Assembly (NCBI GenBank): GCA_949290865.1
Contig: CASETM010000023.1
Span: forward strand, 1-64,000
DNA from: an uncultured Bacillota bacterium
GTDB lineage: Bacteria > Bacillota_I > Bacilli_A > Erysipelotrichales > Coprobacillaceae
Reading direction: 5' to 3'
DNA length: 64,000 nt
Made by a program: the position numbers and the translations under genes. The notes below the pieces were generated by a model. That model was not told where the DNA came from, ran no database searches, and worked only from the letters and a program-made list of their open reading frames with translations. This document shows positions 1-64,000 of the stretch, piece after piece; the stretch's first letter is position 1; every line of letters begins with the position of its first letter.

Positions 1-57
1 CGTTATAATTATTTTCATAATTAGATTGTTTTGTGGTTATCATGATCTAATTATATC

Positions 58-106
58 AAAAAAGACAATGCCTATCAGTATAATACTGACAGCATTGTCT
101 TTTTTT
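58..106. terminator. Intrinsic terminator, possibly bidirectional
   Basis: A long inverted repeat pairs AAAAAGACAATGC with GCATTGTCTTTTT, with a second inner arm pair TATCAGTA/TACTGA. A-tract and T-tract flank it on both sides, so it could end transcription from either direction. The gene it serves to the left is outside the window. Confidence 0.75.
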
Positions 107-150
107 AGGCCTGTATTAATGTTTTATTTCGTTACAGCCCCCTTTAAATA

Positions 151-444
151 TTATTTAATCATAAACAATGATGCATTCGCTTCAAAAACACGAAATTCAT
201 CCTGATTTAAATCAGCATGCTGACAGATATATGCCACAATATCATTTTTCGTCAAGGATGACCATCCACGAAAACCAGTCTTTCCATAATGGGACCACGT
301 TCCAATATTTTTTAGCAGTGATAAAGAAAGTTTCTGACAGCTGCTTTGTTCATGGCATTGAATAATATAATCCATTTCAGCACCTTCTGCTGATGAAAAT
401 GTTTTAAAATACGGTGCAATTTTTTCAGTAATGCTTTTTTTCAT
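151..444 (-). CDS. Hypothetical protein, 97 aa
   Basis: I do not recognise this protein. It is soluble, with no membrane segment or signal peptide visible. The start is placed at the ATG at 444 because AAGGTG sits six bases before it; an upstream in-frame GTG at 453 lacks a ribosome binding site. The C-terminal half contains KTGFRGWSSLTKNDIVAYI, loosely like small helix-extension-helix modules, but that is only a resemblance. It stands alone between the terminator at 58-106 and the terminator of the next operon at 531-558. A very A+T-rich stretch (460-530) precedes it and probably holds its promoter. Confidence 0.6.
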   Translation of the reverse strand: MKKSITEKIAPYFKTFSSAEGAEMDYIIQCHEQSSCQKLSLSLLKNIGTWSHYGKTGFRGWSSLTKNDIVAYICQHADLNQDEFRVFEANASLFMIK

Positions 445-530
445 TGTTTTCACCTTCTTAATATTGTTTTTCTATTTATATTATATATATTATTTTTATA
501 TATTATAATATCATTAATATTATTTGCTAA

Positions 531-558
531 TAAAAAAACAGAAATAGAAAATTTCTGC
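531..558 (-). terminator. Terminator after the sugar kinase operon
   Basis: On the minus strand CAGAAAT and (T)ATTTCTG pair around a short loop and are followed by seven T. It overlaps the stop of the PfkB kinase gene and closes the scpA-scpB-DUF5662-kinase transcription unit. Confidence 0.75.
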
Positions 559-1479
559 TTATTTTATCAGCTGTTGTGTTTTCTCAAATAAAGTCATGAT
601 TTCATCATGGCTGGCAAGTGTATCAGAAAAAGCTGTAGCACTGCCACAGGCAGTTGCCAAGGCAAGCGTCTGATCATAATCATATCCTTTCAAATAACCA
701 CCAATAAAACCTGCCAGCATACTGTCACCAGCTCCTACAGAATTTCTGACCGTTCCCTGCGGAACTCCCATTCTAGTCACATTTCCCAGTTCATCAACCA
801 GAATTGAGCCATCACCTGCCATAGAAACCAATACGTTTCTGGCTCCTTTATCCTGCAGTTTTCTGGCATAGAAAACAATATCTTCATCGTTTTCAATATG
901 TACCTGAAATATTTCACCCAATTCATGATGATTCGGTTTGATCAGAAATGGCCTGTATTTTAAGACATTGACCAGCAGATCATTCGTTGCATCAACAACA
1001 TACAAAATATCTCGGTCAGCCAGATAAGCCATGATATCCTGGTAAATCGTATTTGGCAAAGATGCTGGAATACTGCCAGATAAAACCAGAATATCCTGAT
1101 CCTGTAACTGATCAAGCTGTACATAAAGCTGTTTAAGATCATCAGCAGTTATTTCAGGACCAGACCCGTTGATTTCACTTTCTGCTTCGCCTTTCATTTT
1201 CACATTGATTCTTGTCATTCCCTGTTTTAAGACAATCATCTGACTGGTTATTCCCATTTTTTCAATGCCTTGAACAAATTCTTTGCCAGTAAAACCAGCC
1301 ACAAAGCCTAGCGCTACCGAATCAAAACCAAGCTGTCTAAGGATATAAGAGACATTAATTCCCTTACCTCCACATACAAGCTGTTCATCATGACTGCGAT
1401 TCGTCATTCCCAAAGCAAAATGATCAACTTTGATTACATAATCCAATGCCGGATTAAATGTTACTGTATAAATCATCAT
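559..1479 (-). CDS. fruK: PfkB-family sugar phosphate kinase, probably 1-phosphofructokinase
   Basis: This is a cytoplasmic ribokinase-fold kinase that would convert fructose 1-phosphate (or tagatose 6-phosphate) plus ATP to the bisphosphate, feeding glycolysis. It has the full family length (306 aa), the N-terminal GGKGIN motif (residues 37-42) and the C-terminal anion-hole signature SVGAGDSM with the catalytic Asp near residue 252. The first of two adjacent ATG codons (1479) overlaps the DUF5662 stop as ATGA, so the genes are translationally coupled; AAGGAG precedes it. Unlike classical fruRKA loci, no PTS fructose transporter or DeoR regulator is adjacent, so the exact sugar is uncertain and LacC-type tagatose-6-phosphate kinase is the alternative. 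Confidence 0.85.
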   Translation of the reverse strand: MMIYTVTFNPALDYVIKVDHFALGMTNRSHDEQLVCGGKGINVSYILRQLGFDSVALGFVAGFTGKEFVQGIEKMGITSQMIVLKQGMTRINVKMKGEAESEINGSGPEITADDLKQLYVQLDQLQDQDILVLSGSIPASLPNTIYQDIMAYLADRDILYVVDATNDLLVNVLKYRPFLIKPNHHELGEIFQVHIENDEDIVFYARKLQDKGARNVLVSMAGDGSILVDELGNVTRMGVPQGTVRNSVGAGDSMLAGFIGGYLKGYDYDQTLALATACGSATAFSDTLASHDEIMTLFEKTQQLIK

Positions 1480-2003
1480 TTATTCTCCTTCAAATATGTC
1501 TTTTTGATATACGCGATCGTTTCTGTCAGCGTGCTTTGTGAAAGATGAACAAGCATATCCTTCAGCTGAGCATCCGTTTGTTCATGAATAATATAATATG
1601 ATCTGGTCTTTAAATAATAATCCAAAGGTGCCTCTGTATCAAAATGATCACCACGATAAACCATGGTTGCTGCAACACGGTCGCAGAACATCTCGACAAC
1701 ATATTTCGTTGGCATCCTTGCAGCAATCACACCTTTGCTGGTTATATCGACCCAATATTCCCAATGATGCTTATTTCTGCCTTTATGGTGCAGCCAGGCT
1801 GCTGAATAGCCGATCGTTTCTCGTTCTATTGAATTGGGAGAACGTGTTCCGACCCAGTATTTCGCTCCAGTCTTCAGTTCTGTATAGGAATATTTTGACA
1901 GATCATGCAGCAGTCCCTGTTTATACAGTCCACAGCGAAAGCAGAGCTTCGTCACATAATATTTATGTTTATTGATTGTCTTCAAATGATTCCACAGTTT
2001 CAT
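1476..2003 (-). CDS. DUF5662 family protein
   Basis: A 175-aa soluble protein of a family with no established function that I recognise as DUF5662. Conserved-looking histidine motifs are visible: LLHDLSKYS near the N-terminus and WLHHKGRNKHHWEYW in the middle, which could form a metal site; that is inference. I chose the ATG at 2003 because GAAGGGA stands just upstream. The longer open frame back to 2072 would run deep into scpB and has no ribosome binding site. The gene overlaps the end of scpB by 35 bases and the start of the sugar kinase by 4, so all four genes are probably co-transcribed. Confidence 0.75.
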   Translation of the reverse strand: MKLWNHLKTINKHKYYVTKLCFRCGLYKQGLLHDLSKYSYTELKTGAKYWVGTRSPNSIERETIGYSAAWLHHKGRNKHHWEYWVDITSKGVIAARMPTKYVVEMFCDRVAATMVYRGDHFDTEAPLDYYLKTRSYYIIHEQTDAQLKDMLVHLSQSTLTETIAYIKKTYLKENK

Positions 2004-2577
2004 TGGCTTTCCCTTCTTTGTTTTCCTGATATCTGGTATCAAAAATATCTTCATCACTCGTTGTTTCAACAATATCTCCTAAATCTGGCAGCTCATCAAG
2101 AGATGTCAATGAAAAAGCATCCATAAATTCATCAGTGACTCCATAAAGAATCGGCATGCCCGGGCTGTCCTGACGGCCAACTTCTTTGATCAGTGCCTTG
2201 GCCAACAGTTTTCTGACCATGGCATCACACCCTACACCTCTGATATCTTCAATTTTCGCTCTAGTCACCGGCTGATTATAAGCAATAATCGCCAAAGTTT
2301 CCAAAGCGGCCTGAGACAGTGTGGCTTTGGACTGTTCCACCATTTTCTGATAATACATAATATAATCGGGATTGGTTGCCAGTTTAAAATGACCACCAAA
2401 ATTTACAACCTGAATCCCATGAAAGCCTCTTTTTTCATAGGCCTCAATAAATTCATCCATCATTCTGGCTGCTTCTTTTTTAGAGATTTCCAGGACAGCT
2501 GACAGTTCATTGATGTCAATCCCTTCATCACCTCTTAAATAAAGCATCCCTTCAATTATATGAAACTGCTTATTCAT
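1969..2577 (-). CDS. scpB: Segregation and condensation protein B
   Basis: ScpB is the winged-helix kleisin-binding subunit of the SMC-ScpA-ScpB condensin that compacts and separates newly replicated chromosomes. The protein (202 aa) has the tandem winged-helix layout of the family, with the typical stretch AALETLAIIAYNQPVTRAKIEDIRG in the second domain (read as two halves) and a flexible acidic C-terminus. Its ATG shares the last base of the scpA stop codon (TGATG), giving tight coupling so that the subunits are made together. The order scpA-scpB is the standard Firmicute arrangement. Confidence 0.95.
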   Translation of the reverse strand: MNKQFHIIEGMLYLRGDEGIDINELSAVLEISKKEAARMMDEFIEAYEKRGFHGIQVVNFGGHFKLATNPDYIMYYQKMVEQSKATLSQAALETLAIIAYNQPVTRAKIEDIRGVGCDAMVRKLLAKALIKEVGRQDSPGMPILYGVTDEFMDAFSLTSLDELPDLGDIVETTSDEDIFDTRYQENKEGKANETVESFEDNQ

Positions 2578-3305
2578 CAGATTTTTCCCTCCACATATAT
2601 TTCATCAAACAGATCATCCTGATAGATTTCTACTTCTTTATCTTTCGCTAAAACAAGGACTGAAAGAAAAGTTACGATAAAATAATACTTATCAGCACGA
2701 TCAAACAGTTCTTCTAATTTGACCTTTTTATGAACTCTCTGTTTAAAGAAGTCACGAATCTCTTCACTTCTTTTATCAATCGAAATATCTTTTCTGGAAA
2801 TATGTGTATCCAGTGGTTTCAACAAAGCTTTTCTTTGAAACATCTTCTGCATCGCTTTCATCAGATCATAAACTTCCAATCCATCAGGAATCAAGGCTGC
2901 AGTATCAACAACATAGTCGTCCATGTTTTCTGGAGCTTTGATGATCATTGTCTGGCGTTTTTCATACTGTTCTTTAAAATCGTCAATAACATCTTTATAG
3001 CGTTTATATTCGACCAGACGTCTGATCAGTGCCTCACGTGGATCTTCTTCATATTCATCATCAATTGTTATTTTTTCCTTAGGTAAAAGCATTTTGCTTT
3101 TCATCTCAATTAACTGACTGGCTATGACCAGATATTCTGACATGACTTCCAGCTGAGATGATTCCATCATATGTATATACTGCAAATACTGATCGGTAAT
3201 AACTGAAAGCTCGAGCGTTTCCAGATCCATTTCTTTTTCCTTGATCAGATGCAGCAGTAAATCCAGCGGTCCCTGAAAATCTTCTAAAATAACTTGATAT
3301 TCCAT
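2577..3305 (-). CDS. scpA: Segregation and condensation protein A (kleisin)
   Basis: ScpA is the kleisin bridging the two SMC heads in bacterial condensin. The N-terminus YQVILEDFQGPLDLLLHLI is the family hallmark and contacts the SMC neck; the middle is charged and helical; the C-terminal winged helix ends in the LEELF/IVTFLSVLVLAKDKEVEIYQ type segment. At 242 aa the length is normal. It is the first gene of a four-gene minus-strand operon (scpA-scpB-DUF5662-kinase). GAGGTGAAAGT lies directly before the ATG and fixes the start. Confidence 0.95.
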   Translation of the reverse strand: MEYQVILEDFQGPLDLLLHLIKEKEMDLETLELSVITDQYLQYIHMMESSQLEVMSEYLVIASQLIEMKSKMLLPKEKITIDDEYEEDPREALIRRLVEYKRYKDVIDDFKEQYEKRQTMIIKAPENMDDYVVDTAALIPDGLEVYDLMKAMQKMFQRKALLKPLDTHISRKDISIDKRSEEIRDFFKQRVHKKVKLEELFDRADKYYFIVTFLSVLVLAKDKEVEIYQDDLFDEIYVEGKI

Positions 3306-3365
3306 ACTTTCACCTCGATGGTATTATATCATATGTCTTTATAAAAAAAATAACAAGTTTTACGA

Positions 3366-3393
3366 AAAAAAACTGACATCAGCCAGTTTTTTC
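3366..3393. other. Hairpin between divergent genes scpA and 3463
   Basis: AAAAAACTG and CAGTTTTTTC pair around a short GACATCAGC core, giving a terminator-like hairpin in either orientation. It sits in the 157-base divergent region, where neither neighbouring gene ends. It may be a leader attenuator, or the leftover of a lost gene. Confidence 0.4.
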
Positions 3394-3462
3394 TACATTT
3401 TTCTCATCTTTTTATTTATTTACAAAAACCGATTATATATAATAAATAAAAGGAGGTTATTT

Positions 3463-4284
3463 ATGTTTTCAGTTACATCGATCATTCTTGCTTTTTTTTC
3501 CGGAATTTTAGGAACATTTATTGGCGGTACACAGACATTTATCTGTACCGGATTTATTGGAATCATTGTTTCCATACTGGCAGGCACTGGTGTTGATACT
3601 GCTTTTATCAATGATACCGTGCTGAATACGCTTTTTTTACCTTGCATTATTTTCAATGGTGCGGGATTTGCGACAGCATATGCCAGTAAACATCATGACA
3701 TTCGTGGTGTCGAAACATCGCGATCACTGGCTTTTACCAATGATGCCAAAGTGCTTCTTACAGGAGCGCTAGCTGGGGTTTTAGGCTATGTGATCTATGC
3801 GTTTGAAAACTATTATCATTTTTCTGTTGATACAGGTGCAGTATCCGTTATCCTGGTAGGAGTACTAGGTCGTCTGCTGTATAATAAAGAACAGACCTAT
3901 AATGCTAAAAATGTTGATTTCCTCAAAAATGCTGGTTTTGGCTTCTGGAGCTATCAGATCATCTTTGGTATTGCTGTATCAGCTGTCATGGGCTATTTTG
4001 CTAAAGAAACTGGGCTTTATACAATTGGGTTTTCCATCAGTGCTTTTTCACTAATCTTTGCTCTGATTGATCCCGCTTTTCCAGCAACACATCATACGAC
4101 TTTAATTGCTGGCTATGCCATCATGCAGACAGGACAGATTGCTACAGCCATTATCTTTGGCTTGCTGGCACATCTTTTGGGTTTGGTCTTCGGTATGATC
4201 TTTAATACTGACTGCGGAACCCATGTTGATCCACCAGCAGTTGCTATCGCGACATTCAGTTTTATTCTTTTTACCTTTTTTTAG
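3463..4284 (+). CDS. Polytopic membrane protein of unknown function
   Basis: I do not recognise the family. The 273-aa protein is almost entirely hydrophobic, with roughly eight membrane segments broken by small glycine- and alanine-rich turns, e.g. GILGTFIGGTQTFICTGFIGI near the N-terminus (two halves). Polar motifs worth noting lie in the loops: FNGAGFATAYASKHHDIRG around residue 70 and NTDCGTHVDPPAVAIATFSF near the C-terminus. A permease or channel role is a guess. AGGAGG lies seven bases before the ATG and a TATAAT-like box at 3438 precedes it. The gene is alone on the plus strand and its end overlaps the end of spoVAF by 14 bases in convergent orientation. Confidence 0.75.
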   Translation: MFSVTSIILAFFSGILGTFIGGTQTFICTGFIGIIVSILAGTGVDTAFINDTVLNTLFLPCIIFNGAGFATAYASKHHDIRGVETSRSLAFTNDAKVLLTGALAGVLGYVIYAFENYYHFSVDTGAVSVILVGVLGRLLYNKEQTYNAKNVDFLKNAGFGFWSYQIIFGIAVSAVMGYFAKETGLYTIGFSISAFSLIFALIDPAFPATHHTTLIAGYAIMQTGQIATAIIFGLLAHLLGLVFGMIFNTDCGTHVDPPAVAIATFSFILFTFF

Positions 4285-5569
4285 AAGTTTTACAACTTCT
4301 ATTTTTTGGCTTTCTAATAATAAAATCCCACAGTTCCTGACGGTCAAAAGGAATTAAAGGATACAGATAGGAAAACCCAAAAGGTTTTAATGATATCAGA
4401 TAACCATAAAGAAGCAGCTGATAAATGATGAAACCGACAATTCCCGTTAATCCCGTAAACAGGATCATGAAAATTTTGACATATTTATTGGTCAGTGAAA
4501 GTTCATAATTCGGTGTTGCAAAACCACAGACATTGCCAATAGCAACAAACAGTAAAACCTCACCTGAAAAAAGTCCCAGTTCAATCGCAAATTCACCTAA
4601 CAGAATAGCAGCAATCATCCCCATCGTATTAGAAATCGAATCCGGCGTATGGATTGTTGCTATACGTAACAGCTCCACCGCCAGTTCCACAAGTAAAATA
4701 GAAAACAGATTCTTTTTGTCATGTACACCAATATTCATCGTCAACATCCAAACTGGAACAAGATAAACCGACAGAAATACTGCCGTAAAACGAATCATCC
4801 GAATAAATGTTCCAATAATCGGTGTTTGACGATGTTCTTCAACATGTTCCAGTATTTCAAAAAGCGTTGTCGGCAGCATCATAACCGAACTCGATGTATC
4901 ACAGATAATAGCTATATAGCCATGATTGATATGTGTTGCGACGATATCTGGCCTTTCACTGTAACGTACCAAAGGAAAAGGATTATAGCTTTGATCAAAG
5001 ATCAGTTCTTCCAATGCCCGGTCAGACATGACAAGATCTTCATTCTGAATTTCTTTGATCCGCGCCAGAACTTCAGCCAGCATGCTTTGATCAACCAGAC
5101 TGTCCAGATAACACAGACATATATCCAGTTTATGCTTTTGTCCGACTGTCTGTTTGTTCATGACCAGATCCATCGATCTGATCCTTCGCCTTATCAGACC
5201 GACACAGTTGAGTAGATTTTCATTAAAGCCATCCTTGCTGCCTCGTACGGTTTTTTCTGTGTCTGGTTCATCAATTGCTCGTGAAGGATATCTTCTGGTA
5301 TCCAGGACATAGACTTTATTTTCTTCCAGATCCTTAACAACGGCATTCCCTGTCAGCATTGCATATTCATATTTTTCCTGATCATTTTCTTCACTGACCT
5401 GACCATTGTTCAGACAGTCCTTTAACGTTTTTCCTTTAGCCAAAGTAATTCCTTCAACCAGATAAGCAATCAAATCATCCGCACACAGACTCGAAACAAA
5501 ATGAATTTCTACTTTTCGACCACGAAAATCTAAAGTGCGGATATTAATATCAAAAGATTTCGCCGTCAT
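4271..5569 (-). CDS. spoVAF: Stage V sporulation protein AF (GerA-like membrane protein)
   Basis: SpoVAF belongs to the GerA germinant-receptor A-subunit family and is made in the forespore, sitting in the spore inner membrane. The 432-aa sequence has a long soluble N-terminal region (about 1-250, with the usual SLVDQSMLAEVLARI-type helix), then five or so membrane segments including FATPNYELSLTNKYVK, typical of the family. It is the last gene of a spoVAC-D-E-F operon and starts two bases after spoVAE ends. Bacillus SpoVAF is somewhat longer, so this is slightly compact. A stand-alone germinant receptor is unlikely given the operon context and the absence of B and C subunits. Confidence 0.9.
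   Translation of the reverse strand: MTAKSFDINIRTLDFRGRKVEIHFVSSLCADDLIAYLVEGITLAKGKTLKDCLNNGQVSEENDQEKYEYAMLTGNAVVKDLEENKVYVLDTRRYPSRAIDEPDTEKTVRGSKDGFNENLLNCVGLIRRRIRSMDLVMNKQTVGQKHKLDICLCYLDSLVDQSMLAEVLARIKEIQNEDLVMSDRALEELIFDQSYNPFPLVRYSERPDIVATHINHGYIAIICDTSSSVMMLPTTLFEILEHVEEHRQTPIIGTFIRMIRFTAVFLSVYLVPVWMLTMNIGVHDKKNLFSILLVELAVELLRIATIHTPDSISNTMGMIAAILLGEFAIELGLFSGEVLLFVAIGNVCGFATPNYELSLTNKYVKIFMILFTGLTGIVGFIIYQLLLYGYLISLKPFGFSYLYPLIPFDRQELWDFIIRKPKNRSCKTSKKR
4282..4309 (+). terminator. Terminator of the plus-strand membrane protein gene
   Basis: AGAAGTT and AACTTCT pair around TTAC and are followed by TATTTTTT. The hairpin lies inside the 3' end of spoVAF, so the last codons of spoVAF double as a terminator on the other strand. 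Confidence 0.65.
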
Positions 5570-5571
5570 GA

Positions 5572-5922
5572 TTATGACCTCGGTTTAAAAATCACTGCAA
5601 TCAAAAAAGCAAACAAAATAGCCGAAGAAATACCCGCTGCCGTCAAATCAAACATACCCATCGCCAAACCAAAAACACCAAACTCCTCAGTCATATGCAT
5701 TGCTCCATGCATCAAAGAATGTCCAAAACTGGTAATTGGCAGCAAAGCCCCAGCGTGAAAGATCTTAACCAGTTCGTCATAAAAATGAAACAGATCTAAA
5801 AACGCTCCAACGACCACAAAAGTACAGGTAATATGACCTGGTGTCAGCCTGGTATATTCATAAATCAACTGTGCCAGCAGACAAACAAAACCACAAAAAA
5901 GAAAAGACATCAGATAATTCAT
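5572..5922 (-). CDS. spoVAE: Stage V sporulation protein AE (SpoVAEb type)
   Basis: A 116-aa integral membrane protein of the SpoVA channel, which moves dipicolinic acid with calcium into the developing spore and out during germination. It has three to four membrane segments and the family motif HAGALLPITSFGHSLMHGAM. It overlaps spoVAD by 4 bases (ATGA). With spoVAC and spoVAD it forms the minimal SpoVA set; there is no separate spoVAA, AB or AEa here, as is usual in clostridia and relatives. Confidence 0.92.
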   Translation of the reverse strand: MNYLMSFLFCGFVCLLAQLIYEYTRLTPGHITCTFVVVGAFLDLFHFYDELVKIFHAGALLPITSFGHSLMHGAMHMTEEFGVFGLAMGMFDLTAAGISSAILFAFLIAVIFKPRS

Positions 5923-6923
5923 TCTGCCACCTCCAAAGCATAGCCATGACAGACACAGGGAATCGACAGTTTCTGATTGGTCATGACAGGATTTAATAAA
6001 GCACCGGTCGTCAAAAACAGTACCCTTTTATATTTTCCTTTGATCATCTGCTGGTAAATATAACCAAAACTGACAAGAGCGCTGCAGACCGGTCCGCTGC
6101 CTCCCTGATAGACGGGCTGATATTCATCGTATAGCAGACAGCCACAGTCATTGTATTCCTTATACTGCTGATGATCTTCGCTGAGCAGTCTTTCCATGAT
6201 CGTTCTTCCATATCGGGAAAGATCACCTGTTAAGATCAGATCGTAATATGTGCCATCGATCTGCAGATCATGCATATGCTGCTTATAAGTCGCAAAGGCT
6301 GCTGGTGCCATGGCTCTGCCCATATCATTGGCATCGTACTGATTCATATCGACTACTTCGCCTAAGGTTACTGCTTTAACTCTGATTTTTTGCTGCTGTC
6401 TGCCCAGACACACTGCACAGCCTCCTGTTGCAGTAAAAGTTGTTGTATTCTTTCTTTGAATGCCATATTCGATTGGATAGCGAAACTGCCGTTCAGCCGT
6501 TGCATTATGAGAAACTGTACAGGCTATAGCACGATCGATATTTTCATTTTCAATCATTATTGCTGCATTTGTAACAGCCAGTCCCATCGTTGCACAGGCA
6601 CTGTAAAGACCGATAAACGGTTTTTTCAGATGACAGGCATGATAATAGCTGGCGGCCAGCTGATTATTCAAATCTCCACCAAAATAAAGGTCGATATCTT
6701 CTTTTTTTAGCTTTGCTTTGTGCAGACAGAAATAGATGGCATCACTTAACATCTCTATTTCAGCCTGTTCATAGCTGGGATTGCCATGACGATGATCTAG
6801 ATAATATTTATCAAAATACAGTCCTAAAGGACTATGATATTCCAAACGTCCTACGCATGTTCCAACACTTTGGACATAAACATGATCCAACACCAGACTA
6901 TGCCCCAAAAAGCGAGATGACAT
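5919..6923 (-). CDS. spoVAD: Stage V sporulation protein AD
   Basis: SpoVAD is the soluble, thiolase-fold component that binds dipicolinic acid directly and hands it to the membrane channel. The chosen start (ATG at 6923, MSSRFLGHSLVLDHVY) matches the family N-terminus and has GGGAGG upstream; a longer open frame to 6980 has no ribosome binding site. The protein is 334 aa, very close to the Bacillus length. Visible family features are GLYSACATMGLAV with a conserved Cys and TATGGCAVCLG in the core. It overlaps the end of spoVAC by 26 bases. Confidence 0.93.
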   Translation of the reverse strand: MSSRFLGHSLVLDHVYVQSVGTCVGRLEYHSPLGLYFDKYYLDHRHGNPSYEQAEIEMLSDAIYFCLHKAKLKKEDIDLYFGGDLNNQLAASYYHACHLKKPFIGLYSACATMGLAVTNAAIMIENENIDRAIACTVSHNATAERQFRYPIEYGIQRKNTTTFTATGGCAVCLGRQQQKIRVKAVTLGEVVDMNQYDANDMGRAMAPAAFATYKQHMHDLQIDGTYYDLILTGDLSRYGRTIMERLLSEDHQQYKEYNDCGCLLYDEYQPVYQGGSGPVCSALVSFGYIYQQMIKGKYKRVLFLTTGALLNPVMTNQKLSIPCVCHGYALEVAE

Positions 6924-7344
6924 AACGCAACCCTCCCAACACAAAAGAAGCAACGATTCCAAAAGTGATGACCGCTCCACCTAATTTAAAAATATTGGTC
7001 GCAATCCCTGTAACCAGTCCTTCACTTTTTCCTTCTAAAGCACTGGATGTCATTGCATTGGAAAAACCAGTAATAGGTATAAATGTCCCTGCTCCACCAA
7101 TGTTGGCAATTCGATCAAAAACACCAAATCCGGTTAACAGTGCAGCCAGCAGGATAAGAGTAATGATCATAATCGGTCCAGCGTCTTTTTCACTTAAAGA
7201 AAAAAGCTGCTGATACAGATCCAAAAAAAACTGTCCAATCATTCCTATAATGCCACCAAACAGGAAAGCAAAAAAAGTATTCTTTAAAACCTGTTTTTTC
7301 GGTTTTAATTCTTCAGCAATCAAATTATATTTTTTTTCATCCAT
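6898..7344 (-). CDS. spoVAC: Stage V sporulation protein AC
   Basis: SpoVAC is the mechanosensitive channel-forming subunit of the SpoVA dipicolinate transporter in the spore inner membrane. The 148-aa protein has four membrane segments and the signature GAGTFIPITGFSNAMTS, paralogous to the ITSFGHS segment of SpoVAE. It is the first gene of the spoVACDEF operon; GGAGGATAG is upstream. Expression in the forespore from a sigma-G promoter is expected, and sigG is in this window, but I could not assign the promoter boxes with confidence. Confidence 0.93.
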   Translation of the reverse strand: MDEKKYNLIAEELKPKKQVLKNTFFAFLFGGIIGMIGQFFLDLYQQLFSLSEKDAGPIMIITLILLAALLTGFGVFDRIANIGGAGTFIPITGFSNAMTSSALEGKSEGLVTGIATNIFKLGGAVITFGIVASFVLGGLRYVISLFGA

Positions 7345-7390
7345 AGACTATCCTCCATACATATAGGATAACCAGTTAAGCTGATGATAA

Positions 7391-7424
7391 ACAAAAAAAC
7401 CATAACAAACACTTTGTTATGGTC
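7391..7424 (-). terminator. Terminator downstream of folT-like gene
   Basis: CCATAACAAA pairs with TTTGTTATGG around GTG and is followed by TTTTTTTG on the minus strand. It separates the folate transport gene from the spoVA operon. Confidence 0.85.
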
Positions 7425-7431
7425 AATGTAT

Positions 7432-8235
7432 CTATTTTAAAACTCTGGATGTCATTTTATACATCGTATAAACAATCAGTATTCCTGCTGGAATCATGAC
7501 ACATGATTTAAGAATACGCACAAACTGTGAAGCGAAAAAAGGAATACCATACATGACTTCCAGCCAATACGGTGTCAGAAAGAATGTCACGATCAGTTCA
7601 ATCGAAACAACTGATAATACACATAAATGAAAAATATGTCCTTCTTCTTTCTTAAGCTTTGCTTTATAATAACCAATAAAAACAAATAAAATGATCATCA
7701 TACAGGCAATGATGGCTAAAACCATCAGTTTGATCGATAACGTAACCTCATACTGCTGTGAAGAAATATTCACCGTATTCAATCGCCATACATAAATGCA
7801 GGAACTGGCAGAAATAATAATCATAATGATCTTCACGATCATTTCCAGCAGTCTGTCTTTTGTATCATTTAAATATAATTTTAACATGCATGGTATCAAT
7901 GTCTGCAAAACCGTATTTAAGGTAAATCCCAAAAATGGAACCCCCCCTGAAAATGCTAACATCAATCCTAATGCATCAACGGCGATCGCGACAATATAAC
8001 AGTATCCCGGCTGCATCGTCAATCCTGCCACAATCAAAGGCAAGATTTCAAAAGTAATTTTTAAACTCGGCAGTCCTAAAAAAGGCACCATCACCGCCAG
8101 CCTCTTTAATATAATCGCCAGAATGATAAACAGTGCTCCTAAAGTCACCTGTTTCACATCATTCTTTAATGGATATTTATAAAAAACAAATATCCCAATC
8201 AAAACAATAATAACTCCTAATATAATCTGAATCAT
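7432..8235 (-). CDS. folT: ECF transporter S component, probably folate (FolT-like)
   Basis: A 267-aa membrane protein with six to eight hydrophobic segments. The segment ITFEILPLIVAGLTMQPGYC followed by VDALGLMLAFSGGVPFLGFTLN matches the pattern of ECF substrate-binding (S) subunits of the folate family (a membrane segment, then GPxxG/DxLG-like loop and FxGFTL). S subunits bind the vitamin and need the shared EcfA-A'-T module, which is elsewhere. The neighbouring upstream gene is folC, which traps imported folate by polyglutamylation, and this supports the folate assignment. No clear ribosome binding site precedes the ATG, and an in-frame TAG four codons upstream excludes a longer start. The leader holds the repeat array at 8267-8465. 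Confidence 0.7.
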   Translation of the reverse strand: MIQIILGVIIVLIGIFVFYKYPLKNDVKQVTLGALFIILAIILKRLAVMVPFLGLPSLKITFEILPLIVAGLTMQPGYCYIVAIAVDALGLMLAFSGGVPFLGFTLNTVLQTLIPCMLKLYLNDTKDRLLEMIVKIIMIIISASSCIYVWRLNTVNISSQQYEVTLSIKLMVLAIIACMMIILFVFIGYYKAKLKKEEGHIFHLCVLSVVSIELIVTFFLTPYWLEVMYGIPFFASQFVRILKSCVMIPAGILIVYTMYKMTSRVLK

Positions 8236-8266
8236 CGTTCTTGATTGCTACTTCATCAACCAATCG

Positions 8267-8465
8267 TTCCTGCTTCGTCCTCATTGCTAGTCCACAGGCG
8301 TTAATTCCGGTAGTACCGTACACATGTTTATTCCTGCTTCATCCTCATTGCTAGTCCACAGGCGTTAATTCCGATATAAAAAACCGTACATATGCTTATT
8401 CCCGCTTCGTCCTCATCGCAAGTCCACGGGCGTTAATTCCGATATAAAACCGTACACAATTGCTA
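8267..8465 (-). repeat. Three tandem 64-68 bp repeats in the folC-folT leader
   Basis: Three head-to-tail copies are visible: 8267-8330, 8331-8398 and 8399-8465. Read on the minus strand each carries GTACGGT, GGAATTAACGCC, GTGGACT and GAGGAYGAAGC. Copies 1 and 2 have CCTG...CAGG flanking the core while copy 3 has CCCG...CGGG, a compensatory change that argues for a paired RNA stem. The array is bounded by a 9-base direct repeat ATTGCTACT (8244-8252 and 8459-8467). It lies between folC and folT on the transcribed strand and fills almost the whole 265-base gap. I cannot match it to a known riboswitch family. Confidence 0.85.
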
Positions 8466-8500
8466 CTAAAAGTAGACTCTCCTTTCTCTATAATATCTGT

Positions 8501-10126
8501 CTATGAATTTTTGATCTTTTTCATCAGATAAGGTCGCACTTTAGAAATAAAATACAGTGACCCTGTAATCAGTAAAGTTCCCTGATGATCAAAGGCCTCA
8601 TCGATTGCACTGATATAATCTGGTTTCACTTTTACAGGATAATCCTTAGCCAGAAGTGCAGCTTTCTGAGCACGAGGATGTTCAAACTCACAGACAGTTA
8701 TATCATACGTCAATTCCAGTAATCTTTCAATCATATAGTCGGTATCTTTGTCTTTTAATGCCGAAAAAATGATTTTTAGATCATGAAATTTTCTAGCTGC
8801 TCGATACAGCTCATCGACGCCTTCACGATTATGTGCGCCATCAATGATGATCAAAGGCTCATCTCTAAGTTTTTCAAAACGACCAGCCCATTTAGCTTCA
8901 AAAAGTCCATAGATGAGATCATCATCACAAAAGGAAATTTCATTTTTATCTTTAAGATAAAGCAGTGTTTCAATTGCCAGAGCACTGTTTTTAATCTGAT
9001 AAAGTGCTGGTGAATCCAAAATAATATTATAGCCTTTATATGTATATTTCACATTTTCTCCATCCTGGATATCATGAACCCGTTCCACCCTAATCAACTC
9101 ACTGTGATGCTTTTCACAGGTCTCTCTAAAAATATTCAGGCATTCCTGTTTATTTTCACCTGTAATAAAATCAACACCATCCTTGATAATTCCTGCCTTG
9201 GCACTAGCAATACTTTCATAGCTATTCCCTAGATATTCAATATGATCCAAACCAATGTTGGTATTTAGAGCAACCAGTGGATAAATGATATTAGTAGCGT
9301 CCAGTTCTCCACCTAATCCCACTTCAAAAACAGCAATATCGACACCTTTATATAAATAGTACATAACAGCAATAAAAACTTCTATTTCAAAAAGCGAGAT
9401 TTCATATGCCAGCCAACGATCAACATAACGATTGGCAATCGCTACCATAAACTGTTCATCGATATTCTCATCATTGATCCTAATGACATCAAGTCGGGTT
9501 TTTAATGCCGGTGAAGTGAATGTTCCCACACGATAGCCGGCTCTAAGAAGTACTTCCTTGATATAATTTGTAGTTGAACCTTTCCCATTCGTTCCACCAA
9601 TATGAATACATTTCAAGGCCAGTTGAGGATTTCCAAGATCTTCCATAAATCTTTGAAAATTATTCAGACTGTAGACCCGGTCTTTTTGACTGTTAATGAA
9701 ATCATAAACGTCTTCATAATTGACAAACTGCTTTTTCTTTTTCATTTTTTTGATCATTGGCATATATTCTTTGCCATGAATCACAAAAGTTTCCCCATAA
9801 CGCTGAAACCCTGCCTGCTGATACCATTCAAGGTCATAATCAGCATAAACGCTCAGATCATCTTTACATAGATTTTCAGCTGTCTCTATCAGTTTAAAGA
9901 AAACAGATGCTTCACGATCCTGTTCAAGCCACAACAAATAGATATGTGCTTCTTTCAGATCAAAACAGATCATTCCTGTCAGATGATCTTGATCAAACGC
10001 TCCATATGTTAACACCGTTTTTCCATCATTTATTTGTGATAAAAGATGTAAAGCTTTATCTTTTCCAGGAATCTGCAAAGGCAAATCTTTATGCAGCTGT
10101 TTTCCATTTAATAATTTTATTTCCAT
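8501..10126 (-). CDS. folC: Folylpolyglutamate synthase with N-terminal GNAT-like domain
   Basis: The C-terminal 410 residues form a complete FolC, a Mur-ligase-type enzyme that adds glutamates to (dihydro)folate in the cytoplasm: P-loop GGTNGKGST at residues 177-185, the FTSPAL motif and NTNIGLDHIEYLG. In front sits an extra domain of about 130 residues that is not part of FolC. Its order of strands and helices, and YQQAGFQRYGE near residue 102, look like a GNAT acetyltransferase fold, followed by a lysine-rich linker (KKMKKKKQ). Ordinary FolC proteins are 420-430 aa; this one is 541. AGGTGATATT before the ATG supports the long start. It is probably co-transcribed with folT. Confidence 0.88.
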   Translation of the reverse strand: MEIKLLNGKQLHKDLPLQIPGKDKALHLLSQINDGKTVLTYGAFDQDHLTGMICFDLKEAHIYLLWLEQDREASVFFKLIETAENLCKDDLSVYADYDLEWYQQAGFQRYGETFVIHGKEYMPMIKKMKKKKQFVNYEDVYDFINSQKDRVYSLNNFQRFMEDLGNPQLALKCIHIGGTNGKGSTTNYIKEVLLRAGYRVGTFTSPALKTRLDVIRINDENIDEQFMVAIANRYVDRWLAYEISLFEIEVFIAVMYYLYKGVDIAVFEVGLGGELDATNIIYPLVALNTNIGLDHIEYLGNSYESIASAKAGIIKDGVDFITGENKQECLNIFRETCEKHHSELIRVERVHDIQDGENVKYTYKGYNIILDSPALYQIKNSALAIETLLYLKDKNEISFCDDDLIYGLFEAKWAGRFEKLRDEPLIIIDGAHNREGVDELYRAARKFHDLKIIFSALKDKDTDYMIERLLELTYDITVCEFEHPRAQKAALLAKDYPVKVKPDYISAIDEAFDHQGTLLITGSLYFISKVRPYLMKKIKNS

Positions 10127-10156
10127 AATATCACCTGAAATTATTATAATCTATAC

Positions 10157-10196
10157 AAAAAAAAGGACAATAGCTTTGCCCTTTTTATTTTAGAAT
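10157..10196 (-). terminator. Terminator after darA
   Basis: AAAAAGG(G)CAAAGC pairs with GCTATTGTCCTTTTT with one wobble, followed by a T-run on the minus strand. It overlaps the last codons of darA and ends the operon running from 14942. Confidence 0.7.
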
Positions 10197-10516
10197 TTTT
10201 CAAACTGTTCAATGTCTAAAACAAATACTGTTGCGCCTCCAACCAGTACATCGACCATGATTGGTGCAAAGAATTCTCCCATTTCAGTAGGTGATACTGT
10301 TGGTTCTTTTTCAATACGTTTTTTAGAATTTTCTTTAATTATTTCCATTGCCTTTTCAACTTTTTCATCATCTGTACCAATAAAGAAAGTTGTATTTCCT
10401 TTTTTCAGGAAACCACCTGTTGTTGATAACTTTGTTACAAAATATCCAGCTTTTGTAAGTGCAGACTGTACTGATGTACTGTCATCAGAATTGACGATTG
10501 CAATTATTAGTTTCAT
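10190..10516 (-). CDS. darA: Cyclic di-AMP receptor, PII-like
   Basis: A 108-aa trimeric PII-like signalling protein (DUF970/DarA/PstA family) that binds cyclic di-AMP. Family features are the MKLIIAIV first strand, the TKLSTTGGFLKKGNTTFFIG segment forming the nucleotide pocket, and the C-terminal GGATVFVLDIEQFEKF. Length and both ends match the family. AGGAGG lies just before the ATG. Downstream partners of DarA are not settled. It is last in a five-gene minus-strand run. Confidence 0.92.
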   Translation of the reverse strand: MKLIIAIVNSDDSTSVQSALTKAGYFVTKLSTTGGFLKKGNTTFFIGTDDEKVEKAMEIIKENSKKRIEKEPTVSPTEMGEFFAPIMVDVLVGGATVFVLDIEQFEKF

Positions 10517-10553
10517 AACAAAACCTCCTTATAGCTATATTTTACCCCTTTTT

Positions 10554-11738
10554 TCACAATAATGAAAGCTTTTCACAATGTAACCTTGGCAAAAATCTTC
10601 TTTGATAATCATTAAGAACATACGTATCCGTTTTCATTGATAAATAATCACTGACAATTAGGGCTGAATCAGCACTTTGATATCCCCTTTCCATTTTTTT
10701 GACAAACTGTACAATATCTGACTCATCATCCCCTTTGCACAGTTCATCATAGTAAACATCATAAAGTTCCTTGACCATGCGTTCCAGTTTATCATTTTCT
10801 CGCTGTAAAACAGGATGATGATGAACCTGCCTGGCCAGAAAATCCAGCAAAGCAGATAAAGCCTGATAGACTTCATCAGAAAAACAGAGATAAGGCTTAT
10901 TATAGCTATGGATCATTAAATCTCCAATCAATTTATTCATAATAGCTTTATTATCTTTTCCTAAAACATCCACAATATCTTGTGGAAGAGCATCACGATC
11001 AAGAATACCTACCGACATGGCATCTTCGATATCTTTGCCAATGTAAGAAATAATATCTGAAATTCGAACTACACACCCTTCCAAAGTCATTGGCTTTAGC
11101 TTAAGACTGGCATCTTTCTGATGCCAGCAGTCATGATACTCTTTCCAAAACTGTGCCAGGGTTTTATTACGGTCAGGCTCATACTTTTTTGACAGAAGCT
11201 CGCCATTATGACATAACATAGCATCCAAAACCTGTAATGAGACATTATACCCGATTCCTTTACGTTCCAAAAAAAGAATCTGTCGGACACTGTTAGCATG
11301 ATGACAAAAAAAACCAAAATGTTTTTCCTGCAGTTTCAGATTCAATGCTTTTTCACCAACATGTCCATAGGGAGCATGACCCAGATCATGACCTAATGCT
11401 GCTGCTTCCAGCAGATCCATATTAAGATTAAGACCGCGGCCAATCTGCCTGGCAATGCGCGAAACCCATTGCACATGAATCGCTCTTTTGGAAATATGAG
11501 CATTCTGAAAAAAAGACAAGGCCTGTGTCTTATCACCATAACGACGATAGGCCTTGCTGTAAAGGATCCTGTCGATATCTTCTTCAAATGGCCATCTAAT
11601 ATCAAATTCATCATAAACACTATGACGGTCCTTAATTTTGATATAATCTCCTGTCCTGCACGCAAACGGTGATAACATTCTGTCATATTCCTGAGTTTTC
11701 TTTAAAATGTTTTTAATGATCAGTTCTTCTTCTTTCAT
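10554..11738 (-). CDS. dgt: dGTP triphosphohydrolase-like HD protein
   Basis: An HD-superfamily metal-dependent phosphohydrolase of 394 aa, predicted to split dGTP (or other dNTPs) to the nucleoside and triphosphate, affecting dNTP pools. The N-terminal substrate loop RRYGDKTQ and the metal motif ALGHDLGHAPYGH (His117-Asp118) are intact. GAGGTGTTATC precedes the ATG. It is 14 bases downstream of mntP, consistent with one operon. Specificity for dGTP is inferred from family, not from sequence detail. Confidence 0.9.
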   Translation of the reverse strand: MKEEELIIKNILKKTQEYDRMLSPFACRTGDYIKIKDRHSVYDEFDIRWPFEEDIDRILYSKAYRRYGDKTQALSFFQNAHISKRAIHVQWVSRIARQIGRGLNLNMDLLEAAALGHDLGHAPYGHVGEKALNLKLQEKHFGFFCHHANSVRQILFLERKGIGYNVSLQVLDAMLCHNGELLSKKYEPDRNKTLAQFWKEYHDCWHQKDASLKLKPMTLEGCVVRISDIISYIGKDIEDAMSVGILDRDALPQDIVDVLGKDNKAIMNKLIGDLMIHSYNKPYLCFSDEVYQALSALLDFLARQVHHHPVLQRENDKLERMVKELYDVYYDELCKGDDESDIVQFVKKMERGYQSADSALIVSDYLSMKTDTYVLNDYQRRFLPRLHCEKLSLL

Positions 11739-11752
11739 GATAACACCTCTTT

Positions 11753-12301
11753 CTAATTCATATGTTCAATCAAGATTTTTAACGCCATGATCATCAAAGT
11801 GATTCCACCTATGAACATGGCTTTGCTTTGAAATCTCTGTCCTAAGTATTGTCCAATCTTCAAGGCCATAAAACATAGAAATGATGTCACCGAACCAATA
11901 ATCAGACTGGAACGCACAACAGGAACATCAAAAAATGCAAAAGTCATTCCTACTGCAAAAGCATCAATACTGGTCGCAAAAGCCAGTATCGTTAAATCAA
12001 AAAGATGAAGACTGTTGTCCAAGGTCTCATCCTCACCGGCATCACGAATCATATGAATCCCAATGACCATCAGAAAAATAAAGGCAATATAATGATCGAT
12101 CCCCCTGATATATCCAGAAAAGATCCTCCCAAAATAATAGCCACAAAAAGGCATCAAAGCTTGAAAAAAGCCAAAATAAAAAGCGATGAAGAATCGCCTG
12201 AAACAGGTCCAGTAATGTATCGTCATCCCATACATCATTGAAACTGTAAAGGCATCCATCGCCAATGATACAGAAATAAAAACAAGTTCAAATAATGACA
12301 T
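11753..12301 (-). CDS. mntP: Manganese efflux pump MntP
   Basis: A 182-aa membrane protein with six segments arranged as two repeats, each carrying the acidic motif that binds manganese: LAMDAFTVSM in the first half and ATSIDAFAVGM in the second. It protects the cell from manganese overload. There are only three bases between it and the upstream flavoprotein, so no room for a yybP-ykoY riboswitch, which often controls mntP elsewhere; regulation must come from the operon promoter. Confidence 0.93.
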   Translation of the reverse strand: MSLFELVFISVSLAMDAFTVSMMYGMTIHYWTCFRRFFIAFYFGFFQALMPFCGYYFGRIFSGYIRGIDHYIAFIFLMVIGIHMIRDAGEDETLDNSLHLFDLTILAFATSIDAFAVGMTFAFFDVPVVRSSLIIGSVTSFLCFMALKIGQYLGQRFQSKAMFIGGITLMIMALKILIEHMN

Positions 12302-12304
12302 CCA

Positions 12305-13867
12305 TCATTCCCCTTTAACCAGCATCTCGCTGCATTTTAAGCCATCGATCGCACTGGACATGATTCCTCCAGCATAACCAGCACCTTCGCCAATAGGATA
12401 GATTCCTTTGATGTTGCTTTCCATTTTTTCATCACGGAAAAATCTGACTGGTGCACTGCTTCTGGCTTCAATACCTAATAAAGTTGCGTTTTCAGTAAAT
12501 CCATTTATTTTCTGATTCATCAGATGTAATCCTTCTTTCATATTCTTATTCAGTTCATCAGAAAATAATGCATTCAAATTGGCACACTTTACTCTTTTGA
12601 CACTTGTTTGTATTTTTTCATCACTTATTCTGTTCTCCAGATAATCCTCAACTTTCTGCACAGGAACGCTGTAATCATAGCCACCTAAGGCAAAAGCTTT
12701 GCTTTCCAGTTCTCTTTGAAAATACATTCCAGCTAAAGGATGATTTCCAGGAAAATCCTTCTCATCAACACTGACGAGAATCGCACTGTTGGCATAAATA
12801 TGATTTCGACGATAATTAGACATGCCATTGACACAGACCCTGTCTTTTTCACTGGAAGCATTCACGACATATCCACCTGGACACATACAGAATGTATAAA
12901 CCCCTCGATGATCGCGCGTATGAACAGCCAGTTTATAATCAGCAGCTGGCAAAGCAGGATGATCATAGAAACGACCATATTGCTGTTTATTGATAAAATT
13001 CTGGGTATGTTCAATTCTCATGCCGACCGCAAAAGGTTTAGGCTGCAAAGAAAGCCCCTTTTGATAAAGCATCTCATAAGTGTCTCGCGAACTGTGTCCA
13101 ATTGCCAGGACCAGACGGTCAGCTTTCATTTCTGTTTTCTGGCCATCTTTGCACAGGACGGCTTTTGCAAATCTGCCATCTTGGATACAGATATCAGTCA
13201 GCCTGGTGTCAAAATAAACCTGTCCGCCATTGTCAATGATGGCCTGACGCATATTTTTGACAACATCGATCAGCACATCGGTCCCCAAATGTGGCTTATT
13301 CAGATAGAGAATATCTTCATGGGCTCCAAACTGAACAAAAGTTTCCAGAACAAACTGTTTTCTGAAATCCTTAATACCAGTTGTCAGTTTCCCATCAGAA
13401 AATGTTCCCGCACCACCTTCGCCAAACTGCACATTGCTTAAACAGTTCAGCTGTCCGGTTTCCTGAAACAATTCAACATCCTGTTTACGTTTGTCAACGT
13501 CTTTGCCCTGTTCGATCAGAATGACTTTCTGACCACTTCGTGACAGATTATAGGCACAAAACAGTCCTGCCGGTCCACTGCCAATAATCATGACCGTTTC
13601 CCTGGAAGGAACAAGTTCTGGATAACAGTAGGGTTTCACCAGGCTCAGCTGACTTTTCGGATGATCTTTGATGATCTGTTGTTCATTGTTCGCTTCAAAA
13701 GTAAACGCACAATGAAAATGAATTTTATTTTTTCGTCTGGCATCTACAGCTTTTTTAACCAGCCGAACATTTCTGATCTCAGTCATTCGCATATTTAAAA
13801 TATTAGCAATGACTTTTTGATAATTCGTTTCATTTAATGATATATCTATATTACTGATTTTTAACAT
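12305..13867 (-). CDS. FAD-dependent dehydrogenase-like protein (COG2509 type)
   Basis: A 520-aa flavoprotein whose substrate is unknown. The first 90 residues form the extra N-terminal domain typical of this family (KISNIDISLNETNYQKVI...), then a Rossmann FAD site with IIGSGPAGLFCAYNLSRSG, then FGEGGAGTFSDGKLTTG, and a C-terminal ATLLGIEARSSAPVRF and IYPIGEGAGYAGGI that close the FAD pocket. It overlaps the upstream flavoprotein gene by 17 bases, so the two are co-translated. It is a widespread housekeeping-like oxidoreductase in Firmicutes. Confidence 0.85.
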   Translation of the reverse strand: MLKISNIDISLNETNYQKVIANILNMRMTEIRNVRLVKKAVDARRKNKIHFHCAFTFEANNEQQIIKDHPKSQLSLVKPYCYPELVPSRETVMIIGSGPAGLFCAYNLSRSGQKVILIEQGKDVDKRKQDVELFQETGQLNCLSNVQFGEGGAGTFSDGKLTTGIKDFRKQFVLETFVQFGAHEDILYLNKPHLGTDVLIDVVKNMRQAIIDNGGQVYFDTRLTDICIQDGRFAKAVLCKDGQKTEMKADRLVLAIGHSSRDTYEMLYQKGLSLQPKPFAVGMRIEHTQNFINKQQYGRFYDHPALPAADYKLAVHTRDHRGVYTFCMCPGGYVVNASSEKDRVCVNGMSNYRRNHIYANSAILVSVDEKDFPGNHPLAGMYFQRELESKAFALGGYDYSVPVQKVEDYLENRISDEKIQTSVKRVKCANLNALFSDELNKNMKEGLHLMNQKINGFTENATLLGIEARSSAPVRFFRDEKMESNIKGIYPIGEGAGYAGGIMSSAIDGLKCSEMLVKGE

Positions 13868-14942
13868 ATTTTTCTCCTATGATCTGCCTTGCCACATACT
13901 GTCCACTGGCAAAAGCAAAGTGCAGATTATATCCGCCACAGTCCCCATCAACATCCAAGGCTTCTCCACAGACATAAATTCCGGGATATTTTTTCAGCTG
14001 CAGACTGTCATCTATTTCTTCTAAACTGACACCACCATGACAAACCTGAGCCTTTTCAATACCGAGCGTTGCCTTGATTGAAAAAACAATTCGCTGAGGA
14101 TCAAGATGACGTTCATGAATGACTTTTGCGATTTTTTCATGAAACAGACCTTCAATACCGTATTTGTCAATGTCTTCTTTAGTGAGATCCGGTAACAGAT
14201 TCAGTTCAATCACTGGCTGTCTGACATCTTTGACAAAACGCGACAGCTGCATGATACAGATTCCAGAAAGTCCATAGTCAGTAAAAAGAATTTCTCCTTC
14301 TTTTTCATCAATAAGCTGCTCACCATCGCATAATCTCGCCTTTCCTTTAACTCGCAAACCTTTAAGTGCAGACAGTACCGGTTTCGTTTTTAACTGCACC
14401 AGGCTTGGTGAAAAAGGAACACAATGAACCTTTAATGATTTTAACATCTCCAGATTATGCGTTCCTGATAAATGATTGGCTGGTGAACCCGTCGCAATGA
14501 CAATTTTGTCGCTGTAAAACGTCCCCTGACTGGTCATGATCTTATATCTATCTTCTTTCACAATTCGTTCTGCTTCACAGTTTTCAAGCAGCGAAACTCT
14601 CTCCTGCTGTTTCAGCAGGGCATTTTTTACTGAAAGACTGGACAATGAATAAGGATAGATCAGATCTCCCAGATTACGCAGCTTTAAAGACAGCTGATCA
14701 AAAAAAAGATGGACATCAAACTGTTCAATGATTCTTCTGATCACTGGATGATCAGTATTATAAGCTGATATATCAATATTTTTATGAGAGACATTACATC
14801 GTCCATTGCCACTGGCCAGGATTTTTCTGGCCGGTTTATCTGACTGTTCCAGAATGATAATATCAAACTGGTTATGATTTAATAAAGTATTCATGCAGGC
14901 CAGACCACTTGCTCCGGCACCAATAATCGTTACTGTTTCCAT
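13851..14942 (-). CDS. HI0933/BaiN-like flavoprotein
   Basis: A 363-aa NAD(P)/FAD-dependent oxidoreductase of the HI0933 family. It has the FAD-binding GAGASGLACM at residues 8-17, the family signature KILASGNGRCNVSH, and a C-terminal CGEALDVDGDCGGYNLHFAFASG. The family includes BaiN, implicated in bile acid dehydroxylation in some gut clostridia, but most members are uncharacterised and no bai genes are near. It is the first gene of a run down to darA. It diverges from the yebC-like gene at 15067. Confidence 0.85.
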   Translation of the reverse strand: METVTIIGAGASGLACMNTLLNHNQFDIIILEQSDKPARKILASGNGRCNVSHKNIDISAYNTDHPVIRRIIEQFDVHLFFDQLSLKLRNLGDLIYPYSLSSLSVKNALLKQQERVSLLENCEAERIVKEDRYKIMTSQGTFYSDKIVIATGSPANHLSGTHNLEMLKSLKVHCVPFSPSLVQLKTKPVLSALKGLRVKGKARLCDGEQLIDEKEGEILFTDYGLSGICIMQLSRFVKDVRQPVIELNLLPDLTKEDIDKYGIEGLFHEKIAKVIHERHLDPQRIVFSIKATLGIEKAQVCHGGVSLEEIDDSLQLKKYPGIYVCGEALDVDGDCGGYNLHFAFASGQYVARQIIGEKYVKNQ

Positions 14943-15002
14943 ATTTTCACCTTTTCAAATCCATATTATACTATATTCATCGCATATATGAAATGTCAAA
15001 CC

Positions 15003-15031
15003 TTGAAAAAAACGTTTGACTTTTGTATAAT
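15003..15031 (+). promoter_or_regulatory. Sigma-A promoter of the yebC-like gene
   Basis: TTGAAA at 15003-15008 and TATAAT at 15026-15031 are separated by exactly 17 bases. The start codon is 35 bases downstream, with CAAGGAGGAA as the ribosome binding site. Confidence 0.85.
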
Positions 15032-15066
15032 GTCTAGGGTAATTAAAATTCAAGGAGGAATTTTCA

Positions 15067-15795
15067 ATGGGAAGAGCACATGAAGTACGTAAAGTTGCCA
15101 TGGCTAAAACAGCTGCTGCCAAAGCAAAATTATATTCAAGATATGGAAAAGAATTATATTTAGCTGCCAAGGCTGGGGGAACTGATCCCGATGGTAACTT
15201 GACATTAAGAAGACTGATTGCAAAAGCAAAAAAAGAACAAGTGCCTGCTAACGTCATCAAAAACGCAATTGACAGAGTCAAAAGCGGTGCGACTGAAAAT
15301 TACGAAGAAAAAACTTTTGAAGGATACGGACCAAATGGTTCTACTGTTATCGTCAAATGTTTAACCGATAATATCAATCGTACAATTTCACAAGTTCGTC
15401 CTGCCTTTACAAAATCAAAAGCCAAATTAGGAAATGAAGGTTCAGTATCATATTTATACGATACTTACGCTATTTTAACTTTTAAAGGGCTTGATGAAGA
15501 ACAGACTTTAGAAGCACTGATGGAAGCAGATGCTGACTGCCAGGAAATTGAAACTCTGGAAGATGGTTCAATTGAATTGACAGGAGCACCAACAGATCTA
15601 TACAAAATGAAAGACGCTATTGAAGCAGCATGTCCAAATGCCGAATTCGATGTTGAAGAAATTGCGACAACACCTCAAGATTATGTAAGCCTTGAAGGTG
15701 AAGACATGGCTTTATTTGAAAGACTGATGAACCTGTTAAACGAATGTGATGATGTTGATAAAATATATCATAATGTTGAAAACTATGAGGGATAA
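15067..15795 (+). CDS. YebC/PmpR-family regulator / translation activator
   Basis: A 242-aa TACO1/YebC family protein. The N-terminus MGRAHEVRKVAMAKTAAAKA is diagnostic, followed by LRRLIAKAKKEQVPANVIKNAIDR and a three-domain acidic body. The family has long been called a transcription regulator. Recent work in bacteria and mitochondria points to relief of ribosome stalling at proline runs; which applies here cannot be told from sequence. Strong promoter and AGGAGG are visible. It is followed after 23 bases by a thioesterase gene on the same strand. Confidence 0.92.
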   Translation: MGRAHEVRKVAMAKTAAAKAKLYSRYGKELYLAAKAGGTDPDGNLTLRRLIAKAKKEQVPANVIKNAIDRVKSGATENYEEKTFEGYGPNGSTVIVKCLTDNINRTISQVRPAFTKSKAKLGNEGSVSYLYDTYAILTFKGLDEEQTLEALMEADADCQEIETLEDGSIELTGAPTDLYKMKDAIEAACPNAEFDVEEIATTPQDYVSLEGEDMALFERLMNLLNECDDVDKIYHNVENYEG

Positions 15796-15818
15796 TCACC
15801 CTCATTTTTTAAAAGAAC

Positions 15819-16247
15819 ATGAATATTAAACCATATCAGCATATCGCCAAATACTATGAAACCGATCAGATGGCGATCATTCATCACTCTAATTACATTC
15901 GCTGGTTCGAAGAAGCACGTATCGATTATCTAAAACAAATCGGTTTACCTTATGATATTATGGAAGCCAATGGTATCATTTCTCCTGTATTAGAAATCAG
16001 CTGTCAGTATATAAAAATGATGAAATTCGAAGATATTGCTACAATTCATGTCGAATTTAAAAAATATACAGGTGTCAAATTTGAAATAGCTTATGAAATC
16101 TATAATCAGCATCAGGAATTATGTACAACCGGATATTCTAAACACTGTTTCTTAAACAAAGACAACAAACCAATCTCTTTAAAGAGAAGTTTTCCTCAAT
16201 ATCATGAAATATTGAGCAGTTTAGTCACTGATAACAAAGAAATGTAA
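15819..16247 (+). CDS. Hotdog-fold acyl-CoA thioesterase, YbgC/FadM type
   Basis: A 142-aa 4HBT-family thioesterase expected to hydrolyse acyl-CoA esters in the cytoplasm. The active-site block is clear: KYYETDQMAIIHHSNYIRWF with Asp16 as catalytic residue and the His-His-Ser-Asn-Tyr stretch following. Length is standard. It shares the plus-strand unit with the yebC-like gene (23-base gap with a weak A-rich ribosome binding region) and is followed by a terminator hairpin at 16285. Substrate is unknown. Confidence 0.9.
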   Translation: MNIKPYQHIAKYYETDQMAIIHHSNYIRWFEEARIDYLKQIGLPYDIMEANGIISPVLEISCQYIKMMKFEDIATIHVEFKKYTGVKFEIAYEIYNQHQELCTTGYSKHCFLNKDNKPISLKRSFPQYHEILSSLVTDNKEM

Positions 16248-16284
16248 CAGTAATGAGGTTATATAAAAAATACGTGATCAATTA

Positions 16285-16314
16285 AAAATCCGCACTTCTT
16301 TCAAGGTGTGGATT
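16285..16314 (+). terminator. Terminator after the thioesterase gene
   Basis: AAATCCGCAC and GTGTGGATTT pair (one wobble) around TTCTTTCAAG. The T-run after it is short. It is the only plus-strand hairpin before the convergent surface gene. The rest of 16315-16460 shows nothing recognisable. Confidence 0.65.
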
Positions 16315-16461
16315 TCTACTTTAAATTAATGTTTTACGATTCATTAACCATTAACATTTCTGTGCTTCCTCACACCAAAAAGCAATCATCGCACATATGT
16401 ATTTCAACGATTCCTGCAAAACTTTTGGGTTTCAATCAGTCATTCCGTGGTTATTGACAAA

Positions 16462-16497
16462 ATAAAGCAGATGCCAAGACATCTGCTTTATAGTTTT
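16462..16497. terminator. Terminator of the surface-protein operon
   Basis: ATAAAGCAGATG and CATCTGCTTTAT pair perfectly around CCAAGA. On the minus strand it lies 15 bases beyond the BspA-like gene; TTTTTAT follows on the plus strand, so it may work in both directions. Confidence 0.8.
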
Positions 16498-16511
16498 TAT
16501 TATCTTTTTGT

Positions 16512-18233
16512 TCATTTTTCACAACGGCGTTTTTTATTGATCAGCATTATGCCTGATCCCGCGACAAACAGTACAGTGATCCACGTTAGGATACTGTTTT
16601 CATCACCTGTCTGGACAGCTGTTATCGTTTCATTGTTTCCAGCTGGTTCCTGCTGAGCAGTATCACCGGCAGTCTGTCCTGCGGCAACTGTAAAATTCGT
16701 TGTGGCAGTTCCGCTTGCAGAAACAATGGAAAGAGTATGACTGCCAACTGACAGGGTTTCCAGATAATCAGCATTCAATGTCACGATCGTGCTGCCTTCC
16801 TTCACTGTGTAGCTGGAAGCGTTAATGTCTTTTCCGTCTACCTGTACCTTGATAAAATCAGCGAATTCTGCACTGGATGTAAAGGAAAGTCCTTCCTTGC
16901 TTCCACGCTGCCATGTTCCGTTGGCTCCGGCGGTGATGATCACCTTAAAATCAGGATCATTCGCTCCACAGACAGTGCATTTGCCGTTTTCATAGCTGTG
17001 TCCAGTAGCCTTGATTATGATTTCTTCAAAGGTGGTAGAAGTTGAACCATTTTCATCACTGAAGTATTTATCGCAGTTTTCACAAGTCCAGTATGCTATG
17101 TTGCCCTCCTGGGTGCAGGTTGGAGCTTTCGCCTCTGTTTTGATCAGCGTATGGTTTAACAAAATGCTTTCTGGTATCACTTCGTTAATGACATATCTGT
17201 CGCCCATATCATCGTGCTCTATAACTCGAGACTCTGTAATAACATCTCCTTTTTTATCCTTTAAATCAACGATCTCTACATGGGTTTTTCCGTCTGTAGA
17301 TTCATCAGCGCTTTTCAGCACATCGTAGTACCATACATCTATTGGCTGATCTGTATCCAAAAACAAATCTTCTCCTAAACTTGCATTTATAGGGAAATAA
17401 GCGTTCTTTAAGCTGGTGCAATTGGAAAATGCCAAACCCCCGATGAAAGTGACGCTGTTTGGGATTTCTATACTTTCCAAGCTGGTGCACTTACCAAATG
17501 TCCCATCCTCGATGGAAGTGACGCTGTCCGGAATTTCTATACTTGTTAAGCTGGTGCAATAAATAAACGCCCCAACCCCGATAGAAGTAACACTGTTCGG
17601 AATTTCTATACTTGTTAAGCTGGTGCAATTGTAAAATGTATACGACTCAATGGAAGTGACACTGTTTGGAATTTCTATATTTTCTAAGCTGGTACAACCA
17701 TCAAATGCGTTAAACCTAATAGAAGTGACGCTGTCCGGGATTACTATACTTTCCAAGCTGGTGCAATCGGAAAATGTATACCCCTCGATGGAGGTGACCC
17801 CATCCGGAATTTCTATACTTGTTAAGCCAGTACAATAACCAAATGCCGCATACCCGATAGAAGTGACACTGTCCGGGATTTCTATACTTGTTAAGCTGGT
17901 GCAATAATTAAACGCCCTAACCCCGATAGAAGTAACACTGTCCGGAATTTCTATACTTGTTAAGCCAGTGCAATTGTAAAATGCATAATCCCCGATAGAA
18001 GTGACATTATATTTTTCTCCGCCGACTTCTATGGCTGACGGAATGACAACATCACCAGAAAGAGATTCTTTATAGCCGACTACGGTCGTTGTTTTAGCCG
18101 TTGTATCATATTCATAGCTTATATTTTCTGATATCACAGTTTCTGTAGCTGCGAATGCTGGTGCTGCAGTGCTGAAAACCAGCAGCACCGCCAGCACAAC
18201 ACTAAAGATCGTTTTACTAAACTTCTGTTTCAT
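16512..18233 (-). CDS. BspA-type leucine-rich-repeat surface protein
   Basis: A 573-aa secreted protein. It has a signal peptide (residues 1-29, ending PAFAA), nine consecutive 23-residue repeats of the form SIEIPDSVTSIGxxAFxxCTSLT (BspA/TpLRR type, about residues 75-285), and a cysteine-rich spacer with CENCDKYF and CTVCGAND. A beta-sandwich-like module near-identical to that in the next gene follows. The end, AVQTGDENS plus a hydrophobic segment and KKRR tail, is a sortase-like anchor that departs from LPXTG. Such proteins bind host or bacterial surfaces. It overlaps the upstream broken gene by 4 bases (ATGA) and has AGGTGAGAAA as ribosome binding site, so its translation may depend on the upstream frame. 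Confidence 0.85.
   Translation of the reverse strand: MKQKFSKTIFSVVLAVLLVFSTAAPAFAATETVISENISYEYDTTAKTTTVVGYKESLSGDVVIPSAIEVGGEKYNVTSIGDYAFYNCTGLTSIEIPDSVTSIGVRAFNYCTSLTSIEIPDSVTSIGYAAFGYCTGLTSIEIPDGVTSIEGYTFSDCTSLESIVIPDSVTSIRFNAFDGCTSLENIEIPNSVTSIESYTFYNCTSLTSIEIPNSVTSIGVGAFIYCTSLTSIEIPDSVTSIEDGTFGKCTSLESIEIPNSVTFIGGLAFSNCTSLKNAYFPINASLGEDLFLDTDQPIDVWYYDVLKSADESTDGKTHVEIVDLKDKKGDVITESRVIEHDDMGDRYVINEVIPESILLNHTLIKTEAKAPTCTQEGNIAYWTCENCDKYFSDENGSTSTTFEEIIIKATGHSYENGKCTVCGANDPDFKVIITAGANGTWQRGSKEGLSFTSSAEFADFIKVQVDGKDINASSYTVKEGSTIVTLNADYLETLSVGSHTLSIVSASGTATTNFTVAAGQTAGDTAQQEPAGNNETITAVQTGDENSILTWITVLFVAGSGIMLINKKRRCEK
16703..16853 (-). repeat. 151-bp direct repeat, copy 1 (pair at 18442-18592)
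   Basis: This stretch and 18442-18592 differ at only about two positions by eye, although the surrounding protein-coding sequences differ much more. Both encode the module ending in VGSHTLSIVSASGTA. Recent gene conversion or duplication between the adjacent surface genes is the simplest explanation. Confidence 0.9.
17395..18010 (-). repeat. 69-bp tandem repeats coding for leucine-rich repeats
   Basis: About nine imperfect 69-base units lie inside the BspA-like gene, each with the core TCTATACTTGTTAAGC or a close variant on the plus strand. The near-identity of neighbouring units allows slippage or recombination that changes repeat number. Confidence 0.85.
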
Positions 18234-19877
18234 TTTCTCACCTGTTTCCTGTTTTTGTATGTTGCTGTACTAAGCATGCCTCCAGATACGAACAGTAGTG
18301 CCACCCACAACATCATGTTGCCACTGTCGCTAGTCTGTGGGCTGGTTGTAACTCCATTATTTTTGTCCTGGTCTTGTGGCGTGGTAACGCCGCTGGCCTG
18401 ATTGTCTTCTGTCTGTATCGCCGTGATCGTAAACTCCGTCTTGGCAGTTCCGCTTGCAGAAACAATGGAAAGAGTATGACTGCCAACTGACAGGGTTTCC
18501 AGATAAGCAGCATTCAATGTTACGATCGTGCTGCCTTCCTTCACTGTGTAGCTGGAAGCGTTAATGTCTTTTCCGTCTACCTGTACCTTGATGAAATCGG
18601 CAAAGGCTGCGTTGGAGGTAAAGGACAGGCCGTCCGTGCCGCCCTTCTGCCAGCTGCCGTTGGCTCCAGCGATAATAACCGGCGCCTGTACCGGCTCCTG
18701 CGCTTCTTTGTATTCAATCGTTATATTCAACGAAGCCGTCGTACCGAATTCCATGGCCAGCGTCACCGGGAAGCTTACTGTTGTATCCGTATAGCTGCTG
18801 GCCGCAGCGCCGCCCTTGATGCGGGCGCTTGCGCCGTCATAACCCTGGGGCAACGGTACTGTCAGTGTTCCGCTGAGAGTATCTCCATCATAGTCCGTAA
18901 GGGGAATGGTGACGGTGTACTCCGCCTGGATGTCGTAGCCCTCGCTGAGCTGTGCGCCGATCATCGGATTATAATAGTCAATGGCAAGACCCTGGAACTC
19001 GGTGAACTCGCCCGCGATCACCGCACTGTCCGGCGTAAAGGCTGCCGTCAGGTCGGGGCGGGGCACATAGCCGCTTTCCTCATCTTCCAGCACACGCACC
19101 AGCAGATCGATGGGGTCTGACGCGGGCTCAATCTTTGTGACGGAGCAGGCGCTCATGGCGAAGATTTGGGTGACATGCATGGTGTTAAAAATATCGCAAT
19201 AATTCGCTCCCTCAATTTCTTCGGTGTTGACTGAAATACCAGTGATTGTTTCTACCCGGTTTTCCCCCCCTTCTCAGATAGCCAAGTTCCGACAGGTGCT
19301 CGTAAAAATCTTCCATCAAAAGCTGATCTTTCGACACGACTTCTTCGTCGGCATGCAAAACAGAGATATCCGTCACGGAAATAGCGGTATCGGAGTTATT
19401 ATAAGTGGAGACATTGAGCACTGTGTTGGGAGACAGGGCTGCCGCTACGAATGCCACATTTGTCCAATCCAAATCCATGCTCTCGTATTTTTCCTGATCC
19501 TGGCTGACACGGAGGAAACCGACCTCGCCGCTGCTTTCACTTTCAAATTCCGGAACCAGAGATTTGTAGGGCTCCTCCAGCCCCTCCCGGATTTTTTTCA
19601 TCAACTCATTGGAGTGGATGGCATTGGGAGAATAGACATAGTGGAGTACAAGGAATTCGTCCCCATCGTACCCACCTCTTTTTACCGTTACTGTGTTGGC
19701 ATACACCTGGCTGTCCGAGCCGCCTGCGATGGCCTCATCGGAATAGACGTTGTAGGTGTCTCTTTTGGTCGGCGGATCCGCCGCAAACACAGGCACAGAT
19801 AGCAGTGTTACTGTCATGCACAGTGTCAATAAAACAGCCGCAAGTTTTGGGACTCGTTTTCTTGTTTTTATTTTCAT
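18230..19877 (-). pseudogene. Secreted surface protein, frameshifted at a G7 tract
   Basis: Two open frames form one protein. The first (19877-19212) begins with a signal peptide (MKIKTRKRVPKLAAVLL...VFAAD) after AAAGGAGG, and runs in frame to a run of seven G (plus-strand C7 at 19264-19270). After the run the frame ends quickly at 19212. With six G instead of seven the reading continues as RGENRVETITGISVNTEEIE and joins the second frame (MHVTQIFAMS...) down to 18230. The whole would be about 550 aa, with a tail SPQTSDSGN, a membrane segment and KNRKQVRK. It contains the same module as the BspA-like neighbour. The region looks clearly richer in G+C than the rest of the window. This could be a phase-variable gene, a true pseudogene, or a sequencing error in the homopolymer. 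Confidence 0.85.
18442..18592 (-). repeat. 151-bp direct repeat, copy 2 (pair at 16703-16853)
   Basis: Second copy of the near-identical segment, inside the frameshifted surface-protein gene. Recombination between the two copies would delete about 1.7 kb and fuse the N-terminal part of the upstream protein to the C-terminal anchor of the BspA-like protein. Confidence 0.9.
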
Positions 19878-19910
19878 TTTAAATTTCCTCCTTTTGGCTA
19901 AAAAAGCCAG

Positions 19911-20213
19911 TTATTTCAGTTCATTTTCCAGTAACTGTTCCACCCAGTCTGCCAGATAATCTACCGCGCGTTGCTATCCCTGACGAGAAAGATTTTTATA
20001 GGGATCACTGATTTCCACAGTCAGGATGGTAACTGGGGGCTGTTGAGATACAGACAGCGTAAATCCACTTCTGTTGCCATAAACAGTGACTGCAGCATCG
20101 ATTCGTCCGCTTTCTGTCTTGTCATATTCGCTTTCTCCAGAATCTAGAACATCATATAACGCATACATCACCAGTCGCTTGGTATATGGCAGAATTCGCT
20201 GTACAGACGTCAT
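19911..20213 (-). pseudogene. Small unknown protein with in-frame TAG near its end
   Basis: The open frame from 20213 (ATG after GGAGGCAATACC) stops at TAG at 19974-19976 after 79 residues, but the same frame continues as QRAVDYLADWVEQLLENELK to a TAA at 19911. The continuation is a convincing amphipathic helix, so the TAG (one change from CAG) probably truncated a 100-aa protein. I do not recognise the protein; the body contains ESGRIDAAVTVYGNRSGF. It sits between the lipoprotein and the broken surface protein on the same strand. A weak hairpin GGCTAAAAAAGCC follows at 19896-19908. Confidence 0.7.
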
Positions 20214-20238
20214 GGTATTGCCTCCTTTTTGAGTTTTT

Positions 20239-20877
20239 TTACTCTATAATTTCGAACTTTTGATTAGGTTCTTCAATTGGTGTCACACTGATACTCTGCT
20301 TTTCCTCTTTCACTGCTGTAATCGCATTATATAGCTTACCATTGTACTCATATCTAACATCTAGCAGTCTGCTGCCTTCATACAGATACCTCTCGTCGCT
20401 AAACTGCTCTCCATCTATGATCCAATATGCGTATTCTTTACCATCTGAACTCCTGTAACCAAAGGAATCAAATTTGCGGTATTGAGTCACACCAATACCT
20501 AGGCCTAGTCCATCATTGCCCGTATTATCTCTTACCAGACATTCTCCAGTATCAGAGCACGCTTCTATTCCCGGAATCAGCAGTTCATTGATAAACTTCA
20601 CCAAAGTTTCTCCTGTGGGTTGCGATGAAAACTTATATATGTATACACCTTCATCATAGGTCACTTCAATACATTCCTCTGACACTAGGTTAACCATATT
20701 TATTCCCTTGGCTATGGCTGGTGGATCATTTTTTGTAGGAACAGAGAAAGATAAGTCACTTTCATTTTTCTCTTCTCCAGTGCTTTGCGAAGTCCCTTCA
20801 TCCTGATTATTACCGCAGGCGGTAAGACATAGAAGGACTGACAAAGCTAACACAATTTTCATTATTTTTTTTAACAT
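20239..20877 (-). CDS. Putative lipoprotein of unknown function
   Basis: A 212-aa protein with a lipoprotein signal peptide: MLKKIMKIVLALSVLLCLTAC, with the lipidated Cys at residue 21, followed by an acidic-polar linker. The mature part has no family that I recognise. It would be anchored on the outer face of the membrane. GGGAGGGAATATG gives a good ribosome binding site. It is first in a run of four minus-strand genes leading to the BspA-like protein, suggesting a surface-function operon; the two genes after it are damaged. Confidence 0.75.
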   Translation of the reverse strand: MLKKIMKIVLALSVLLCLTACGNNQDEGTSQSTGEEKNESDLSFSVPTKNDPPAIAKGINMVNLVSEECIEVTYDEGVYIYKFSSQPTGETLVKFINELLIPGIEACSDTGECLVRDNTGNDGLGLGIGVTQYRKFDSFGYRSSDGKEYAYWIIDGEQFSDERYLYEGSRLLDVRYEYNGKLYNAITAVKEEKQSISVTPIEEPNQKFEIIE

Positions 20878-21483
20878 TCATATTCCCTCCCTTCTCATCT
20901 TTGCATTACTGCATTTTACTCATTCTATATTGTAATAATACAAATAAATCACCCTTTTTCACAGTTCACAAATGTGACATTCTTGAAAAACAGGGGTTCA
21001 CATGTATGCCATTTTCAAAATAAGCATCCATCACTCATATATTATGAACCTCAAAAGCTATACAAATTATTGTAAGGCATGAATTCTTACCCGTAACGAT
21101 ATCAGGCCATTTAGTTTTACCTTGATTTTTCTTCATTGTAGTATCTATTCTTCCATTGTCTCTTTCAATTCCTGTATTATTTTGAATGCATGTTCATGTC
21201 TATAAAATATTTCATTTTCCTAAAAAAAAGCACCATTACACAGTTATCCAGTCAATTACCTTTTCTGGACATTGACTGTCTTCTTTTTTGCCTGCAAAAG
21301 ATATCTACCTTCTATATTCTGCTGCTAAAACCACATGATACTTACAATTCTATTTTGTATGGACTAAACTGTTTATAACAATATTTTGATTTTATTTTTA
21401 ACGTCCTCCTGTTGTTCCTGTTCTTCTTTGCAAGCCAACAGACTTACAAAGAAAAGTAGAAACCGCTTAAGTTTTCTTTATAC
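20878..21483. other. Intergenic region, 600 bp, possible gene relic
   Basis: No credible gene is seen. Near 20968-20979 there is TCACAAATGTGA, a short palindrome upstream of the lipoprotein gene that could be an operator. On the minus strand around 21140-21200 a short frame reads HEHAFKIIQELKETMEE before a stop, which looks like the worn end of a lost gene. The 62-codon plus-strand frame at 21190 has no ribosome binding site and I do not accept it. Confidence 0.4.
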
Positions 21484-21516
21484 AAAAAAACGCTTCCCTT
21501 GTGGAAAGCGTTGTTC
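21484..21516 (-). terminator. Terminator after the LuxR-type membrane regulator gene
   Basis: On the minus strand AACGCTTTCC pairs with GG(G)AAGCGTT around ACAAG and is followed by TTTTTTTG. Confidence 0.85.
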
Positions 21517-21530
21517 GATTCAGATAAATG

Positions 21531-22934
21531 TTATTTTATTGTAAAATGCATATAGCTTTGAAACAAACCCAGTCTTGTCTTTGTTTCTGTCTTTTCATAA
21601 ATAGAAGAAATATACCGTTGCAGCATCCGGCGTGAAATATACATGCTGTCAGCAATTTCCTGTACACCATCCTCGGTAGTCAATAACTTTTCCAATACTT
21701 CTGTTTCACGAGGTGTTAGAGAGCAATGCTGAGCATAAAGCTTTAATCGTTCCTGAGAAGACAGTTCCGTGTTGTCAGAAAACAGTTTTTCTGTCTGCAT
21801 GGAAGATGTAGCGGCATTGCCAAGATACGGCAGCAGTACCAGCAGAATCAAAATAGATAGCAGGCAGCTTCCAACAGCTAACGCCGTATTACCAACTGCG
21901 TCATAGATGTTTAAAGCTGGCAGAACAGTTACCGCCACTGTAAAACTGCGAACAATACGTCCCATACTCGCCCACAGTTCGGGATTACCGCTTTTAGGTG
22001 CAAAATCCAAAAACATCACTGTAAAAAAGATTACATAAAAACCACTGTACAGATACATTAGTGCGGTACCGGCAAAATAACTGACTTTATCCGAAAGAAA
22101 GAACATACATACGGAGGAAAGCAGAATAGCACATACTGTGGAAAGGGGCAGATATTTTCGATCACTGATATCTGCAATAAATCCTGCCAAAATTAGACCC
22201 AATGCATAAAACAGGCGCACACCACCATATACATCATAAGATTTTTCAGCATTAAAAGCAGTCAGCACACTGTCAATCATTCCCGCTACAAGACTCATAA
22301 GTACCACTGCAACAATCAAAGCAAATGCTGCTTTGCTGCTAATTTTACTGTCTGACGAATAGGGAAGTGGATTTTCCAAGATCCAGTCTTTTGGCGCTTT
22401 AATAATAAAATAAATCACAAATGCGACACTGAAAATAATACTGATAATAAAGATGAAAGACTGCGGCATCAAATTCTGTATAATAAACTGCAAAAAAATT
22501 GCTGTTCCCATACCACTGCCTAACATTCTCCCTGTATACAGGTTTCCTGAAAAATACATGGATGTATTGTAATATACACAACCACTAATATGACCGATGA
22601 GCAGCAAGGCTACGGCAGAGTTTATCAGAAAAAGAATCGGATGATCTGCAAACAGCAAAATTACAGCCACCCCAAGGCACAGAACACCAATAATGACCTG
22701 TGCTGTTTTTCTGGAGTTTTCTCCTTTACATAAACGGCGCAAAAGGGAAAACGAAAAAAAGCCTAATCCTGTACAGATAAGTCCAAAGGTATAAACGTGA
22801 TTGACAGCACGACTTCCGAGAATCACAGCGCAACGTTCATTGATAAATGCTTCTGTCAGCATAAAGGCATAAAAACATAATGTAAAACAGAGTCCGCAAA
22901 GGAACTCTGAAGATGTGATCTTCTGTCGTTTCAT
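21531..22934 (-). CDS. Membrane-integrated LuxR-family regulator with MFS-like sensor
   Basis: A 467-aa protein with about twelve membrane segments arranged like a major facilitator transporter (residues 10-385) fused to a C-terminal LuxR-type helix-turn-helix (about 400-465: SLTPRETEVLEKLL...EIADSMYISRRMLQRYISSIYEKT). Such fusions are thought to be membrane-bound sensors that regulate nearby genes; the ligand is unknown. Its start overlaps the stop of the upstream Xre-type gene by four bases (ATGA). It lies directly upstream of the lipoprotein/surface-protein genes, which are its likely targets; that is inference from position. Confidence 0.85.
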   Translation of the reverse strand: MKRQKITSSEFLCGLCFTLCFYAFMLTEAFINERCAVILGSRAVNHVYTFGLICTGLGFFSFSLLRRLCKGENSRKTAQVIIGVLCLGVAVILLFADHPILFLINSAVALLLIGHISGCVYYNTSMYFSGNLYTGRMLGSGMGTAIFLQFIIQNLMPQSFIFIISIIFSVAFVIYFIIKAPKDWILENPLPYSSDSKISSKAAFALIVAVVLMSLVAGMIDSVLTAFNAEKSYDVYGGVRLFYALGLILAGFIADISDRKYLPLSTVCAILLSSVCMFFLSDKVSYFAGTALMYLYSGFYVIFFTVMFLDFAPKSGNPELWASMGRIVRSFTVAVTVLPALNIYDAVGNTALAVGSCLLSILILLVLLPYLGNAATSSMQTEKLFSDNTELSSQERLKLYAQHCSLTPRETEVLEKLLTTEDGVQEIADSMYISRRMLQRYISSIYEKTETKTRLGLFQSYMHFTIK

Positions 22935-23146
22935 GATTCTTCAGCCTCCCTCCTGAGCTCCACTACATCACCAATTTCACAGTGAAGCGCCCGGCAGATT
23001 CGTTCCAGAATTTCTAGGCTCACATATTCGTCATGGCTGAGCTTTGCGATTGTCGAGGGTGACACACCTGCCATTTCAGTTAAGGCGGATTTTTTTATTT
23101 TCATATCTATCAGCTGTTTCCACAGCTTATTATATTGTACTGCCAT
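22931..23146 (-). CDS. Xre-type helix-turn-helix regulator, 71 aa
   Basis: A small DNA-binding protein of the Cro/C1 (HTH_26-like) class: KLWKQLIDMKIKKSALTEMAG, then SPSTIAKLSHDEYVSLEILERICRALHC. The start is placed at the ATG at 23146, eight bases after GAGGTGA; the longer open frame to 23185 runs into the promoter. It is co-transcribed with the membrane LuxR gene. An inverted repeat at 23209-23228, just upstream of the -35 box, is a natural candidate for its own binding site. Confidence 0.88.
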   Translation of the reverse strand: MAVQYNKLWKQLIDMKIKKSALTEMAGVSPSTIAKLSHDEYVSLEILERICRALHCEIGDVVELRREAEES

Positions 23147-23175
23147 ACAGTTCACCTCGTTTTTGTTATAAAAAA

Positions 23176-23228
23176 ATTGTAGCATGAAGTTTGTGAAACC
23201 TCAATAATTTTTACGATTTCTCGTAAAA
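23176..23228 (-). promoter_or_regulatory. Promoter and inverted-repeat operator of the xre-luxR pair
   Basis: On the minus strand TTGAGG (23204-23199) and TACAAT (23181-23176) are 17 bases apart. Immediately upstream lies TTTTACGA-TTTC-TCGTAAAA (23209-23228), a perfect 8-bp-arm inverted repeat. The spacing suits a regulator acting at the promoter. Confidence 0.75.
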
Positions 23229-23526
23229 TTCGCTCAGTTTGCATTTTTCACAATTATACTATGTTTTATTCCATCTTCATTAGTTTTTTAAATATTAAAA
23301 GATATTTATATGCTAAAAATTAAAAAACCCTGATTTCATGTTTTTTCTTGTTTAAACTTTGAAAGACAAAGCATTTATCTCCTGTTCGCTCTTTATGATA
23401 ATTAATCAGTTTTCTTCAGTTGGCAAGAAACTGTCGCCTTGCAAAACATAACTGATGTCTATTGTCATTCCCTAATATAATTGATTTCCCTGCTGCTCTA
23501 ATCATTCCGACCGATGACAAAAGTCA
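23229..23526. other. Intergenic region without recognisable gene
   Basis: About 300 A+T-rich bases between the regulator pair and the zinc-ribbon gene. I see no coding frame with a ribosome binding site and no RNA motif that I can name. Confidence 0.5.
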
Positions 23527-23560
23527 AAGGGAGAGAATTTCCTTACAAAATCTCTCCCTT
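23527..23560 (-). terminator. Terminator-like hairpin after the zinc-ribbon gene
   Basis: AAGGGAGAGA and TCTCTCCCTT pair perfectly around a 14-base loop. The following T-tract on the minus strand is interrupted (CCCTTTGACTTTTG), so termination may be partial. Confidence 0.65.
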
Positions 23561-23571
23561 ATGTAATATTT

Positions 23572-23862
23572 TTATTCATTTATTTCTTCCAGTTCATATT
23601 TCTCATAGTAAATCAGTAAAATATTCATGATAATATCAATTGCCCAGTAAAACAGAATAAAAACCGCCAAACCGACAATAAACTGATATTTTAATGTTGT
23701 TACCATATATAAAGCTGGAATAAAGGCAATAACGATTGGGATAAATCCCATACCGCTGGGAAAATGAATCTGATAGACAGTATGACACTCCGGACATTCT
23801 TGTCTGGCTTTATAGGCAAATGATGAATCCTTAAATTCATGATCACAGTATCGGCATTTCAT
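23572..23862 (-). CDS. Small zinc-ribbon membrane protein
   Basis: A 96-aa protein of unknown role. Cys3, Cys6, Cys23 and Cys26 form two CxxC knuckles of a zinc ribbon, followed by two membrane segments (about 38-55 and 62-85) and an acidic tail EKYELEEINE. This arrangement recalls small CxxC-TM proteins scattered in Firmicutes. Its ATG overlaps the last base of the manA stop region, so it is co-transcribed with the isomerase, but no functional link is known. Confidence 0.75.
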   Translation of the reverse strand: MKCRYCDHEFKDSSFAYKARQECPECHTVYQIHFPSGMGFIPIVIAFIPALYMVTTLKYQFIVGLAVFILFYWAIDIIMNILLIYYEKYELEEINE

Positions 23863-24797
23863 TATAAAGTACAGATCATCACGGTCATGTCTCCGTCATA
23901 AGTCACTTCTTTCTGATCAGAGCAGACAACAAAATGATCACCTTTCTTTATCATTTTTCCTTCCACTTTTCCTTTTCCTGCTATGACTGATACCAATTGA
24001 AATGGTTTGTCATTCATGATCGTATTTAGACCATTCATTTCATACTTGGTTAAAGTCAGATAATTTGATGAAACCATCTGCTTTTTACTTCCATGAGCAA
24101 TTTTTTCTTCCTGCTGCTGATCAACACTGTAAGGCTGGTAAGGAACAGTTGTCACATCAATTGACTGTTTGACATGCAATTCTCTTTCCTTTCCTTCTTT
24201 GTCTTTACGGTGATAATCATACACTCTGTACGTAATATCAGAAGACTGCTGAGCTTCATAAATCAGTGATCCTTTGCATATTGCATGAATCGTACCACTA
24301 GGAATATAGAAAAAATCTCCCTTATGAATGATAAAAGAATTTAACAGTTGATCATAATCATCATGTTCAATTGCTTTAATCAGTTCTTCTTTGGTTTTGG
24401 CATGATGACCCATGACCATTTTTGTATTTTCATCACAATCCAGTACATACCAGCACTCTGTTTTTCCTAAAGAATTTTCATGTTCTTTGGCGTAGTCATC
24501 ATTAGGATGAACCTGCACAGAAAGATTATTACAGGCATCGATGATCTTTACCAGCAAAGGAAACTGTTCATCCTGAATATCACCAAAAAGTTCACGATGC
24601 TGATGATATACCTGAGAAAGCGACTGTCCTTTAAACTCGCCTTCACTGATTTCACAGTCACCATTTCTGTGCGCAGAAATCGCCCAGCACTCTCCTGTCT
24701 GATCACTTGGTATTTCATAGCCATAAACATCTTTTAACTTATGTCCTCCCCATATCATTTCTTTAAATACGGGTTTGACCCATAAAATATGTCCCAT
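23862..24797 (-). CDS. manA: Mannose-6-phosphate isomerase, class I
   Basis: Converts mannose 6-phosphate to fructose 6-phosphate in the cytoplasm. The 311-aa sequence has the cupin metal site: QVHPNDDYAKEHE and, later, IPSGTIHAICKGSLIYE, with FKEMIWGGHKLKDVYGY at the front. Of two close ATG codons I chose the second (24797) because it lies seven bases after AGGAGG, while the first is almost on top of it; the open frame extends further to 24845 without support. A TATAAT box at about 24829-24834 is close upstream. Confidence 0.92.
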   Translation of the reverse strand: MGHILWVKPVFKEMIWGGHKLKDVYGYEIPSDQTGECWAISAHRNGDCEISEGEFKGQSLSQVYHQHRELFGDIQDEQFPLLVKIIDACNNLSVQVHPNDDYAKEHENSLGKTECWYVLDCDENTKMVMGHHAKTKEELIKAIEHDDYDQLLNSFIIHKGDFFYIPSGTIHAICKGSLIYEAQQSSDITYRVYDYHRKDKEGKERELHVKQSIDVTTVPYQPYSVDQQQEEKIAHGSKKQMVSSNYLTLTKYEMNGLNTIMNDKPFQLVSVIAGKGKVEGKMIKKGDHFVVCSDQKEVTYDGDMTVMICTL

Positions 24798-24882
24798 CAA
24801 CATTCCTCCTATTTCTTTGATATAACTATTATAATATTTTCTCATTCATTTTTCAGTAATTTTTCATAAAGAACTGACTAAT

Positions 24883-25521
24883 CTACAAGATATCCAGTAT
24901 TTCTAGTGGCTGATCAACAAGATAATCAGCTCCAGCTTCAAGCAGATCATCTCTTGAACGAAATCCCCACGTACAGCCAATACACTTCAGTTTTGCATTT
25001 TTCGCTGTTTCCACATCAACATGACTGTCACCCACAAAAATTGTTTCACTCTTTGATGAATCCATGAGCTGCATAGCTAGCTGTGTTAAACAAGGATGTG
25101 GTTTTTTTGGCTGATAAGCCGTATTGCCAAAAACATAGGCAAATTTTCCTGGAAACAGCGTCTTGACAATCTGCACAGCATTTATTTTAGGCTTATTGGT
25201 TACAACCGCCAGTTTATATCCCTTTTTATATAAGATATCAATCAGTTCTGTAATACCCTGATAAGGCTTTGTATGTTTAAGACAATGATCCTTATAATAA
25301 CTGTCAAAACGCTGACGATAAGCTTTGACCTCATCTTTTCGATCAGCTGGCAAAGCTCTTTCTAGCAGTTTATCAACACCATTACCTACAAACAGTTTAT
25401 ATTCTTCTAATGTATGCAAAGGCAATCCATCTTCTTCTAAAACATGATTGGTTGCTTCAGCCAGATCCTCAATCGAATCAACAAGCGTACCATCTAAATC
25501 AAAAATTAATGTATCTATCAT
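24883..25521 (-). CDS. gph: HAD-family phosphoglycolate phosphatase-like enzyme
   Basis: A 212-aa haloacid-dehalogenase phosphatase. Motif I IFDLDGTLVDS (Asp8 and Asp10), motif III VVTNKPK and motif IV FVGDSHVDVETAKNAK are intact; the small helical cap fits the phosphoglycolate phosphatase/PpaX subgroup. The start ATG at 25521 follows AGGTGGTAAGG; the frame can be extended to a GTG at 25530 without a ribosome binding site. The true substrate (phosphoglycolate, pyrophosphate or other) cannot be told from sequence. Confidence 0.85.
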   Translation of the reverse strand: MIDTLIFDLDGTLVDSIEDLAEATNHVLEEDGLPLHTLEEYKLFVGNGVDKLLERALPADRKDEVKAYRQRFDSYYKDHCLKHTKPYQGITELIDILYKKGYKLAVVTNKPKINAVQIVKTLFPGKFAYVFGNTAYQPKKPHPCLTQLAMQLMDSSKSETIFVGDSHVDVETAKNAKLKCIGCTWGFRSRDDLLEAGADYLVDQPLEILDIL

Positions 25522-25613
25522 CCTTACCACCTATCTTTTTTTGTACTATTATAGCACAACTTACAGTAGGATGAAGCAAAGAAATATGATACAATACAGG
25601 CGAGGTGAAAAAA

Positions 25614-25814
25614 ATGAAACAACAAAAAGATGTCTTTATGACTTTACTGACAGCAATTGGTGGGATCACTGGTCTCATTTTCTATTTTATCAGTGTTTAC
25701 TTCATCAAAGATTATCAGACAATAGCAGCACTTTCTATATTATTTCTCGCTCTCATTTTCAGGGTCATAGGTTATTTATTCGATAAATCGCTATATAAAA
25801 GAAAAGGTCAATGA
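25614..25814 (+). CDS. Small two-segment membrane protein, 66 aa
   Basis: MKQQKDVFMTLL starts after GCGAGGTG. Two hydrophobic helices (about 8-30 and 35-55) are joined by a short loop and end in a basic tail (DKSLYKRKGQ). No family is recognised. It has its own promoter-like TACAAT at about 25590 and its own terminator, so it is a stand-alone plus-strand gene among minus-strand neighbours. Confidence 0.7.
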   Translation: MKQQKDVFMTLLTAIGGITGLIFYFISVYFIKDYQTIAALSILFLALIFRVIGYLFDKSLYKRKGQ

Positions 25815-25836
25815 TTAAATCATTGATCTTTTTTAA
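25809..25836 (+). terminator. Terminator after the small membrane protein gene
   Basis: TCAATGAT pairs with ATCATTGA around TAA and is followed by TCTTTTTT. It lies at the convergent junction with the carboxypeptidase gene. Confidence 0.85.
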
Positions 25837-27107
25837 TATCTTCTTTTATAACGATTATAGTATTTTTTTCTTCTTTTCCGACGGATTTTTCTAAAAATAT
25901 TTCTAGCAATAAACAGAAGAGCAATTAATCCAACAATAATACCAATGATCCATGGAAGTACCGCATAAACAATATCCATGACTGTCGCCGAAAACACTTT
26001 ATCGATTGATTTTGGTGCTTTGAAAGTCGTTTCATATAAAACCTCTCCATCATATGTCACCTGCAATGTTCCGACTTTATCTCCTTTTTTAACCGGCGCA
26101 TCAACTGTTTCAAAATGATAATCATAATTCAGTTTCCCCTGATCATAATTAACTGGCAAAACTGTATTGATATCGTCATTCAGTATCACATCAAAAGCTT
26201 CTTCTTCGCCATCATTAACATTAATAGTTTTGACTTTTTCACCTTTCTTATTTAACTGAACATACTGATAATTTGCGCCAATATACTGTCCTAATGCCAA
26301 TGTATCATTAATTGTACAGTGACTGTAACTGTCACTGTTTTGACAATGACCAACTACACAAATATAGGTATGTCCATTAATATTCAAAGAGCTGGCCAAC
26401 GTATGTTGTGCTTTCATCGTATATCCACTCTTACATCCCGTAATCATAGACGTATCAATTCTTGCTTTTTTTGCATTATATATTACTTTTTTAACCCATT
26501 GATGCTTACCGTTACTACAGTTATACTGGTAGCGATTAAACAGTTCAACAAAGTTTTCATTCTGCATCGCATACTGCGTAATCATTGCCATGTCATAAAC
26601 CGTTGTATAATGGTTATCATCATGTATTCCAGTCGTATTGACAAAATTTGAATCTGTTAAACCAAGCTTTTTAACCAGATTGTTCATTTCCGCCACAAAT
26701 GCTTCTTGACTGCCACAGGTATTATTAGCTAAAGCACGACACGCATCAGCTCCAGAAGGAAGCATTGCTCCCATCAATACATCACGATATGTCACAACTT
26801 CTCCAACTTCAAAATTAGCTGCCGAAGCTCCTGTTTCCCAAACCGTGTCAAGATCACTTTGCGTTATGGTCACAGTCTTATCAAGATCATCTATTTTTTC
26901 CAAGGCACAGATAATTGTCAGAATTTTTGTAATACTGGCTGGATACATTCTTTCTCTAGCATTTCTTTCATAAAGCACCTTACCGCTTTCTTCATCAATA
27001 ACAATCGCATTCTGCGCTGAAATCGCAACATCAGCAGCATGAACCGGTGTCACTGGTAAAAATACGGTCAATGTTATAAGCACAGCGACTAGTATTTTTT
27101 TAAACAT
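25833..27107 (-). CDS. Serine-type D-Ala-D-Ala carboxypeptidase (peptidase S11)
   Basis: A 424-aa low-molecular-weight penicillin-binding protein that trims the terminal D-alanine from peptidoglycan stem peptides at the outer membrane face. Signal peptide 1-25 (PVHAAD), nucleophile motif SITK at residues 58-61, then PSGADACRALANNTCG in the SxN position and KSGYT as the KTG-like triad. A PBP5_C-like beta domain follows, then a membrane segment and an unusually basic tail (RRKRRKKYYNRYKRRY). In spore formers such proteins can be vegetative (DacA) or sporulation-type (DacB, DacF); the neighbours do not decide it. It overlaps the transporter gene upstream by 8 bases. Confidence 0.9.
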   Translation of the reverse strand: MFKKILVAVLITLTVFLPVTPVHAADVAISAQNAIVIDEESGKVLYERNARERMYPASITKILTIICALEKIDDLDKTVTITQSDLDTVWETGASAANFEVGEVVTYRDVLMGAMLPSGADACRALANNTCGSQEAFVAEMNNLVKKLGLTDSNFVNTTGIHDDNHYTTVYDMAMITQYAMQNENFVELFNRYQYNCSNGKHQWVKKVIYNAKKARIDTSMITGCKSGYTMKAQHTLASSLNINGHTYICVVGHCQNSDSYSHCTINDTLALGQYIGANYQYVQLNKKGEKVKTINVNDGEEEAFDVILNDDINTVLPVNYDQGKLNYDYHFETVDAPVKKGDKVGTLQVTYDGEVLYETTFKAPKSIDKVFSATVMDIVYAVLPWIIGIIVGLIALLFIARNIFRKIRRKRRKKYYNRYKRRY

Positions 27108-27984
27108 TTCTTTTCCTCCCCCTTAAAAAAGACAATTTTGTTTCTGAAACAATAATTGCCGCAAAAATAACCATAAAGCCTAAAGCGATCTGCATATTGA
27201 TGACTTCTACTTTTAACAGCAACGAAAAAATGACTCCAAATACAGATTCCAGACTTAACAGCAAAGCTGTCGTACATTCATTGACTCGTTTCTGTCCTGC
27301 ATTTTGAAAAATATATGCCAGTGTTGTCGCAAAAAATGCCAGATAAAGAATCTGTAAAATAACATCACTATTAATCTGTTCAATAACACGGAAATCTTCA
27401 AACAAACAGGCCGCAACAAACGAACAGACAGCAGCAAAGGCAAATTGCAATACCGTTACATTAATCGGTGAGGTCTTTTGCATGGCTTTTTCACAAATCA
27501 TGATATGAACACCAAAAAGACATCCCCCTATCAATGTATAGATATCACCAAGATTGATCCTTAATGAACTGTCGATGGATACGAGTCCCACGCCAATAAA
27601 ACATAAAACAGCTGCGCCCCATTGCCAACGGTCCGGCTTTTTCTTCAGCCAGATCCAACTTAAAAATGGAACAACCGTGCAGTATACCGCTGTTAAAAAA
27701 GCATTCTTGCCAGGAGTTGTCAACTGCAGACCATAAGTTTGAATCGTGAAAGCACAAAACAAAGCCAGTCCCGCCAAAAAACCACCTTTCAAATCAGATT
27801 TCCTTATTTTTTTTACTTCTCTGAAAAAAAAGACCGACATAAATATTGTACTTAATGTGAAACGTATATATAAAAGAACATGTGGTGTTAAAAAATCCAC
27901 AGCATTTTTCATCACTACAAAGGAACTTCCCCAAATAAGTGCTGATCCCAACAACATCAGTTTTCCAATAAATTCTCTATTCAT
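27100..27984 (-). CDS. EamA/DMT-family exporter
   Basis: A 294-aa drug/metabolite transporter with ten membrane segments in two EamA halves. The first starts GKLMLLGSALIWGSSFVVMKNAVDF and the second has GDIYTLIGGCLFGVHIMICE and ALLLSLESVFGVIFS, which are characteristic. Cargo is unknown. It is followed at once by the carboxypeptidase gene, whose ribosome binding site lies in its last codons. The two may be co-expressed but share no obvious function. Confidence 0.87.
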   Translation of the reverse strand: MNREFIGKLMLLGSALIWGSSFVVMKNAVDFLTPHVLLYIRFTLSTIFMSVFFFREVKKIRKSDLKGGFLAGLALFCAFTIQTYGLQLTTPGKNAFLTAVYCTVVPFLSWIWLKKKPDRWQWGAAVLCFIGVGLVSIDSSLRINLGDIYTLIGGCLFGVHIMICEKAMQKTSPINVTVLQFAFAAVCSFVAACLFEDFRVIEQINSDVILQILYLAFFATTLAYIFQNAGQKRVNECTTALLLSLESVFGVIFSLLLKVEVINMQIALGFMVIFAAIIVSETKLSFLRGRKRNV

Positions 27985-28080
27985 CCAAACAACCTCATAT
28001 CAACATTTATTATAAATTCCAAATAATATCATAAAATCTTTATCATCATAACACATTTCTACAATATTTTCACTATAATT

Positions 28081-28109
28081 AAAAAAAAGCAGAAAACTTC
28101 TGCTTTTTT
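28081..28109 (-). terminator. Terminator of ileS
   Basis: AAAGCAGAA and TTCTGCTTT pair around AAC with A and T tracts on both sides. It ends at the ileS stop codon. Confidence 0.9.
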
Positions 28110-30850
28110 TATTCAGCTTGTACTCGATGCATGATATCTGCACATCGACAGCACAACTCACCATTCATTTCGCTTTCATCAAAATAATTCCAGCAACGTG
28201 GACATTGGTGACCATTAAATTTTTCGACTTTAATATAGCATGTATCATATTCTTCTAAAGTATCATCTTCAACCAGTTCTACCTTAGCAACAATAAACAG
28301 CTGTTTAAGATCATCTGCCAGTTTAGCCAGATCTTTATAATCATCTTTTAAAGAAACAGTAACTTTTGTTTCCATATTAGATTTAATGATCTTTTCATTC
28401 CTTAAACCTTCCAGTGATTTGAGAACATCTTTTCTCAGATCCATAAATCTGGTAAAGAAAGCAATAATTTCATCTTCATTTTCAATATCCAGCAATTCAT
28501 ATTTTGGTTCCAGGAAGACAGATTCTGCCTTATCATCATCACAATGGAAATGATCATGAAGTTCTTCACTAGTGAATACCAACACTGGTGATAACAGTTT
28601 CATCATTATTTTAGCATGATAGTACAGTACCGTCTGAACCTGACGACGACGTAATGAATCTGATGCTTCAATATACAGAATATCTTTGGTGAAATCCATA
28701 TAGAATGAACTCAATGTATTTGTATAGTAATTGAGAATTTCCTGATTAGCACTGGCAAAATCAAATTGTGCATAAGCTTCATCATAAGTTTTCATCAGTT
28801 CATTCAGTTTCGCCAGCATATATTTATCAACATCTGGAAGATCATTGATTGCAACCAGATCTTTAGCCTTGAAATCATTCAAATTTCCTAAAACGAATCG
28901 CATTGTATTACGAATCTTACGATATCCTTCAGCAACCTGTTTCATAATATCATTAGAAATACGAACATCCTGCTGATATGCAACTGAAGTTGCCCAAAGT
29001 CTGACAATATCTGCCCCATACTGATTCACCAGTTTGATAGGATCAACAGTATTTCCTAATGATTTAGACATTTTGTTTCCTTTACCATCCAAAACAAAGC
29101 CATGAGATAAAACCGTTTTGTATGGTGCTTTACCATGCGCTGCAACACCAATAATCAATGACGAATTGAACCATCCACGATACTGATCGCTACCTTCAAA
29201 GTAAAGATCAACTGGATAATCATACCCTCTTTCAATCATGACACCGGTATGTGAACTTCCTGAATCAAACCACACATCCATGATATCTTTTTCTTTTTTG
29301 AAAATACCATTTGGTGAATGTTCATTCGTATATCCTTCAGGTAAAAGATCTTTTTCATCTCTTTCAAACCAGATATTTGATCCATGTTCTCTAAACAGTT
29401 GAGAAACATGATCAAAAACTTCTTTTTCAATAATTGGTGTCCCATCTTCACAATAGAAAATAGGAATTGGCACTCCCCACGTACGCTGACGGGAAATACA
29501 CCAGTCACCACGTTCTTTGATCATATTATAAATTCTGATATGTCCCCATTCATTCAGCCAGTTGACCTGATCAATTTCATTTAACAGTTTGTCTCTGATC
29601 TTATCTAATGAGCAGAACCATTGATCAGTTGCTCTAAAGATAATTGGTTTTTTCGTACGCCAGTCATGTGGATAGCTGTGAGTAATAAACTCCAGTTTCA
29701 GCAAGGCACCCAATTCATCAAGTTTTAAAGTGACTGTTTTGTTGGCATCATCAACGTACTGTCCAGCCAGCCATTCACCACAGTCATCCATCATGCAGCC
29801 ATGTTCATCAACATTACAGTAGGCTGGCAGACCGTATTTCTGTCCTACAAAGAAGTCGTCAGCCCCAAAACCTGGTGCTGTATGAACGCATCCAGTACCT
29901 GAATCATCAGTAACATGATCACCTAGGATGATCAGTGATTCACGGTCATAAAGTGGATGCTGACAAGTGATATATTCCAGCTGTGAACCTTTATAGTGAT
30001 TGATAATCTGATAATCAGTAATTTCAAATTTCGCCATCAGTTCATCAACCATTGTTTCCAGAACAATCAGTTTTCCCTTTTCGGTTTCAACTAACGCATA
30101 AGTAAAGTTTGCATTCAGACAGATAGCCAAGTTAGCAGGAATTGTCCATGGTGTTGTTGTCCAGATTACAAATGAAACATCATTGTCTAGAATACCTTTA
30201 CCATCTTTCACCGCAAACTTCACAAAAATAGTTGGTGATTTAACATCATGATATTCAACTTCTGCTTCAGCTAATGCTGATTCTGATGATGGTGACCAGT
30301 AAACCGGTTTTAATCCTTTAAAGATCAGACCATCCATCGCCATCTTACCAAATACTTCGATCTGTCTTGCTTCAAATTCATGCTGTAAAGTCAGATATGG
30401 ATGTTTATAATCCGCAAATGTTCCCATTCTGATTAGCTGTTCCATTTGCTTATTGACCTGTTCATGAGCATAAGCATCACATTTTTCCCTGAACTTAGCA
30501 GTATCCATTTCTTTACGGTTAACACCGAGTTTCTGAATGGCATTTTCAATTGGCAGACCATGAGTATCCCATCCAGGAATATATGGTGTATATAACCCCT
30601 GCATATTCTTATAACGACAGATCACATCTTTGATAACCTTATTTAGCATATGCCCCATATGCATGTTGCCATTGGCATATGGTGGTCCATCATGAAAGAC
30701 AAAACTATCTTTTCCTTCATTTTGCTGAATAACCTTTTCATACATATTGCTTTCTTGCCATTTTTTTACATATGTCGGTTCTTTTTTTGGCAGATTTCCA
30801 CGCATTTCAAAGTCAGTTTTTGGCATTAATAACGTATCTTTGTAATTCAT
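28109..30850 (-). CDS. ileS: Isoleucyl-tRNA synthetase
   Basis: Charges tRNA-Ile in the cytoplasm. The 913-aa protein has class I motifs HMGH (in PYANGNMHMGHMLNK) and KMSKS (GNKMSKSLGN), the CP1 editing domain (VIWTTTPWTIPANLAI) and a C-terminal zinc finger with CPRCWNYF and CCRC. The start is the ATG at 30850 behind AAGGAAG; the frame can be read eight codons longer without support. It is regulated by an isoleucine-type T-box just upstream. Confidence 0.97.
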   Translation of the reverse strand: MNYKDTLLMPKTDFEMRGNLPKKEPTYVKKWQESNMYEKVIQQNEGKDSFVFHDGPPYANGNMHMGHMLNKVIKDVICRYKNMQGLYTPYIPGWDTHGLPIENAIQKLGVNRKEMDTAKFREKCDAYAHEQVNKQMEQLIRMGTFADYKHPYLTLQHEFEARQIEVFGKMAMDGLIFKGLKPVYWSPSSESALAEAEVEYHDVKSPTIFVKFAVKDGKGILDNDVSFVIWTTTPWTIPANLAICLNANFTYALVETEKGKLIVLETMVDELMAKFEITDYQIINHYKGSQLEYITCQHPLYDRESLIILGDHVTDDSGTGCVHTAPGFGADDFFVGQKYGLPAYCNVDEHGCMMDDCGEWLAGQYVDDANKTVTLKLDELGALLKLEFITHSYPHDWRTKKPIIFRATDQWFCSLDKIRDKLLNEIDQVNWLNEWGHIRIYNMIKERGDWCISRQRTWGVPIPIFYCEDGTPIIEKEVFDHVSQLFREHGSNIWFERDEKDLLPEGYTNEHSPNGIFKKEKDIMDVWFDSGSSHTGVMIERGYDYPVDLYFEGSDQYRGWFNSSLIIGVAAHGKAPYKTVLSHGFVLDGKGNKMSKSLGNTVDPIKLVNQYGADIVRLWATSVAYQQDVRISNDIMKQVAEGYRKIRNTMRFVLGNLNDFKAKDLVAINDLPDVDKYMLAKLNELMKTYDEAYAQFDFASANQEILNYYTNTLSSFYMDFTKDILYIEASDSLRRRQVQTVLYYHAKIMMKLLSPVLVFTSEELHDHFHCDDDKAESVFLEPKYELLDIENEDEIIAFFTRFMDLRKDVLKSLEGLRNEKIIKSNMETKVTVSLKDDYKDLAKLADDLKQLFIVAKVELVEDDTLEEYDTCYIKVEKFNGHQCPRCWNYFDESEMNGELCCRCADIMHRVQAE

Positions 30851-30873
30851 ATTTTTCTTCCTTTCTATTTTCA

Positions 30874-31060
30874 AAATAAAAACACATCATCTCTAAGGAC
30901 GATGTGATCGCGGTACCACCTTAATTCGTATTTTCATACGCACTTGATATCTTAACGCGATAAACGGCGACTCCTACTTTATTCAAAGCGCTACTCCAGA
31001 GTGATCCATTATAATCCTCGCTGCTGATTTTCACCTGCCATCAGCTCTCTGTAAACTCAA
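30874..31060 (-). ncRNA. T-box riboswitch (tRNA-Ile) of ileS
   Basis: On the minus strand the leader holds the invariant T-box GGTGGTACCGCG (30920-30909) and an upstream stem I region with AGAGAGCTGATGG and a GGATCAC segment whose ATC fits an isoleucine specifier codon. A terminator CACATCGTCC/GATGATGTG followed by TTTTTATTTT lies just before ileS. Uncharged tRNA-Ile should pair with the T-box and prevent termination. It starts directly after the divIVA stop codon. Confidence 0.95.
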
Positions 31061-31061
31061 A

Positions 31062-31517
31062 TTATAAACTGTCTCCTTCATCGTATTTCTCATTCATTGA
31101 TTCTTCGTTCATCAGATTGTAAACTTCAGACTTATCAATAGACTCAAGGATATCTTTTGACATTTTTTCAACTGAAGCTCTAAAACGAACTGCCTGAGCC
31201 TTAAAGTCACTCATCTCATCAGATAACGAACGAACATATTCAAGCGATTCGCTAAGTATCATATTAGCATTCTTTTTCGCTTTGTCAATAAGTTCGCTGG
31301 CTTCTTTTAAAGCTAAACGGGCAATTTCTTCATTGGTCTGTTCCTGAATGTTGACACGATGCTGCAACAGATCTTTCTGTTTCTGCAGCTGCTCAAAATC
31401 ATCCTGCAGTTTTTCGATTCTTTCATTCAGTATCCTGATCTGATTTTCTTTTTCTTCAAGCAATACATCAACCTGTGATTTATTGTATCCTCGAAACTGT
31501 TTACTAAAACGCATCAT
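31062..31517 (-). CDS. divIVA: Cell division protein DivIVA
   Basis: DivIVA binds curved membrane at poles and septa and positions division and sporulation factors. The N-terminal lipid-binding segment FSKQFRGYNKSQVDVLLEE is typical, followed by a long coiled coil (about residues 25-130). The length of 151 aa is normal. GTAGGGAGTG before the ATG at 31517 sets the start; an adjacent second ATG is possible. It follows ylmH by nine bases as in the classic Firmicute ylm block (sepF-ylmH-divIVA-ileS). Confidence 0.95.
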   Translation of the reverse strand: MMRFSKQFRGYNKSQVDVLLEEKENQIRILNERIEKLQDDFEQLQKQKDLLQHRVNIQEQTNEEIARLALKEASELIDKAKKNANMILSESLEYVRSLSDEMSDFKAQAVRFRASVEKMSKDILESIDKSEVYNLMNEESMNEKYDEGDSL

Positions 31518-31526
31518 GTTCACTCC

Positions 31527-32285
31527 CTACTTATAAAAATATCCTTCAACAACAGAATTATCAGACCTTGTCTGCCTCTGACAGTCGACAAACATAACCC
31601 TGCCATGACCCTTGAAAGATATTATATCCCTATTATTGCATAAATAATTTATTTGTTCAACAGGTTTATGATTAACTTTTACATGTCCTGCACGAATAAA
31701 ATCAGCTGCTTTCTGCCTTGAAATTTTATAAAATGAAGCCACAATTTTGTCTAGACGAAAAGATGAAACGATGAACTGTCTGATGATATACTGGTTGTTC
31801 ACTTCTATTTTTTCTTCACATAGCTGCAGTTTTACTTTACTGTGTCTGATCTGAGTTAAATAGTCTTTGACATATTCATATATTTTCTTATCAAGAGCAA
31901 TATAGAATTCTCCATCTTTTTCTACAATGTCACCAAACAGTTCTCTTTTGACACCTAATGACATCAACGCACCAAGAATATCACGATGTGTTATTTTTTC
32001 AAAATTCTTGGCATAAATGACTTTAACTACCACTATTGAAAAATCATCATCAGTGATTTCATAATAAGATGGGGCAATAATCATTCTTTGACTTTCACTA
32101 TCAACAAAGCCACTCTTTTGCAGAATCTGAATATCCGGATCGTTACCGATAACTTTTTTAACAATTGACTGATAATAAGGATTGTAAAATGGCGTTAAAA
32201 TAAGTCTTTGCCTGTACTGAACCTGATCTTTATAATCCAGGATCTTTTTCACAAAGACTTCTTCACCTTTAAAATGTTCTAACAT
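31527..32285 (-). CDS. ylmH: S4-domain RNA-binding protein YlmH
   Basis: A 252-aa protein with a C-terminal S4 RNA-binding domain (SSFRLDKIVASFYKISRQKAADFIRAGHVKVNHK). The family has been linked to ribosome quality control, binding peptidyl-tRNA on obstructed 50S subunits, and to septum formation in cocci by genomic context. The N-terminal domain is the usual YlmH type. A terminator hairpin separates it from sepF upstream, so it may have its own promoter or be expressed by read-through. Confidence 0.92.
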   Translation of the reverse strand: MLEHFKGEEVFVKKILDYKDQVQYRQRLILTPFYNPYYQSIVKKVIGNDPDIQILQKSGFVDSESQRMIIAPSYYEITDDDFSIVVVKVIYAKNFEKITHRDILGALMSLGVKRELFGDIVEKDGEFYIALDKKIYEYVKDYLTQIRHSKVKLQLCEEKIEVNNQYIIRQFIVSSFRLDKIVASFYKISRQKAADFIRAGHVKVNHKPVEQINYLCNNRDIISFKGHGRVMFVDCQRQTRSDNSVVEGYFYK

Positions 32286-32288
32286 GTT

Positions 32289-32320
32289 ATAAAAAAGTAT
32301 TAGCTAAGCTAATACTTTCC
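32289..32320 (-). terminator. Terminator between sepF and ylmH
   Basis: AAGTATTAGCT and AGCTAATACTT pair perfectly and are followed by TTTTATAAC on the minus strand. Confidence 0.85.
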
Positions 32321-32322
32321 TA

Positions 32323-32766
32323 TTAATCTTCTTGTTCTTCATCATCTAAATCAATTGTTCCGGCAACGGAAATGTTACGAGGCGTACATAAGAAAATCTT
32401 TGGACCAATTCTCTGAATATCACCTTCGATAGCATATATAACACCACTTAAGAAATCAACCACACGTTTAGACTGATCTTTCTGTAAACGATGTAAATTG
32501 ACAACAGTCGCTTTTCTTGATTTTAAATAAGTCGCAATTTCCTGTGTTTCTCCAAATGAACGAGGTTCAAACAATACCAGATGACTGTCTTTATTTGCAT
32601 TTAATGCTTTAACAGCTTCTGTGGTTTTAGAATACTTAGCTTGTTCAAACAAACTGGTTTTCGGTTCAGTATCTACTTCAACAGCATCATAGCCATCATC
32701 AGCCACATCGTATTCGTCCCCTTCTTCATCAAAGAACCATTTTTTTACTTTTTCACCGTATCCCAC
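32323..32766 (-). CDS. sepF: Cell division protein SepF
   Basis: SepF polymerises into rings that anchor and bundle FtsZ at the septum. The 147-aa protein has the N-terminal amphipathic helix ([13 protein letters not shown]), an acidic linker, and the core domain with [42 protein letters not shown] and the [15 protein letters not shown] end. All hallmarks are present. AGGAGGATGACTTCGTGGG upstream places the start. Confidence 0.95.
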
Positions 32767-32844
32767 GAAGTCATCCTCCTTATCATTTACCTAATTATAG
32801 CATAGTGTTTCATGAAGATAAAGAGCATAAAAACAGAAAAATGA

Positions 32845-33087
32845 CTAAAGATGTTCAATATTAACCAAAATAACATCGCCTTTTAAGGATATAACGCATT
32901 CAATTGGAATAATCTGGCATGGCGGATCCTTAAAAAAACAGAAGAAATGAAAAAAACATATTTTTTCAACAACGATAGCGATAACCTTTCTGGTACACCA
33001 GTCAATTTCGACATCGGCAATATTTCCAATCTTCTGTCCATCAAAAACATTAATGACATCTTTGCTCTGTAATGATAACAATCTCAT
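32845..33087 (-). CDS. ylmC: YlmC/YmxH-type PRC-barrel sporulation protein
   Basis: An 80-aa PRC-barrel protein (RLLSLQSKDVINVFDGQKIG, then VEIDWCTRKVIAIVVE). Members are encoded next to sigG/sigE in spore formers and are annotated as YlmC/YmxH sporulation proteins of unclear function. The insertion KICFFHFFCFFKDPPCQI is unusually hydrophobic compared with the polar loop usual in this position. It lies 24 bases after sigG on the same strand. Confidence 0.88.
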   Translation of the reverse strand: MRLLSLQSKDVINVFDGQKIGNIADVEIDWCTRKVIAIVVEKICFFHFFCFFKDPPCQIIPIECVISLKGDVILVNIEHL

Positions 33088-33111
33088 TTCATCACCATTA
33101 CATCATATGTC

Positions 33112-33888
33112 TTATTCTAGCTTTTTATGTAGCTTTTCCAAAGCTTTTTTTTCAATGCGTGAAACCTGGGCCTGAGAAATAAATAGTTCCTGTGCAATTT
33201 CACATTGTGACAGTCCAAAAAAATATCTTTGATCAATAACCTGCCGTTCTCTTGAATCAAGACAGTTCAATGCCTGATACAGATCAAGATGATTTTGATA
33301 TCTTTCAACAATATGATCATCATCCGAAACCGCATCAATCAGTCTGATATCATCATCTTGTCCAATGGCTTCCTGAAAAGAAGCAACGCTACTGGTTGAA
33401 AGCATGGCTTCAATAATTTGTTTCTTGTCTTCATTAAGTATTGCTGCAAGTTCTTCAACTGTTGGTTCTTTCTGATAGAGACTGACATATTCATCAGTTG
33501 CTTTTAAGATGGCATAAGCCAGATCTCGAACATGCCGTGAAATTCTGATTTGTTGGTTATCCCTTAAATATCTCTTCATTTCTCCGATGATCAAAGGAAC
33601 AGCATACGTGGAAAACTGCAGCTGATAAGAAACATCAAAATGATCGATAGCCTTAATCAAACCGATGATTCCCACCTGAAACAGATCTTCCAGATGACTG
33701 GTCTTATGGTAAAATCTTCTCGTCATCGCAATCACCAGCTTAAGATTGCCACGAATAAGCTGCTCTTTTGTTTTTTCATCATGATCGCTCTGATATTTTT
33801 CTATCAGTTGATAAAACTCCTGTTTTGATAAATTCTTTTTTGGTATATAACTGTTTATGAATTGTCCTTCCACAATATCACCAATCAT
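33112..33888 (-). CDS. sigG: RNA polymerase sporulation sigma factor SigG
   Basis: The late forespore sigma factor, which transcribes spoVA and germination genes. The 258-aa protein starts with the region bound by anti-sigma factor (YIPKKNLSKQEFYQLIEKYQ), has regions 2.3-2.4 (FQVGIIGLIKAIDHFDVSY...FSTYAVPLIIGEMKRYLRDN), region 3, and region 4.2 (LFISQAQVSRIEKKALEKL). Its position directly after sigE and before ylmC is conserved in Firmicutes. Confidence 0.96.
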   Translation of the reverse strand: MIGDIVEGQFINSYIPKKNLSKQEFYQLIEKYQSDHDEKTKEQLIRGNLKLVIAMTRRFYHKTSHLEDLFQVGIIGLIKAIDHFDVSYQLQFSTYAVPLIIGEMKRYLRDNQQIRISRHVRDLAYAILKATDEYVSLYQKEPTVEELAAILNEDKKQIIEAMLSTSSVASFQEAIGQDDDIRLIDAVSDDDHIVERYQNHLDLYQALNCLDSRERQVIDQRYFFGLSQCEIAQELFISQAQVSRIEKKALEKLHKKLE

Positions 33889-33922
33889 ATTGTGTGCTTT
33901 TTAGACATATTTATACGTTTTT

Positions 33923-34618
33923 TTATTTGACTTCATCATAATTAAGCTGCGTTCTTAATTTCTTGATGATCTTTTTTTCCAGACGAGAAATATAAGACTG
34001 TGATATTCCCAGTAGCTGTGCAACATCCTTTTGCGTCAGTTCATCATTATTCTGCAATCCATATCTCAAAATCAGAATTTCTTTTTCACGTTCATTTAAA
34101 CTTTGTAAAGCCTTATAAAACAGTTTCTTCTGATCGCTGTGCATAATTTCCTGTTCAATCAGATCATCTTCAGTACCAACGATATCTCCTAAAAGCAGCT
34201 CATTGCCATCATAGTCAACATTCAGCGGTTCATCTAATGAAATCTCATAGCGGATCTTGTTGTTTTTCCTTAAATACATTAGAATTTCATTTTCAATACA
34301 ACGTGATGCATAAGTTGCCAGTTTGATATTCTTATCCGATTTGAAAGTATTGATAGCTTTCACCAGACCAATCGTACCAATGCTGATCAGATCTTCCAGT
34401 GAACTGTTAGCCGTATTGTCATATCTTTTGGCGACATAAACAACCAGTCGCAGATTATGTTCGATTAGTTTATCTTTTGCTTTCTGATCACCCAAGCAGG
34501 CTCTCGCTATCATCTGCTGTTCTTCTTCTCCCTGCAGTGGTGGCGGCAAAATATCATGTCTACCTATATAATAAAGATATTGATTTTTATTTAATAGCTG
34601 ACGTATGATCTGCCACAT
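33923..34618 (-). CDS. sigE: RNA polymerase sporulation sigma factor SigE precursor
   Basis: The early mother-cell sigma factor, made as an inactive membrane-associated precursor. YYIGRHDILPPPL matches the processing-site neighbourhood, and regions 2 (SLEDLISIGTIGLVKAINTF, KLATYASRCIENEILMYLR) and 4 (SISQ-type: GISQSYISRLEKKIIKKL) are intact. The pro-sequence before YYIG is only about 16 residues, shorter than the roughly 27-residue version of Bacillus. It overlaps the last base of spoIIGA, its processing peptidase, as expected. Confidence 0.96.
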   Translation of the reverse strand: MWQIIRQLLNKNQYLYYIGRHDILPPPLQGEEEQQMIARACLGDQKAKDKLIEHNLRLVVYVAKRYDNTANSSLEDLISIGTIGLVKAINTFKSDKNIKLATYASRCIENEILMYLRKNNKIRYEISLDEPLNVDYDGNELLLGDIVGTEDDLIEQEIMHSDQKKLFYKALQSLNEREKEILILRYGLQNNDELTQKDVAQLLGISQSYISRLEKKIIKKLRTQLNYDEVK

Positions 34619-35355
34619 TATAATATTCCTCCCATCAGTTCTTTATTCAGCAAACAATCATATTGCATATGATCAATAATACCGATATAGACATCATGCA
34701 GAAGCTGATCATTGACCCAAAAAGAATCGACCTGAATAATATCTACCTGTTTTTCAGACAGAGAATCAATCAGACAAATATCAATGCTTTGATAATCCTT
34801 TACAATTCCTCTCTTAATAAAAATAAGCGGAAAACCTAGATAACAGGCATTATTACCACTATCTAGAAAGCCTTGACAGGTATATGTGTGATGCTGGTAC
34901 AAAAATCGAACATCATAGAAATACTGGTCTGTGATAATTTTCTTTTTTGAATAGACAACATACATATATTCTATGATCGCAAAAATCAGGCTTACACAGA
35001 TAACAGCTATATCAGTATAAGAAGCAGGAGTAATCAAGATCCCATTATAAATAAAAGAATTTTCTATCAATGTATTGATAAACAGAAGTATTGAAAAATA
35101 TACGATGATATATGCTGGAAAATAAAGAAATATCTGTTTTCTGAATAACAGCATAAACACGAAAAGCCAATAGAAAAGACTGATATAGGGAAGATAATCT
35201 ATATAAATAAGAATCAGGGAAATATTACATAAAAAACTGTATAACAATATTTTTTTCAATGACCAGTTAATATTTAAAAGAATAGCAAGTATCTCAAATA
35301 CAACGATATATATAAAGGCATTAATGATATAAGTCAGTTCTATATAGACATCCAT
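34618..35355 (-). CDS. spoIIGA: Sigma-E processing peptidase SpoIIGA
   Basis: A membrane aspartic protease that cleaves pro-sigma-E after the septum forms. Five N-terminal membrane segments (about 1-135) are followed by a cytoplasmic protease domain with the catalytic motif GFLDSGNNACY (Asp165). At 245 aa it is shorter than the 309-aa Bacillus protein, mostly in the soluble part, but similar compact forms occur in relatives. GGGGTAAACAAG precedes the ATG. It is first in the spoIIGA-sigE-sigG-ylmC run. Confidence 0.92.
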   Translation of the reverse strand: MDVYIELTYIINAFIYIVVFEILAILLNINWSLKKILLYSFLCNISLILIYIDYLPYISLFYWLFVFMLLFRKQIFLYFPAYIIVYFSILLFINTLIENSFIYNGILITPASYTDIAVICVSLIFAIIEYMYVVYSKKKIITDQYFYDVRFLYQHHTYTCQGFLDSGNNACYLGFPLIFIKRGIVKDYQSIDICLIDSLSEKQVDIIQVDSFWVNDQLLHDVYIGIIDHMQYDCLLNKELMGGIL

Positions 35356-35434
35356 CTTGTTTACCCCTTATCTATCATAACTGTTTTCCAGCAAAAAAAA
35401 TGTCAAAACACTGTCAGCCTGCAGGAACACATAA

Positions 35435-35465
35435 AAAAAAGAATAGTCCTTACAACTATTCTCTA
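35435..35465 (-). terminator. Terminator of proC
   Basis: AGAATAG and CTATTCT pair around TTGTAAGGA and are followed by eight T on the minus strand. The hairpin includes the proC stop codon. Confidence 0.85.
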
Positions 35466-36242
35466 TGAAGATGATTTTGAATGAATCACAGCATCCATTA
35501 CCGCATTTCTAAAACCATTTTCTTCCAGTGCCTTGACACCCTTGATCGTGATTCCACCCGGAGAACAAACCTGATCTTTCAAGATACCAGGATGAAGTTC
35601 TGTCTCCTTAACCATCTGTGCACTGCCTAGTACCATCTGACTGGCCAGCTTATAGGCTGCCGCTCTTGGCAGACCGCTTAAAACCGCTCCATCAGCCAAA
35701 GCCTCAATAAACATATAGACAAATGCTGGTCCACAGCCTGTTAAAGCGCCTCCAGCTGTCATCTGATCATTTTCAATCATATAAACTTCGCCAATGCTTT
35801 CAAAAAGAGCTTTGGCAAACTGCAGTTCTTTTTCATTAAGCGTATTATCTTTTTCAAACAGGGTCATTCCCTGCAGTACATTGGCTGGTGTATTGGGCAT
35901 GACCGTTAAATGATGAGTTCCTGGTAACAGTTCATTATATTTGTCATTGCTGTAGCCCGCCACAATAGAGATGATCATCTGCTCTTTGATATCAGTTTTC
36001 ACTTTATTGAGTACTTTTTCAATAATATGCGGTTTTACCGCCATAATGATGACATCACTCTGTTTCACCAGATCATTTTCATCCTGACATAGCTGCAGAT
36101 GATATGTTTCCTGCATAGACTGCTGTTTTTTCTGATCGATATCATAACTGTATATATCTTCTCCCCTGCTAAAACCACTTTTGATGATTCCTTTACAGAT
36201 GGCTGAAGCCATATTGCCCATTCCAATAAAACCAATCTTCAT
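35463..36242 (-). CDS. proC: Pyrroline-5-carboxylate reductase
   Basis: Last step of proline synthesis: reduces pyrroline-5-carboxylate to proline with NAD(P)H. The 259-aa sequence begins MKIGFIGMGNMASAICKGI (Rossmann), has VMPNTPANVLQGMT and ends with the signature GITIKGVKALEENGFRNAV. AGGAGGAAAAGACA is upstream. It sits between spoIIGA and ftsZ, with its own terminator on each side, so it is an independent unit. Confidence 0.95.
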   Translation of the reverse strand: MKIGFIGMGNMASAICKGIIKSGFSRGEDIYSYDIDQKKQQSMQETYHLQLCQDENDLVKQSDVIIMAVKPHIIEKVLNKVKTDIKEQMIISIVAGYSNDKYNELLPGTHHLTVMPNTPANVLQGMTLFEKDNTLNEKELQFAKALFESIGEVYMIENDQMTAGGALTGCGPAFVYMFIEALADGAVLSGLPRAAAYKLASQMVLGSAQMVKETELHPGILKDQVCSPGGITIKGVKALEENGFRNAVMDAVIHSKSSS

Positions 36243-36261
36243 TGTCTTTTCCTCCTATAAA

Positions 36262-36290
36262 AATAAGCTAACATCGTTAGCTTATTCATT
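36262..36290 (-). terminator. Terminator of ftsZ
   Basis: AATAAGCTAAC and GTTAGCTTATT pair perfectly around ATC/GAT and are followed by TTTTAT on the minus strand, just past the ftsZ stop. Confidence 0.9.
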
Positions 36291-36291
36291 A

Positions 36292-37371
36292 TTAAATCCT
36301 TCTGTTTCGAATAAATATTGGCAATCCATCATCATCGTCGTCATCATCAAAACCATTAAATGATTCTTCATCAGCAACTGGTGCTGTTTCTTTGACAACA
36401 GACTGCTGTCCAATATCATCTTTATCATCTTCAAAACCAGTAGCAATAACAGTGACGATAATTTCATCATCAAGTTTTTCATTGATTGCAATACCTAAAT
36501 ATGTGTTGATATCATCGCCAACTTCCTGACTAATTGTTTCTAAAGCAATATTGGCATCATATAATGAAATATTAGGTCCACCGGTAACATTGATGATCGC
36601 ATCTTTTGCCCCAGCAACAGAAACTTCCAGCAATGGTGAAGAAATTGCACGTTTGGCAGCTTCCTTAGCTTTATCATCTCCAGAAGACATACCGATTCCA
36701 ATCAATGCATTCCCTCTGTCTTTCATAACCGCACTGATATCAGCAAAATCCAGATTGATAAATGCTGGAACAGCAATTAAATCAGTAATTGTCTGCACAC
36801 CTTGACGTAAAACATTATCTGCTTCTCTAAACGCTTCCTGCATTGGGCGACCACCGATCAATTGCAGCAAGCGATCATTAGAAACAACGATGATACTGTC
36901 AACATTGGCACGCAGCTCATCAATACCTTCAACGGCCTGTTTTTTACGTTTCATTCCTTCAAAAGTAAATGGTTTGGTAATAACACCCACTGTCAAAGCT
37001 CCCAGTTCACGGGCGATTTTTGCAAAAACTGGTGCAGCTCCAGTACCAGTTCCACCACCCATACCAGCAGCGATAAAGACCATATCAGCCCCTTCTAAAG
37101 CCGCTCTAATATCTTTTTCAGTTTCTAAAGCAGCTTTTCTTCCAACTTCTGGATTTCCACCTGCTCCTAAACCTTTGGTCAGATCTTTTCCTAAAACAAT
37201 CTTGTTTTCAACAGGTGATCGACGTAAAACCTGGACATCGGTATTTGCGACATAAAATTCGACACCTCTGACACCATCTTCAACCATTCTATTAACGGCA
37301 TTGTTACCTCCGCCACCAACACCAATGACTTTAATTTTAGCCACTTGTTCAAAATCCAATTCTTCGTTCAT
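36292..37371 (-). CDS. ftsZ: Cell division protein FtsZ
   Basis: The tubulin-like GTPase that forms the Z-ring. [15 protein letters not shown] at the front, the tubulin signature [12 protein letters not shown] near residue 105, [11 protein letters not shown] (T7 loop) and the C-terminal peptide LPIFIRNRR that binds FtsA and SepF are all present. An aspartate run (seven Asp) stands just before the C-terminal peptide, an odd but short linker. The ftsA stop is 23 bases upstream, so ftsA-ftsZ are co-transcribed. Confidence 0.98.
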
Positions 37372-37394
37372 TTTATACCCTCACTTTTTATATG

Positions 37395-38654
37395 TTAATC
37401 TTCTTTAAAAAAAGTATCTAATATCTTACTGAATTTTCCGGTTTTTTCCTTGTTTTCCTTTGTCTTGGTCAATCCCTTAAAACGTATTGACATCGTATTG
37501 GAAATATCCGGCATTTCAACACATGTTTCGTATGGCCCTAAATACTTTGCTCGATCTGCCATATAGAAAATCATCCCTACCGAAGAAACAAAGGCCATAT
37601 CTCTGATTCCAATAATATCTGGACGATAGACTCTGACTGGACCTTCGATCACGGTACCGGCAACTTTATCAAACATTTCCAGTTCACCGCCACCCCCAAC
37701 GATCAGAGTTTCGTAATTAGCACTGTTTTCAATCAAATCAAGTTTTTCCTTGATCACATTCAGCATATCAACAGCTGCCGTTTCCAGGATCAGTGCCAGA
37801 TCTTTTTGCGTATAATCGACACGTCCATCAGGCATTTCTGTTGTATGAATAATATCTTCCTGACCAACTGTATAGTCTAAAGAGCCATATTTAATTTTGT
37901 ATGTTTCAGCCTGATTCATGGAAATCTGCAGATTCTGTGCAATTGCTCGTGTTAAATCATAGCCACCAACTGGACAGACAGTCAAATACTGTAAATATCC
38001 ATCTTTATAGAAAGAAATCGTTGATGTCTTGTATCCCATGTCAATAATCAAAGCCCCTTCTTGAAGATAAACTGCATCAAAAGCTTCCTTCGCACAAGAA
38101 AAAGCATTGATACAAATATCGATGACTTCCAATCCTGCTTTTTCAACAGCTTCAATATATGGATAAAGAATACGTTTCTGTGATGTAATGATAAGACTAT
38201 CAATGATCAGATTTCGTGTTTTCTGACCAACCGGTGCTTCCAGGGTCATCCCTGAATCACTGTGATATCTTACCGGTATAACACAGACAACTTCTTCTTT
38301 ACTTGATATCTTGATTCGTTTTGATAACTGTAAACCACGGACAATATCCTCATTTGTAATCAGCTCATCCCCATTCAAGGACAAACTACTGTTACTCTGG
38401 TACAGTTTTGCACGAATTGTAGGAATATTGATTCCCACCCGCTTAATATTTCCTTCGAGAAATGCATTTGCTTCATCAATTAAAGCACGAATATCATGAA
38501 CCAAAACTCGGTCGTCTTCGACGATTCCTTTTTTTACCCCATGACTAGGGACTTTTTTCGCGAAAAGAACATGCAAATTCGAATTAACAACTTCTCCTAC
38601 CAGTAATTCAATAGTTGCACTTCCTATATCTAAAACAGCATAAATTTGATTCAC
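37395..38654 (-). CDS. ftsA: Cell division protein FtsA
   Basis: An actin-like membrane tether for FtsZ. It begins with GTG (NQIYAVLDIGSATIELLVGE, phosphate loop 1) after GGGGAGATAAGC; the 1C domain, IIDMGYKTSTISFYKDG (phosphate 2) and VGGGGELEMFDKVA (adenosine) follow. The C-terminal membrane-binding amphipathic helix is KFSKILDTFFKED. Length 419 aa is normal. The GTG start is the only one with a ribosome binding site. Confidence 0.96.
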   Translation of the reverse strand: MNQIYAVLDIGSATIELLVGEVVNSNLHVLFAKKVPSHGVKKGIVEDDRVLVHDIRALIDEANAFLEGNIKRVGINIPTIRAKLYQSNSSLSLNGDELITNEDIVRGLQLSKRIKISSKEEVVCVIPVRYHSDSGMTLEAPVGQKTRNLIIDSLIITSQKRILYPYIEAVEKAGLEVIDICINAFSCAKEAFDAVYLQEGALIIDMGYKTSTISFYKDGYLQYLTVCPVGGYDLTRAIAQNLQISMNQAETYKIKYGSLDYTVGQEDIIHTTEMPDGRVDYTQKDLALILETAAVDMLNVIKEKLDLIENSANYETLIVGGGGELEMFDKVAGTVIEGPVRVYRPDIIGIRDMAFVSSVGMIFYMADRAKYLGPYETCVEMPDISNTMSIRFKGLTKTKENKEKTGKFSKILDTFFKED

Positions 38655-38750
38655 GCTTATCTCCCCTTATCACATATATACAACATGATAACATAAAAAC
38701 CGTGATATTTAAAGAATTTGATGAAATTACCACGGTATTTTCTTTCATAT

Positions 38751-39518
38751 TCAGTTGTAAACATAAACATTCTGACCAAGAAAATCATAATACCTGTAAT
38801 CTGGATATTGTTTCATGATCATATAGTAATGTGATGACGTCAGCTGCTCTGCCATATTCTCAATTCTAACATAAAAAATTTTACCATCATCCAATTCGAG
38901 TCGACATTTTGTCTGATCTTTGTCAGCAGGTTCAAAAATGATTGCTGAAATCTGATTTTGAACATCTGATGGAATTTTGACATACTCTTTGACAAAAGAC
39001 TGCAGATGTTCCATGTCAAAATTCATCGACTGTGGCATTCTTTGAACATATGAAAGCCACTTCTGTTCCAGATCTTCCTGAATGACACCATCCTGATCAA
39101 CCACATACAGCTTATTGTCGATATAACAGTAAGTTGCTGGATCTTCCTCTTGAATCTTGACTGTAATATTTCCCAGAAGAGAACGAGAAACATCCGCCTT
39201 CTTTACAAAAATAAGTTTTTCTATCTCTTTTTTCAGTTCATCACCATCAACATTAAAATAAAACGTAGAATGTGCCTTCACTGAAATATTTTCAATAATA
39301 AAGTCACTGTCCAGTTTCTGACAGCCTTCAATCTTGATTGTTTTTACCTTGCTAAGGTCAGAAAGGAAAAAAGCAATGATCAAAAGCAAGGCAACCGTTA
39401 TAATGACAAACCTTTGACGTCTTTTTCTTTTCTTTCTTTTTAATTTCTTTCTCATCAGCAAAACCTGATTTTCATCATGTTCATTATATTTAATATCTGT
39501 TGTCTTTCTTCTTTTCAT
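38751..39518 (-). CDS. divIB: Cell division protein DivIB/FtsQ
   Basis: A bitopic divisome protein: highly basic cytoplasmic N-terminus (KLKRKKRKRRQRF), one membrane segment (about residues 38-54), then the POTRA domain (KVKTIKIEGCQKLDSDFIIENISV) and beta domain outside the cell. It binds FtsL/DivIC and regulates FtsW-FtsI. Its ATG overlaps the murB stop by one base. The 96-base gap to ftsA probably holds a promoter. Confidence 0.93.
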   Translation of the reverse strand: MKRRKTTDIKYNEHDENQVLLMRKKLKRKKRKRRQRFVIITVALLLIIAFFLSDLSKVKTIKIEGCQKLDSDFIIENISVKAHSTFYFNVDGDELKKEIEKLIFVKKADVSRSLLGNITVKIQEEDPATYCYIDNKLYVVDQDGVIQEDLEQKWLSYVQRMPQSMNFDMEHLQSFVKEYVKIPSDVQNQISAIIFEPADKDQTKCRLELDDGKIFYVRIENMAEQLTSSHYYMIMKQYPDYRYYDFLGQNVYVYN

Positions 39519-40441
39519 TATAATTCCCAGTTAATAAATCGCACCTCAGGTTTAAGCATAACCGAGAATTTTTCATTCACCTGTTTTTGAACATAGAAAA
39601 TCAAGTCATAAATATCTCTTGCTGAAGCATAGCCATTATTAACAATAAAATTAGAGTGCTTTGGTGATACCTGTGCTCCACCTATCTCATAGCCCCTTAA
39701 TCCTGCATCATCTATCAGTTTCCAGGCAGCCACCCCATCTGGATTTCTGAATACACTACCAGCACTGGGCTGATTCCATGGCTGAGTGGCCATTCTTCTT
39801 TCTTTTCTGCGGTCCAGCAGATCATTCACTTCCTGAACGGTCTTCGTCTGTAAAACAAAAGTTGCTTCGATAATGATCCATTTTTTATGTTCCTGGATGA
39901 TCGAATGACGATAGCCAAAATTCATTTCTTCTTTTGATAAAGTCACAAGCTGAAAATTTTCATTTAAAACTGTAACACTTTCGACAACTTCAGCAATATT
40001 AGAATTATAGGCTCCAGCATTCATGAAAATACCACCACCGATATTACCAGGAATTCCTCCCATAAACTCAAAACCGCTTAATCCTGCTTTAGCACAGTCA
40101 TAGGCCAATTTGATCATTGGCACTCCACACTGAACTGTCACCCTGTTTCCATTAATTTTATACTGATTAAACTGTTCCAGAGAAATAATGATTCCCTGAA
40201 AACTCTTGTCTGAAAAAAGCAGATTTGATCCTCGACCAATAACAAATAACTGAATACGATGTTTGCGGCAATATTTGATAACCTGGATCAAAGCTTCAAG
40301 ATTTTTGACCTTCACAAACAATTTGGCAGGTCCACCAACTCGATAAGTCGTATGCTTATAAAGTGGTTCATCTTTTAATACTGTTCCAACATCAAGATCT
40401 AAAAGATCCTGATAATATTTTTCATACTTCATTTTATTCAC
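39518..40441 (-). CDS. murB: UDP-N-acetylenolpyruvoylglucosamine reductase
   Basis: An FAD/NADPH enzyme making UDP-MurNAc for peptidoglycan. HTTYRVGGPAKLFV and VIGRGSNLLFSD bind FAD; FMGGIPGNIGGGIFMNAGAYN and QPSAGSVFRNPDG (with the catalytic Ser) are intact. It overlaps murG by 8 bases. The order murG-murB-divIB is the common Firmicute dcw arrangement. Confidence 0.97.
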   Translation of the reverse strand: MNKMKYEKYYQDLLDLDVGTVLKDEPLYKHTTYRVGGPAKLFVKVKNLEALIQVIKYCRKHRIQLFVIGRGSNLLFSDKSFQGIIISLEQFNQYKINGNRVTVQCGVPMIKLAYDCAKAGLSGFEFMGGIPGNIGGGIFMNAGAYNSNIAEVVESVTVLNENFQLVTLSKEEMNFGYRHSIIQEHKKWIIIEATFVLQTKTVQEVNDLLDRRKERRMATQPWNQPSAGSVFRNPDGVAAWKLIDDAGLRGYEIGGAQVSPKHSNFIVNNGYASARDIYDLIFYVQKQVNEKFSVMLKPEVRFINWEL

Positions 40442-41510
40442 CTAACATTTCAACAATGACATTGTACATATCCTGACAGGCATCAGGCTTGCCAAGTTTT
40501 TTTGCGTTTTCTTTTAAAACATTTAATGCTGTTTCATCATCAATGATACTGTCGATCATAGAGAGCAGCCTGTCGACCTGCAAATCTGCTTCCAAGATCA
40601 TTTTCGCCGCTCCAGATTGAACCAGTTCTGTTGCATTGTATTCCTGATGATTGGCTGCAACATAAGGGCTGGGAATCAGGATTGCTGGTAATCCCAAAGC
40701 TGTCAATTCAGCTAAGGTACTGGCTCCAGCACGAGAAATGATCAAATCAGTGGCATGCATCACTGAAGGCATATCATCAATATATGGAACAATTCTAACA
40801 TTGTCATTTTCATAACCTTTCATCATTTCATAATAAGGTTTCCCTGTAACATATAAAACCTGATAATTTTTATCTTTAAACTTATCAATAGCGTCAACCA
40901 TAATATCATTGACACTCTTTGATCCTAATGATCCCATCACGATTGTCACCAGTTTCTTATCTCTTTTCAAACGGTATTTTTCATGGATATCATGAGGAAT
41001 TTCATGACAGATCACACTTGCTCTAGGATTACCTAAAAGCAAGGTCTTTTCCTGAGGAAAATCATGATAAGCTTTCTGATAGCAACAGACAATTTTATCT
41101 ACTTTTTTAATAAGAATCTTATTGGTCAGACCAATGATTGAATTCTGTTCATGAATCATTGTCTTTATTTTCAGTGCAGCTGCTGCCTGAACAGCACTGG
41201 CACTGGGATAACCACCAAACCCGATAACAATATCCGGAGCAAACTTTCTAATAATTTTTTTGGCGGTAACGACTGATTTCAAAAACAGCATTGCTGAGTA
41301 AGCTTTCTTCAAAGGATTACCAACCAATCCTTTGACATTCAGCCCCACATAATCATATCCCAGTCCAGGGACAACCTGTGATTCCAGACGATCTTTTGTT
41401 CCGATAAAAAGAAACTGTGAGTCTGGCTGCTGTTTTTTTATATATTCAACTAAAGCCAAAGCAGGATACAGATGTCCACCTGTCCCTCCGGCCGCAACAA
41501 CGACTTTCAT
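40434..41510 (-). CDS. murG: UDP-GlcNAc:lipid I N-acetylglucosaminyltransferase MurG
   Basis: A peripheral membrane GT28 enzyme that makes lipid II. GGTGGHLYPALALVEYI at the N-terminus, MIHEQNSIIGLTNK, MGSLGSKSVND and RAGASTLAELTALGLPAILIPSPYVAANHQEYNA (read in parts) are diagnostic. In most relatives ftsW/spoVE lies directly upstream; here an EF-G-like gene, alaX and the split ftsW/spoVE come first, so the cluster has been rearranged. Confidence 0.97.
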   Translation of the reverse strand: MKVVVAAGGTGGHLYPALALVEYIKKQQPDSQFLFIGTKDRLESQVVPGLGYDYVGLNVKGLVGNPLKKAYSAMLFLKSVVTAKKIIRKFAPDIVIGFGGYPSASAVQAAAALKIKTMIHEQNSIIGLTNKILIKKVDKIVCCYQKAYHDFPQEKTLLLGNPRASVICHEIPHDIHEKYRLKRDKKLVTIVMGSLGSKSVNDIMVDAIDKFKDKNYQVLYVTGKPYYEMMKGYENDNVRIVPYIDDMPSVMHATDLIISRAGASTLAELTALGLPAILIPSPYVAANHQEYNATELVQSGAAKMILEADLQVDRLLSMIDSIIDDETALNVLKENAKKLGKPDACQDMYNVIVEMLGE

Positions 41511-41641
41511 TCAAATCACTCCTTGTGGTTATTATACTCTATTTCATTTTATTTTGAAATAATAATGTGTTTATCACGATATTTCACTTTAATTATATTC
41601 AATACCGTTTATTTATAACATATAGTTTATCTTTGAGCAAT

Positions 41642-41676
41642 AAAAAATGAAAGTCCGTGAGAACTTTCATTTTTTC
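41642..41676 (-). terminator. Terminator of the EF-G-like gene
   Basis: AAAAATGAAAGT and ACTTTCATTTTT pair around CCGTGAGA; A- and T-tracts flank it. It overlaps the stop codon region. Confidence 0.9.
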
Positions 41677-43727
41677 ATTTCAATAATTCTTTTGGCAATT
41701 AAATCAGGGGCTATTTCATAACCAGTAAAAGTATAATCATAAAAACCTTGACCTTGCGTCATTGATCTTAGATCGATAGCATATTCCATGATTTCCATTT
41801 GTGGAACATAGCATACAATCTTCATCAGATTGTCTTCTAAACTGTCACTTTCCAGTACACGCCCTCGTTTTTTATTAATATGTGACATGATATCACCTAA
41901 ATACTGATCATCGATATAAACATTCAATGTCACATATGGTTCCAGAATACATGGCTGTGCTTTTGACATAGCTTCCTTAAAACACATTGATGTTGCTGTT
42001 TTAAACGCCTGTTCACTGGAATCAACAGTATGATATGAACCATCGATCAGCGTTGCTTCAATTCCCAGAACCGGATATCCTGCCAGCACACCATGTTGAA
42101 CACTTTCAACCAGTCCTTTTTCTACTGCTGGGAAATATGCTTTTGGAACTGCACCACCAAATACCTTTTCTTTAAAAATATAAGATGTACTGTAATCATG
42201 AGTTGGCTTAAATTCTATTTCAACTTCACCGTATTGTCCATGACCACCAGTCTGTTTTTTGAATTTAGTTCGTTGTGTATAAGCTTTCTGAATTGTTTCA
42301 CGATAACAAATAATAATATCTTCCAGTAAAACATCGATCTTGAATCTCGCTTTCAGCTTGGCAACAACACTGTCAAGATGAATATCACCGATTCCATAGA
42401 TACACTGCTGTTTGGTTTCTGCATTTGTTATAAAATTTAACGTTTTATCTTCATCTAAAAGTTTATTTAAAGCACTGGCAATCTTTTCTTCATTGCTTTT
42501 TCCAACCGGCTTGATTCCTTTACCATAATAAGGTTTCGAAAATTTGATATCTGGATATTTTACACGATAATCCAATGTACAAAGTGTATCATTGGTTTCA
42601 GAATGACTCAATTTAGTCATACAGCCAATATCACCGGCACACAGTTCATCAACTTCGATCAGTTCTTTACCGCGCTTCATATAAAGTTTCTGGATTTTTT
42701 CAACTTCATTTTTATTGACATTCAATAATGTCATACCCGTACGGATCGTCCCAGTACAAACCTTAAAAATCGATTCTCTGCCAACAAAAGGATTAGCAAT
42801 CGTTTTAAAGATAAATAATGATGGTGGCAAACTTTCATCAAATCCAATGAGATCTTCTTCTTTCGTATCAACATTTTCAACAACCATTGAATTACACATA
42901 TCTCCAGCCGCTGAGAAAAAAGCAACAATTGAATTTAACAGGATCTGTATACCAATATTGCTTGTTCCACATAAAACTGGTATCAGTGTCTGATTCGTAA
43001 CACCTTGTCTTAAAGCCCACGAAATTTCTTCTTTCGTAAATGGTTCTTCATTCAAGAATTTTTCAAGCAGCTCATCATTGGTATTAGCAACTGCTTCATC
43101 GATCATTTCTTTGACTTCCATAACCTCATCCATCATTTCATCAGGAATTGGTGCTGGTTCCGTATATTCACCTTTGAAAATACGTCCTTCCATTTTGGCA
43201 ACATTGACATATCCGATCATTTTATTATTATTATGCATGATCGGTACCTGGATTGGTGCAATCACTTTTCCATAAGTCTTTTTCAGCTGTTCCAGTTTTT
43301 CTTTGTAGTCAGCATCAGGATTATCTAGACCATTGATATAAATAATCTTGGCTTTATCTCTGGCACGATACATTGCCTGTTTTGTTCCAATACTGATATT
43401 TTTATATGATGGAACGACAATCACGGCTGATTCACAGGCATGTAAAGCAGCTTCAACTTCTCCAACAAAATCAAAATTCCCTGGTGTGTCTAATAAATTA
43501 ACTTTACAGTTATCCCATTCCAAAGGAATAATAGACATGTTTACTGAAGCTTGGCGTTTAATTTCTTCATCATCATAATCGCTGATGGTATTACCGCTTT
43601 GGATCGATCCAATCTTATCTATTATTCCGGCTCTTTTGGCCATCGCCTCAATAACGCTCGTTTTTCCCGAACCAGAATGTCCTAAAACAGCGACATTTCC
43701 CAGTTCGTCTGCATGATATACTCTCAT
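41667..43727 (-). CDS. Elongation factor G-like GTPase (EF-G paralogue)
   Basis: A 686-aa translational GTPase: P-loop GHSGSGKT, DTPGNF (G3) and NGLD in the G4 position instead of the NKxD of true EF-G, then domains II to V with TGGHGQYGEVEIEFKP and GQGFYDYTFTGYE at the end. It belongs to the EF-G-like group often annotated fusA2; ribosome recycling or a regulatory role has been proposed for members. True EF-G is normally encoded with rpsL-rpsG, which are not here, supporting the paralogue call. Confidence 0.85.
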   Translation of the reverse strand: MRVYHADELGNVAVLGHSGSGKTSVIEAMAKRAGIIDKIGSIQSGNTISDYDDEEIKRQASVNMSIIPLEWDNCKVNLLDTPGNFDFVGEVEAALHACESAVIVVPSYKNISIGTKQAMYRARDKAKIIYINGLDNPDADYKEKLEQLKKTYGKVIAPIQVPIMHNNNKMIGYVNVAKMEGRIFKGEYTEPAPIPDEMMDEVMEVKEMIDEAVANTNDELLEKFLNEEPFTKEEISWALRQGVTNQTLIPVLCGTSNIGIQILLNSIVAFFSAAGDMCNSMVVENVDTKEEDLIGFDESLPPSLFIFKTIANPFVGRESIFKVCTGTIRTGMTLLNVNKNEVEKIQKLYMKRGKELIEVDELCAGDIGCMTKLSHSETNDTLCTLDYRVKYPDIKFSKPYYGKGIKPVGKSNEEKIASALNKLLDEDKTLNFITNAETKQQCIYGIGDIHLDSVVAKLKARFKIDVLLEDIIICYRETIQKAYTQRTKFKKQTGGHGQYGEVEIEFKPTHDYSTSYIFKEKVFGGAVPKAYFPAVEKGLVESVQHGVLAGYPVLGIEATLIDGSYHTVDSSEQAFKTATSMCFKEAMSKAQPCILEPYVTLNVYIDDQYLGDIMSHINKKRGRVLESDSLEDNLMKIVCYVPQMEIMEYAIDLRSMTQGQGFYDYTFTGYEIAPDLIAKRIIEMKK

Positions 43728-43811
43728 AAATATATCCCCCTTTCATTGCTTTGATAGTTCTATTATACAATAGGTTAACCATTTATGAAAGCGGTTCCAT
43801 TAGTTTTTTCT

Positions 43812-44945
43812 TTATATCTCCTGCTGCAGGAAGGCTGTTATTTCTTTTTGTGATGCAGCAATGGTCCCCTGTACCATATCTGCCTTGCCTCCCCCTTTAA
43901 CAACAAAGTGATCTTTAAGCAGCTGCAGATAACATCGCGCATCATTCTTTGAAGCAATCATGAAACGATATCCTGTCTCATCTCCAACAAAGACAGCAGC
44001 CATATCATCACACTTTTTCATCAGTTCATTAATATAGAACTGCTGCAAAGAACGATCGATATCACTTTCAAAAACAAGATGATATGGCTTTTGCGCCAAA
44101 GTATGACACCGCTGTTCGATCGTCTGTCTCTTGAAAGCAGCGATTTCCTGTTTGAGACGGCTATTTTCTTCAAGCAGTCTTTCAACATAATGATCAATCT
44201 GATAAACAGGAGATGACAAAAGTCCAGAAATATGATGAACTTCCTCATGTTTGAGGCAATAATCCTCATACGCCTTCTCACCACACAAAAAATAAATTCT
44301 CATTCCTTTTTTATATTTCATAGCCTTGACAATTTTAAAAACACCAATCTCAGCAGTAGAACGGACATGCGGTGCACAACAGGCACAGCAATCAACATCT
44401 TCTATTTCAACGATCCTGATAGCTCCCTGAATCTCTTTTTTACAGCGATATTCCATCGTTTCTGCATTTTCTGGATAGTATCCGGTAATTTTCTTATTAG
44501 CCATAATGACCTCATTGACTTTTTTTTCAATTTCATTAAGCTGTTCATGTGTCAGATAGCCATCATAATCAGTTGTTATTTCATGATCTCCTAAATGAAA
44601 ACCAACATTATGAAACCCATACAAATGAAACATCAATCCAGACAGAATATGTTCTCCACTGTGATTCTGCATCTGTACATAACGATAATGGAAATCGATC
44701 TTTCCTTCCACCTTCCCCTGTACTGCTTCTTTCAGATAATGGTGGATGACATCATCTTTGATACCAACATACAAAACTTCCTTGTCACTGATCGTCCCCT
44801 TGTCACAGTTTTGACCACCCTCTTCAGGAAAAAACAAGGTCTGATCCAAAACCACATCATACCCCCTTTCACATTTTTCACAAGAAATCACTTCTGCCTG
44901 AAAAAATGTATCATAAGGATATAAATCATAAAGTTTCACTGTCAT
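43812..44945 (-). CDS. Alanyl-tRNA editing protein AlaX with DHHA1 domain
   Basis: A free-standing homologue of the AlaRS editing and C-terminal domains that removes wrongly attached amino acids (Ser, Gly) from tRNA-Ala. Zinc-binding motifs HSGEH and CCACCAPHV are present in the editing domain (residues about 95-200); a coiled coil and a DHHA1 domain with FVVKGGGKADMVQGTI close the protein. There is no synthetase catalytic domain. The ATG at 44945 after GGGGTGATAAG is preferred over the longer frame. It lies next to the 3' remnant of ftsW/spoVE. Confidence 0.88.
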   Translation of the reverse strand: MTVKLYDLYPYDTFFQAEVISCEKCERGYDVVLDQTLFFPEEGGQNCDKGTISDKEVLYVGIKDDVIHHYLKEAVQGKVEGKIDFHYRYVQMQNHSGEHILSGLMFHLYGFHNVGFHLGDHEITTDYDGYLTHEQLNEIEKKVNEVIMANKKITGYYPENAETMEYRCKKEIQGAIRIVEIEDVDCCACCAPHVRSTAEIGVFKIVKAMKYKKGMRIYFLCGEKAYEDYCLKHEEVHHISGLLSSPVYQIDHYVERLLEENSRLKQEIAAFKRQTIEQRCHTLAQKPYHLVFESDIDRSLQQFYINELMKKCDDMAAVFVGDETGYRFMIASKNDARCYLQLLKDHFVVKGGGKADMVQGTIAASQKEITAFLQQEI

Positions 44946-44986
44946 CTTATCACCCCTTTTCAAACTACTGATATCATACCATAAAA

Positions 44987-45017
44987 AAAATATTTAATCT
45001 TTGAAAGATTAAATATT
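44987..45017 (-). terminator. Original terminator of ftsW/spoVE
   Basis: AATATTTAATCTTT and AAAGATTAAATATT pair almost perfectly and eight T follow on the minus strand. It stands right at the stop codon of the separated 3' fragment, showing that this was the natural end of the gene. Confidence 0.88.
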
Positions 45018-45118
45018 ATGCTGATTTTGAAATATTTAAAATGATACCAATTTCAATAAAAGTCATGATGATTGATGTTCCTCCATAAGACATCAAGGGT
45101 AAAGTCACACCTGTAACA
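45016..45118 (-). pseudogene. spoVE: 3' fragment of ftsW/spoVE, cut off by the element
   Basis: Read on the minus strand this stretch encodes VTGVTLPLMSYGGTSIIMTF, then IEIGIILNISKSA and a TAA at 45016. This is the conserved last membrane segment of FtsW/SpoVE lipid II polymerases (the SYGGTS motif is a hallmark). It has no start codon. The rest of the gene lies 6.6 kb away at 51742-52722. The 11-base repeat TGTTACAGGTG at its edge (45108-45118) encodes the VTG and is shared with the other fragment. Confidence 0.95.
45108..45118 (-). other. Attachment site core, distal copy
   Basis: TGTTACAGGTG on the minus strand, identical to 51751-51741. It is the boundary between the element and the 3' fragment of ftsW/spoVE. 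Confidence 0.88.
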
Positions 45119-45137
45119 TTTCCATTGCGATGATTAT

Positions 45138-46718
45138 TTATTCAGTTAAATAGTTTGAAAAGTCAACCTTAAAATAAATATCTACAGTTTTGTTTTCACT
45201 TATGTCTATTCTATCAATAACCTGATATAAAAATTCATGTGTTATATATTGAGATTTTAGAAATTCTCTAAGTCGCTGTTGATATTTTTTTTGTACACAA
45301 TCATTAGTTTTCATGACAATTGCTTTTTTTAAACCTTTTATCTCTTTTAATAATATTTTGATATCATTATCATATTTTGATGCCAGCAATTGGTATTGCT
45401 GCAACGAAATGATATCATTAAGTCTATCTTCATACAGTTTTAAAATGAGATTATTTTTTTTATTATATTCCTTTTTCAACTCCTTAATTTTATCCTGATT
45501 TTTTTTCAGATTCTGATCATTAAATCTGAAAAAAGATGCCATTAACTTATCAACAGTTCTATCTTCTGTCATCTTTTCACCAATTTTTAAAAAAAAATCT
45601 CTCATATCCTGTTCAAGCTGATCATAATTAAAATGATGGGCTGTACATAATTTATATTTGCTATATTTCTGGTAATAATTACAATGTCCATAGTGAGACG
45701 TCTTAGTTTTATATTTTTTTTCACTAATAGAGATTGCATGACCACATTCTTTACAGAATAATAATCCCTGTAATAAATATTTTTTATCTTTTTTTGCGGA
45801 GTATTTTTTTGTTTTCTTTAATGCTATTTGTACTTTGTCAAACAATTCCTGACTGATTAATGGCTGATGTGTATTTTTCACTATGATCCATTGATCTTCA
45901 GGCAATTCTACCAGTTTTTTTGAATGATAACTCAATTTTTTCCATCTTCCTTGAACCATATGTCCTAAATAAATCTGATCAGTTAAGATGCTTTTCACTG
46001 TTTGAGCACGCCATATTCCTCGTCCTTGATTTTCATTCTTCAATAAAACATGAGATCGATTTTCATTTTTATAGACAGAAGGGATTGGATATCCACATGA
46101 TGTTAATTTCTGAGCGATTTTCCCTGTTCCCAACCCTACACTAGCCCATTCAAACATCTGGATGATATGAGAAGAAACCATAGGATCAGGGATAAGCTGT
46201 TTTGGATTTTGAGGATTTTTCATATATCCATATTTCGCAAAAGAACCAATATAATCCCCTTTTTTTCTTTTTGCATCCAAACTGCTCCGTATTTTCTTTG
46301 AAGTGTCTCTCAAATATAAATCATTAACACTTAAGCGTATTCCCAACATCGCGTCACCAACATTCGAATCATAACCATCATTTACTGCAATAAAACGAAC
46401 TTGTCTGGCCAAAAAATAATCTTCAATATATGTTCCTGTTTTATACAATTCACGCCCTAAGCGAGATAAATCCTTAACAATAACGCAATCAATATATCCT
46501 TTTTCAATATCATTAATAAGATCCTCAAACCCTGGTCGATTAAAATTTGACCCTGTATACCCATCATCACAATAATGCCTGATTATCTTCATTTGATGAA
46601 AAGAAGCAAAAGATTCAATGATCATTTTCTGACTTTCGATAGAGGAACTTTCATCATTCCGATTATCTTCTTTTGATAATCTTTCATACGCTCCAACACG
46701 ATATTCAGATTTCATCAT
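45138..46718 (-). CDS. Large serine recombinase (site-specific integrase/excisionase)
   Basis: A 526-aa large serine recombinase, expected to integrate and excise the element. The N-terminal resolvase domain has the nucleophile in YERLSKED, then VKDLSRLGR and the catalytic-domain arginines. The recombinase domain follows (GTGKIAQKLTSCGYP), then the zinc ribbon (CKECGHAISI... with HxC and C further on) and a long coiled coil from about residue 405 that normally controls directionality. The frame is intact. The start is at the ATG at 46718 (or the next ATG); a GTG at 46730 is possible. Its 3' end is 20 bases from the attachment core, the usual place for an integrase. Confidence 0.95.
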   Translation of the reverse strand: MMKSEYRVGAYERLSKEDNRNDESSSIESQKMIIESFASFHQMKIIRHYCDDGYTGSNFNRPGFEDLINDIEKGYIDCVIVKDLSRLGRELYKTGTYIEDYFLARQVRFIAVNDGYDSNVGDAMLGIRLSVNDLYLRDTSKKIRSSLDAKRKKGDYIGSFAKYGYMKNPQNPKQLIPDPMVSSHIIQMFEWASVGLGTGKIAQKLTSCGYPIPSVYKNENRSHVLLKNENQGRGIWRAQTVKSILTDQIYLGHMVQGRWKKLSYHSKKLVELPEDQWIIVKNTHQPLISQELFDKVQIALKKTKKYSAKKDKKYLLQGLLFCKECGHAISISEKKYKTKTSHYGHCNYYQKYSKYKLCTAHHFNYDQLEQDMRDFFLKIGEKMTEDRTVDKLMASFFRFNDQNLKKNQDKIKELKKEYNKKNNLILKLYEDRLNDIISLQQYQLLASKYDNDIKILLKEIKGLKKAIVMKTNDCVQKKYQQRLREFLKSQYITHEFLYQVIDRIDISENKTVDIYFKVDFSNYLTE

Positions 46719-46833
46719 AGTCACTCTCACTCATGTTTTTTAGATATCTAATAAAATGCATTTTTAATATTTCTTCAAAACTATCTTTTGTATTCACAAA
46801 ATGATAATTATAATTTAAAAAATTTTTTTTCAT
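46705..46833 (-). CDS. 42-aa protein overlapping the recombinase start
   Basis: MKKNFLNYNYHFVNTKDSFEE begins after GGGAGGCAAAGA, a strong ribosome binding site, and ends DYDEI at a TGA 14 bases inside the recombinase gene. The recombinase has a weaker site of its own inside this frame, so the two are probably translationally coupled. Small proteins next to large serine recombinases can be recombination directionality factors, but that is only a positional argument. No family is recognised. Confidence 0.7.
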   Translation of the reverse strand: MKKNFLNYNYHFVNTKDSFEEILKMHFIRYLKNMSESDYDEI

Positions 46834-46920
46834 TCTTTGCCTCCCTTATTTTTAGCTTATTAATCACTCTAAAAAAAAGAACAAATTAGCTATCAAAACA
46901 TTCAATTCTATAATTACTCA

Positions 46921-47011
46921 TATGTCGCATCAGACATAACCATTTTTTCATTAAAGATTATTTAGCCATTTGTTATCTGATATTGAAAAGTATAAAATAT
47001 TTTTTTATAAT
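46921..47011 (+). promoter_or_regulatory. Promoter of the AraC gene and upstream inverted repeat
   Basis: TTGAAA (46983-46988) and TATAAT (47006-47011) are 17 bases apart, a textbook sigma-A promoter 45 bases before the araC-like start. Upstream is TATGTC-GCATCA-GACATA (46921-46938), a perfect 6-base-arm inverted repeat lying between the divergent recombinase and AraC genes. Confidence 0.75.
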
Positions 47012-47055
47012 AAAACAAAGTTGTTTATCTAAAAAATGAAAAAGAGGAAAAAATA

Positions 47056-47889
47056 ATGTTTAGGTACGAAAAAATCAGGCATGACGACAACTTACCAATA
47101 AAACTCCACGACTTTTTCTTTGACAACTATCCAAGCAAAGGAATAAGCAAGCATTGGCATCGTAGTCTAGAAATACTGGTGCCATTATATGGTCATATTG
47201 ATTTGTGGATCAATGGAGAAATAAAAACTACACATGCTGGAAAAATATATATAATCAATTCCGAAGAAATTCACGAAATCATCCCTCACTACACAGAAAA
47301 ATACTATAAAGGATATGCTTTACAAATTGATTTCGATTATCTTAAACTTTGCTGTCCAGATATTGATAAAAAATATTTCAGACAACCCGACGCACTAAAT
47401 AATCAACTCATTTTAGGAAAAGTATTAGACATCATCCGTTACTATGACAACCCAAATAAATATAATCATATCCGTATCATCAGTCATTTGCAAATGTTAA
47501 TATTTTTATTATTAAACCATCTAAGCTACAATAAAGATAATTCATTAGAATTAAAAACAAATAAAAACAAAGAAAGAATCATCAAAATACTTCATTATAT
47601 CGACGAAAATTATGCTGAAAATTTATCAGGGTCACGAATCAGCAAAACTTTCTATCTTTCCGAAGGTTATCTGTATAAGTTATTTAAAGAAAACCTAAAT
47701 ATCACCTTAAAACAATATATTAATATTGTACGCATAAACCATGCAAAAGAAGATCTGGTAAATACCGCTTACCCAATAATTGATATTGCTATTGATAATG
47801 GTTTCGCAAATGTCAAATCGTTTAATCATATTTTTAAAGAACAAATAGGTTTAACTCCTAAACAATACCGTGAAAAAATGAAAAAATAA
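47056..47889 (+). CDS. AraC-family transcriptional regulator
   Basis: A 277-aa regulator. The N-terminal cupin domain with KHWHRSLEILVPLYGHIDLW senses a small effector, probably a sugar or plant/mucin-derived compound. The C-terminal double helix-turn-helix (about residues 175-275) includes AENLSGSRISKTFYLSEGYLYKLFK and ends IGLTPKQYREKMKK. GAGGAAAAAATA precedes the ATG. It is the only regulator in the element, and the esterase is the only likely target gene; direct repeats upstream of the esterase (51613-51628 and 51666-51681) could be its sites. Confidence 0.92.
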   Translation: MFRYEKIRHDDNLPIKLHDFFFDNYPSKGISKHWHRSLEILVPLYGHIDLWINGEIKTTHAGKIYIINSEEIHEIIPHYTEKYYKGYALQIDFDYLKLCCPDIDKKYFRQPDALNNQLILGKVLDIIRYYDNPNKYNHIRIISHLQMLIFLLLNHLSYNKDNSLELKTNKNKERIIKILHYIDENYAENLSGSRISKTFYLSEGYLYKLFKENLNITLKQYINIVRINHAKEDLVNTAYPIIDIAIDNGFANVKSFNHIFKEQIGLTPKQYREKMKK

Positions 47890-48740
47890 ATATTAAATTT
47901 CCTGTTCTTAAATTAAACACTAAAATTAGAATCTATTATTGCTCACTAAAAATATTCACAAGTCTCCTCGATTATAAATTTATATTCGAAAAATAATATA
48001 CTATAAATCATAAATTCGAATAACTTTCTTAATATTTCTAATTTACATATATCATTCTAAAAAATAAAATATAAAAAAGAGCTATAACAAAATAAAGTAA
48101 TTACAACTTTTTCAAATACAAAAAGGCAAGCAGAACTCATCACATTCAGGCCTGTCTTTTTTGTATAAACAGGTTATGAAATCCACTGTAATTAAATAAC
48201 CTAATTACACAAAAAAGTGTTATTCATCTCAACTTATTTTACCATTGGATTTTTTATTATTTATAGATTAAAATATAATTCAGTATTTTCCTGCATAATA
48301 AAAAAAAGGAGAGCAACATTAAAGAACGTCATCCATATAATTTCAAAATCGTGTACAAAATCGTTGCCTTTTCATATATGAATATGAACTTCTCATTAAG
48401 AACTATGACCAATGCCTATAAAAATAATATCCGCTATCAGGTCCTATCCGCTAATCCAACTCGATTGTATAAAACTTTTTGTACATCCATGAAATATAGA
48501 ATCAGAGATAATATTTCCATGCTTTTTAGCATATATTTGAAGTGCTCAAAAAAGAACTAGATTCAGATACTTCAATAGCCTTTGTTAAGGAAGCAAAATT
48601 CAGACCATTGTCAATAGATATACTATCGCATGTCACAAAGCTGTATGCAAACATCTGGATAAACTACATAATAAAATTAACAGATTGCTTTGACTCATGA
48701 TACTGTCGTATATAACTTAAGCAGGCTGGTTATCTTTTTC
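47890..48740 (+). other. AT-rich stretch in the element with gene relics
   Basis: No intact gene is supported. An AAAGGAG motif at 48305 is followed by a frame without a normal start: IKERHPYNFKIVYKIVAFSY runs on to a stop at 48560. In another frame HIFEVLKKELDSDTSIAFVK continues to about 48700. Both read like protein and together suggest one gene broken by a frameshift and with its start lost, but I cannot name it. A weak hairpin with a T-run at about 48117-48165 may terminate the araC-like gene. Confidence 0.45.
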
Positions 48741-48770
48741 ATAAAAAAAGAAGAAGAGACTGTCTCTTCA
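48741..48770 (-). terminator. Terminator of the esterase gene
   Basis: GAAGAGAC-A-GTCTCTTC followed by TTCTTTTTTT on the minus strand. A second, longer pairing of AGAGACTGT with ACAGTCTCT (to about 48805) can form an alternative stem. Confidence 0.85.
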
Positions 48771-48828
48771 AAAATAGAAATTAATCTTTTTCGTTACAGT
48801 CTCTTATATGTATTAAGTACGTTTTAAA

Positions 48829-51552
48829 TTAATAGTATCTTCTCTTCACTGCTGTGAAAGTAGTTGCAGATAATACCATCATAATTCCTAATCCTAACCA
48901 CGCAGTATCATCACCAGTTTTTACAGATGTTACAGGTTTAGAAGGATTTTGAGTTGCTGAATTATTATCTGAAGCAGTATCATTAGCAGTTTTTACTTGC
49001 TTAGCCAACCATTCCCAAGCATTTAATTGTCCATCATAACATTCATTGTTATCAAAATAGATCCATGACCAATGTCCATTATATTGATATGGTTCTCCAT
49101 TAGAAGTAAATCTACCAGTTGTATCATGTACATCTTCAAATGCTGAAACATGGACATTTTTTGCTCCTGCAGCTAATAGACGTTTTACAGTTGGTTCAAC
49201 ACATAATGTTGGATCGACTGTTCCATCATTTTTAGCATACGTGAACCAGATTGGTAAATCTTTAATAGATTCAATCTGTTCATCAGTAATATACTGATCC
49301 TGATAAGCTTCGCAAATCGGGAAGGCTGCTGCAAAATAATCTGGATATGTCAGAATCATTTCCATTGTCATATATCCACCGTTTGAACATCCACCAATGA
49401 TCACTCTATTTGGATCAATATCAGGATTATTCTTTACATAAGCATCAATCATTTCCATTAAACTTTCTGTATAGCATGAACCTTTGTCACCATTTTGATA
49501 AGCTCCAGTTCCATCATCCATCCACATAGTTGGTGCTTGTGGAACCAATACATATGCGTCATCAAACAATTTCTGGAAATCATTGCTTACCAAAGCAGTT
49601 ACTTCATTTCCTAACAGATCAATATATGAGTCATTTTCTCCTTTGTTAGTACCTTCACCAGCACCATGTAACCAGATAACCAAAGCATGTTTATCATTAT
49701 CTTTTGCAGGTCTATAATCCGCATAATTATAAAGCGTTCCATCTTTTGCAGTATAAGTCTGATTAATATCAAAGATGCCATCTACCTGTGGAACAATTTT
49801 TTCATCACCAGCAACGTCAATAGTTTCTTTAATATTGACACTTGTTATCTGCTGTCCTTCAGAAGTAACAACTGCATTATCTGCTAAACTGATATACAGT
49901 TTATAAGGATCGCACCAACTGTTAAATCCAGTGCTTAAACTGTAAATGAATGGTGATCCCGTATTTGGATCAACTTCCATTTCAATAGTTACATATTTTG
50001 ATGAAGTAGTGACTTCATTACCATTTTCATCAGAAGCATAAATATTTGTCACAGTACGTGCAGCTTTTGCTAATCCAACTGCACCAGTGTTCCAGTCAAC
50101 TGTGGCTTCTTTTTCTTCTACAACAGTGAAATCATTAGCATCCAATGAAGCAGCATCAATTAGTTTATCCATAGAAATAATTGTCTTTGAAACTGCTGGT
50201 CCCCAGTCATCACCAATAATATAGGCTTTTTGTGTACCAGAAACAACATTATTATCTAATCTCGTCTGTACAGACATCCATTGCCATAAGTTTGCTCCAT
50301 TGGTATCAACACATTGATCATTATAGAAATATGTCCATGACCAGTGTCCATCATAAGTATATGGTTTACCAGTATCTACTGTAGTCAACTGATTATTATC
50401 ATCTAAGAAAAATCTTCCTGTTGTATCATGAACATCACTGAAATATGATTCATGAACTTCTGCTCCAGCTTCTTTCAATCTTTGTGCCAATGGTTTACTT
50501 GTTTTTAATGGATCACAAGTTGTATCATTTTCTGAATGAATAAACCAGATTGGTACATTTTTAATTGATTCAATCATTTCATCACTAACACTGGCACTTT
50601 GTGTTGCTGGACAGATTGGATATGCTGCAGCATAAAGTTCTGGATGCTGGAACAGCATTGTCATTGTCATTGCTCCACCAGCTGAACATCCCCCAACAAT
50701 CACTTTATTTGAATCAATATCAGGATTTTCTTTTAATATTTTTAAAATCAGCTGATAAATCGTTTCAGCACTTGCTTCTGAAGAAACTCCTGACCTTCTT
50801 TGTGGAACCAGTACATAAGCACCACTCATTGCTTCTTGAAAATCAGTATCAACTAATGCAGTTACTTTATTTCCTAATAAATCAATTTGAACATCAGTTC
50901 CAGTTTCTCCAATACCATGATTCCAAATAACTAAAGCATTTGTTTTATCATCTTTTTCTGGAGAATACAGTGCATATGAAACAGCTGCACTATCATATGT
51001 AAATTCACCTTTAACAAATCCATCCAGCTGTGGACAGATTTTTCCATCACCGGCAACATCAATAACCGATTCAACATCTAACTGTGTAATATCATTACCT
51101 TCAGATGTCAATGTTGCTCCATTAACAAGACTTACATCTAATTCATAAGGGTTAGCCCAATTATTAACCCATTTAGCTCCATCCCAAACAATTGGATTAC
51201 CTTCAACAGGAGAAATTGTCATTTCAATTGTTACATATTGAGAATTTTCTTTTATTTCATTCCCATTTTCATCAGATACATAAGCATCAATTATGTTTCT
51301 ATCACTTGAATTTTTGTTGTCTAATGTTTGAACAACCTTAAAATCAGTTTTATCAACCGAATCAGCATCGATAACCTGATCAAGATTTAAAATTGTTTTA
51401 GAAACACCTGGCCCCCAGTCATCACCAACTACATATGCTTTCTGCGTCCCAGTTGCTGTGATTCCAGCAGCATATGCAGGCGTAACAGTTAGTCCAAAAA
51501 CCATCATTGCGCTTACAAACGTACTTAATACTTTTCGCGTTTTCATAACCAC
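48829..51552 (-). CDS. Secreted, sortase-type anchored tandem esterase (907 aa)
   Basis: A large extracellular protein. After a signal peptide (ending TPAYAAG) come two homologous halves of about 430 residues. Each has an N-terminal beta domain (starting TGTQKAYVVGDDWGPGVSKT and SGTQKAYIIGDDWGPAVSKT) and an alpha/beta-hydrolase domain with LVIWNHGIGETG / LVIWLHGAGEGT, the nucleophile motif GGCSAGG (about residue 288) or GGCSNGG (about 723), and a His in DVHDTTGRF. This layout is that of peptidase S9/PHB-depolymerase-like carbohydrate esterases (feruloyl or acetyl esterases); substrate unknown. The C-terminus SVKTGDDTA-membrane segment-KRRYY is a sortase-like anchor. A GTG start at 51552 fits AGGAGG at nine bases; the ATG two codons later is alternative. 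Confidence 0.88.
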   Translation of the reverse strand: MVMKTRKVLSTFVSAMMVFGLTVTPAYAAGITATGTQKAYVVGDDWGPGVSKTILNLDQVIDADSVDKTDFKVVQTLDNKNSSDRNIIDAYVSDENGNEIKENSQYVTIEMTISPVEGNPIVWDGAKWVNNWANPYELDVSLVNGATLTSEGNDITQLDVESVIDVAGDGKICPQLDGFVKGEFTYDSAAVSYALYSPEKDDKTNALVIWNHGIGETGTDVQIDLLGNKVTALVDTDFQEAMSGAYVLVPQRRSGVSSEASAETIYQLILKILKENPDIDSNKVIVGGCSAGGAMTMTMLFQHPELYAAAYPICPATQSASVSDEMIESIKNVPIWFIHSENDTTCDPLKTSKPLAQRLKEAGAEVHESYFSDVHDTTGRFFLDDNNQLTTVDTGKPYTYDGHWSWTYFYNDQCVDTNGANLWQWMSVQTRLDNNVVSGTQKAYIIGDDWGPAVSKTIISMDKLIDAASLDANDFTVVEEKEATVDWNTGAVGLAKAARTVTNIYASDENGNEVTTSSKYVTIEMEVDPNTGSPFIYSLSTGFNSWCDPYKLYISLADNAVVTSEGQQITSVNIKETIDVAGDEKIVPQVDGIFDINQTYTAKDGTLYNYADYRPAKDNDKHALVIWLHGAGEGTNKGENDSYIDLLGNEVTALVSNDFQKLFDDAYVLVPQAPTMWMDDGTGAYQNGDKGSCYTESLMEMIDAYVKNNPDIDPNRVIIGGCSNGGYMTMEMILTYPDYFAAAFPICEAYQDQYITDEQIESIKDLPIWFTYAKNDGTVDPTLCVEPTVKRLLAAGAKNVHVSAFEDVHDTTGRFTSNGEPYQYNGHWSWIYFDNNECYDGQLNAWEWLAKQVKTANDTASDNNSATQNPSKPVTSVKTGDDTAWLGLGIMMVLSATTFTAVKRRYY

Positions 51553-51585
51553 TTGTTTTTGCCTCCTTTTTTATATTCTATAAAA

Positions 51586-51681
51586 ATTATAATAAGTAAA
51601 GCGCTTTCATGCGTGCTATTTACTCATGAAAAAAGGGCAATTTTCTCATCTTTTCACATTTTTATGTGCTATTTCCCCATG
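51586..51681 (-). promoter_or_regulatory. Esterase promoter with cre-like site and direct repeats
   Basis: A TATAAT box (51591-51586) lacks a good -35 box. A cre-like palindrome TGAAAGCGCTTTAC (51609-51596) lies just upstream, fitting CcpA repression. Farther up are two direct repeats on the plus strand, GTGCTATTTACTCATG (51613-51628) and GTGCTATTTCCCCATG (51666-51681), 14 of 16 bases alike. They are good candidates for AraC-type activator sites. The whole resembles an inducible, glucose-repressed promoter. Confidence 0.7.
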
Positions 51682-51705
51682 TGTGTGTATCTTTAATAAG
51701 CATTA

Positions 51706-52722
51706 TTAATTTATTTTACGTATTCGCATCATCATCGTTTCACCTGTAACAGGAAACAAACCCACTACGACCCCCAAATTAATCAAGGTTTGAATACCGA
51801 TTACAGAAACAATGCCAATGATCATAAAACTCCCAAAAATATCATCGATTTTTTTTGATAGATTTAAACAGTGAATAAACAATGATGCATATAAAAGAAT
51901 TAATAAAACTCCTCCTATCAGACCAAATTCTTCCAGATAAATCGCAAAAATAAAATCTGTCTGCGGTTCTGGCAAGTAAAAGTGTTTTTGAATACTGTTA
52001 TCAAAACCCACACCCAATAATCCCCCTGGAGCAATCGCATACAATGACTGGATCATCTGAAATCCCGAACCTAAAGGATCCTGAAAAGGATCAAGAAATG
52101 CAAGAATCCTTTTCATACGATAGCTTGCTGTCAGAATCATCATCACAATTCCACCGATTCCAATACCTCCTAAAATCATAAAATAGCGAAATGGAAAAGG
52201 TGTCACAATTATCATCACAACAACGGCACAACACATAACAACACCGCTGCCAAAATCAGGCTGCAACATGATCATGATAAATCCTAAAAGTGTTACCAGC
52301 AATGGTTTGATACAGCTTTTTAGCTTTTTCATCTGATGATAATGATGACTTATATAGTCGCTGACATAAATAATCAAAGCAATCTTAAAAATTTCTGATG
52401 GCTGTAAAGCGAACAGCCCCAGATTGAACCAGCTTCGTGATCCTCCTCTAACTACTCCTATTCCTGGAATCAGTACCAGAATCATTAGAAAAAAAGAAAA
52501 AAGCAGAATCTTAACACAATGTCTTTGATAAAGATGATAATCGATCTTCGCAAAAACTGCCATGCACAGAAGACCGATAGTCACAAAAATCATCTGTCGT
52601 TTAATAAAATAATAACTGTCATCAAATCTATACTGGGCCCAGATATGTGAAGCACTATAAACCATCATCAGACCTATGCCAGTTATCGATAAAACCATGA
52701 ATAATATTCTCTTATTTTTCAT
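51706..52722 (-). pseudogene. spoVE: FtsW/SpoVE lipid II polymerase, 5' part, truncated by the element
   Basis: A SEDS-family glycosyltransferase that polymerises lipid II at the septum or spore cortex. Intact hallmarks: YSASHIWA near the start, GIGVVRGGSRSWFNLG, QPSEIFKIALI and LPEPQTDFIFAIYLEEFG. After GLFPVTG (codon 327) the frame leaves native sequence and ends ETMMMRIRKIN, eleven codons supplied by the element. The final membrane segment with SYGGTS is missing here and lies at 45016-45118. The locus between murD and murG is where Bacillus has spoVE, so a sporulation-specific role is possible; it could instead be the vegetative ftsW. Start at the ATG at 52722 after GAGGGTGATAAAG. Confidence 0.93.
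51741..51751 (-). other. Attachment site core, proximal copy
   Basis: TGTTACAGGTG on the minus strand, identical to 45118-45108. It encodes VTG in the 5' part of ftsW/spoVE. Confidence 0.88.
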
Positions 52723-52877
52723 CTTTATCACCCTCTTAAATATATTCATTCTGTTTTAAAAAATACCAGACAGAAAAAAAAGGATTTTCTATATACTAAA
52801 AAGATATAACATATTTTGAAAAATATTTTTTAAATTATCTCTTTATGATATATAATTATAATAGCGGAGGTAAAGAG

Positions 52878-53744
52878 ATGAAAATGAATTTACTATTAGT
52901 CGAAGATGCAACAATTTATTTGATTCTTTTTCAACAGTATTTTGAAAAAGACTTTCAGGTCATATCTGCAAAAACTGTATCCGATGCCGTCAATATCGTC
53001 AAAGATAATGATTTCCAGTTCGATGTCGTATTACTGGATCTCATGACAAGAGGGGCCTTTGGACTCATCAGACAAATCAAAAAAGTCGAAAGACTGGCAC
53101 ATGTTCCTATCATCGTCATTACAGCCAGTGACGACCCTAAAGACAAAATTCAGGCTTTTGATTTCGGTGCTTACGATTATATAACCAAACCCATTATCGA
53201 AGATGACGTATTAAAGCGTGTCAAAGATGCTGCCATCTATTTTCAGCGTATCAGAGAACTTGATAAGCAAAGAGACTTGTTGATGAATAGTCAGAACATT
53301 GATTCATTAACACAGATTTACAATCTTGATACTGCCAAATGGCTAGTCAATGAAAAAATAGCAGAAAATCCTGAAGCCATGAAAATGTTGTTTCTGTTTA
53401 AAATAGAAGGGATAGATGAAATCTATCTAGAAGAAGGGAATGCCTGTGGTGACAGTCTAATCAAAGAAATAGCAACTTTTATATCTACACATTTTTCTAA
53501 TATCGATATTATTGGCAGAATATCACATGATACAATTATTGTTTTTGTTCTTAATCAAAGAAGTGTTGAAGAAGCACTGGCCAAAAGAACCGAGCTTTTA
53601 CGACTTTTTGAACAGAAACAGATGGTTAATATCCCGGAAGAAGTTACACTGGCAATTGGTGTTGCATCCTGTCAGGAAAACACCACCTATGAAAAACTCT
53701 ATCAGGAAGCTTATGACCGGTTATACAGCAAAACCACGGAATAA
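52878..53744 (+). CDS. Response regulator with degenerate GGDEF domain
   Basis: A 288-aa protein. The receiver domain (about 1-120) has the acidic pocket LVEDA, phospho-acceptor Asp54 in VVLLDLM, ITASDDP and YITKPI. The second domain (about 150-285) keeps the diguanylate cyclase fold (IDSLTQIYNLDTAKWLVNE, GDSLIKEIATFI, LAIGVASC) but has RISHD where GGDEF should be, so it is not expected to make cyclic di-GMP. No histidine kinase gene is adjacent. The start at 52878 follows GCGGAGGTAAAG. It diverges from the split ftsW/spoVE. Confidence 0.85.
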   Translation: MKMNLLLVEDATIYLILFQQYFEKDFQVISAKTVSDAVNIVKDNDFQFDVVLLDLMTRGAFGLIRQIKKVERLAHVPIIVITASDDPKDKIQAFDFGAYDYITKPIIEDDVLKRVKDAAIYFQRIRELDKQRDLLMNSQNIDSLTQIYNLDTAKWLVNEKIAENPEAMKMLFLFKIEGIDEIYLEEGNACGDSLIKEIATFISTHFSNIDIIGRISHDTIIVFVLNQRSVEEALAKRTELLRLFEQKQMVNIPEEVTLAIGVASCQENTTYEKLYQEAYDRLYSKTTE

Positions 53745-53779
53745 TCATTCCCTGTTTTTTTCATGTAAAGGAGAGCAAA

Positions 53780-54667
53780 ATGATCATTACTGAAAAAATT
53801 GGCAAAACTCATTTTTCTGCCAGTGAAAAAATTATTATCGATCGGATTACCAGTCTTGGTACGCAGATTGAAAACCTCTCTGCCAGTCAACTGGCTAAAG
53901 ATACATATACCAGTGCTCCACTGGTTATCAGAGTTACAAAAAAACTTGGCTATCAGGGATGGAACGATTTTAAAACGGCTTATGTCAAGGAACTGGAATA
54001 CCTGCTTGAAGAAATGGATGTCGATGCCAGTATTCCTTTTACTATCCACGATAATATCATGACCATTACAACAAATCTTGCCAAACTGGAAAAAGAAACG
54101 ATTCAGGATACCGAAAAACTACTTGATCATGATCAGCTGGCAAAAATATTTTCACTTCTACGACAATGTCAGATCATTGATATCTATGGTATTTTGGATC
54201 ATCTGATTTTAGCAAAGCATTTTCAAAATCAGATGAGCTACATAAAAAAAACGGTTAACATCTGTGAAATAACCGGAAATGAAAAAATCATGGCTTATAA
54301 CGCTTCAGCAAACCACTGTGGTATTATTGTTTCTTATTCGGGACAAACCAGTCATCTGCTGGAAGTTGCAAAAATCTATAAAAATCGTAATATCCCTTTG
54401 ATTGCAATCACCTGTATTGGTGAAAACAGTATCAATCAGCTTGCTGATGCTGTCATGTATATGTCTTCAAAAGAAATGCTGAATATCAAGATTGGAGATT
54501 TTGCTTCTGCAACATCTCTCAAATATTTGCTTGATATTATTTATGCGGGTGTGTTTTCTTTAAACTATAAAGAAAATCTGGAACAGAAAATTGTTATTGC
54601 CTCTCTGGCCGAAGATAAATACAGTGAATACGAATATATCAATGAAGAAAAACAGCTTATCGAATGA
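53780..54667 (+). CDS. MurR/RpiR-family regulator (HTH + SIS domains)
   Basis: A 295-aa transcription regulator: N-terminal RpiR helix-turn-helix (SASEKIIIDRITSLGTQIENLSASQLAKDTYTSAPLVIRVTKKLGYQGWNDFK, in parts) and a C-terminal SIS sugar-phosphate-binding domain (GIIVSYSGQTSHLLEVAKIYKNRNIPLIAITC). Members respond to phosphosugars such as MurNAc-6-P or GlcNAc-6-P. No sugar operon is adjacent, so the target is unknown. AAAGGAGAGCAAA precedes the ATG; the gene is 36 bases after the receiver gene and shares its strand. Confidence 0.9.
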   Translation: MIITEKIGKTHFSASEKIIIDRITSLGTQIENLSASQLAKDTYTSAPLVIRVTKKLGYQGWNDFKTAYVKELEYLLEEMDVDASIPFTIHDNIMTITTNLAKLEKETIQDTEKLLDHDQLAKIFSLLRQCQIIDIYGILDHLILAKHFQNQMSYIKKTVNICEITGNEKIMAYNASANHCGIIVSYSGQTSHLLEVAKIYKNRNIPLIAITCIGENSINQLADAVMYMSSKEMLNIKIGDFASATSLKYLLDIIYAGVFSLNYKENLEQKIVIASLAEDKYSEYEYINEEKQLIE

Positions 54668-54680
54668 TAAGCTATTTTTG
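54654..54680. terminator. Bidirectional terminator at convergent ends
   Basis: AGCTTATC-GAAT-GATAAGCT followed by ATTTTTG, with a T-run also on the opposite strand. It serves the RpiR gene and probably the coiled-coil gene at 54672. Confidence 0.9.
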
Positions 54681-55028
54681 CATTAACTGTTGTTTTAAAT
54701 TGTTAACGTATGTCATCTGTTCATTCATGTTTTCGTTGAGTTTTTTTCTCATTTCATCAATCGTATCATGATGAACTTCAGTATCTTCTTTTTGAGCTCC
54801 AAAGATATATTCATATGCTTTTTTCGCATCATGTTCTAAAACTTCTTTCATCATGTTTAATTCATGTAATCTTTGTTGCTGTTTTTCAATATCACTATGA
54901 ATCATAGAGATCATTTCATCATATGTGAATTCTTTTTTATTTCCTTCACTCTGTTTTATTTCATAAGCATCCTTAAAATATTTCTTTAATGATAATTTTG
55001 CTTGTTCATTGATTTGTTCTAGTTTCAT
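54672..55028 (-). CDS. Hypothetical coiled-coil protein, 118 aa
   Basis: I do not recognise the family. The protein is charged and mostly helical, with predicted coiled-coil stretches around residues 45-75 (DIEKQQQRLHELNMMKEVLE) and 95-118 (MRKKLNENMNEQMTYVNNLKQQ). No membrane segment or signal peptide. The start at 55028 is fixed by AAGGAGGACACAAAT; the longer frame to 55046 overlaps the ribosome binding site. It lies after murD on the same strand, but two hairpins separate them. Confidence 0.7.
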   Translation of the reverse strand: MKLEQINEQAKLSLKKYFKDAYEIKQSEGNKKEFTYDEMISMIHSDIEKQQQRLHELNMMKEVLEHDAKKAYEYIFGAQKEDTEVHHDTIDEMRKKLNENMNEQMTYVNNLKQQLMQK

Positions 55029-55140
55029 ATTTGTGTCCTCCTTCAATTGACACCTGCATCATAATCCTAAAATTCTCTTTTGAAAAGCATTTAGCATCAC
55101 ATTTAAATACCATTAACAAAACATCACTCATTTTCTCATA

Positions 55141-55188
55141 TTTTTTGTTAAACATATTAACAAAAAATATCTGGCATTAACCAGATAT
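55141..55188 (-). terminator. Two adjacent hairpins after murD
   Basis: ATATCTGG and CCAGATAT pair around CATTAA at the murD stop and are followed by TTTTTTG on the minus strand. Next to it is TTTTTTGTTAA-ACATA-TTAACAAAAAA (55141-55167), a perfect 11-base-arm inverted repeat. Together they form a strong stop or a protein-binding site. Confidence 0.8.
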
Positions 55189-56523
55189 TTCATGAACATA
55201 CTGTTTAAATACTCTTCCTCTTTCTTCATAGCCGCTGAATTCATCAAACGAACTTGTAGAAGGAGAAAGCAGAATAACATCCCCTGAATGCGCAATTTCA
55301 AAAGCTTTTTCCACTGCTGACTTCAGATCTTTAACTTCATAACTGCTTTGATGATGCATATCTTCCTTGAAACGATGACCAGCCGCTCCAAAGGTAATCA
55401 AATGAGCAATGTGATCATTATACTCTGACATTTCTTTCAGATTCAAACCTTTATCAAAACCACCCATCAAAAGAATGACCGGTTGAGCAAATGCCTTTAA
55501 GGCAATGATACTGGCATCCGTATTGGTAGCTTTAGAATCATTATAGACACGTACGCCATGATATTCACCAACAAATTCAATACGGTGTTCAACACCATGA
55601 AAATGTCTGACCGTTTCCTTAATCTTCTGACCTGACACTCCTGCCAGCTTACAAATTGCTGTTGCCAGCATGACATTCTGGACATTATGTCTACCCACGA
55701 TCCTGATATCATCAAGTGCCATGATGACTTCATCATCAAAGACAATATGATTATCTTTGATCATGCACTGAGCCTGATGATCAAGTGACTGAGTCACCTT
55801 TTGACAAGGAACAGGATAACGCTGCAGATACTGCTGCAATGTTTCATCATCCTGATTGACAACAAAGTAATCATGCTGATCACAGTTTTCATAAATGCGC
55901 ATTTTTGAAGCATAGTACTCATCCAGTGAAGCCATGTAATCCAGATGATCAGGTGTCAGATTGATGACCGTTGAAATTTCCGGTTTGAACTGCTCAATAT
56001 CAAGCAGCTGGAAATTAGACATTTCAATAACAATATAATGATCACTCTCTTTTAGAAGATCATTTTCTAAAACAACATCACACAAAGGTTTCCCAATATT
56101 TCCGGCAAAATGAACATGTTCATACTGAGCCTTAAGAATTTCATAAATCAATGTAACAGTTGTTGTTTTTCCATTCGTTCCCGTAACCGCAATATAATGC
56201 TGTTTTTTGGCACATTGAAAAGCCAGTTCGATTTCTGTATAGACCGGGATTCCTCGTTCCTTCAGCCTTAAAATAAAGGGCTTGTGATAATTGATCCCAG
56301 GATTCTTGATAACAAAATCAAAATCTCTTTCAAACAGTTCATCAGGATGTTCTCCGGCAATGATTTCAATACCGGCATCTAAATAATCCTGATAACCATC
56401 AATTTTTTCCAGTTCTTTTCCTTCATTGATCGTAATCGTTGCATTTAATTTCTGCAGCAGTCTGACTGCTGCCTTCCCACTTCTGGCCAGACCAATGACC
56501 AGAACTTTTTTCCCTGTCAACAT
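55177..56523 (-). CDS. murD: UDP-N-acetylmuramoylalanine-D-glutamate ligase
   Basis: Adds D-glutamate to UDP-MurNAc-L-Ala in peptidoglycan synthesis. The 448-aa sequence has VLVIGLARSGKAAVRLLQ at the N-terminus, the ATP loop VTGTNGKTTTVTLI, LTPDHLDYMAS and HRIEFVGEYHGVRVYNDSKATN. It begins one base after mraY ends. In Bacillus spoVE follows murD; here the coiled-coil gene and two plus-strand regulators come between them. Confidence 0.97.
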   Translation of the reverse strand: MLTGKKVLVIGLARSGKAAVRLLQKLNATITINEGKELEKIDGYQDYLDAGIEIIAGEHPDELFERDFDFVIKNPGINYHKPFILRLKERGIPVYTEIELAFQCAKKQHYIAVTGTNGKTTTVTLIYEILKAQYEHVHFAGNIGKPLCDVVLENDLLKESDHYIVIEMSNFQLLDIEQFKPEISTVINLTPDHLDYMASLDEYYASKMRIYENCDQHDYFVVNQDDETLQQYLQRYPVPCQKVTQSLDHQAQCMIKDNHIVFDDEVIMALDDIRIVGRHNVQNVMLATAICKLAGVSGQKIKETVRHFHGVEHRIEFVGEYHGVRVYNDSKATNTDASIIALKAFAQPVILLMGGFDKGLNLKEMSEYNDHIAHLITFGAAGHRFKEDMHHQSSYEVKDLKSAVEKAFEIAHSGDVILLSPSTSSFDEFSGYEERGRVFKQYVHEISG

Positions 56524-56524
56524 G

Positions 56525-57508
56525 TTATAACACTCCTAAAACAATAGCGACAATACCACAGATAAAACCAATGAACCAGAAAGAAATCGTTACCTGCTGT
56601 TCGCTCCATCCCAGCATTTCAAAATGATGATGAATTGGTGCCATCTTGAAGACTCTCTTTCCTCTTGTCTTGAAAGAAACAACCTGAATAATAACAGATA
56701 AAGTTTCCATCAGGAAAACCCCACCAACAATGATCAGCAGCAGTTCCTGTTTAGTCAAGATAGCCAGAATAGCCAGGAATCCTCCTAATCCTAAAGAACC
56801 AACATCACCCATAAAAATACGTGCAGGATGATAGTTAAAATACATAAATCCTAACAGTGCCCCAATCATTGCTGTTGCATAAGAAGCAACGGCATAGTTT
56901 TTGATCATGATAGCAAAAATAACATATGGTGCAATCGCCACCATTGATAAACCTGTTGCCAGACCATCAAGGCCATCAGATAAATTGACCCCGTTGCTTT
57001 CTCCGGTAAACATGATAAACACCAATACAGCATAAAGCCATCCCAGATCGATTTCTGCTTTGATCAGTGGAATTTTGATAACGGTCGTAAACTCAGGAAT
57101 GTAATTCATCAGAAAATAATAGCAGATGACCGCTAAAATTGCCTGCAAAAGAAATTTCTGCCAGGCTTTCAATCCCTCGTTATGATGCTTTAAAACGATC
57201 AAAGCATCATCAATAAAACCAATCAGGCTGTAACCAACCAGAACAATCGTGATCAGGATCAGATGTGGATCTAATAGTGATGAATAATTAGCGACAAATG
57301 CTCCGATGACTGTCGCAATCACAAAGACAACACCACCCATTGTTGGTGTTCCCCCTTTTTTCTTGTGTGACTCCAGTCCTTCTTCTCTTTCTACCTGTCC
57401 AAATTTCATTTTATGTAGAAATGGTATTACTTTTGGCATTGCCAGCAAAACAAAAAGTAAACCCAAAACAAAAGCTAAAATCAGTTTAATAAAGTTTTCC
57501 ATTTCCAT
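56525..57508 (-). CDS. mraY: Phospho-N-acetylmuramoyl-pentapeptide transferase
   Basis: The integral membrane enzyme that makes lipid I. Ten membrane segments in 327 aa; signatures KKGGTPTMGGVVFV, GFIDDALIV with the Asp pair, NGVNLSDGLDGLA and FMGDVGSLGLGG, MAPIHHHFEMLGW. It is the first visible gene of the mraY-murD unit; the usual pbp/ftsL genes upstream are absent, replaced by the crh-like operon. Confidence 0.97.
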   Translation of the reverse strand: MEMENFIKLILAFVLGLLFVLLAMPKVIPFLHKMKFGQVEREEGLESHKKKGGTPTMGGVVFVIATVIGAFVANYSSLLDPHLILITIVLVGYSLIGFIDDALIVLKHHNEGLKAWQKFLLQAILAVICYYFLMNYIPEFTTVIKIPLIKAEIDLGWLYAVLVFIMFTGESNGVNLSDGLDGLATGLSMVAIAPYVIFAIMIKNYAVASYATAMIGALLGFMYFNYHPARIFMGDVGSLGLGGFLAILAILTKQELLLIIVGGVFLMETLSVIIQVVSFKTRGKRVFKMAPIHHHFEMLGWSEQQVTISFWFIGFICGIVAIVLGVL

Positions 57509-57589
57509 TCCCCTTTATTTCTTATTTCCTTTACACTATACCATAAATGCCGCCTATCTTCAAATACTATCAGAAAGCACTCGGGTGCA

Positions 57590-57625
57590 AACAAAAAAAG
57601 AGCACCTGAAATCAGGCACCCTTAT
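57590..57625 (-). terminator. Terminator after the Crh-like gene
   Basis: GTGCCTGA and TCAGGTGC pair with two wobbles around TT and are followed by TCTTTTTTT on the minus strand. Confidence 0.8.
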
Positions 57626-57656
57626 CATGTTCATTAAATGACAGGTATCATTGTTA

Positions 57657-57935
57657 TTAAACAAGGACCTGTCCTAAATGCATTGTTTCAATTTTATCCT
57701 TTAAAGCTTCGATAGCATGATCTTCATCTTTGCCTTCAGCAATGATCGTTACATGCGCTTTGCAGGGAATCCCTAAAGAAAGCAGTCCCATCATTGATTT
57801 CATGTTAATGTCCTTATCTCCGTAAAGCAAATGAACATAACAGTCAAATATTTTCATGATTTCAACCAGTTTCGTTACTGGTCTTGCGTATAATCCTACT
57901 GGATCAGTAATATAAACTTCTACTTGTTTTGCCAT
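57657..57935 (-). CDS. Crh-like HPr paralogue without the PTS histidine
   Basis: A 92-aa HPr-fold protein. In HPr the segment G-I/L-H-A-R-P carries His15, the phosphate carrier of the sugar phosphotransferase system. Here it reads GLYARPVTKL with Tyr16 in that place, so PTS transfer should not be possible. The regulatory serine region is kept: NMKSMMGLLSLG with Ser47 equivalent to Ser46, the HPr-kinase target. This pattern is that of Crh of Bacillus (which has Gln), a co-regulator of CcpA. The sequence is one residue longer at the start than HPr. It is the last gene of the operon from 60977. Confidence 0.82.
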   Translation of the reverse strand: MAKQVEVYITDPVGLYARPVTKLVEIMKIFDCYVHLLYGDKDINMKSMMGLLSLGIPCKAHVTIIAEGKDEDHAIEALKDKIETMHLGQVLV

Positions 57936-57979
57936 ATGATCTCCTTCTCTCTAACATAGCGCAGCAAAGCAATGATCAA

Positions 57980-58501
57980 TTATCTTTTTTCTATCATGAC
58001 CACATAAGGGGCATTTTCTTTATTCATCATTTCAAACTTAGCTACATTGAATATCATATGATCCAAAGTCAGAAAATATTCCATTAAACCATCACTTTCT
58101 TTTCCCTGATCATGTCCGGTATACACAACAACATAGATCACACCCTTTTTACAAAGACAGGTAGCAGCTTTTTTTAACGTCCTGAGCGTTGTTTCATATG
58201 TCGTTGTGATCTCCTTATTGCCTCCGGGCAAATAACCTAGATTAAAAATTCCTACATCAAAGCTATCAACATCCTGATCAAACAGTTCATGGCTTTTCAG
58301 ATACAATGAAATATTATTTTTATCTTTAATCAGCGCTTTGGTATGCTCAAGCGCTTCTTTTTGAATATCATAGCTGTAAACATGATGACAGTAATCACTC
58401 AAAAACAGTGTATCATGACCATTTCCCATCGTAAAATCAATCCCGTTATCATATTTTCTTTTACTGATACGATCATGAACGAAACTAATCATATTTTCCA
58501 T
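57980..58501 (-). CDS. mnmM: YtqB/MnmM-type methyltransferase
   Basis: A 173-aa SAM-dependent methyltransferase. GIDFTMGNGHDTLFLSDYC is the SAM-binding loop and FNLGYLPGGNKEITT the family signature. Members were long called rRNA methylases; YtqB/MnmM has since been shown to methylate the aminomethyl group at the tRNA wobble uridine in Firmicutes. The gene overlaps the MATE transporter gene by 17 bases, so both are co-translated. Confidence 0.85.
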   Translation of the reverse strand: MENMISFVHDRISKRKYDNGIDFTMGNGHDTLFLSDYCHHVYSYDIQKEALEHTKALIKDKNNISLYLKSHELFDQDVDSFDVGIFNLGYLPGGNKEITTTYETTLRTLKKAATCLCKKGVIYVVVYTGHDQGKESDGLMEYFLTLDHMIFNVAKFEMMNKENAPYVVMIEKR

Positions 58502-59822
58502 CCCTGTTTCCTCCTTTTCTGATCATCACCAGGATTCCAATCAAATCAGCCAGCAGCCAGCCAATTGGAATCGATGCCCAGATGATCGTTGTTCCATAAA
58601 TATGTGCCAGGGCATAAGACAGAAAAACTCTTGTTCCCAGTGAAACAATCGTCAAAACCACCGACATTCCCGGTTTGCCTATACCACGATAATAACCATA
58701 CAGCAAAAAAAGCCAGCCAATCCCAATATAAAACGAACCTTCGATGTGCAGGTACTCTACACCCAGTCTAATGATCTCGGTTTCTTGAGGACTGATGAAC
58801 AGACCCATCAAAGTGGCTGCATTGAAAAAAACCAGCAATGAAATGATCACACAAAAAAGCGATGATAGCACAAAACTGTTCTTCACTCCTTGAACAATAC
58901 GGTCATCACGCCTGGCTCCTTTGTTTTGCGCAATAAAAGTTGAAAAAGCATTGCCAAAATCCTGAACTGGCATATAAGCAAAAGCATCGATCTTCACCGC
59001 TACCGTAAAAGCTGACATCGTCATCACACCAAAACTATTCACTAGTCCTTGGATCATCAGGATTCCAAAATTCATGATAGACTGCTGCAGACAGGTCAAC
59101 AGTGAAAAAGCCTGGATCTTTTTAAAAATCTGACGGTCAAAATGGCAGTGCTGACGCTGTGGCAAAAGCTCCTGTTCTTTTTTCCAGACATAAATAGCCA
59201 TTAAAAAAGCCGAAACCGCCTGAGCAATCACGGTTGCAAAAGCTGCTCCCTGAATGCCCATATGTACTTGCGCAATAAAAAATATATCAAGAACGATGTT
59301 GATCATAGCCGATATTCCTAGAAAATAAAGCGGTGTTTTCGAATTTCCCAAAGCTCTAAGCAACGAAGAAAAATAATTAAAGAGAAACGTAAAAATGATT
59401 CCGCCAAAAACAATGATCAGATACTGAAAAGTCTGATCATAAACATCCTTGGGAATATTTAAAAAATGCAGGATCGGATGGATGCCCAGCATACACAATA
59501 GCTGGAGCACCAGTGACAGCATTCCGATCGAAACAAAAGCAACAAAAAACGCCACTTTCATCTTGTCTGTTTCATCTGCGCCATAAAGCATAGAAAACAA
59601 TATGCCACTGCCCATACATAACCCTAAAATGATCGACGTCAAAAAAGTCATCAGCGTAAATGCAGAGCCAACCGCCGCTAAGGCCTGACTGCCCAGATAC
59701 TGTCCCACGATTAAAGTATCAGTAATATTGTATAATTGCTGTAAAAGATTACCAATGATCAAAGGTATTGAAAAAAATATGATCGATTTTGTGACATTCC
59801 CCTGAATTAAATCCTTATCCAT
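58485..59822 (-). CDS. MATE-family multidrug/metabolite exporter
   Basis: A 445-aa cation-coupled antiporter with twelve membrane segments. The entry segment SIIFFSIPLIIGNLLQQLYNITDTLIVGQ is characteristic of the NorM/DinF superfamily subgroup common in gut Firmicutes. The ATG at 59822 is preferred because GGGGGAAAAG precedes it; the longer frame reads through the ribosome binding site. Substrate is unknown. It follows the glycosylase gene closely in the same operon. Confidence 0.88.
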   Translation of the reverse strand: MDKDLIQGNVTKSIIFFSIPLIIGNLLQQLYNITDTLIVGQYLGSQALAAVGSAFTLMTFLTSIILGLCMGSGILFSMLYGADETDKMKVAFFVAFVSIGMLSLVLQLLCMLGIHPILHFLNIPKDVYDQTFQYLIIVFGGIIFTFLFNYFSSLLRALGNSKTPLYFLGISAMINIVLDIFFIAQVHMGIQGAAFATVIAQAVSAFLMAIYVWKKEQELLPQRQHCHFDRQIFKKIQAFSLLTCLQQSIMNFGILMIQGLVNSFGVMTMSAFTVAVKIDAFAYMPVQDFGNAFSTFIAQNKGARRDDRIVQGVKNSFVLSSLFCVIISLLVFFNAATLMGLFISPQETEIIRLGVEYLHIEGSFYIGIGWLFLLYGYYRGIGKPGMSVVLTIVSLGTRVFLSYALAHIYGTTIIWASIPIGWLLADLIGILVMIRKGGNRDGKYD

Positions 59823-59844
59823 TTTTTCTTTTCCCCCAAACATG

Positions 59845-60321
59845 TTATCTTTCTTCTTTGATCATTTGCCAAAAACTGATCAGCCTGTCAAGATGGTAGG
59901 CAGCGTTGGCAGAAGACGTTGATGGCAATTTCTGACAGAAAATATCATATGAAAAATACTGATGATAATATTTATCTGACAGATTCCCATTTGTATAAAT
60001 TGCCCTAATCGGACAATGTTTAACGATTCGATCAAGATCATTCACTTTGACATTTTTGATAGAAGAATCGCTGGAACCTTTGATATCACAGCTGGCAATG
60101 ACATCCCACAAAGCAATATGATACTTATGTAAAAAGCTTTTTTTCTCTTCGATTGTCTGTGGCAGTTCATCTCCAAAGACAGCTGCTAAAACTTTCCAGA
60201 ACCGATTCTGTTCATGATGATAAAAAAATTGAGCCTGTCGTGATTTGACAGATGGAAAAGACCCTAAAATCAAGATACGCGAGTCTTTATCATATACCGG
60301 CTCAATATTATGATGTTCCAT
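59845..60321 (-). CDS. DNA-deoxyinosine glycosylase (UDG superfamily)
   Basis: A 158-aa uracil-DNA-glycosylase-fold enzyme. RILILGSFPSVKSRQAQFFYHHEQNRFW is the family 6 / HDG type N-terminal block, and ALWDVIASCDIKGSSDSSIKN the second motif. These enzymes remove deaminated adenine (hypoxanthine) from DNA. Its ATG overlaps the phosphatase stop by one base. The GSFPS and Asn in SIKN positions agree with hypoxanthine rather than uracil specificity; that assignment is from family knowledge. Confidence 0.85.
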   Translation of the reverse strand: MEHHNIEPVYDKDSRILILGSFPSVKSRQAQFFYHHEQNRFWKVLAAVFGDELPQTIEEKKSFLHKYHIALWDVIASCDIKGSSDSSIKNVKVNDLDRIVKHCPIRAIYTNGNLSDKYYHQYFSYDIFCQKLPSTSSANAAYHLDRLISFWQMIKEER

Positions 60322-60977
60322 TATTTTTTCACCACTTCCGCAATGACCTTGTCAAGACGATCCAGCACTTTATAGGTTTTCGACAGTGTTTCCGGCGTAT
60401 GGCGAACGATATCAGGAATACAGATCACGGGAATGTGGGCATGATATGCTGCCAGAATCCCATTTTTGCTGTCTTCTAAGACCAGGGCTTCGCTGGCATC
60501 AACATTAAGAAGTTCCAGGGCTTTTAAAAAGATATCTGGCGCCGGCTTACCATTGATGATCTGATCACCACCAATCACATGATCAAAATCTGCCAGGACA
60601 TGAATTTTTTCAAGATTTTCCTTCACACGCTCAGTGACGGTCGAAGAAGCAACTGCCATTTTAATTCCCTGATCATGCAGATAGGCAATCAGTTCATAAA
60701 GACCTGGTTTTACTTCAATATCATGTGTGCTATAATATTCGTCATGTAAACGACGTGATTCCTGACGAATCTCCTGATAAGGATAATCGTCACCAAACAC
60801 TGTACGATAATATTCCAGAGCACTGGTTCCATTACGGCCAATCAGATCAAATAACATCTCCTGCGTAATTTTATAGCCAAATTTTTCATGAGCCTTGACA
60901 CAGATCATGTTTCCGACCGGTTCCGTATCAACCATCAGTCCATCCATATCAAATATAACAGCTTTCACTTTTAACAT
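60321..60977 (-). CDS. HAD-family phosphatase, beta-phosphoglucomutase-like
   Basis: A 218-aa HAD hydrolase with motif I VIFDMDGLMVDTEP, cap domain, VASSTVTERVKENLEK (motif II) and VLEDSKNGILAAYHA (motif IV). Sequence type is near beta-phosphoglucomutase and general sugar phosphatases (YqaB/YniC group). The start ATG at 60977 follows AAAGGAAGAAAAG. It directly follows the decayed transporter gene, whose lost activity it may once have served. Confidence 0.85.
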   Translation of the reverse strand: MLKVKAVIFDMDGLMVDTEPVGNMICVKAHEKFGYKITQEMLFDLIGRNGTSALEYYRTVFGDDYPYQEIRQESRRLHDEYYSTHDIEVKPGLYELIAYLHDQGIKMAVASSTVTERVKENLEKIHVLADFDHVIGGDQIINGKPAPDIFLKALELLNVDASEALVLEDSKNGILAAYHAHIPVICIPDIVRHTPETLSKTYKVLDRLDKVIAEVVKK

Positions 60978-60991
60978 ATCTTTTCTTCCTT

Positions 60992-62141
60992 TCATAACTG
61001 TCGACGTTTTGGTATTTTAAAAAACAGTGCAAAAACCAAAGCAATGCATGTCCCTGCAAATAAAAATCAGTAGAACGCAGACATGGAATAAGTATCAATG
61101 ATCCTTCCGCCAATCAGCTGAAAAGCCATTGCTCCCAATCCTTTCCCTAACATTGCCTGTATACCATAGGCCGTCGATACATATTCTTCTTTAACCAGTA
61201 CAAGGACCAGTCTGACTGTGATCATGGTAAATAAGACCGTTGAAAAGCCTTTAAAAACAAAAACATAGATGATATATTCAACAGTTGGTAAAGATGCATA
61301 CCAGGCAAAATTGATCATCGAAACGATGATTGCAAAAATCATGATATTGCGAAATGATACCTTCTTGATAATATAATCGGTCACCAGGATCATAGGAATT
61401 TCAAACAAGGTCGCACATAACTGATAGGTTCCTACCTGTGAGGCATTTCCTCCTAAATATCTGATAAAGATAGACAGATAGTTAAAATTTGTTGAACATG
61501 AACCCCAGAAAAACAGTGAAATAATCAGAAAAATCACAAAAGGTCGGTTATGCAGCAGTTCCAGTGTCATCGTTTTCGTTGAAAGCTGTTGATTTTCTTT
61601 TTTTTCAACCGGTTCGTTTAACTTCGGATCAGAAACCAGATGATCGTCAGCAGCGTCCCCAAAATCGCAGCCATAAAATTAGAAAACGGTGAAATATACT
61701 GATAAAGAATGCCACTAATCTGCGCCATGACTGCATAACCAAATGACCCCCACAGTCTGATCTTGCCAAACTGATATGGCGAAGAAATACCAATACGGTC
61801 AGTTAATGGCGTTACGGCATTTATAAAAGATACAGTTATTCCGGATGTCAGCAATAACACCCAGAAATTTCTGTTGATGGCAAAAATACATCCCATCATG
61901 ATAAACAGCAGTAAAACAGATACCTTTTTTAGTGATTTCCATTTATCCGCCAAATAGCCAAAAAAGGCTGTGTAGCAATTGAAAGCAGCGGTGCAAAAGA
62001 AACAATATAGGCAATCTGTGAAGCAGACATGCCAATATCCTGACAGTACATGGACAAAATAACTGTAAAAGCACCATAAGCAAGATAAAAAAAGCAAGAA
62101 ATTCCCGCATGGAACAGGTAATGATCTCGTATTTTTTTCAT
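60992..62141 (-). pseudogene. MFS transporter, broken by two frameshifts and a stop
   Basis: Three frames read as one sugar- or nucleoside-type MFS protein. The first, from MKKIRDHYLFHAGISCFFYL, leaves frame at a T6 run (plus-strand A6 near 61960-61965); one more T gives QPFFGYLADKWKSL in the next frame. A second shift near 61628-61640 separates TIIWF from VSDPKLNEPVEKKE. A TGA at 61067 interrupts SAFY-FLFAGTCIALVFALFF where a Trp codon is expected. The repaired protein would be about 380 aa with twelve membrane segments. Three independent lesions make a true pseudogene more likely than sequencing error. Confidence 0.85.
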
Positions 62142-62162
62142 AATTTTCCCTTCATCTATTTA

Positions 62163-62687
62163 TTATAGCGTTGTTTTATTTTCTGGTATATAGAGATTTT
62201 TCAGATCTGCTTTTTCCAGCTTCAGCAAAGCTGCCTTTTTATCAAGGCCACCGGCATAACCCGTCAGCTTGCCGTTTTTCCCGATAACCCGATGACAGGG
62301 AATGATAATGCCAATAGGATTATGACCAACAGCCTGCCCAATTGCCTGGGCACACTTGCGCTTTCCGGTCCTGCTGGCAACCACTTTTGCCAGTTCATCA
62401 TAAGTTGTCACCTGACCATAGGGAATCATCATCAGATAATGATAAACCAGCTGGCGAAACGCTGTCGTTTCTAGTTTCAAAGGAAAATCGCAAAGCGGCT
62501 GCTGTCCGGCAAAATAACTGTCCAGATAGCTGATAACCTTGCCAAATAAAGGGATATCCTTTTCCATAGCTGTATCCTGATCCTGATATTTCTGCTTTTC
62601 AAACCATAATCCCGTTAAATTTTCACCATCACTTAACATGATCATCCGTCCCAGCGGCGATGAATAATATTGAATATATTTATGCAT
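62163..62687 (-). CDS. ogt: Methylated-DNA-[protein]-cysteine S-methyltransferase
   Basis: A 174-aa suicide repair enzyme that takes methyl groups from O6-methylguanine. The active site IIIPCHRVIGKNGKLTGYAGG is intact with its nucleophilic Cys, and AQAIGQAVGHNPIG is upstream. The start is uncertain: the ATG at 62687 fits the family N-terminus, and the frame can extend to 62720. It stands between trpA and the MFS relic, apart from both by spacing. Confidence 0.92.
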   Translation of the reverse strand: MHKYIQYYSSPLGRMIMLSDGENLTGLWFEKQKYQDQDTAMEKDIPLFGKVISYLDSYFAGQQPLCDFPLKLETTAFRQLVYHYLMMIPYGQVTTYDELAKVVASRTGKRKCAQAIGQAVGHNPIGIIIPCHRVIGKNGKLTGYAGGLDKKAALLKLEKADLKNLYIPENKTTL

Positions 62688-62720
62688 ATGATCACCATCA
62701 CTTATTATAAAGCATTTCAA

Positions 62721-62762
62721 AAAAAAAACACACTTTTACCAAAAAATGAAAAAGTGTGTATA
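62721..62762 (-). terminator. Terminator of the trp operon
   Basis: ACACACTTTT and AAAAGTGTGT pair around CATTTTTTGGT-type loop sequence and eight T follow on the minus strand. It lies just after trpA. Confidence 0.9.
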
Positions 62763-62766
62763 AAGA

Positions 62767-63543
62767 TCATAATAATGCTTCTGTCAGTAAATGAACATAA
62801 TCATAAATCGCTTTGTCGGCATCTTGTCCATACTGCCCAATAAGTTCAACAATACCACTGCCGACAATGATCGCATCACCATATCGCTTAAACTGCTGAA
62901 CCTGCGAAGGAGTATTGATGCCAAAACCAATAGCCACTGGTACATCTGTAACCTCGTGGATCTGCTGACAGATCTTATCGATATGTTGAGAAAAACTCTG
63001 ATCATCACGCCTTCCAGTAACACCCATTGATGAAACTAGATAAATGAATCCTGCAGCCTCTTTGGCAATCATTTCAATACGTTCCTGACTGGTCGGTGCA
63101 ATCATCGAAATCAGCTGTACACCGTACTGTTCACAGACATCTTTTACCTCATGACATTCTTCATAAGGCAGATCAGGAATAATGATCCCATCAACCTTAA
63201 CCTCCTGACATTTCTGAAAAAATCTATCATAGCCATAGTGAAAGACAACATTAAGATATGTCATGAAACAAAGCGGGATATCAGTATGTCTGCGTACTTC
63301 TTTGACCATCTTAAAAACATCATCGGTTGTCACTTTGTTTTTCAAAGCGCGAAGATTAGCTTCCTGAATCGTAGGTCCTTCAGCAATCGGATCAGAAAAA
63401 GGAATTCCGATTTCAATCAGATCAGTTCCAGCTTTTTCTAAAGCCAGAATATAGTCAACGGTCTTTTCTAACGTTGGATCTCCCGCAGTCAGAAAACCGA
63501 TAAAAGCTTTATGATTTTTAAATGCCTGATGTATTCTATTCAT
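62767..63543 (-). CDS. trpA: Tryptophan synthase alpha subunit
   Basis: Splits indole-3-glycerol phosphate to indole, which tunnels to TrpB. The 258-aa protein has [34 protein letters not shown] (with catalytic Asp and the substrate region) and [25 protein letters not shown]. The start at 63543 overlaps trpB by 8 bases and has GGGGGAATGATATCC before it; a longer frame into trpB is not credible. It is the last gene of the trp operon. Confidence 0.96.
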
Positions 63544-64000
63544 GGATATCATTCCCCCTGTATCTGGCAATTGCAGCGACATCCTTATCACCACGTCCTG
63601 ACAGACAGACGATCATGATATCGTCTTTAGACATCGTTGGTGCCAGTTTTATAGCATGTGCAACAGCATGTGCACTTTCAATTGCACAGATGATTCCTTC
63701 GACTCTGGCAATATATTCAAATGCAGCAACAGCTTCATCATCAGTAACAGCCACATACTGAGCACGCCCTGTATCATGCAGATTGGCATGTTCAGGTCCA
63801 ATCCCAGGATAATCCAGCCCTGCAGAAATAGAATAAACCGGAGAAATCTGTCCGTATTCGTCCTGACAGAAATAAGATTTCATGCCATGAAAGATACCGA
63901 GCGAACCAGTTGAAATAGTTGCTGCGTTTAAAGGTGTATCAATACCTTTTCCCGCTGCTTCGCAGCCAATCAGCTGAACTTCCTGATCATCGATAAAATT
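63536..64000 (-). CDS. trpB: Tryptophan synthase beta subunit, 3' part only
   Basis: The last 154 codons of trpB; the rest is outside the window. [20 protein letters not shown], then [39 protein letters not shown]-like segment and [10 protein letters not shown] near the end are the family C-terminal motifs (phosphate-binding and allosteric regions of the PLP enzyme). The frame is open to the window edge, so there is no start here. It joins serine and indole to tryptophan. Confidence 0.96.

Follow-up and report, generated by a model that had tools for sequence, protein, structure and literature searches.

In other Firmicutes, THF-I riboswitches are found before the folate transporter gene folT, and the TnpB proteins of IS607 transposons are relatives of CRISPR Cas12. 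The guide RNA of IS607 TnpB, the reRNA, contains the structured RNA RAGATH-18 as its central part, and the TnpB TAM reads 5′-AGGAG in 18 of 22 strains (PMC11061315). The k-turn of RAGATH-18 has been solved and carries the letters UGGA/GAAG, and k-turn rules have been given (PMC8191799). TldR is an exapted TnpB that works with its guide RNA (PMC13418256). In the T4 genes 38 and 25, RNA structure brings a distant Shine-Dalgarno (SD) sequence into reach of the start codon, so that the ribosome-binding site is split (PMC3014915). Here we compare these systems with a folT leader that probably represents a relic of an IS607 guide RNA, kept as a cis-acting translational element with a split ribosome-binding site.

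The window, a stretch of 64,000 nt from an uncultured Bacillota bacterium, carries three tandem units at 8251–8449, which a repeat search recovered in register with spacings of 64 and 68 nt and with 72–90% identity to the reference copy. The original prediction of three 64–68 nt elements between folC and folT was thus borne out, and the blocks that it had described as shared, GGAATTAACGCC, GTGGACT and GAGGAYGAAGC, are present in all three copies on the minus strand. This is the sense strand for folT, and the units read UGUACGG..AUCGGAAUUAACGCCUGUGGACUAGCAAUGAGGAUGAAGCAGGAA on it. The array occupies the 265-nt gap between folC (8501–10126; TIGR01499, E 9e-98) and folT (7432–8235, AUG at 8233–8235), both of which lie on the minus strand. 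folT encodes a folate-family ECF transporter S component of 267 aa (TIGR04518, E 3e-39), as expected from the predicted location of the array in a folate transporter leader. The N terminus of FolC is fused to a GNAT acetyltransferase domain (PF13673, residues 34–127), an arrangement seemingly common to Thomasclavelia, where tblastn matches begin at residue 36. On the other side, folT is followed downstream by a sporulation cluster of ordinary type on the minus strand (4271–7344), with SpoVAC/AE and SpoVAD as spoVA-type genes and with a germination protein of the GerA family. Elsewhere in the window, a T-box leader (30892–31090, minus strand; RF00230, 125.9 bits) directly precedes an isoleucyl-tRNA synthetase-like ORF (28109–30874).

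In the folT leader, a single RNA domain occurs three times; its core forms a three-way junction that includes a standard k-turn. Among 37 distinct cores, 96.8% of the cells are paired and 8 of the 12 pairs have changed on both sides, a level of covariation reached by 0/500 shuffles, while controls slid out of register gave at most three two-sided pairs. The P2 hairpin reads CGGU/AUCG, or CGCAU/AUGCG in leader L057; P3 occurs as CCUGU/GCAGG and in four further versions, and a short apical stem is supported as well. The exchange of CCTG/CAGG for CCCG/CGGG, from which base pairing had been proposed, could be confirmed, and in relatives the pair also reads CCCA/TGGG, TCTG/CAGA or CCTA/TAGG. All cores have an invariant GGA in one strand and an invariant GAA in the opposite one, which together with an adjacent U-G pair form the exact k-turn signature solved for RAGATH-18. 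The junction consists of P2, the linker GAAUU.ACG and P3 with a k-turn that has A:G at 3b:3n and G:U at 4b:4n. Single-sequence folding energy was uninformative as a detector of the element, as single copies fold no better than shuffles. The folding energy of the whole leader is likewise ordinary (z 0.48), hence the case rests on covariation. An upstream ORF or coding remnant was considered as well, and we take the translation of copy 3, GTTGINACGLAMRTKQE, to be reminiscent of TnpB C-termini. Since the frame of copy 3 is not conserved among leaders, the unit is an RNA.

In the MFE fold of the whole window leader, with which the centroid fold agrees, the long-range stems P0 and P1 are formed together with the three P2/P3 cores and a closing stem of core 2. 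Read 5′ to 3′ on the minus strand, the leader begins with the SD AAAGGAG (8479–8485), assigned by anti-SD pairing and located 243 nt 5′ of the folT AUG, which also fits the IS607 TnpB TAM (AGGAG). The 5′ strand of P0, CUACU (8471–8475), has its partner at 8248–8252 or, locally, at 8463–8467. The proximal framing repeat AGUAGCAAUUG (8457–8467) contains AGUAG, which may enter a competing 5′ hairpin, and the CAAUUG used in P1, as judged by folding and a shuffle test. The 5′ strand of P1, CAAUUGU (8456–8462), pairs with ACGAUUG (8261–8267) and thereby encloses all three cores. Core 1 (8399–8456) runs from UGUA through the P2 hairpin, GAAUUAACG and P3 (CCCG/CGGG) with the k-turn to a final AA, and scores 78.8 bits with R1, a covariance model built from folT leaders alone. 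Core 2 (8331–8390, 79.5 bits) and core 3 (8267–8322, 83.5 bits) both have CCUG/CAGG in P3, and core 2 is closed by the stem GCAUAUGU/ACAUGUGU (8388–8395 with 8320–8327) in the MFE and the centroid fold. The 3′ strand of P1 finds an alternative partner in the distal CAAUC (8243–8247), which shares the distal framing repeat AGUAGCAAUC (8243–8252) with the 3′ strand of P0, AGUAG; CAAUC is here part of a competing 3′ hairpin. The framing repeats noted in the original prediction could be placed at 8243–8252 and 8458–8467.

In its own genome, the element occurs at one locus only, the window array. A DNA search of 98 related genomes revealed the full triple array in 5/5 other species of the window genus, Faecalibacillus, and, in the rest of the family, a single core in nearly every genus with a good folT orthologue; such single-copy orthologues precede folT, for example, in Thomasclavelia, Massilimicrobiota, Beduini and Eggerthia. 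The proposed triple tandem therefore holds for one genus and is confined to it, whereas elsewhere one core does the job. In every extracted leader the core lies directly before folT. In a second family of the order, the element was found in three genomes (L057/L116, L117 and L072), again between folC and folT, and thus either predates the split of both families or moved along with the folC-folT gene pair. Since folC is not always adjacent, the link of the element is to folT. An exact degenerate pattern scanned in 84,980 species returned 29 records, 27 of which have folT 22–75 nt downstream. One further record (L155) ends right after the element, and as the matching genome contig shows folT there, 28 of 29 records precede folT; the last one (L144) is a guide-RNA-like solo of the TnpB type. 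This match (~7671–7759 of MAG CSMAG_2492) is reRNA-like with no TnpB ORF in reach and is possibly a solo guide RNA. Named hosts of the element are Faecalibacillus intestinalis, Faecalibacillus faecis, Thomasclavelia cocleata, Massilimicrobiota timonensis, Beduini massiliensis, Eggerthia catenaformis, Longibaculum muris, Dielma fastidiosa and Traorella.

The covariance search of related genomes, which had been suggested as a check, thus gave matches that cluster before folT and abundant further covariation. Of the two options initially raised, both findings favour a structured regulatory RNA over a scattered intergenic repeat, and mobile scatter is ruled out by the single locus in the own genome and the concentration of the pattern records at folT. 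An unselected transposon scar, i.e. a functionless dispersed intergenic repeat, would agree with the clear kinship to IS607 described below, but it is hardly credible given that single locus, the conservation at the same gene across two families and the compensatory changes. Moreover, each of the three cores of the window genus is conserved by position, with 91% identity between orthologous cores as compared to 87% within a genome.

Kinship with the IS607 guide RNA became apparent from the R1 model, which finds the RAGATH-18 reRNAs of IS607 TnpB over the full length of the model with E-values of 2e-11 to 4e-9. In the reciprocal direction the RAGATH-18 model (RF03064) matches the window copies weakly, two of them scoring 25.8 bits (E 0.008) and 23.0 bits and thus falling under the gathering score of 44.9 bits; genome-wide, it also finds the Traorella folT leader at E 7.5e-4. 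In a class-level sample of 395 genomes and a phylum-level sample of 392, all R1 matches at E ≤ 0.001 are located at folT or are guide-RNA-like. Inspection of 13 such non-folT loci identified a TnpB-like ORF directly upstream in 10, a contig edge in one and an unclear situation in two. The reRNAs of the same order possess the same junction, extended 5′ by a P2 hairpin that lies outside the Rfam model. When leaders and reRNAs are aligned jointly, 12/12 pairs show two-sided changes and 97.6% of the cells are paired, which 0/500 shuffles reach, in an alignment that was fitted to the structure and thus leans towards it. Both groups of RNAs have the letters UAC.G...GGAAUU.A.G.CUGUGGA...GAAGCAG.AA and the 3′ end GAGUAGCA in common. 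Descent of the folT leader from the IS607 reRNA scaffold is hence well supported. The reverse, an origin of the reRNA from the folT leader, is less likely because reRNAs have been reported from seven phyla and the leader from one order. The alternatives of a regulatory RNA and a repeat family are therefore not mutually exclusive, since the RNA shares its ancestry with a guide-RNA scaffold that belongs to a mobile element. One genome (G161) was seen to contain nine RAGATH-18 copies.

No tnpB is present directly upstream of the window array, where folC stands, and no OrfB/TnpB domain was detected in the window genome, which is 99% complete, or in many relatives that carry the element. The 3′ flanking stem-loops and the guide after the right end are absent as well; only some tens of nucleotides lead from the core to AGUAGCA, which resembles the right end, and the folT start follows. 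These observations bear on the idea that a TnpB-like protein binds the core in trans and represses or activates folT in the manner of TldR. TnpB-derived RNA-guided regulators of this type exist (PMC13418256) and the core has retained the letters of the reRNA, but without an OrfB/TnpB protein in these genomes, and with the 3′ reRNA hairpins and the PK1 partner missing, we consider such a binder very improbable. For the window genome, TnpB in trans is rejected.

The window folT has no SD within 21 nt of its AUG, in line with the lack of a clear ribosome-binding site noted originally, and the strong AAAGGAG lies on the far side of the array. The anti-SD pairing amounts to −9.0 kcal/mol at 8479–8485 and −1.5 kcal/mol next to the AUG. 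On average, the leaders reach −0.6 kcal/mol within 21 nt of the AUG compared to −10.7 kcal/mol at their 5′ end, with −7.0 kcal/mol as the average of 47 other window genes serving as control. A near-AUG SD is missing in all leaders except one. The leaders thus lack a normally spaced SD, have one further upstream and carry structure in between, and split-site translation of folT is likely. P0 is positioned just after the SD and ~9–12 nt before the AUG, and the span from SD to AUG is 100–243 nt. Cognate arms of P0 and P1 pair better than arms of other species or shuffled arms (0/300 each). As most P0 pairs are invariant (CUAC/GUAG), support for P0 rests on the more divergent leaders.

Both stems face local competitors. 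A 5′ hairpin captures the first strand of P0, and a 3′ hairpin captures the last strand of P1 and holds the last strand of P0; in 22 leaders, both hairpins are more stable than those of shuffles (0/500 each). Divergent leaders form them with other letters, namely GUCUA/UAGAC in L117, GCCU/AGGC in L051 and a long 3′ hairpin in L044. In some single-core leaders, the local hairpins win over P0/P1 in the MFE, which leaves out tertiary stabilisation. P0 is missing from the leader of Eggerthia (L031), where the SD abuts P1 directly, resulting in the layout SD-P1-core-P1-AUG. In Traorella (L072, 1490–1566), the core is found without an upstream SD; instead, the SD AGGAAAGGA follows right after P3, next to the AUG, and the stretch between SD and AUG may be covered by a P1; this layout is the reverse of that in the other leaders. 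Folding of the Traorella element would more naturally turn translation off. Since Eggerthia and Traorella depart in this way, the polarity may differ between lineages. A transcription attenuator was ruled out as no terminator-like site is present in the leader.

The displaced SD could also be read as the trace of a passive bridge, in which the relic merely holds SD and AUG together with no regulation and its loss would kill folT translation. The displacement in all leaders but one, the conservation of P0 and P1, the reduced layout of Eggerthia and the precedent of T4 genes 38 and 25 are all consistent with this. For such a bridge, however, stems would suffice, yet two families have kept the letters of the junction and the k-turn nearly unchanged, the competing hairpins exceed chance and Traorella still has the core despite a normal SD. 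We thus hold a purely passive role to be unlikely and prefer a two-state translational element in which the folded core is the ON state.

The history of this element may be found in the insertion behaviour of IS607. The TAM AGGAG is at the same time a Shine-Dalgarno sequence, and the five intact IS607s examined in the order start directly behind AGGAG. For 10 of 13 IS607 right ends (GAGURGCAG), a start codon with an open frame of at least 40 codons lies within 15 nt, as compared to 16% of random sites. IS607s of this order (L099–L103, L062–L083) are preferentially located inside SD sequences directly before start codons, so each insertion should split a ribosome-binding site. The folT leaders have the layout AAGGAG, element, AGUAGCA, few nucleotides, AUG; the 5′ border is AGGAG or its variant AGGGG in every leader with P0, as a TAM would be, and the distal repeat AGUAGCAAUC corresponds to the IS607 right end GAGUAGCAG. 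Homology of the leader 5′ ends to IS607 left ends was seen by eye only and was discarded as too weak. In the simplest history, a single IS607 would have inserted into the ribosome-binding site of folT, and its protein genes would have disappeared afterwards. The insertion would have taken place in a common ancestor of two or more families of the order, behind an AGGAG that served the transposon as TAM and folT as SD. Besides tnpA and tnpB, the outer hairpins of the reRNA would have been lost, while the core with its three-way junction and k-turn would have been retained, together with the right end GAGUAGCA, as a cis-acting translational element; in the window genus, the core was presumably triplicated.

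A new class of metabolite riboswitch would agree with this descent and would in addition require a ligand, e.g. a tetrahydrofolate or a folate-shortage signal, with the core as ligand pocket and the rest as expression platform. It would explain the strict link to a folate S component, a function served elsewhere by THF riboswitches, a conservation of the junction letters (GUACGG, GAAUUAACG) that is close to invariance and exceeds the demands of pairing, the two-state competing stems, the tandem cores known from other riboswitches as well, and the retention of the core in Traorella despite the moved SD. On the other hand, the invariant letters are largely shared with reRNAs and could be inherited scaffold requirements, and there is no match to an Rfam riboswitch: cmscan of the window leader and 15 further loci, at gathering and permissive E-values, gave only RAGATH-18 above noise in the leaders, so that THF-I, THF-II and any other known riboswitch were dismissed. 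A search of the own genome with RF01831 returned no match, its control being likewise silent. We regard a new riboswitch class as a serious possibility, albeit one somewhat short of probable.

For the favoured two-state element, folding of the core would allow P1 and P0 (CUACU/AGUAG) to close, by which the distant SD would meet the AUG and translation would be on. In the alternative fold, the stem halves would be held by the local 5′ and 3′ hairpins, the SD would be stranded and translation would be off. Both the switching and its direction are read from these mutually exclusive pairings, and the balance may be set by whatever stabilises the core. A protein or Mg2+ alone could do so, as could a ligand, for which folate or a signal of folate shortage would be the obvious guesses. 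The most far-reaching version, a protein-free riboswitch that arose from the guide RNA of TnpB, a Cas12 ancestor, captured between SD and start codon, switches by distance under ligand control and carries a triple aptamer in Faecalibacillus, is rather doubtful and put forward tentatively.

If true, the guide RNA has outlived its nuclease and now acts as a cis-regulatory domain of an mRNA. In the open-access literature searched, no such origin of new regulatory RNAs seems to have been described. It would also provide a natural expression platform that acts by the SD-AUG distance and not by SD masking, and the preference of IS607 for AGGAG would explain how such captures begin. For gut Erysipelotrichales, the element would be a candidate regulator of folate uptake that is directly testable.

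The components of the element, a k-turn junction, a split ribosome-binding site and a folate leader, are of known kinds; as far as we searched the open-access literature, their combination in a TnpB-free guide-RNA relic has not been described. Like THF-I (RF01831) and THF-II, it is a structured leader of a folate gene, but it matches neither in sequence nor by covariance model. With the T4 genes 38 and 25 it shares an SD-AUG distance that is too great and an intervening structure that can close the gap (PMC3014915). This distance is 22–27 nt in T4 as compared to ~100–243 nt in the folT leaders, and the simple hairpin there contrasts with a complex domain with competing folds here. TldR likewise represents the recruitment of a TnpB-family guide RNA for the regulation of a host or phage gene, but there the protein is still present and the action is in trans, on DNA (PMC13418256), whereas at folT the protein is gone and the RNA lies within the mRNA. 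Closest is the RAGATH-18 reRNA itself (RF03064; PMC11061315), with which the folT element has the P2 hairpin, the linker GAAUU.ACG and the k-turn signature of P3 in common, as well as the right end GAGUAGCA and the 5′-border AGGAG. It differs from the reRNA by an apical arm cut from ~50 nt to ~7 nt, by the lack of tnpB and of the 3′ flanking hairpins, by a score below the Rfam gathering value, and by its place in an mRNA leader, in tandem in one genus.
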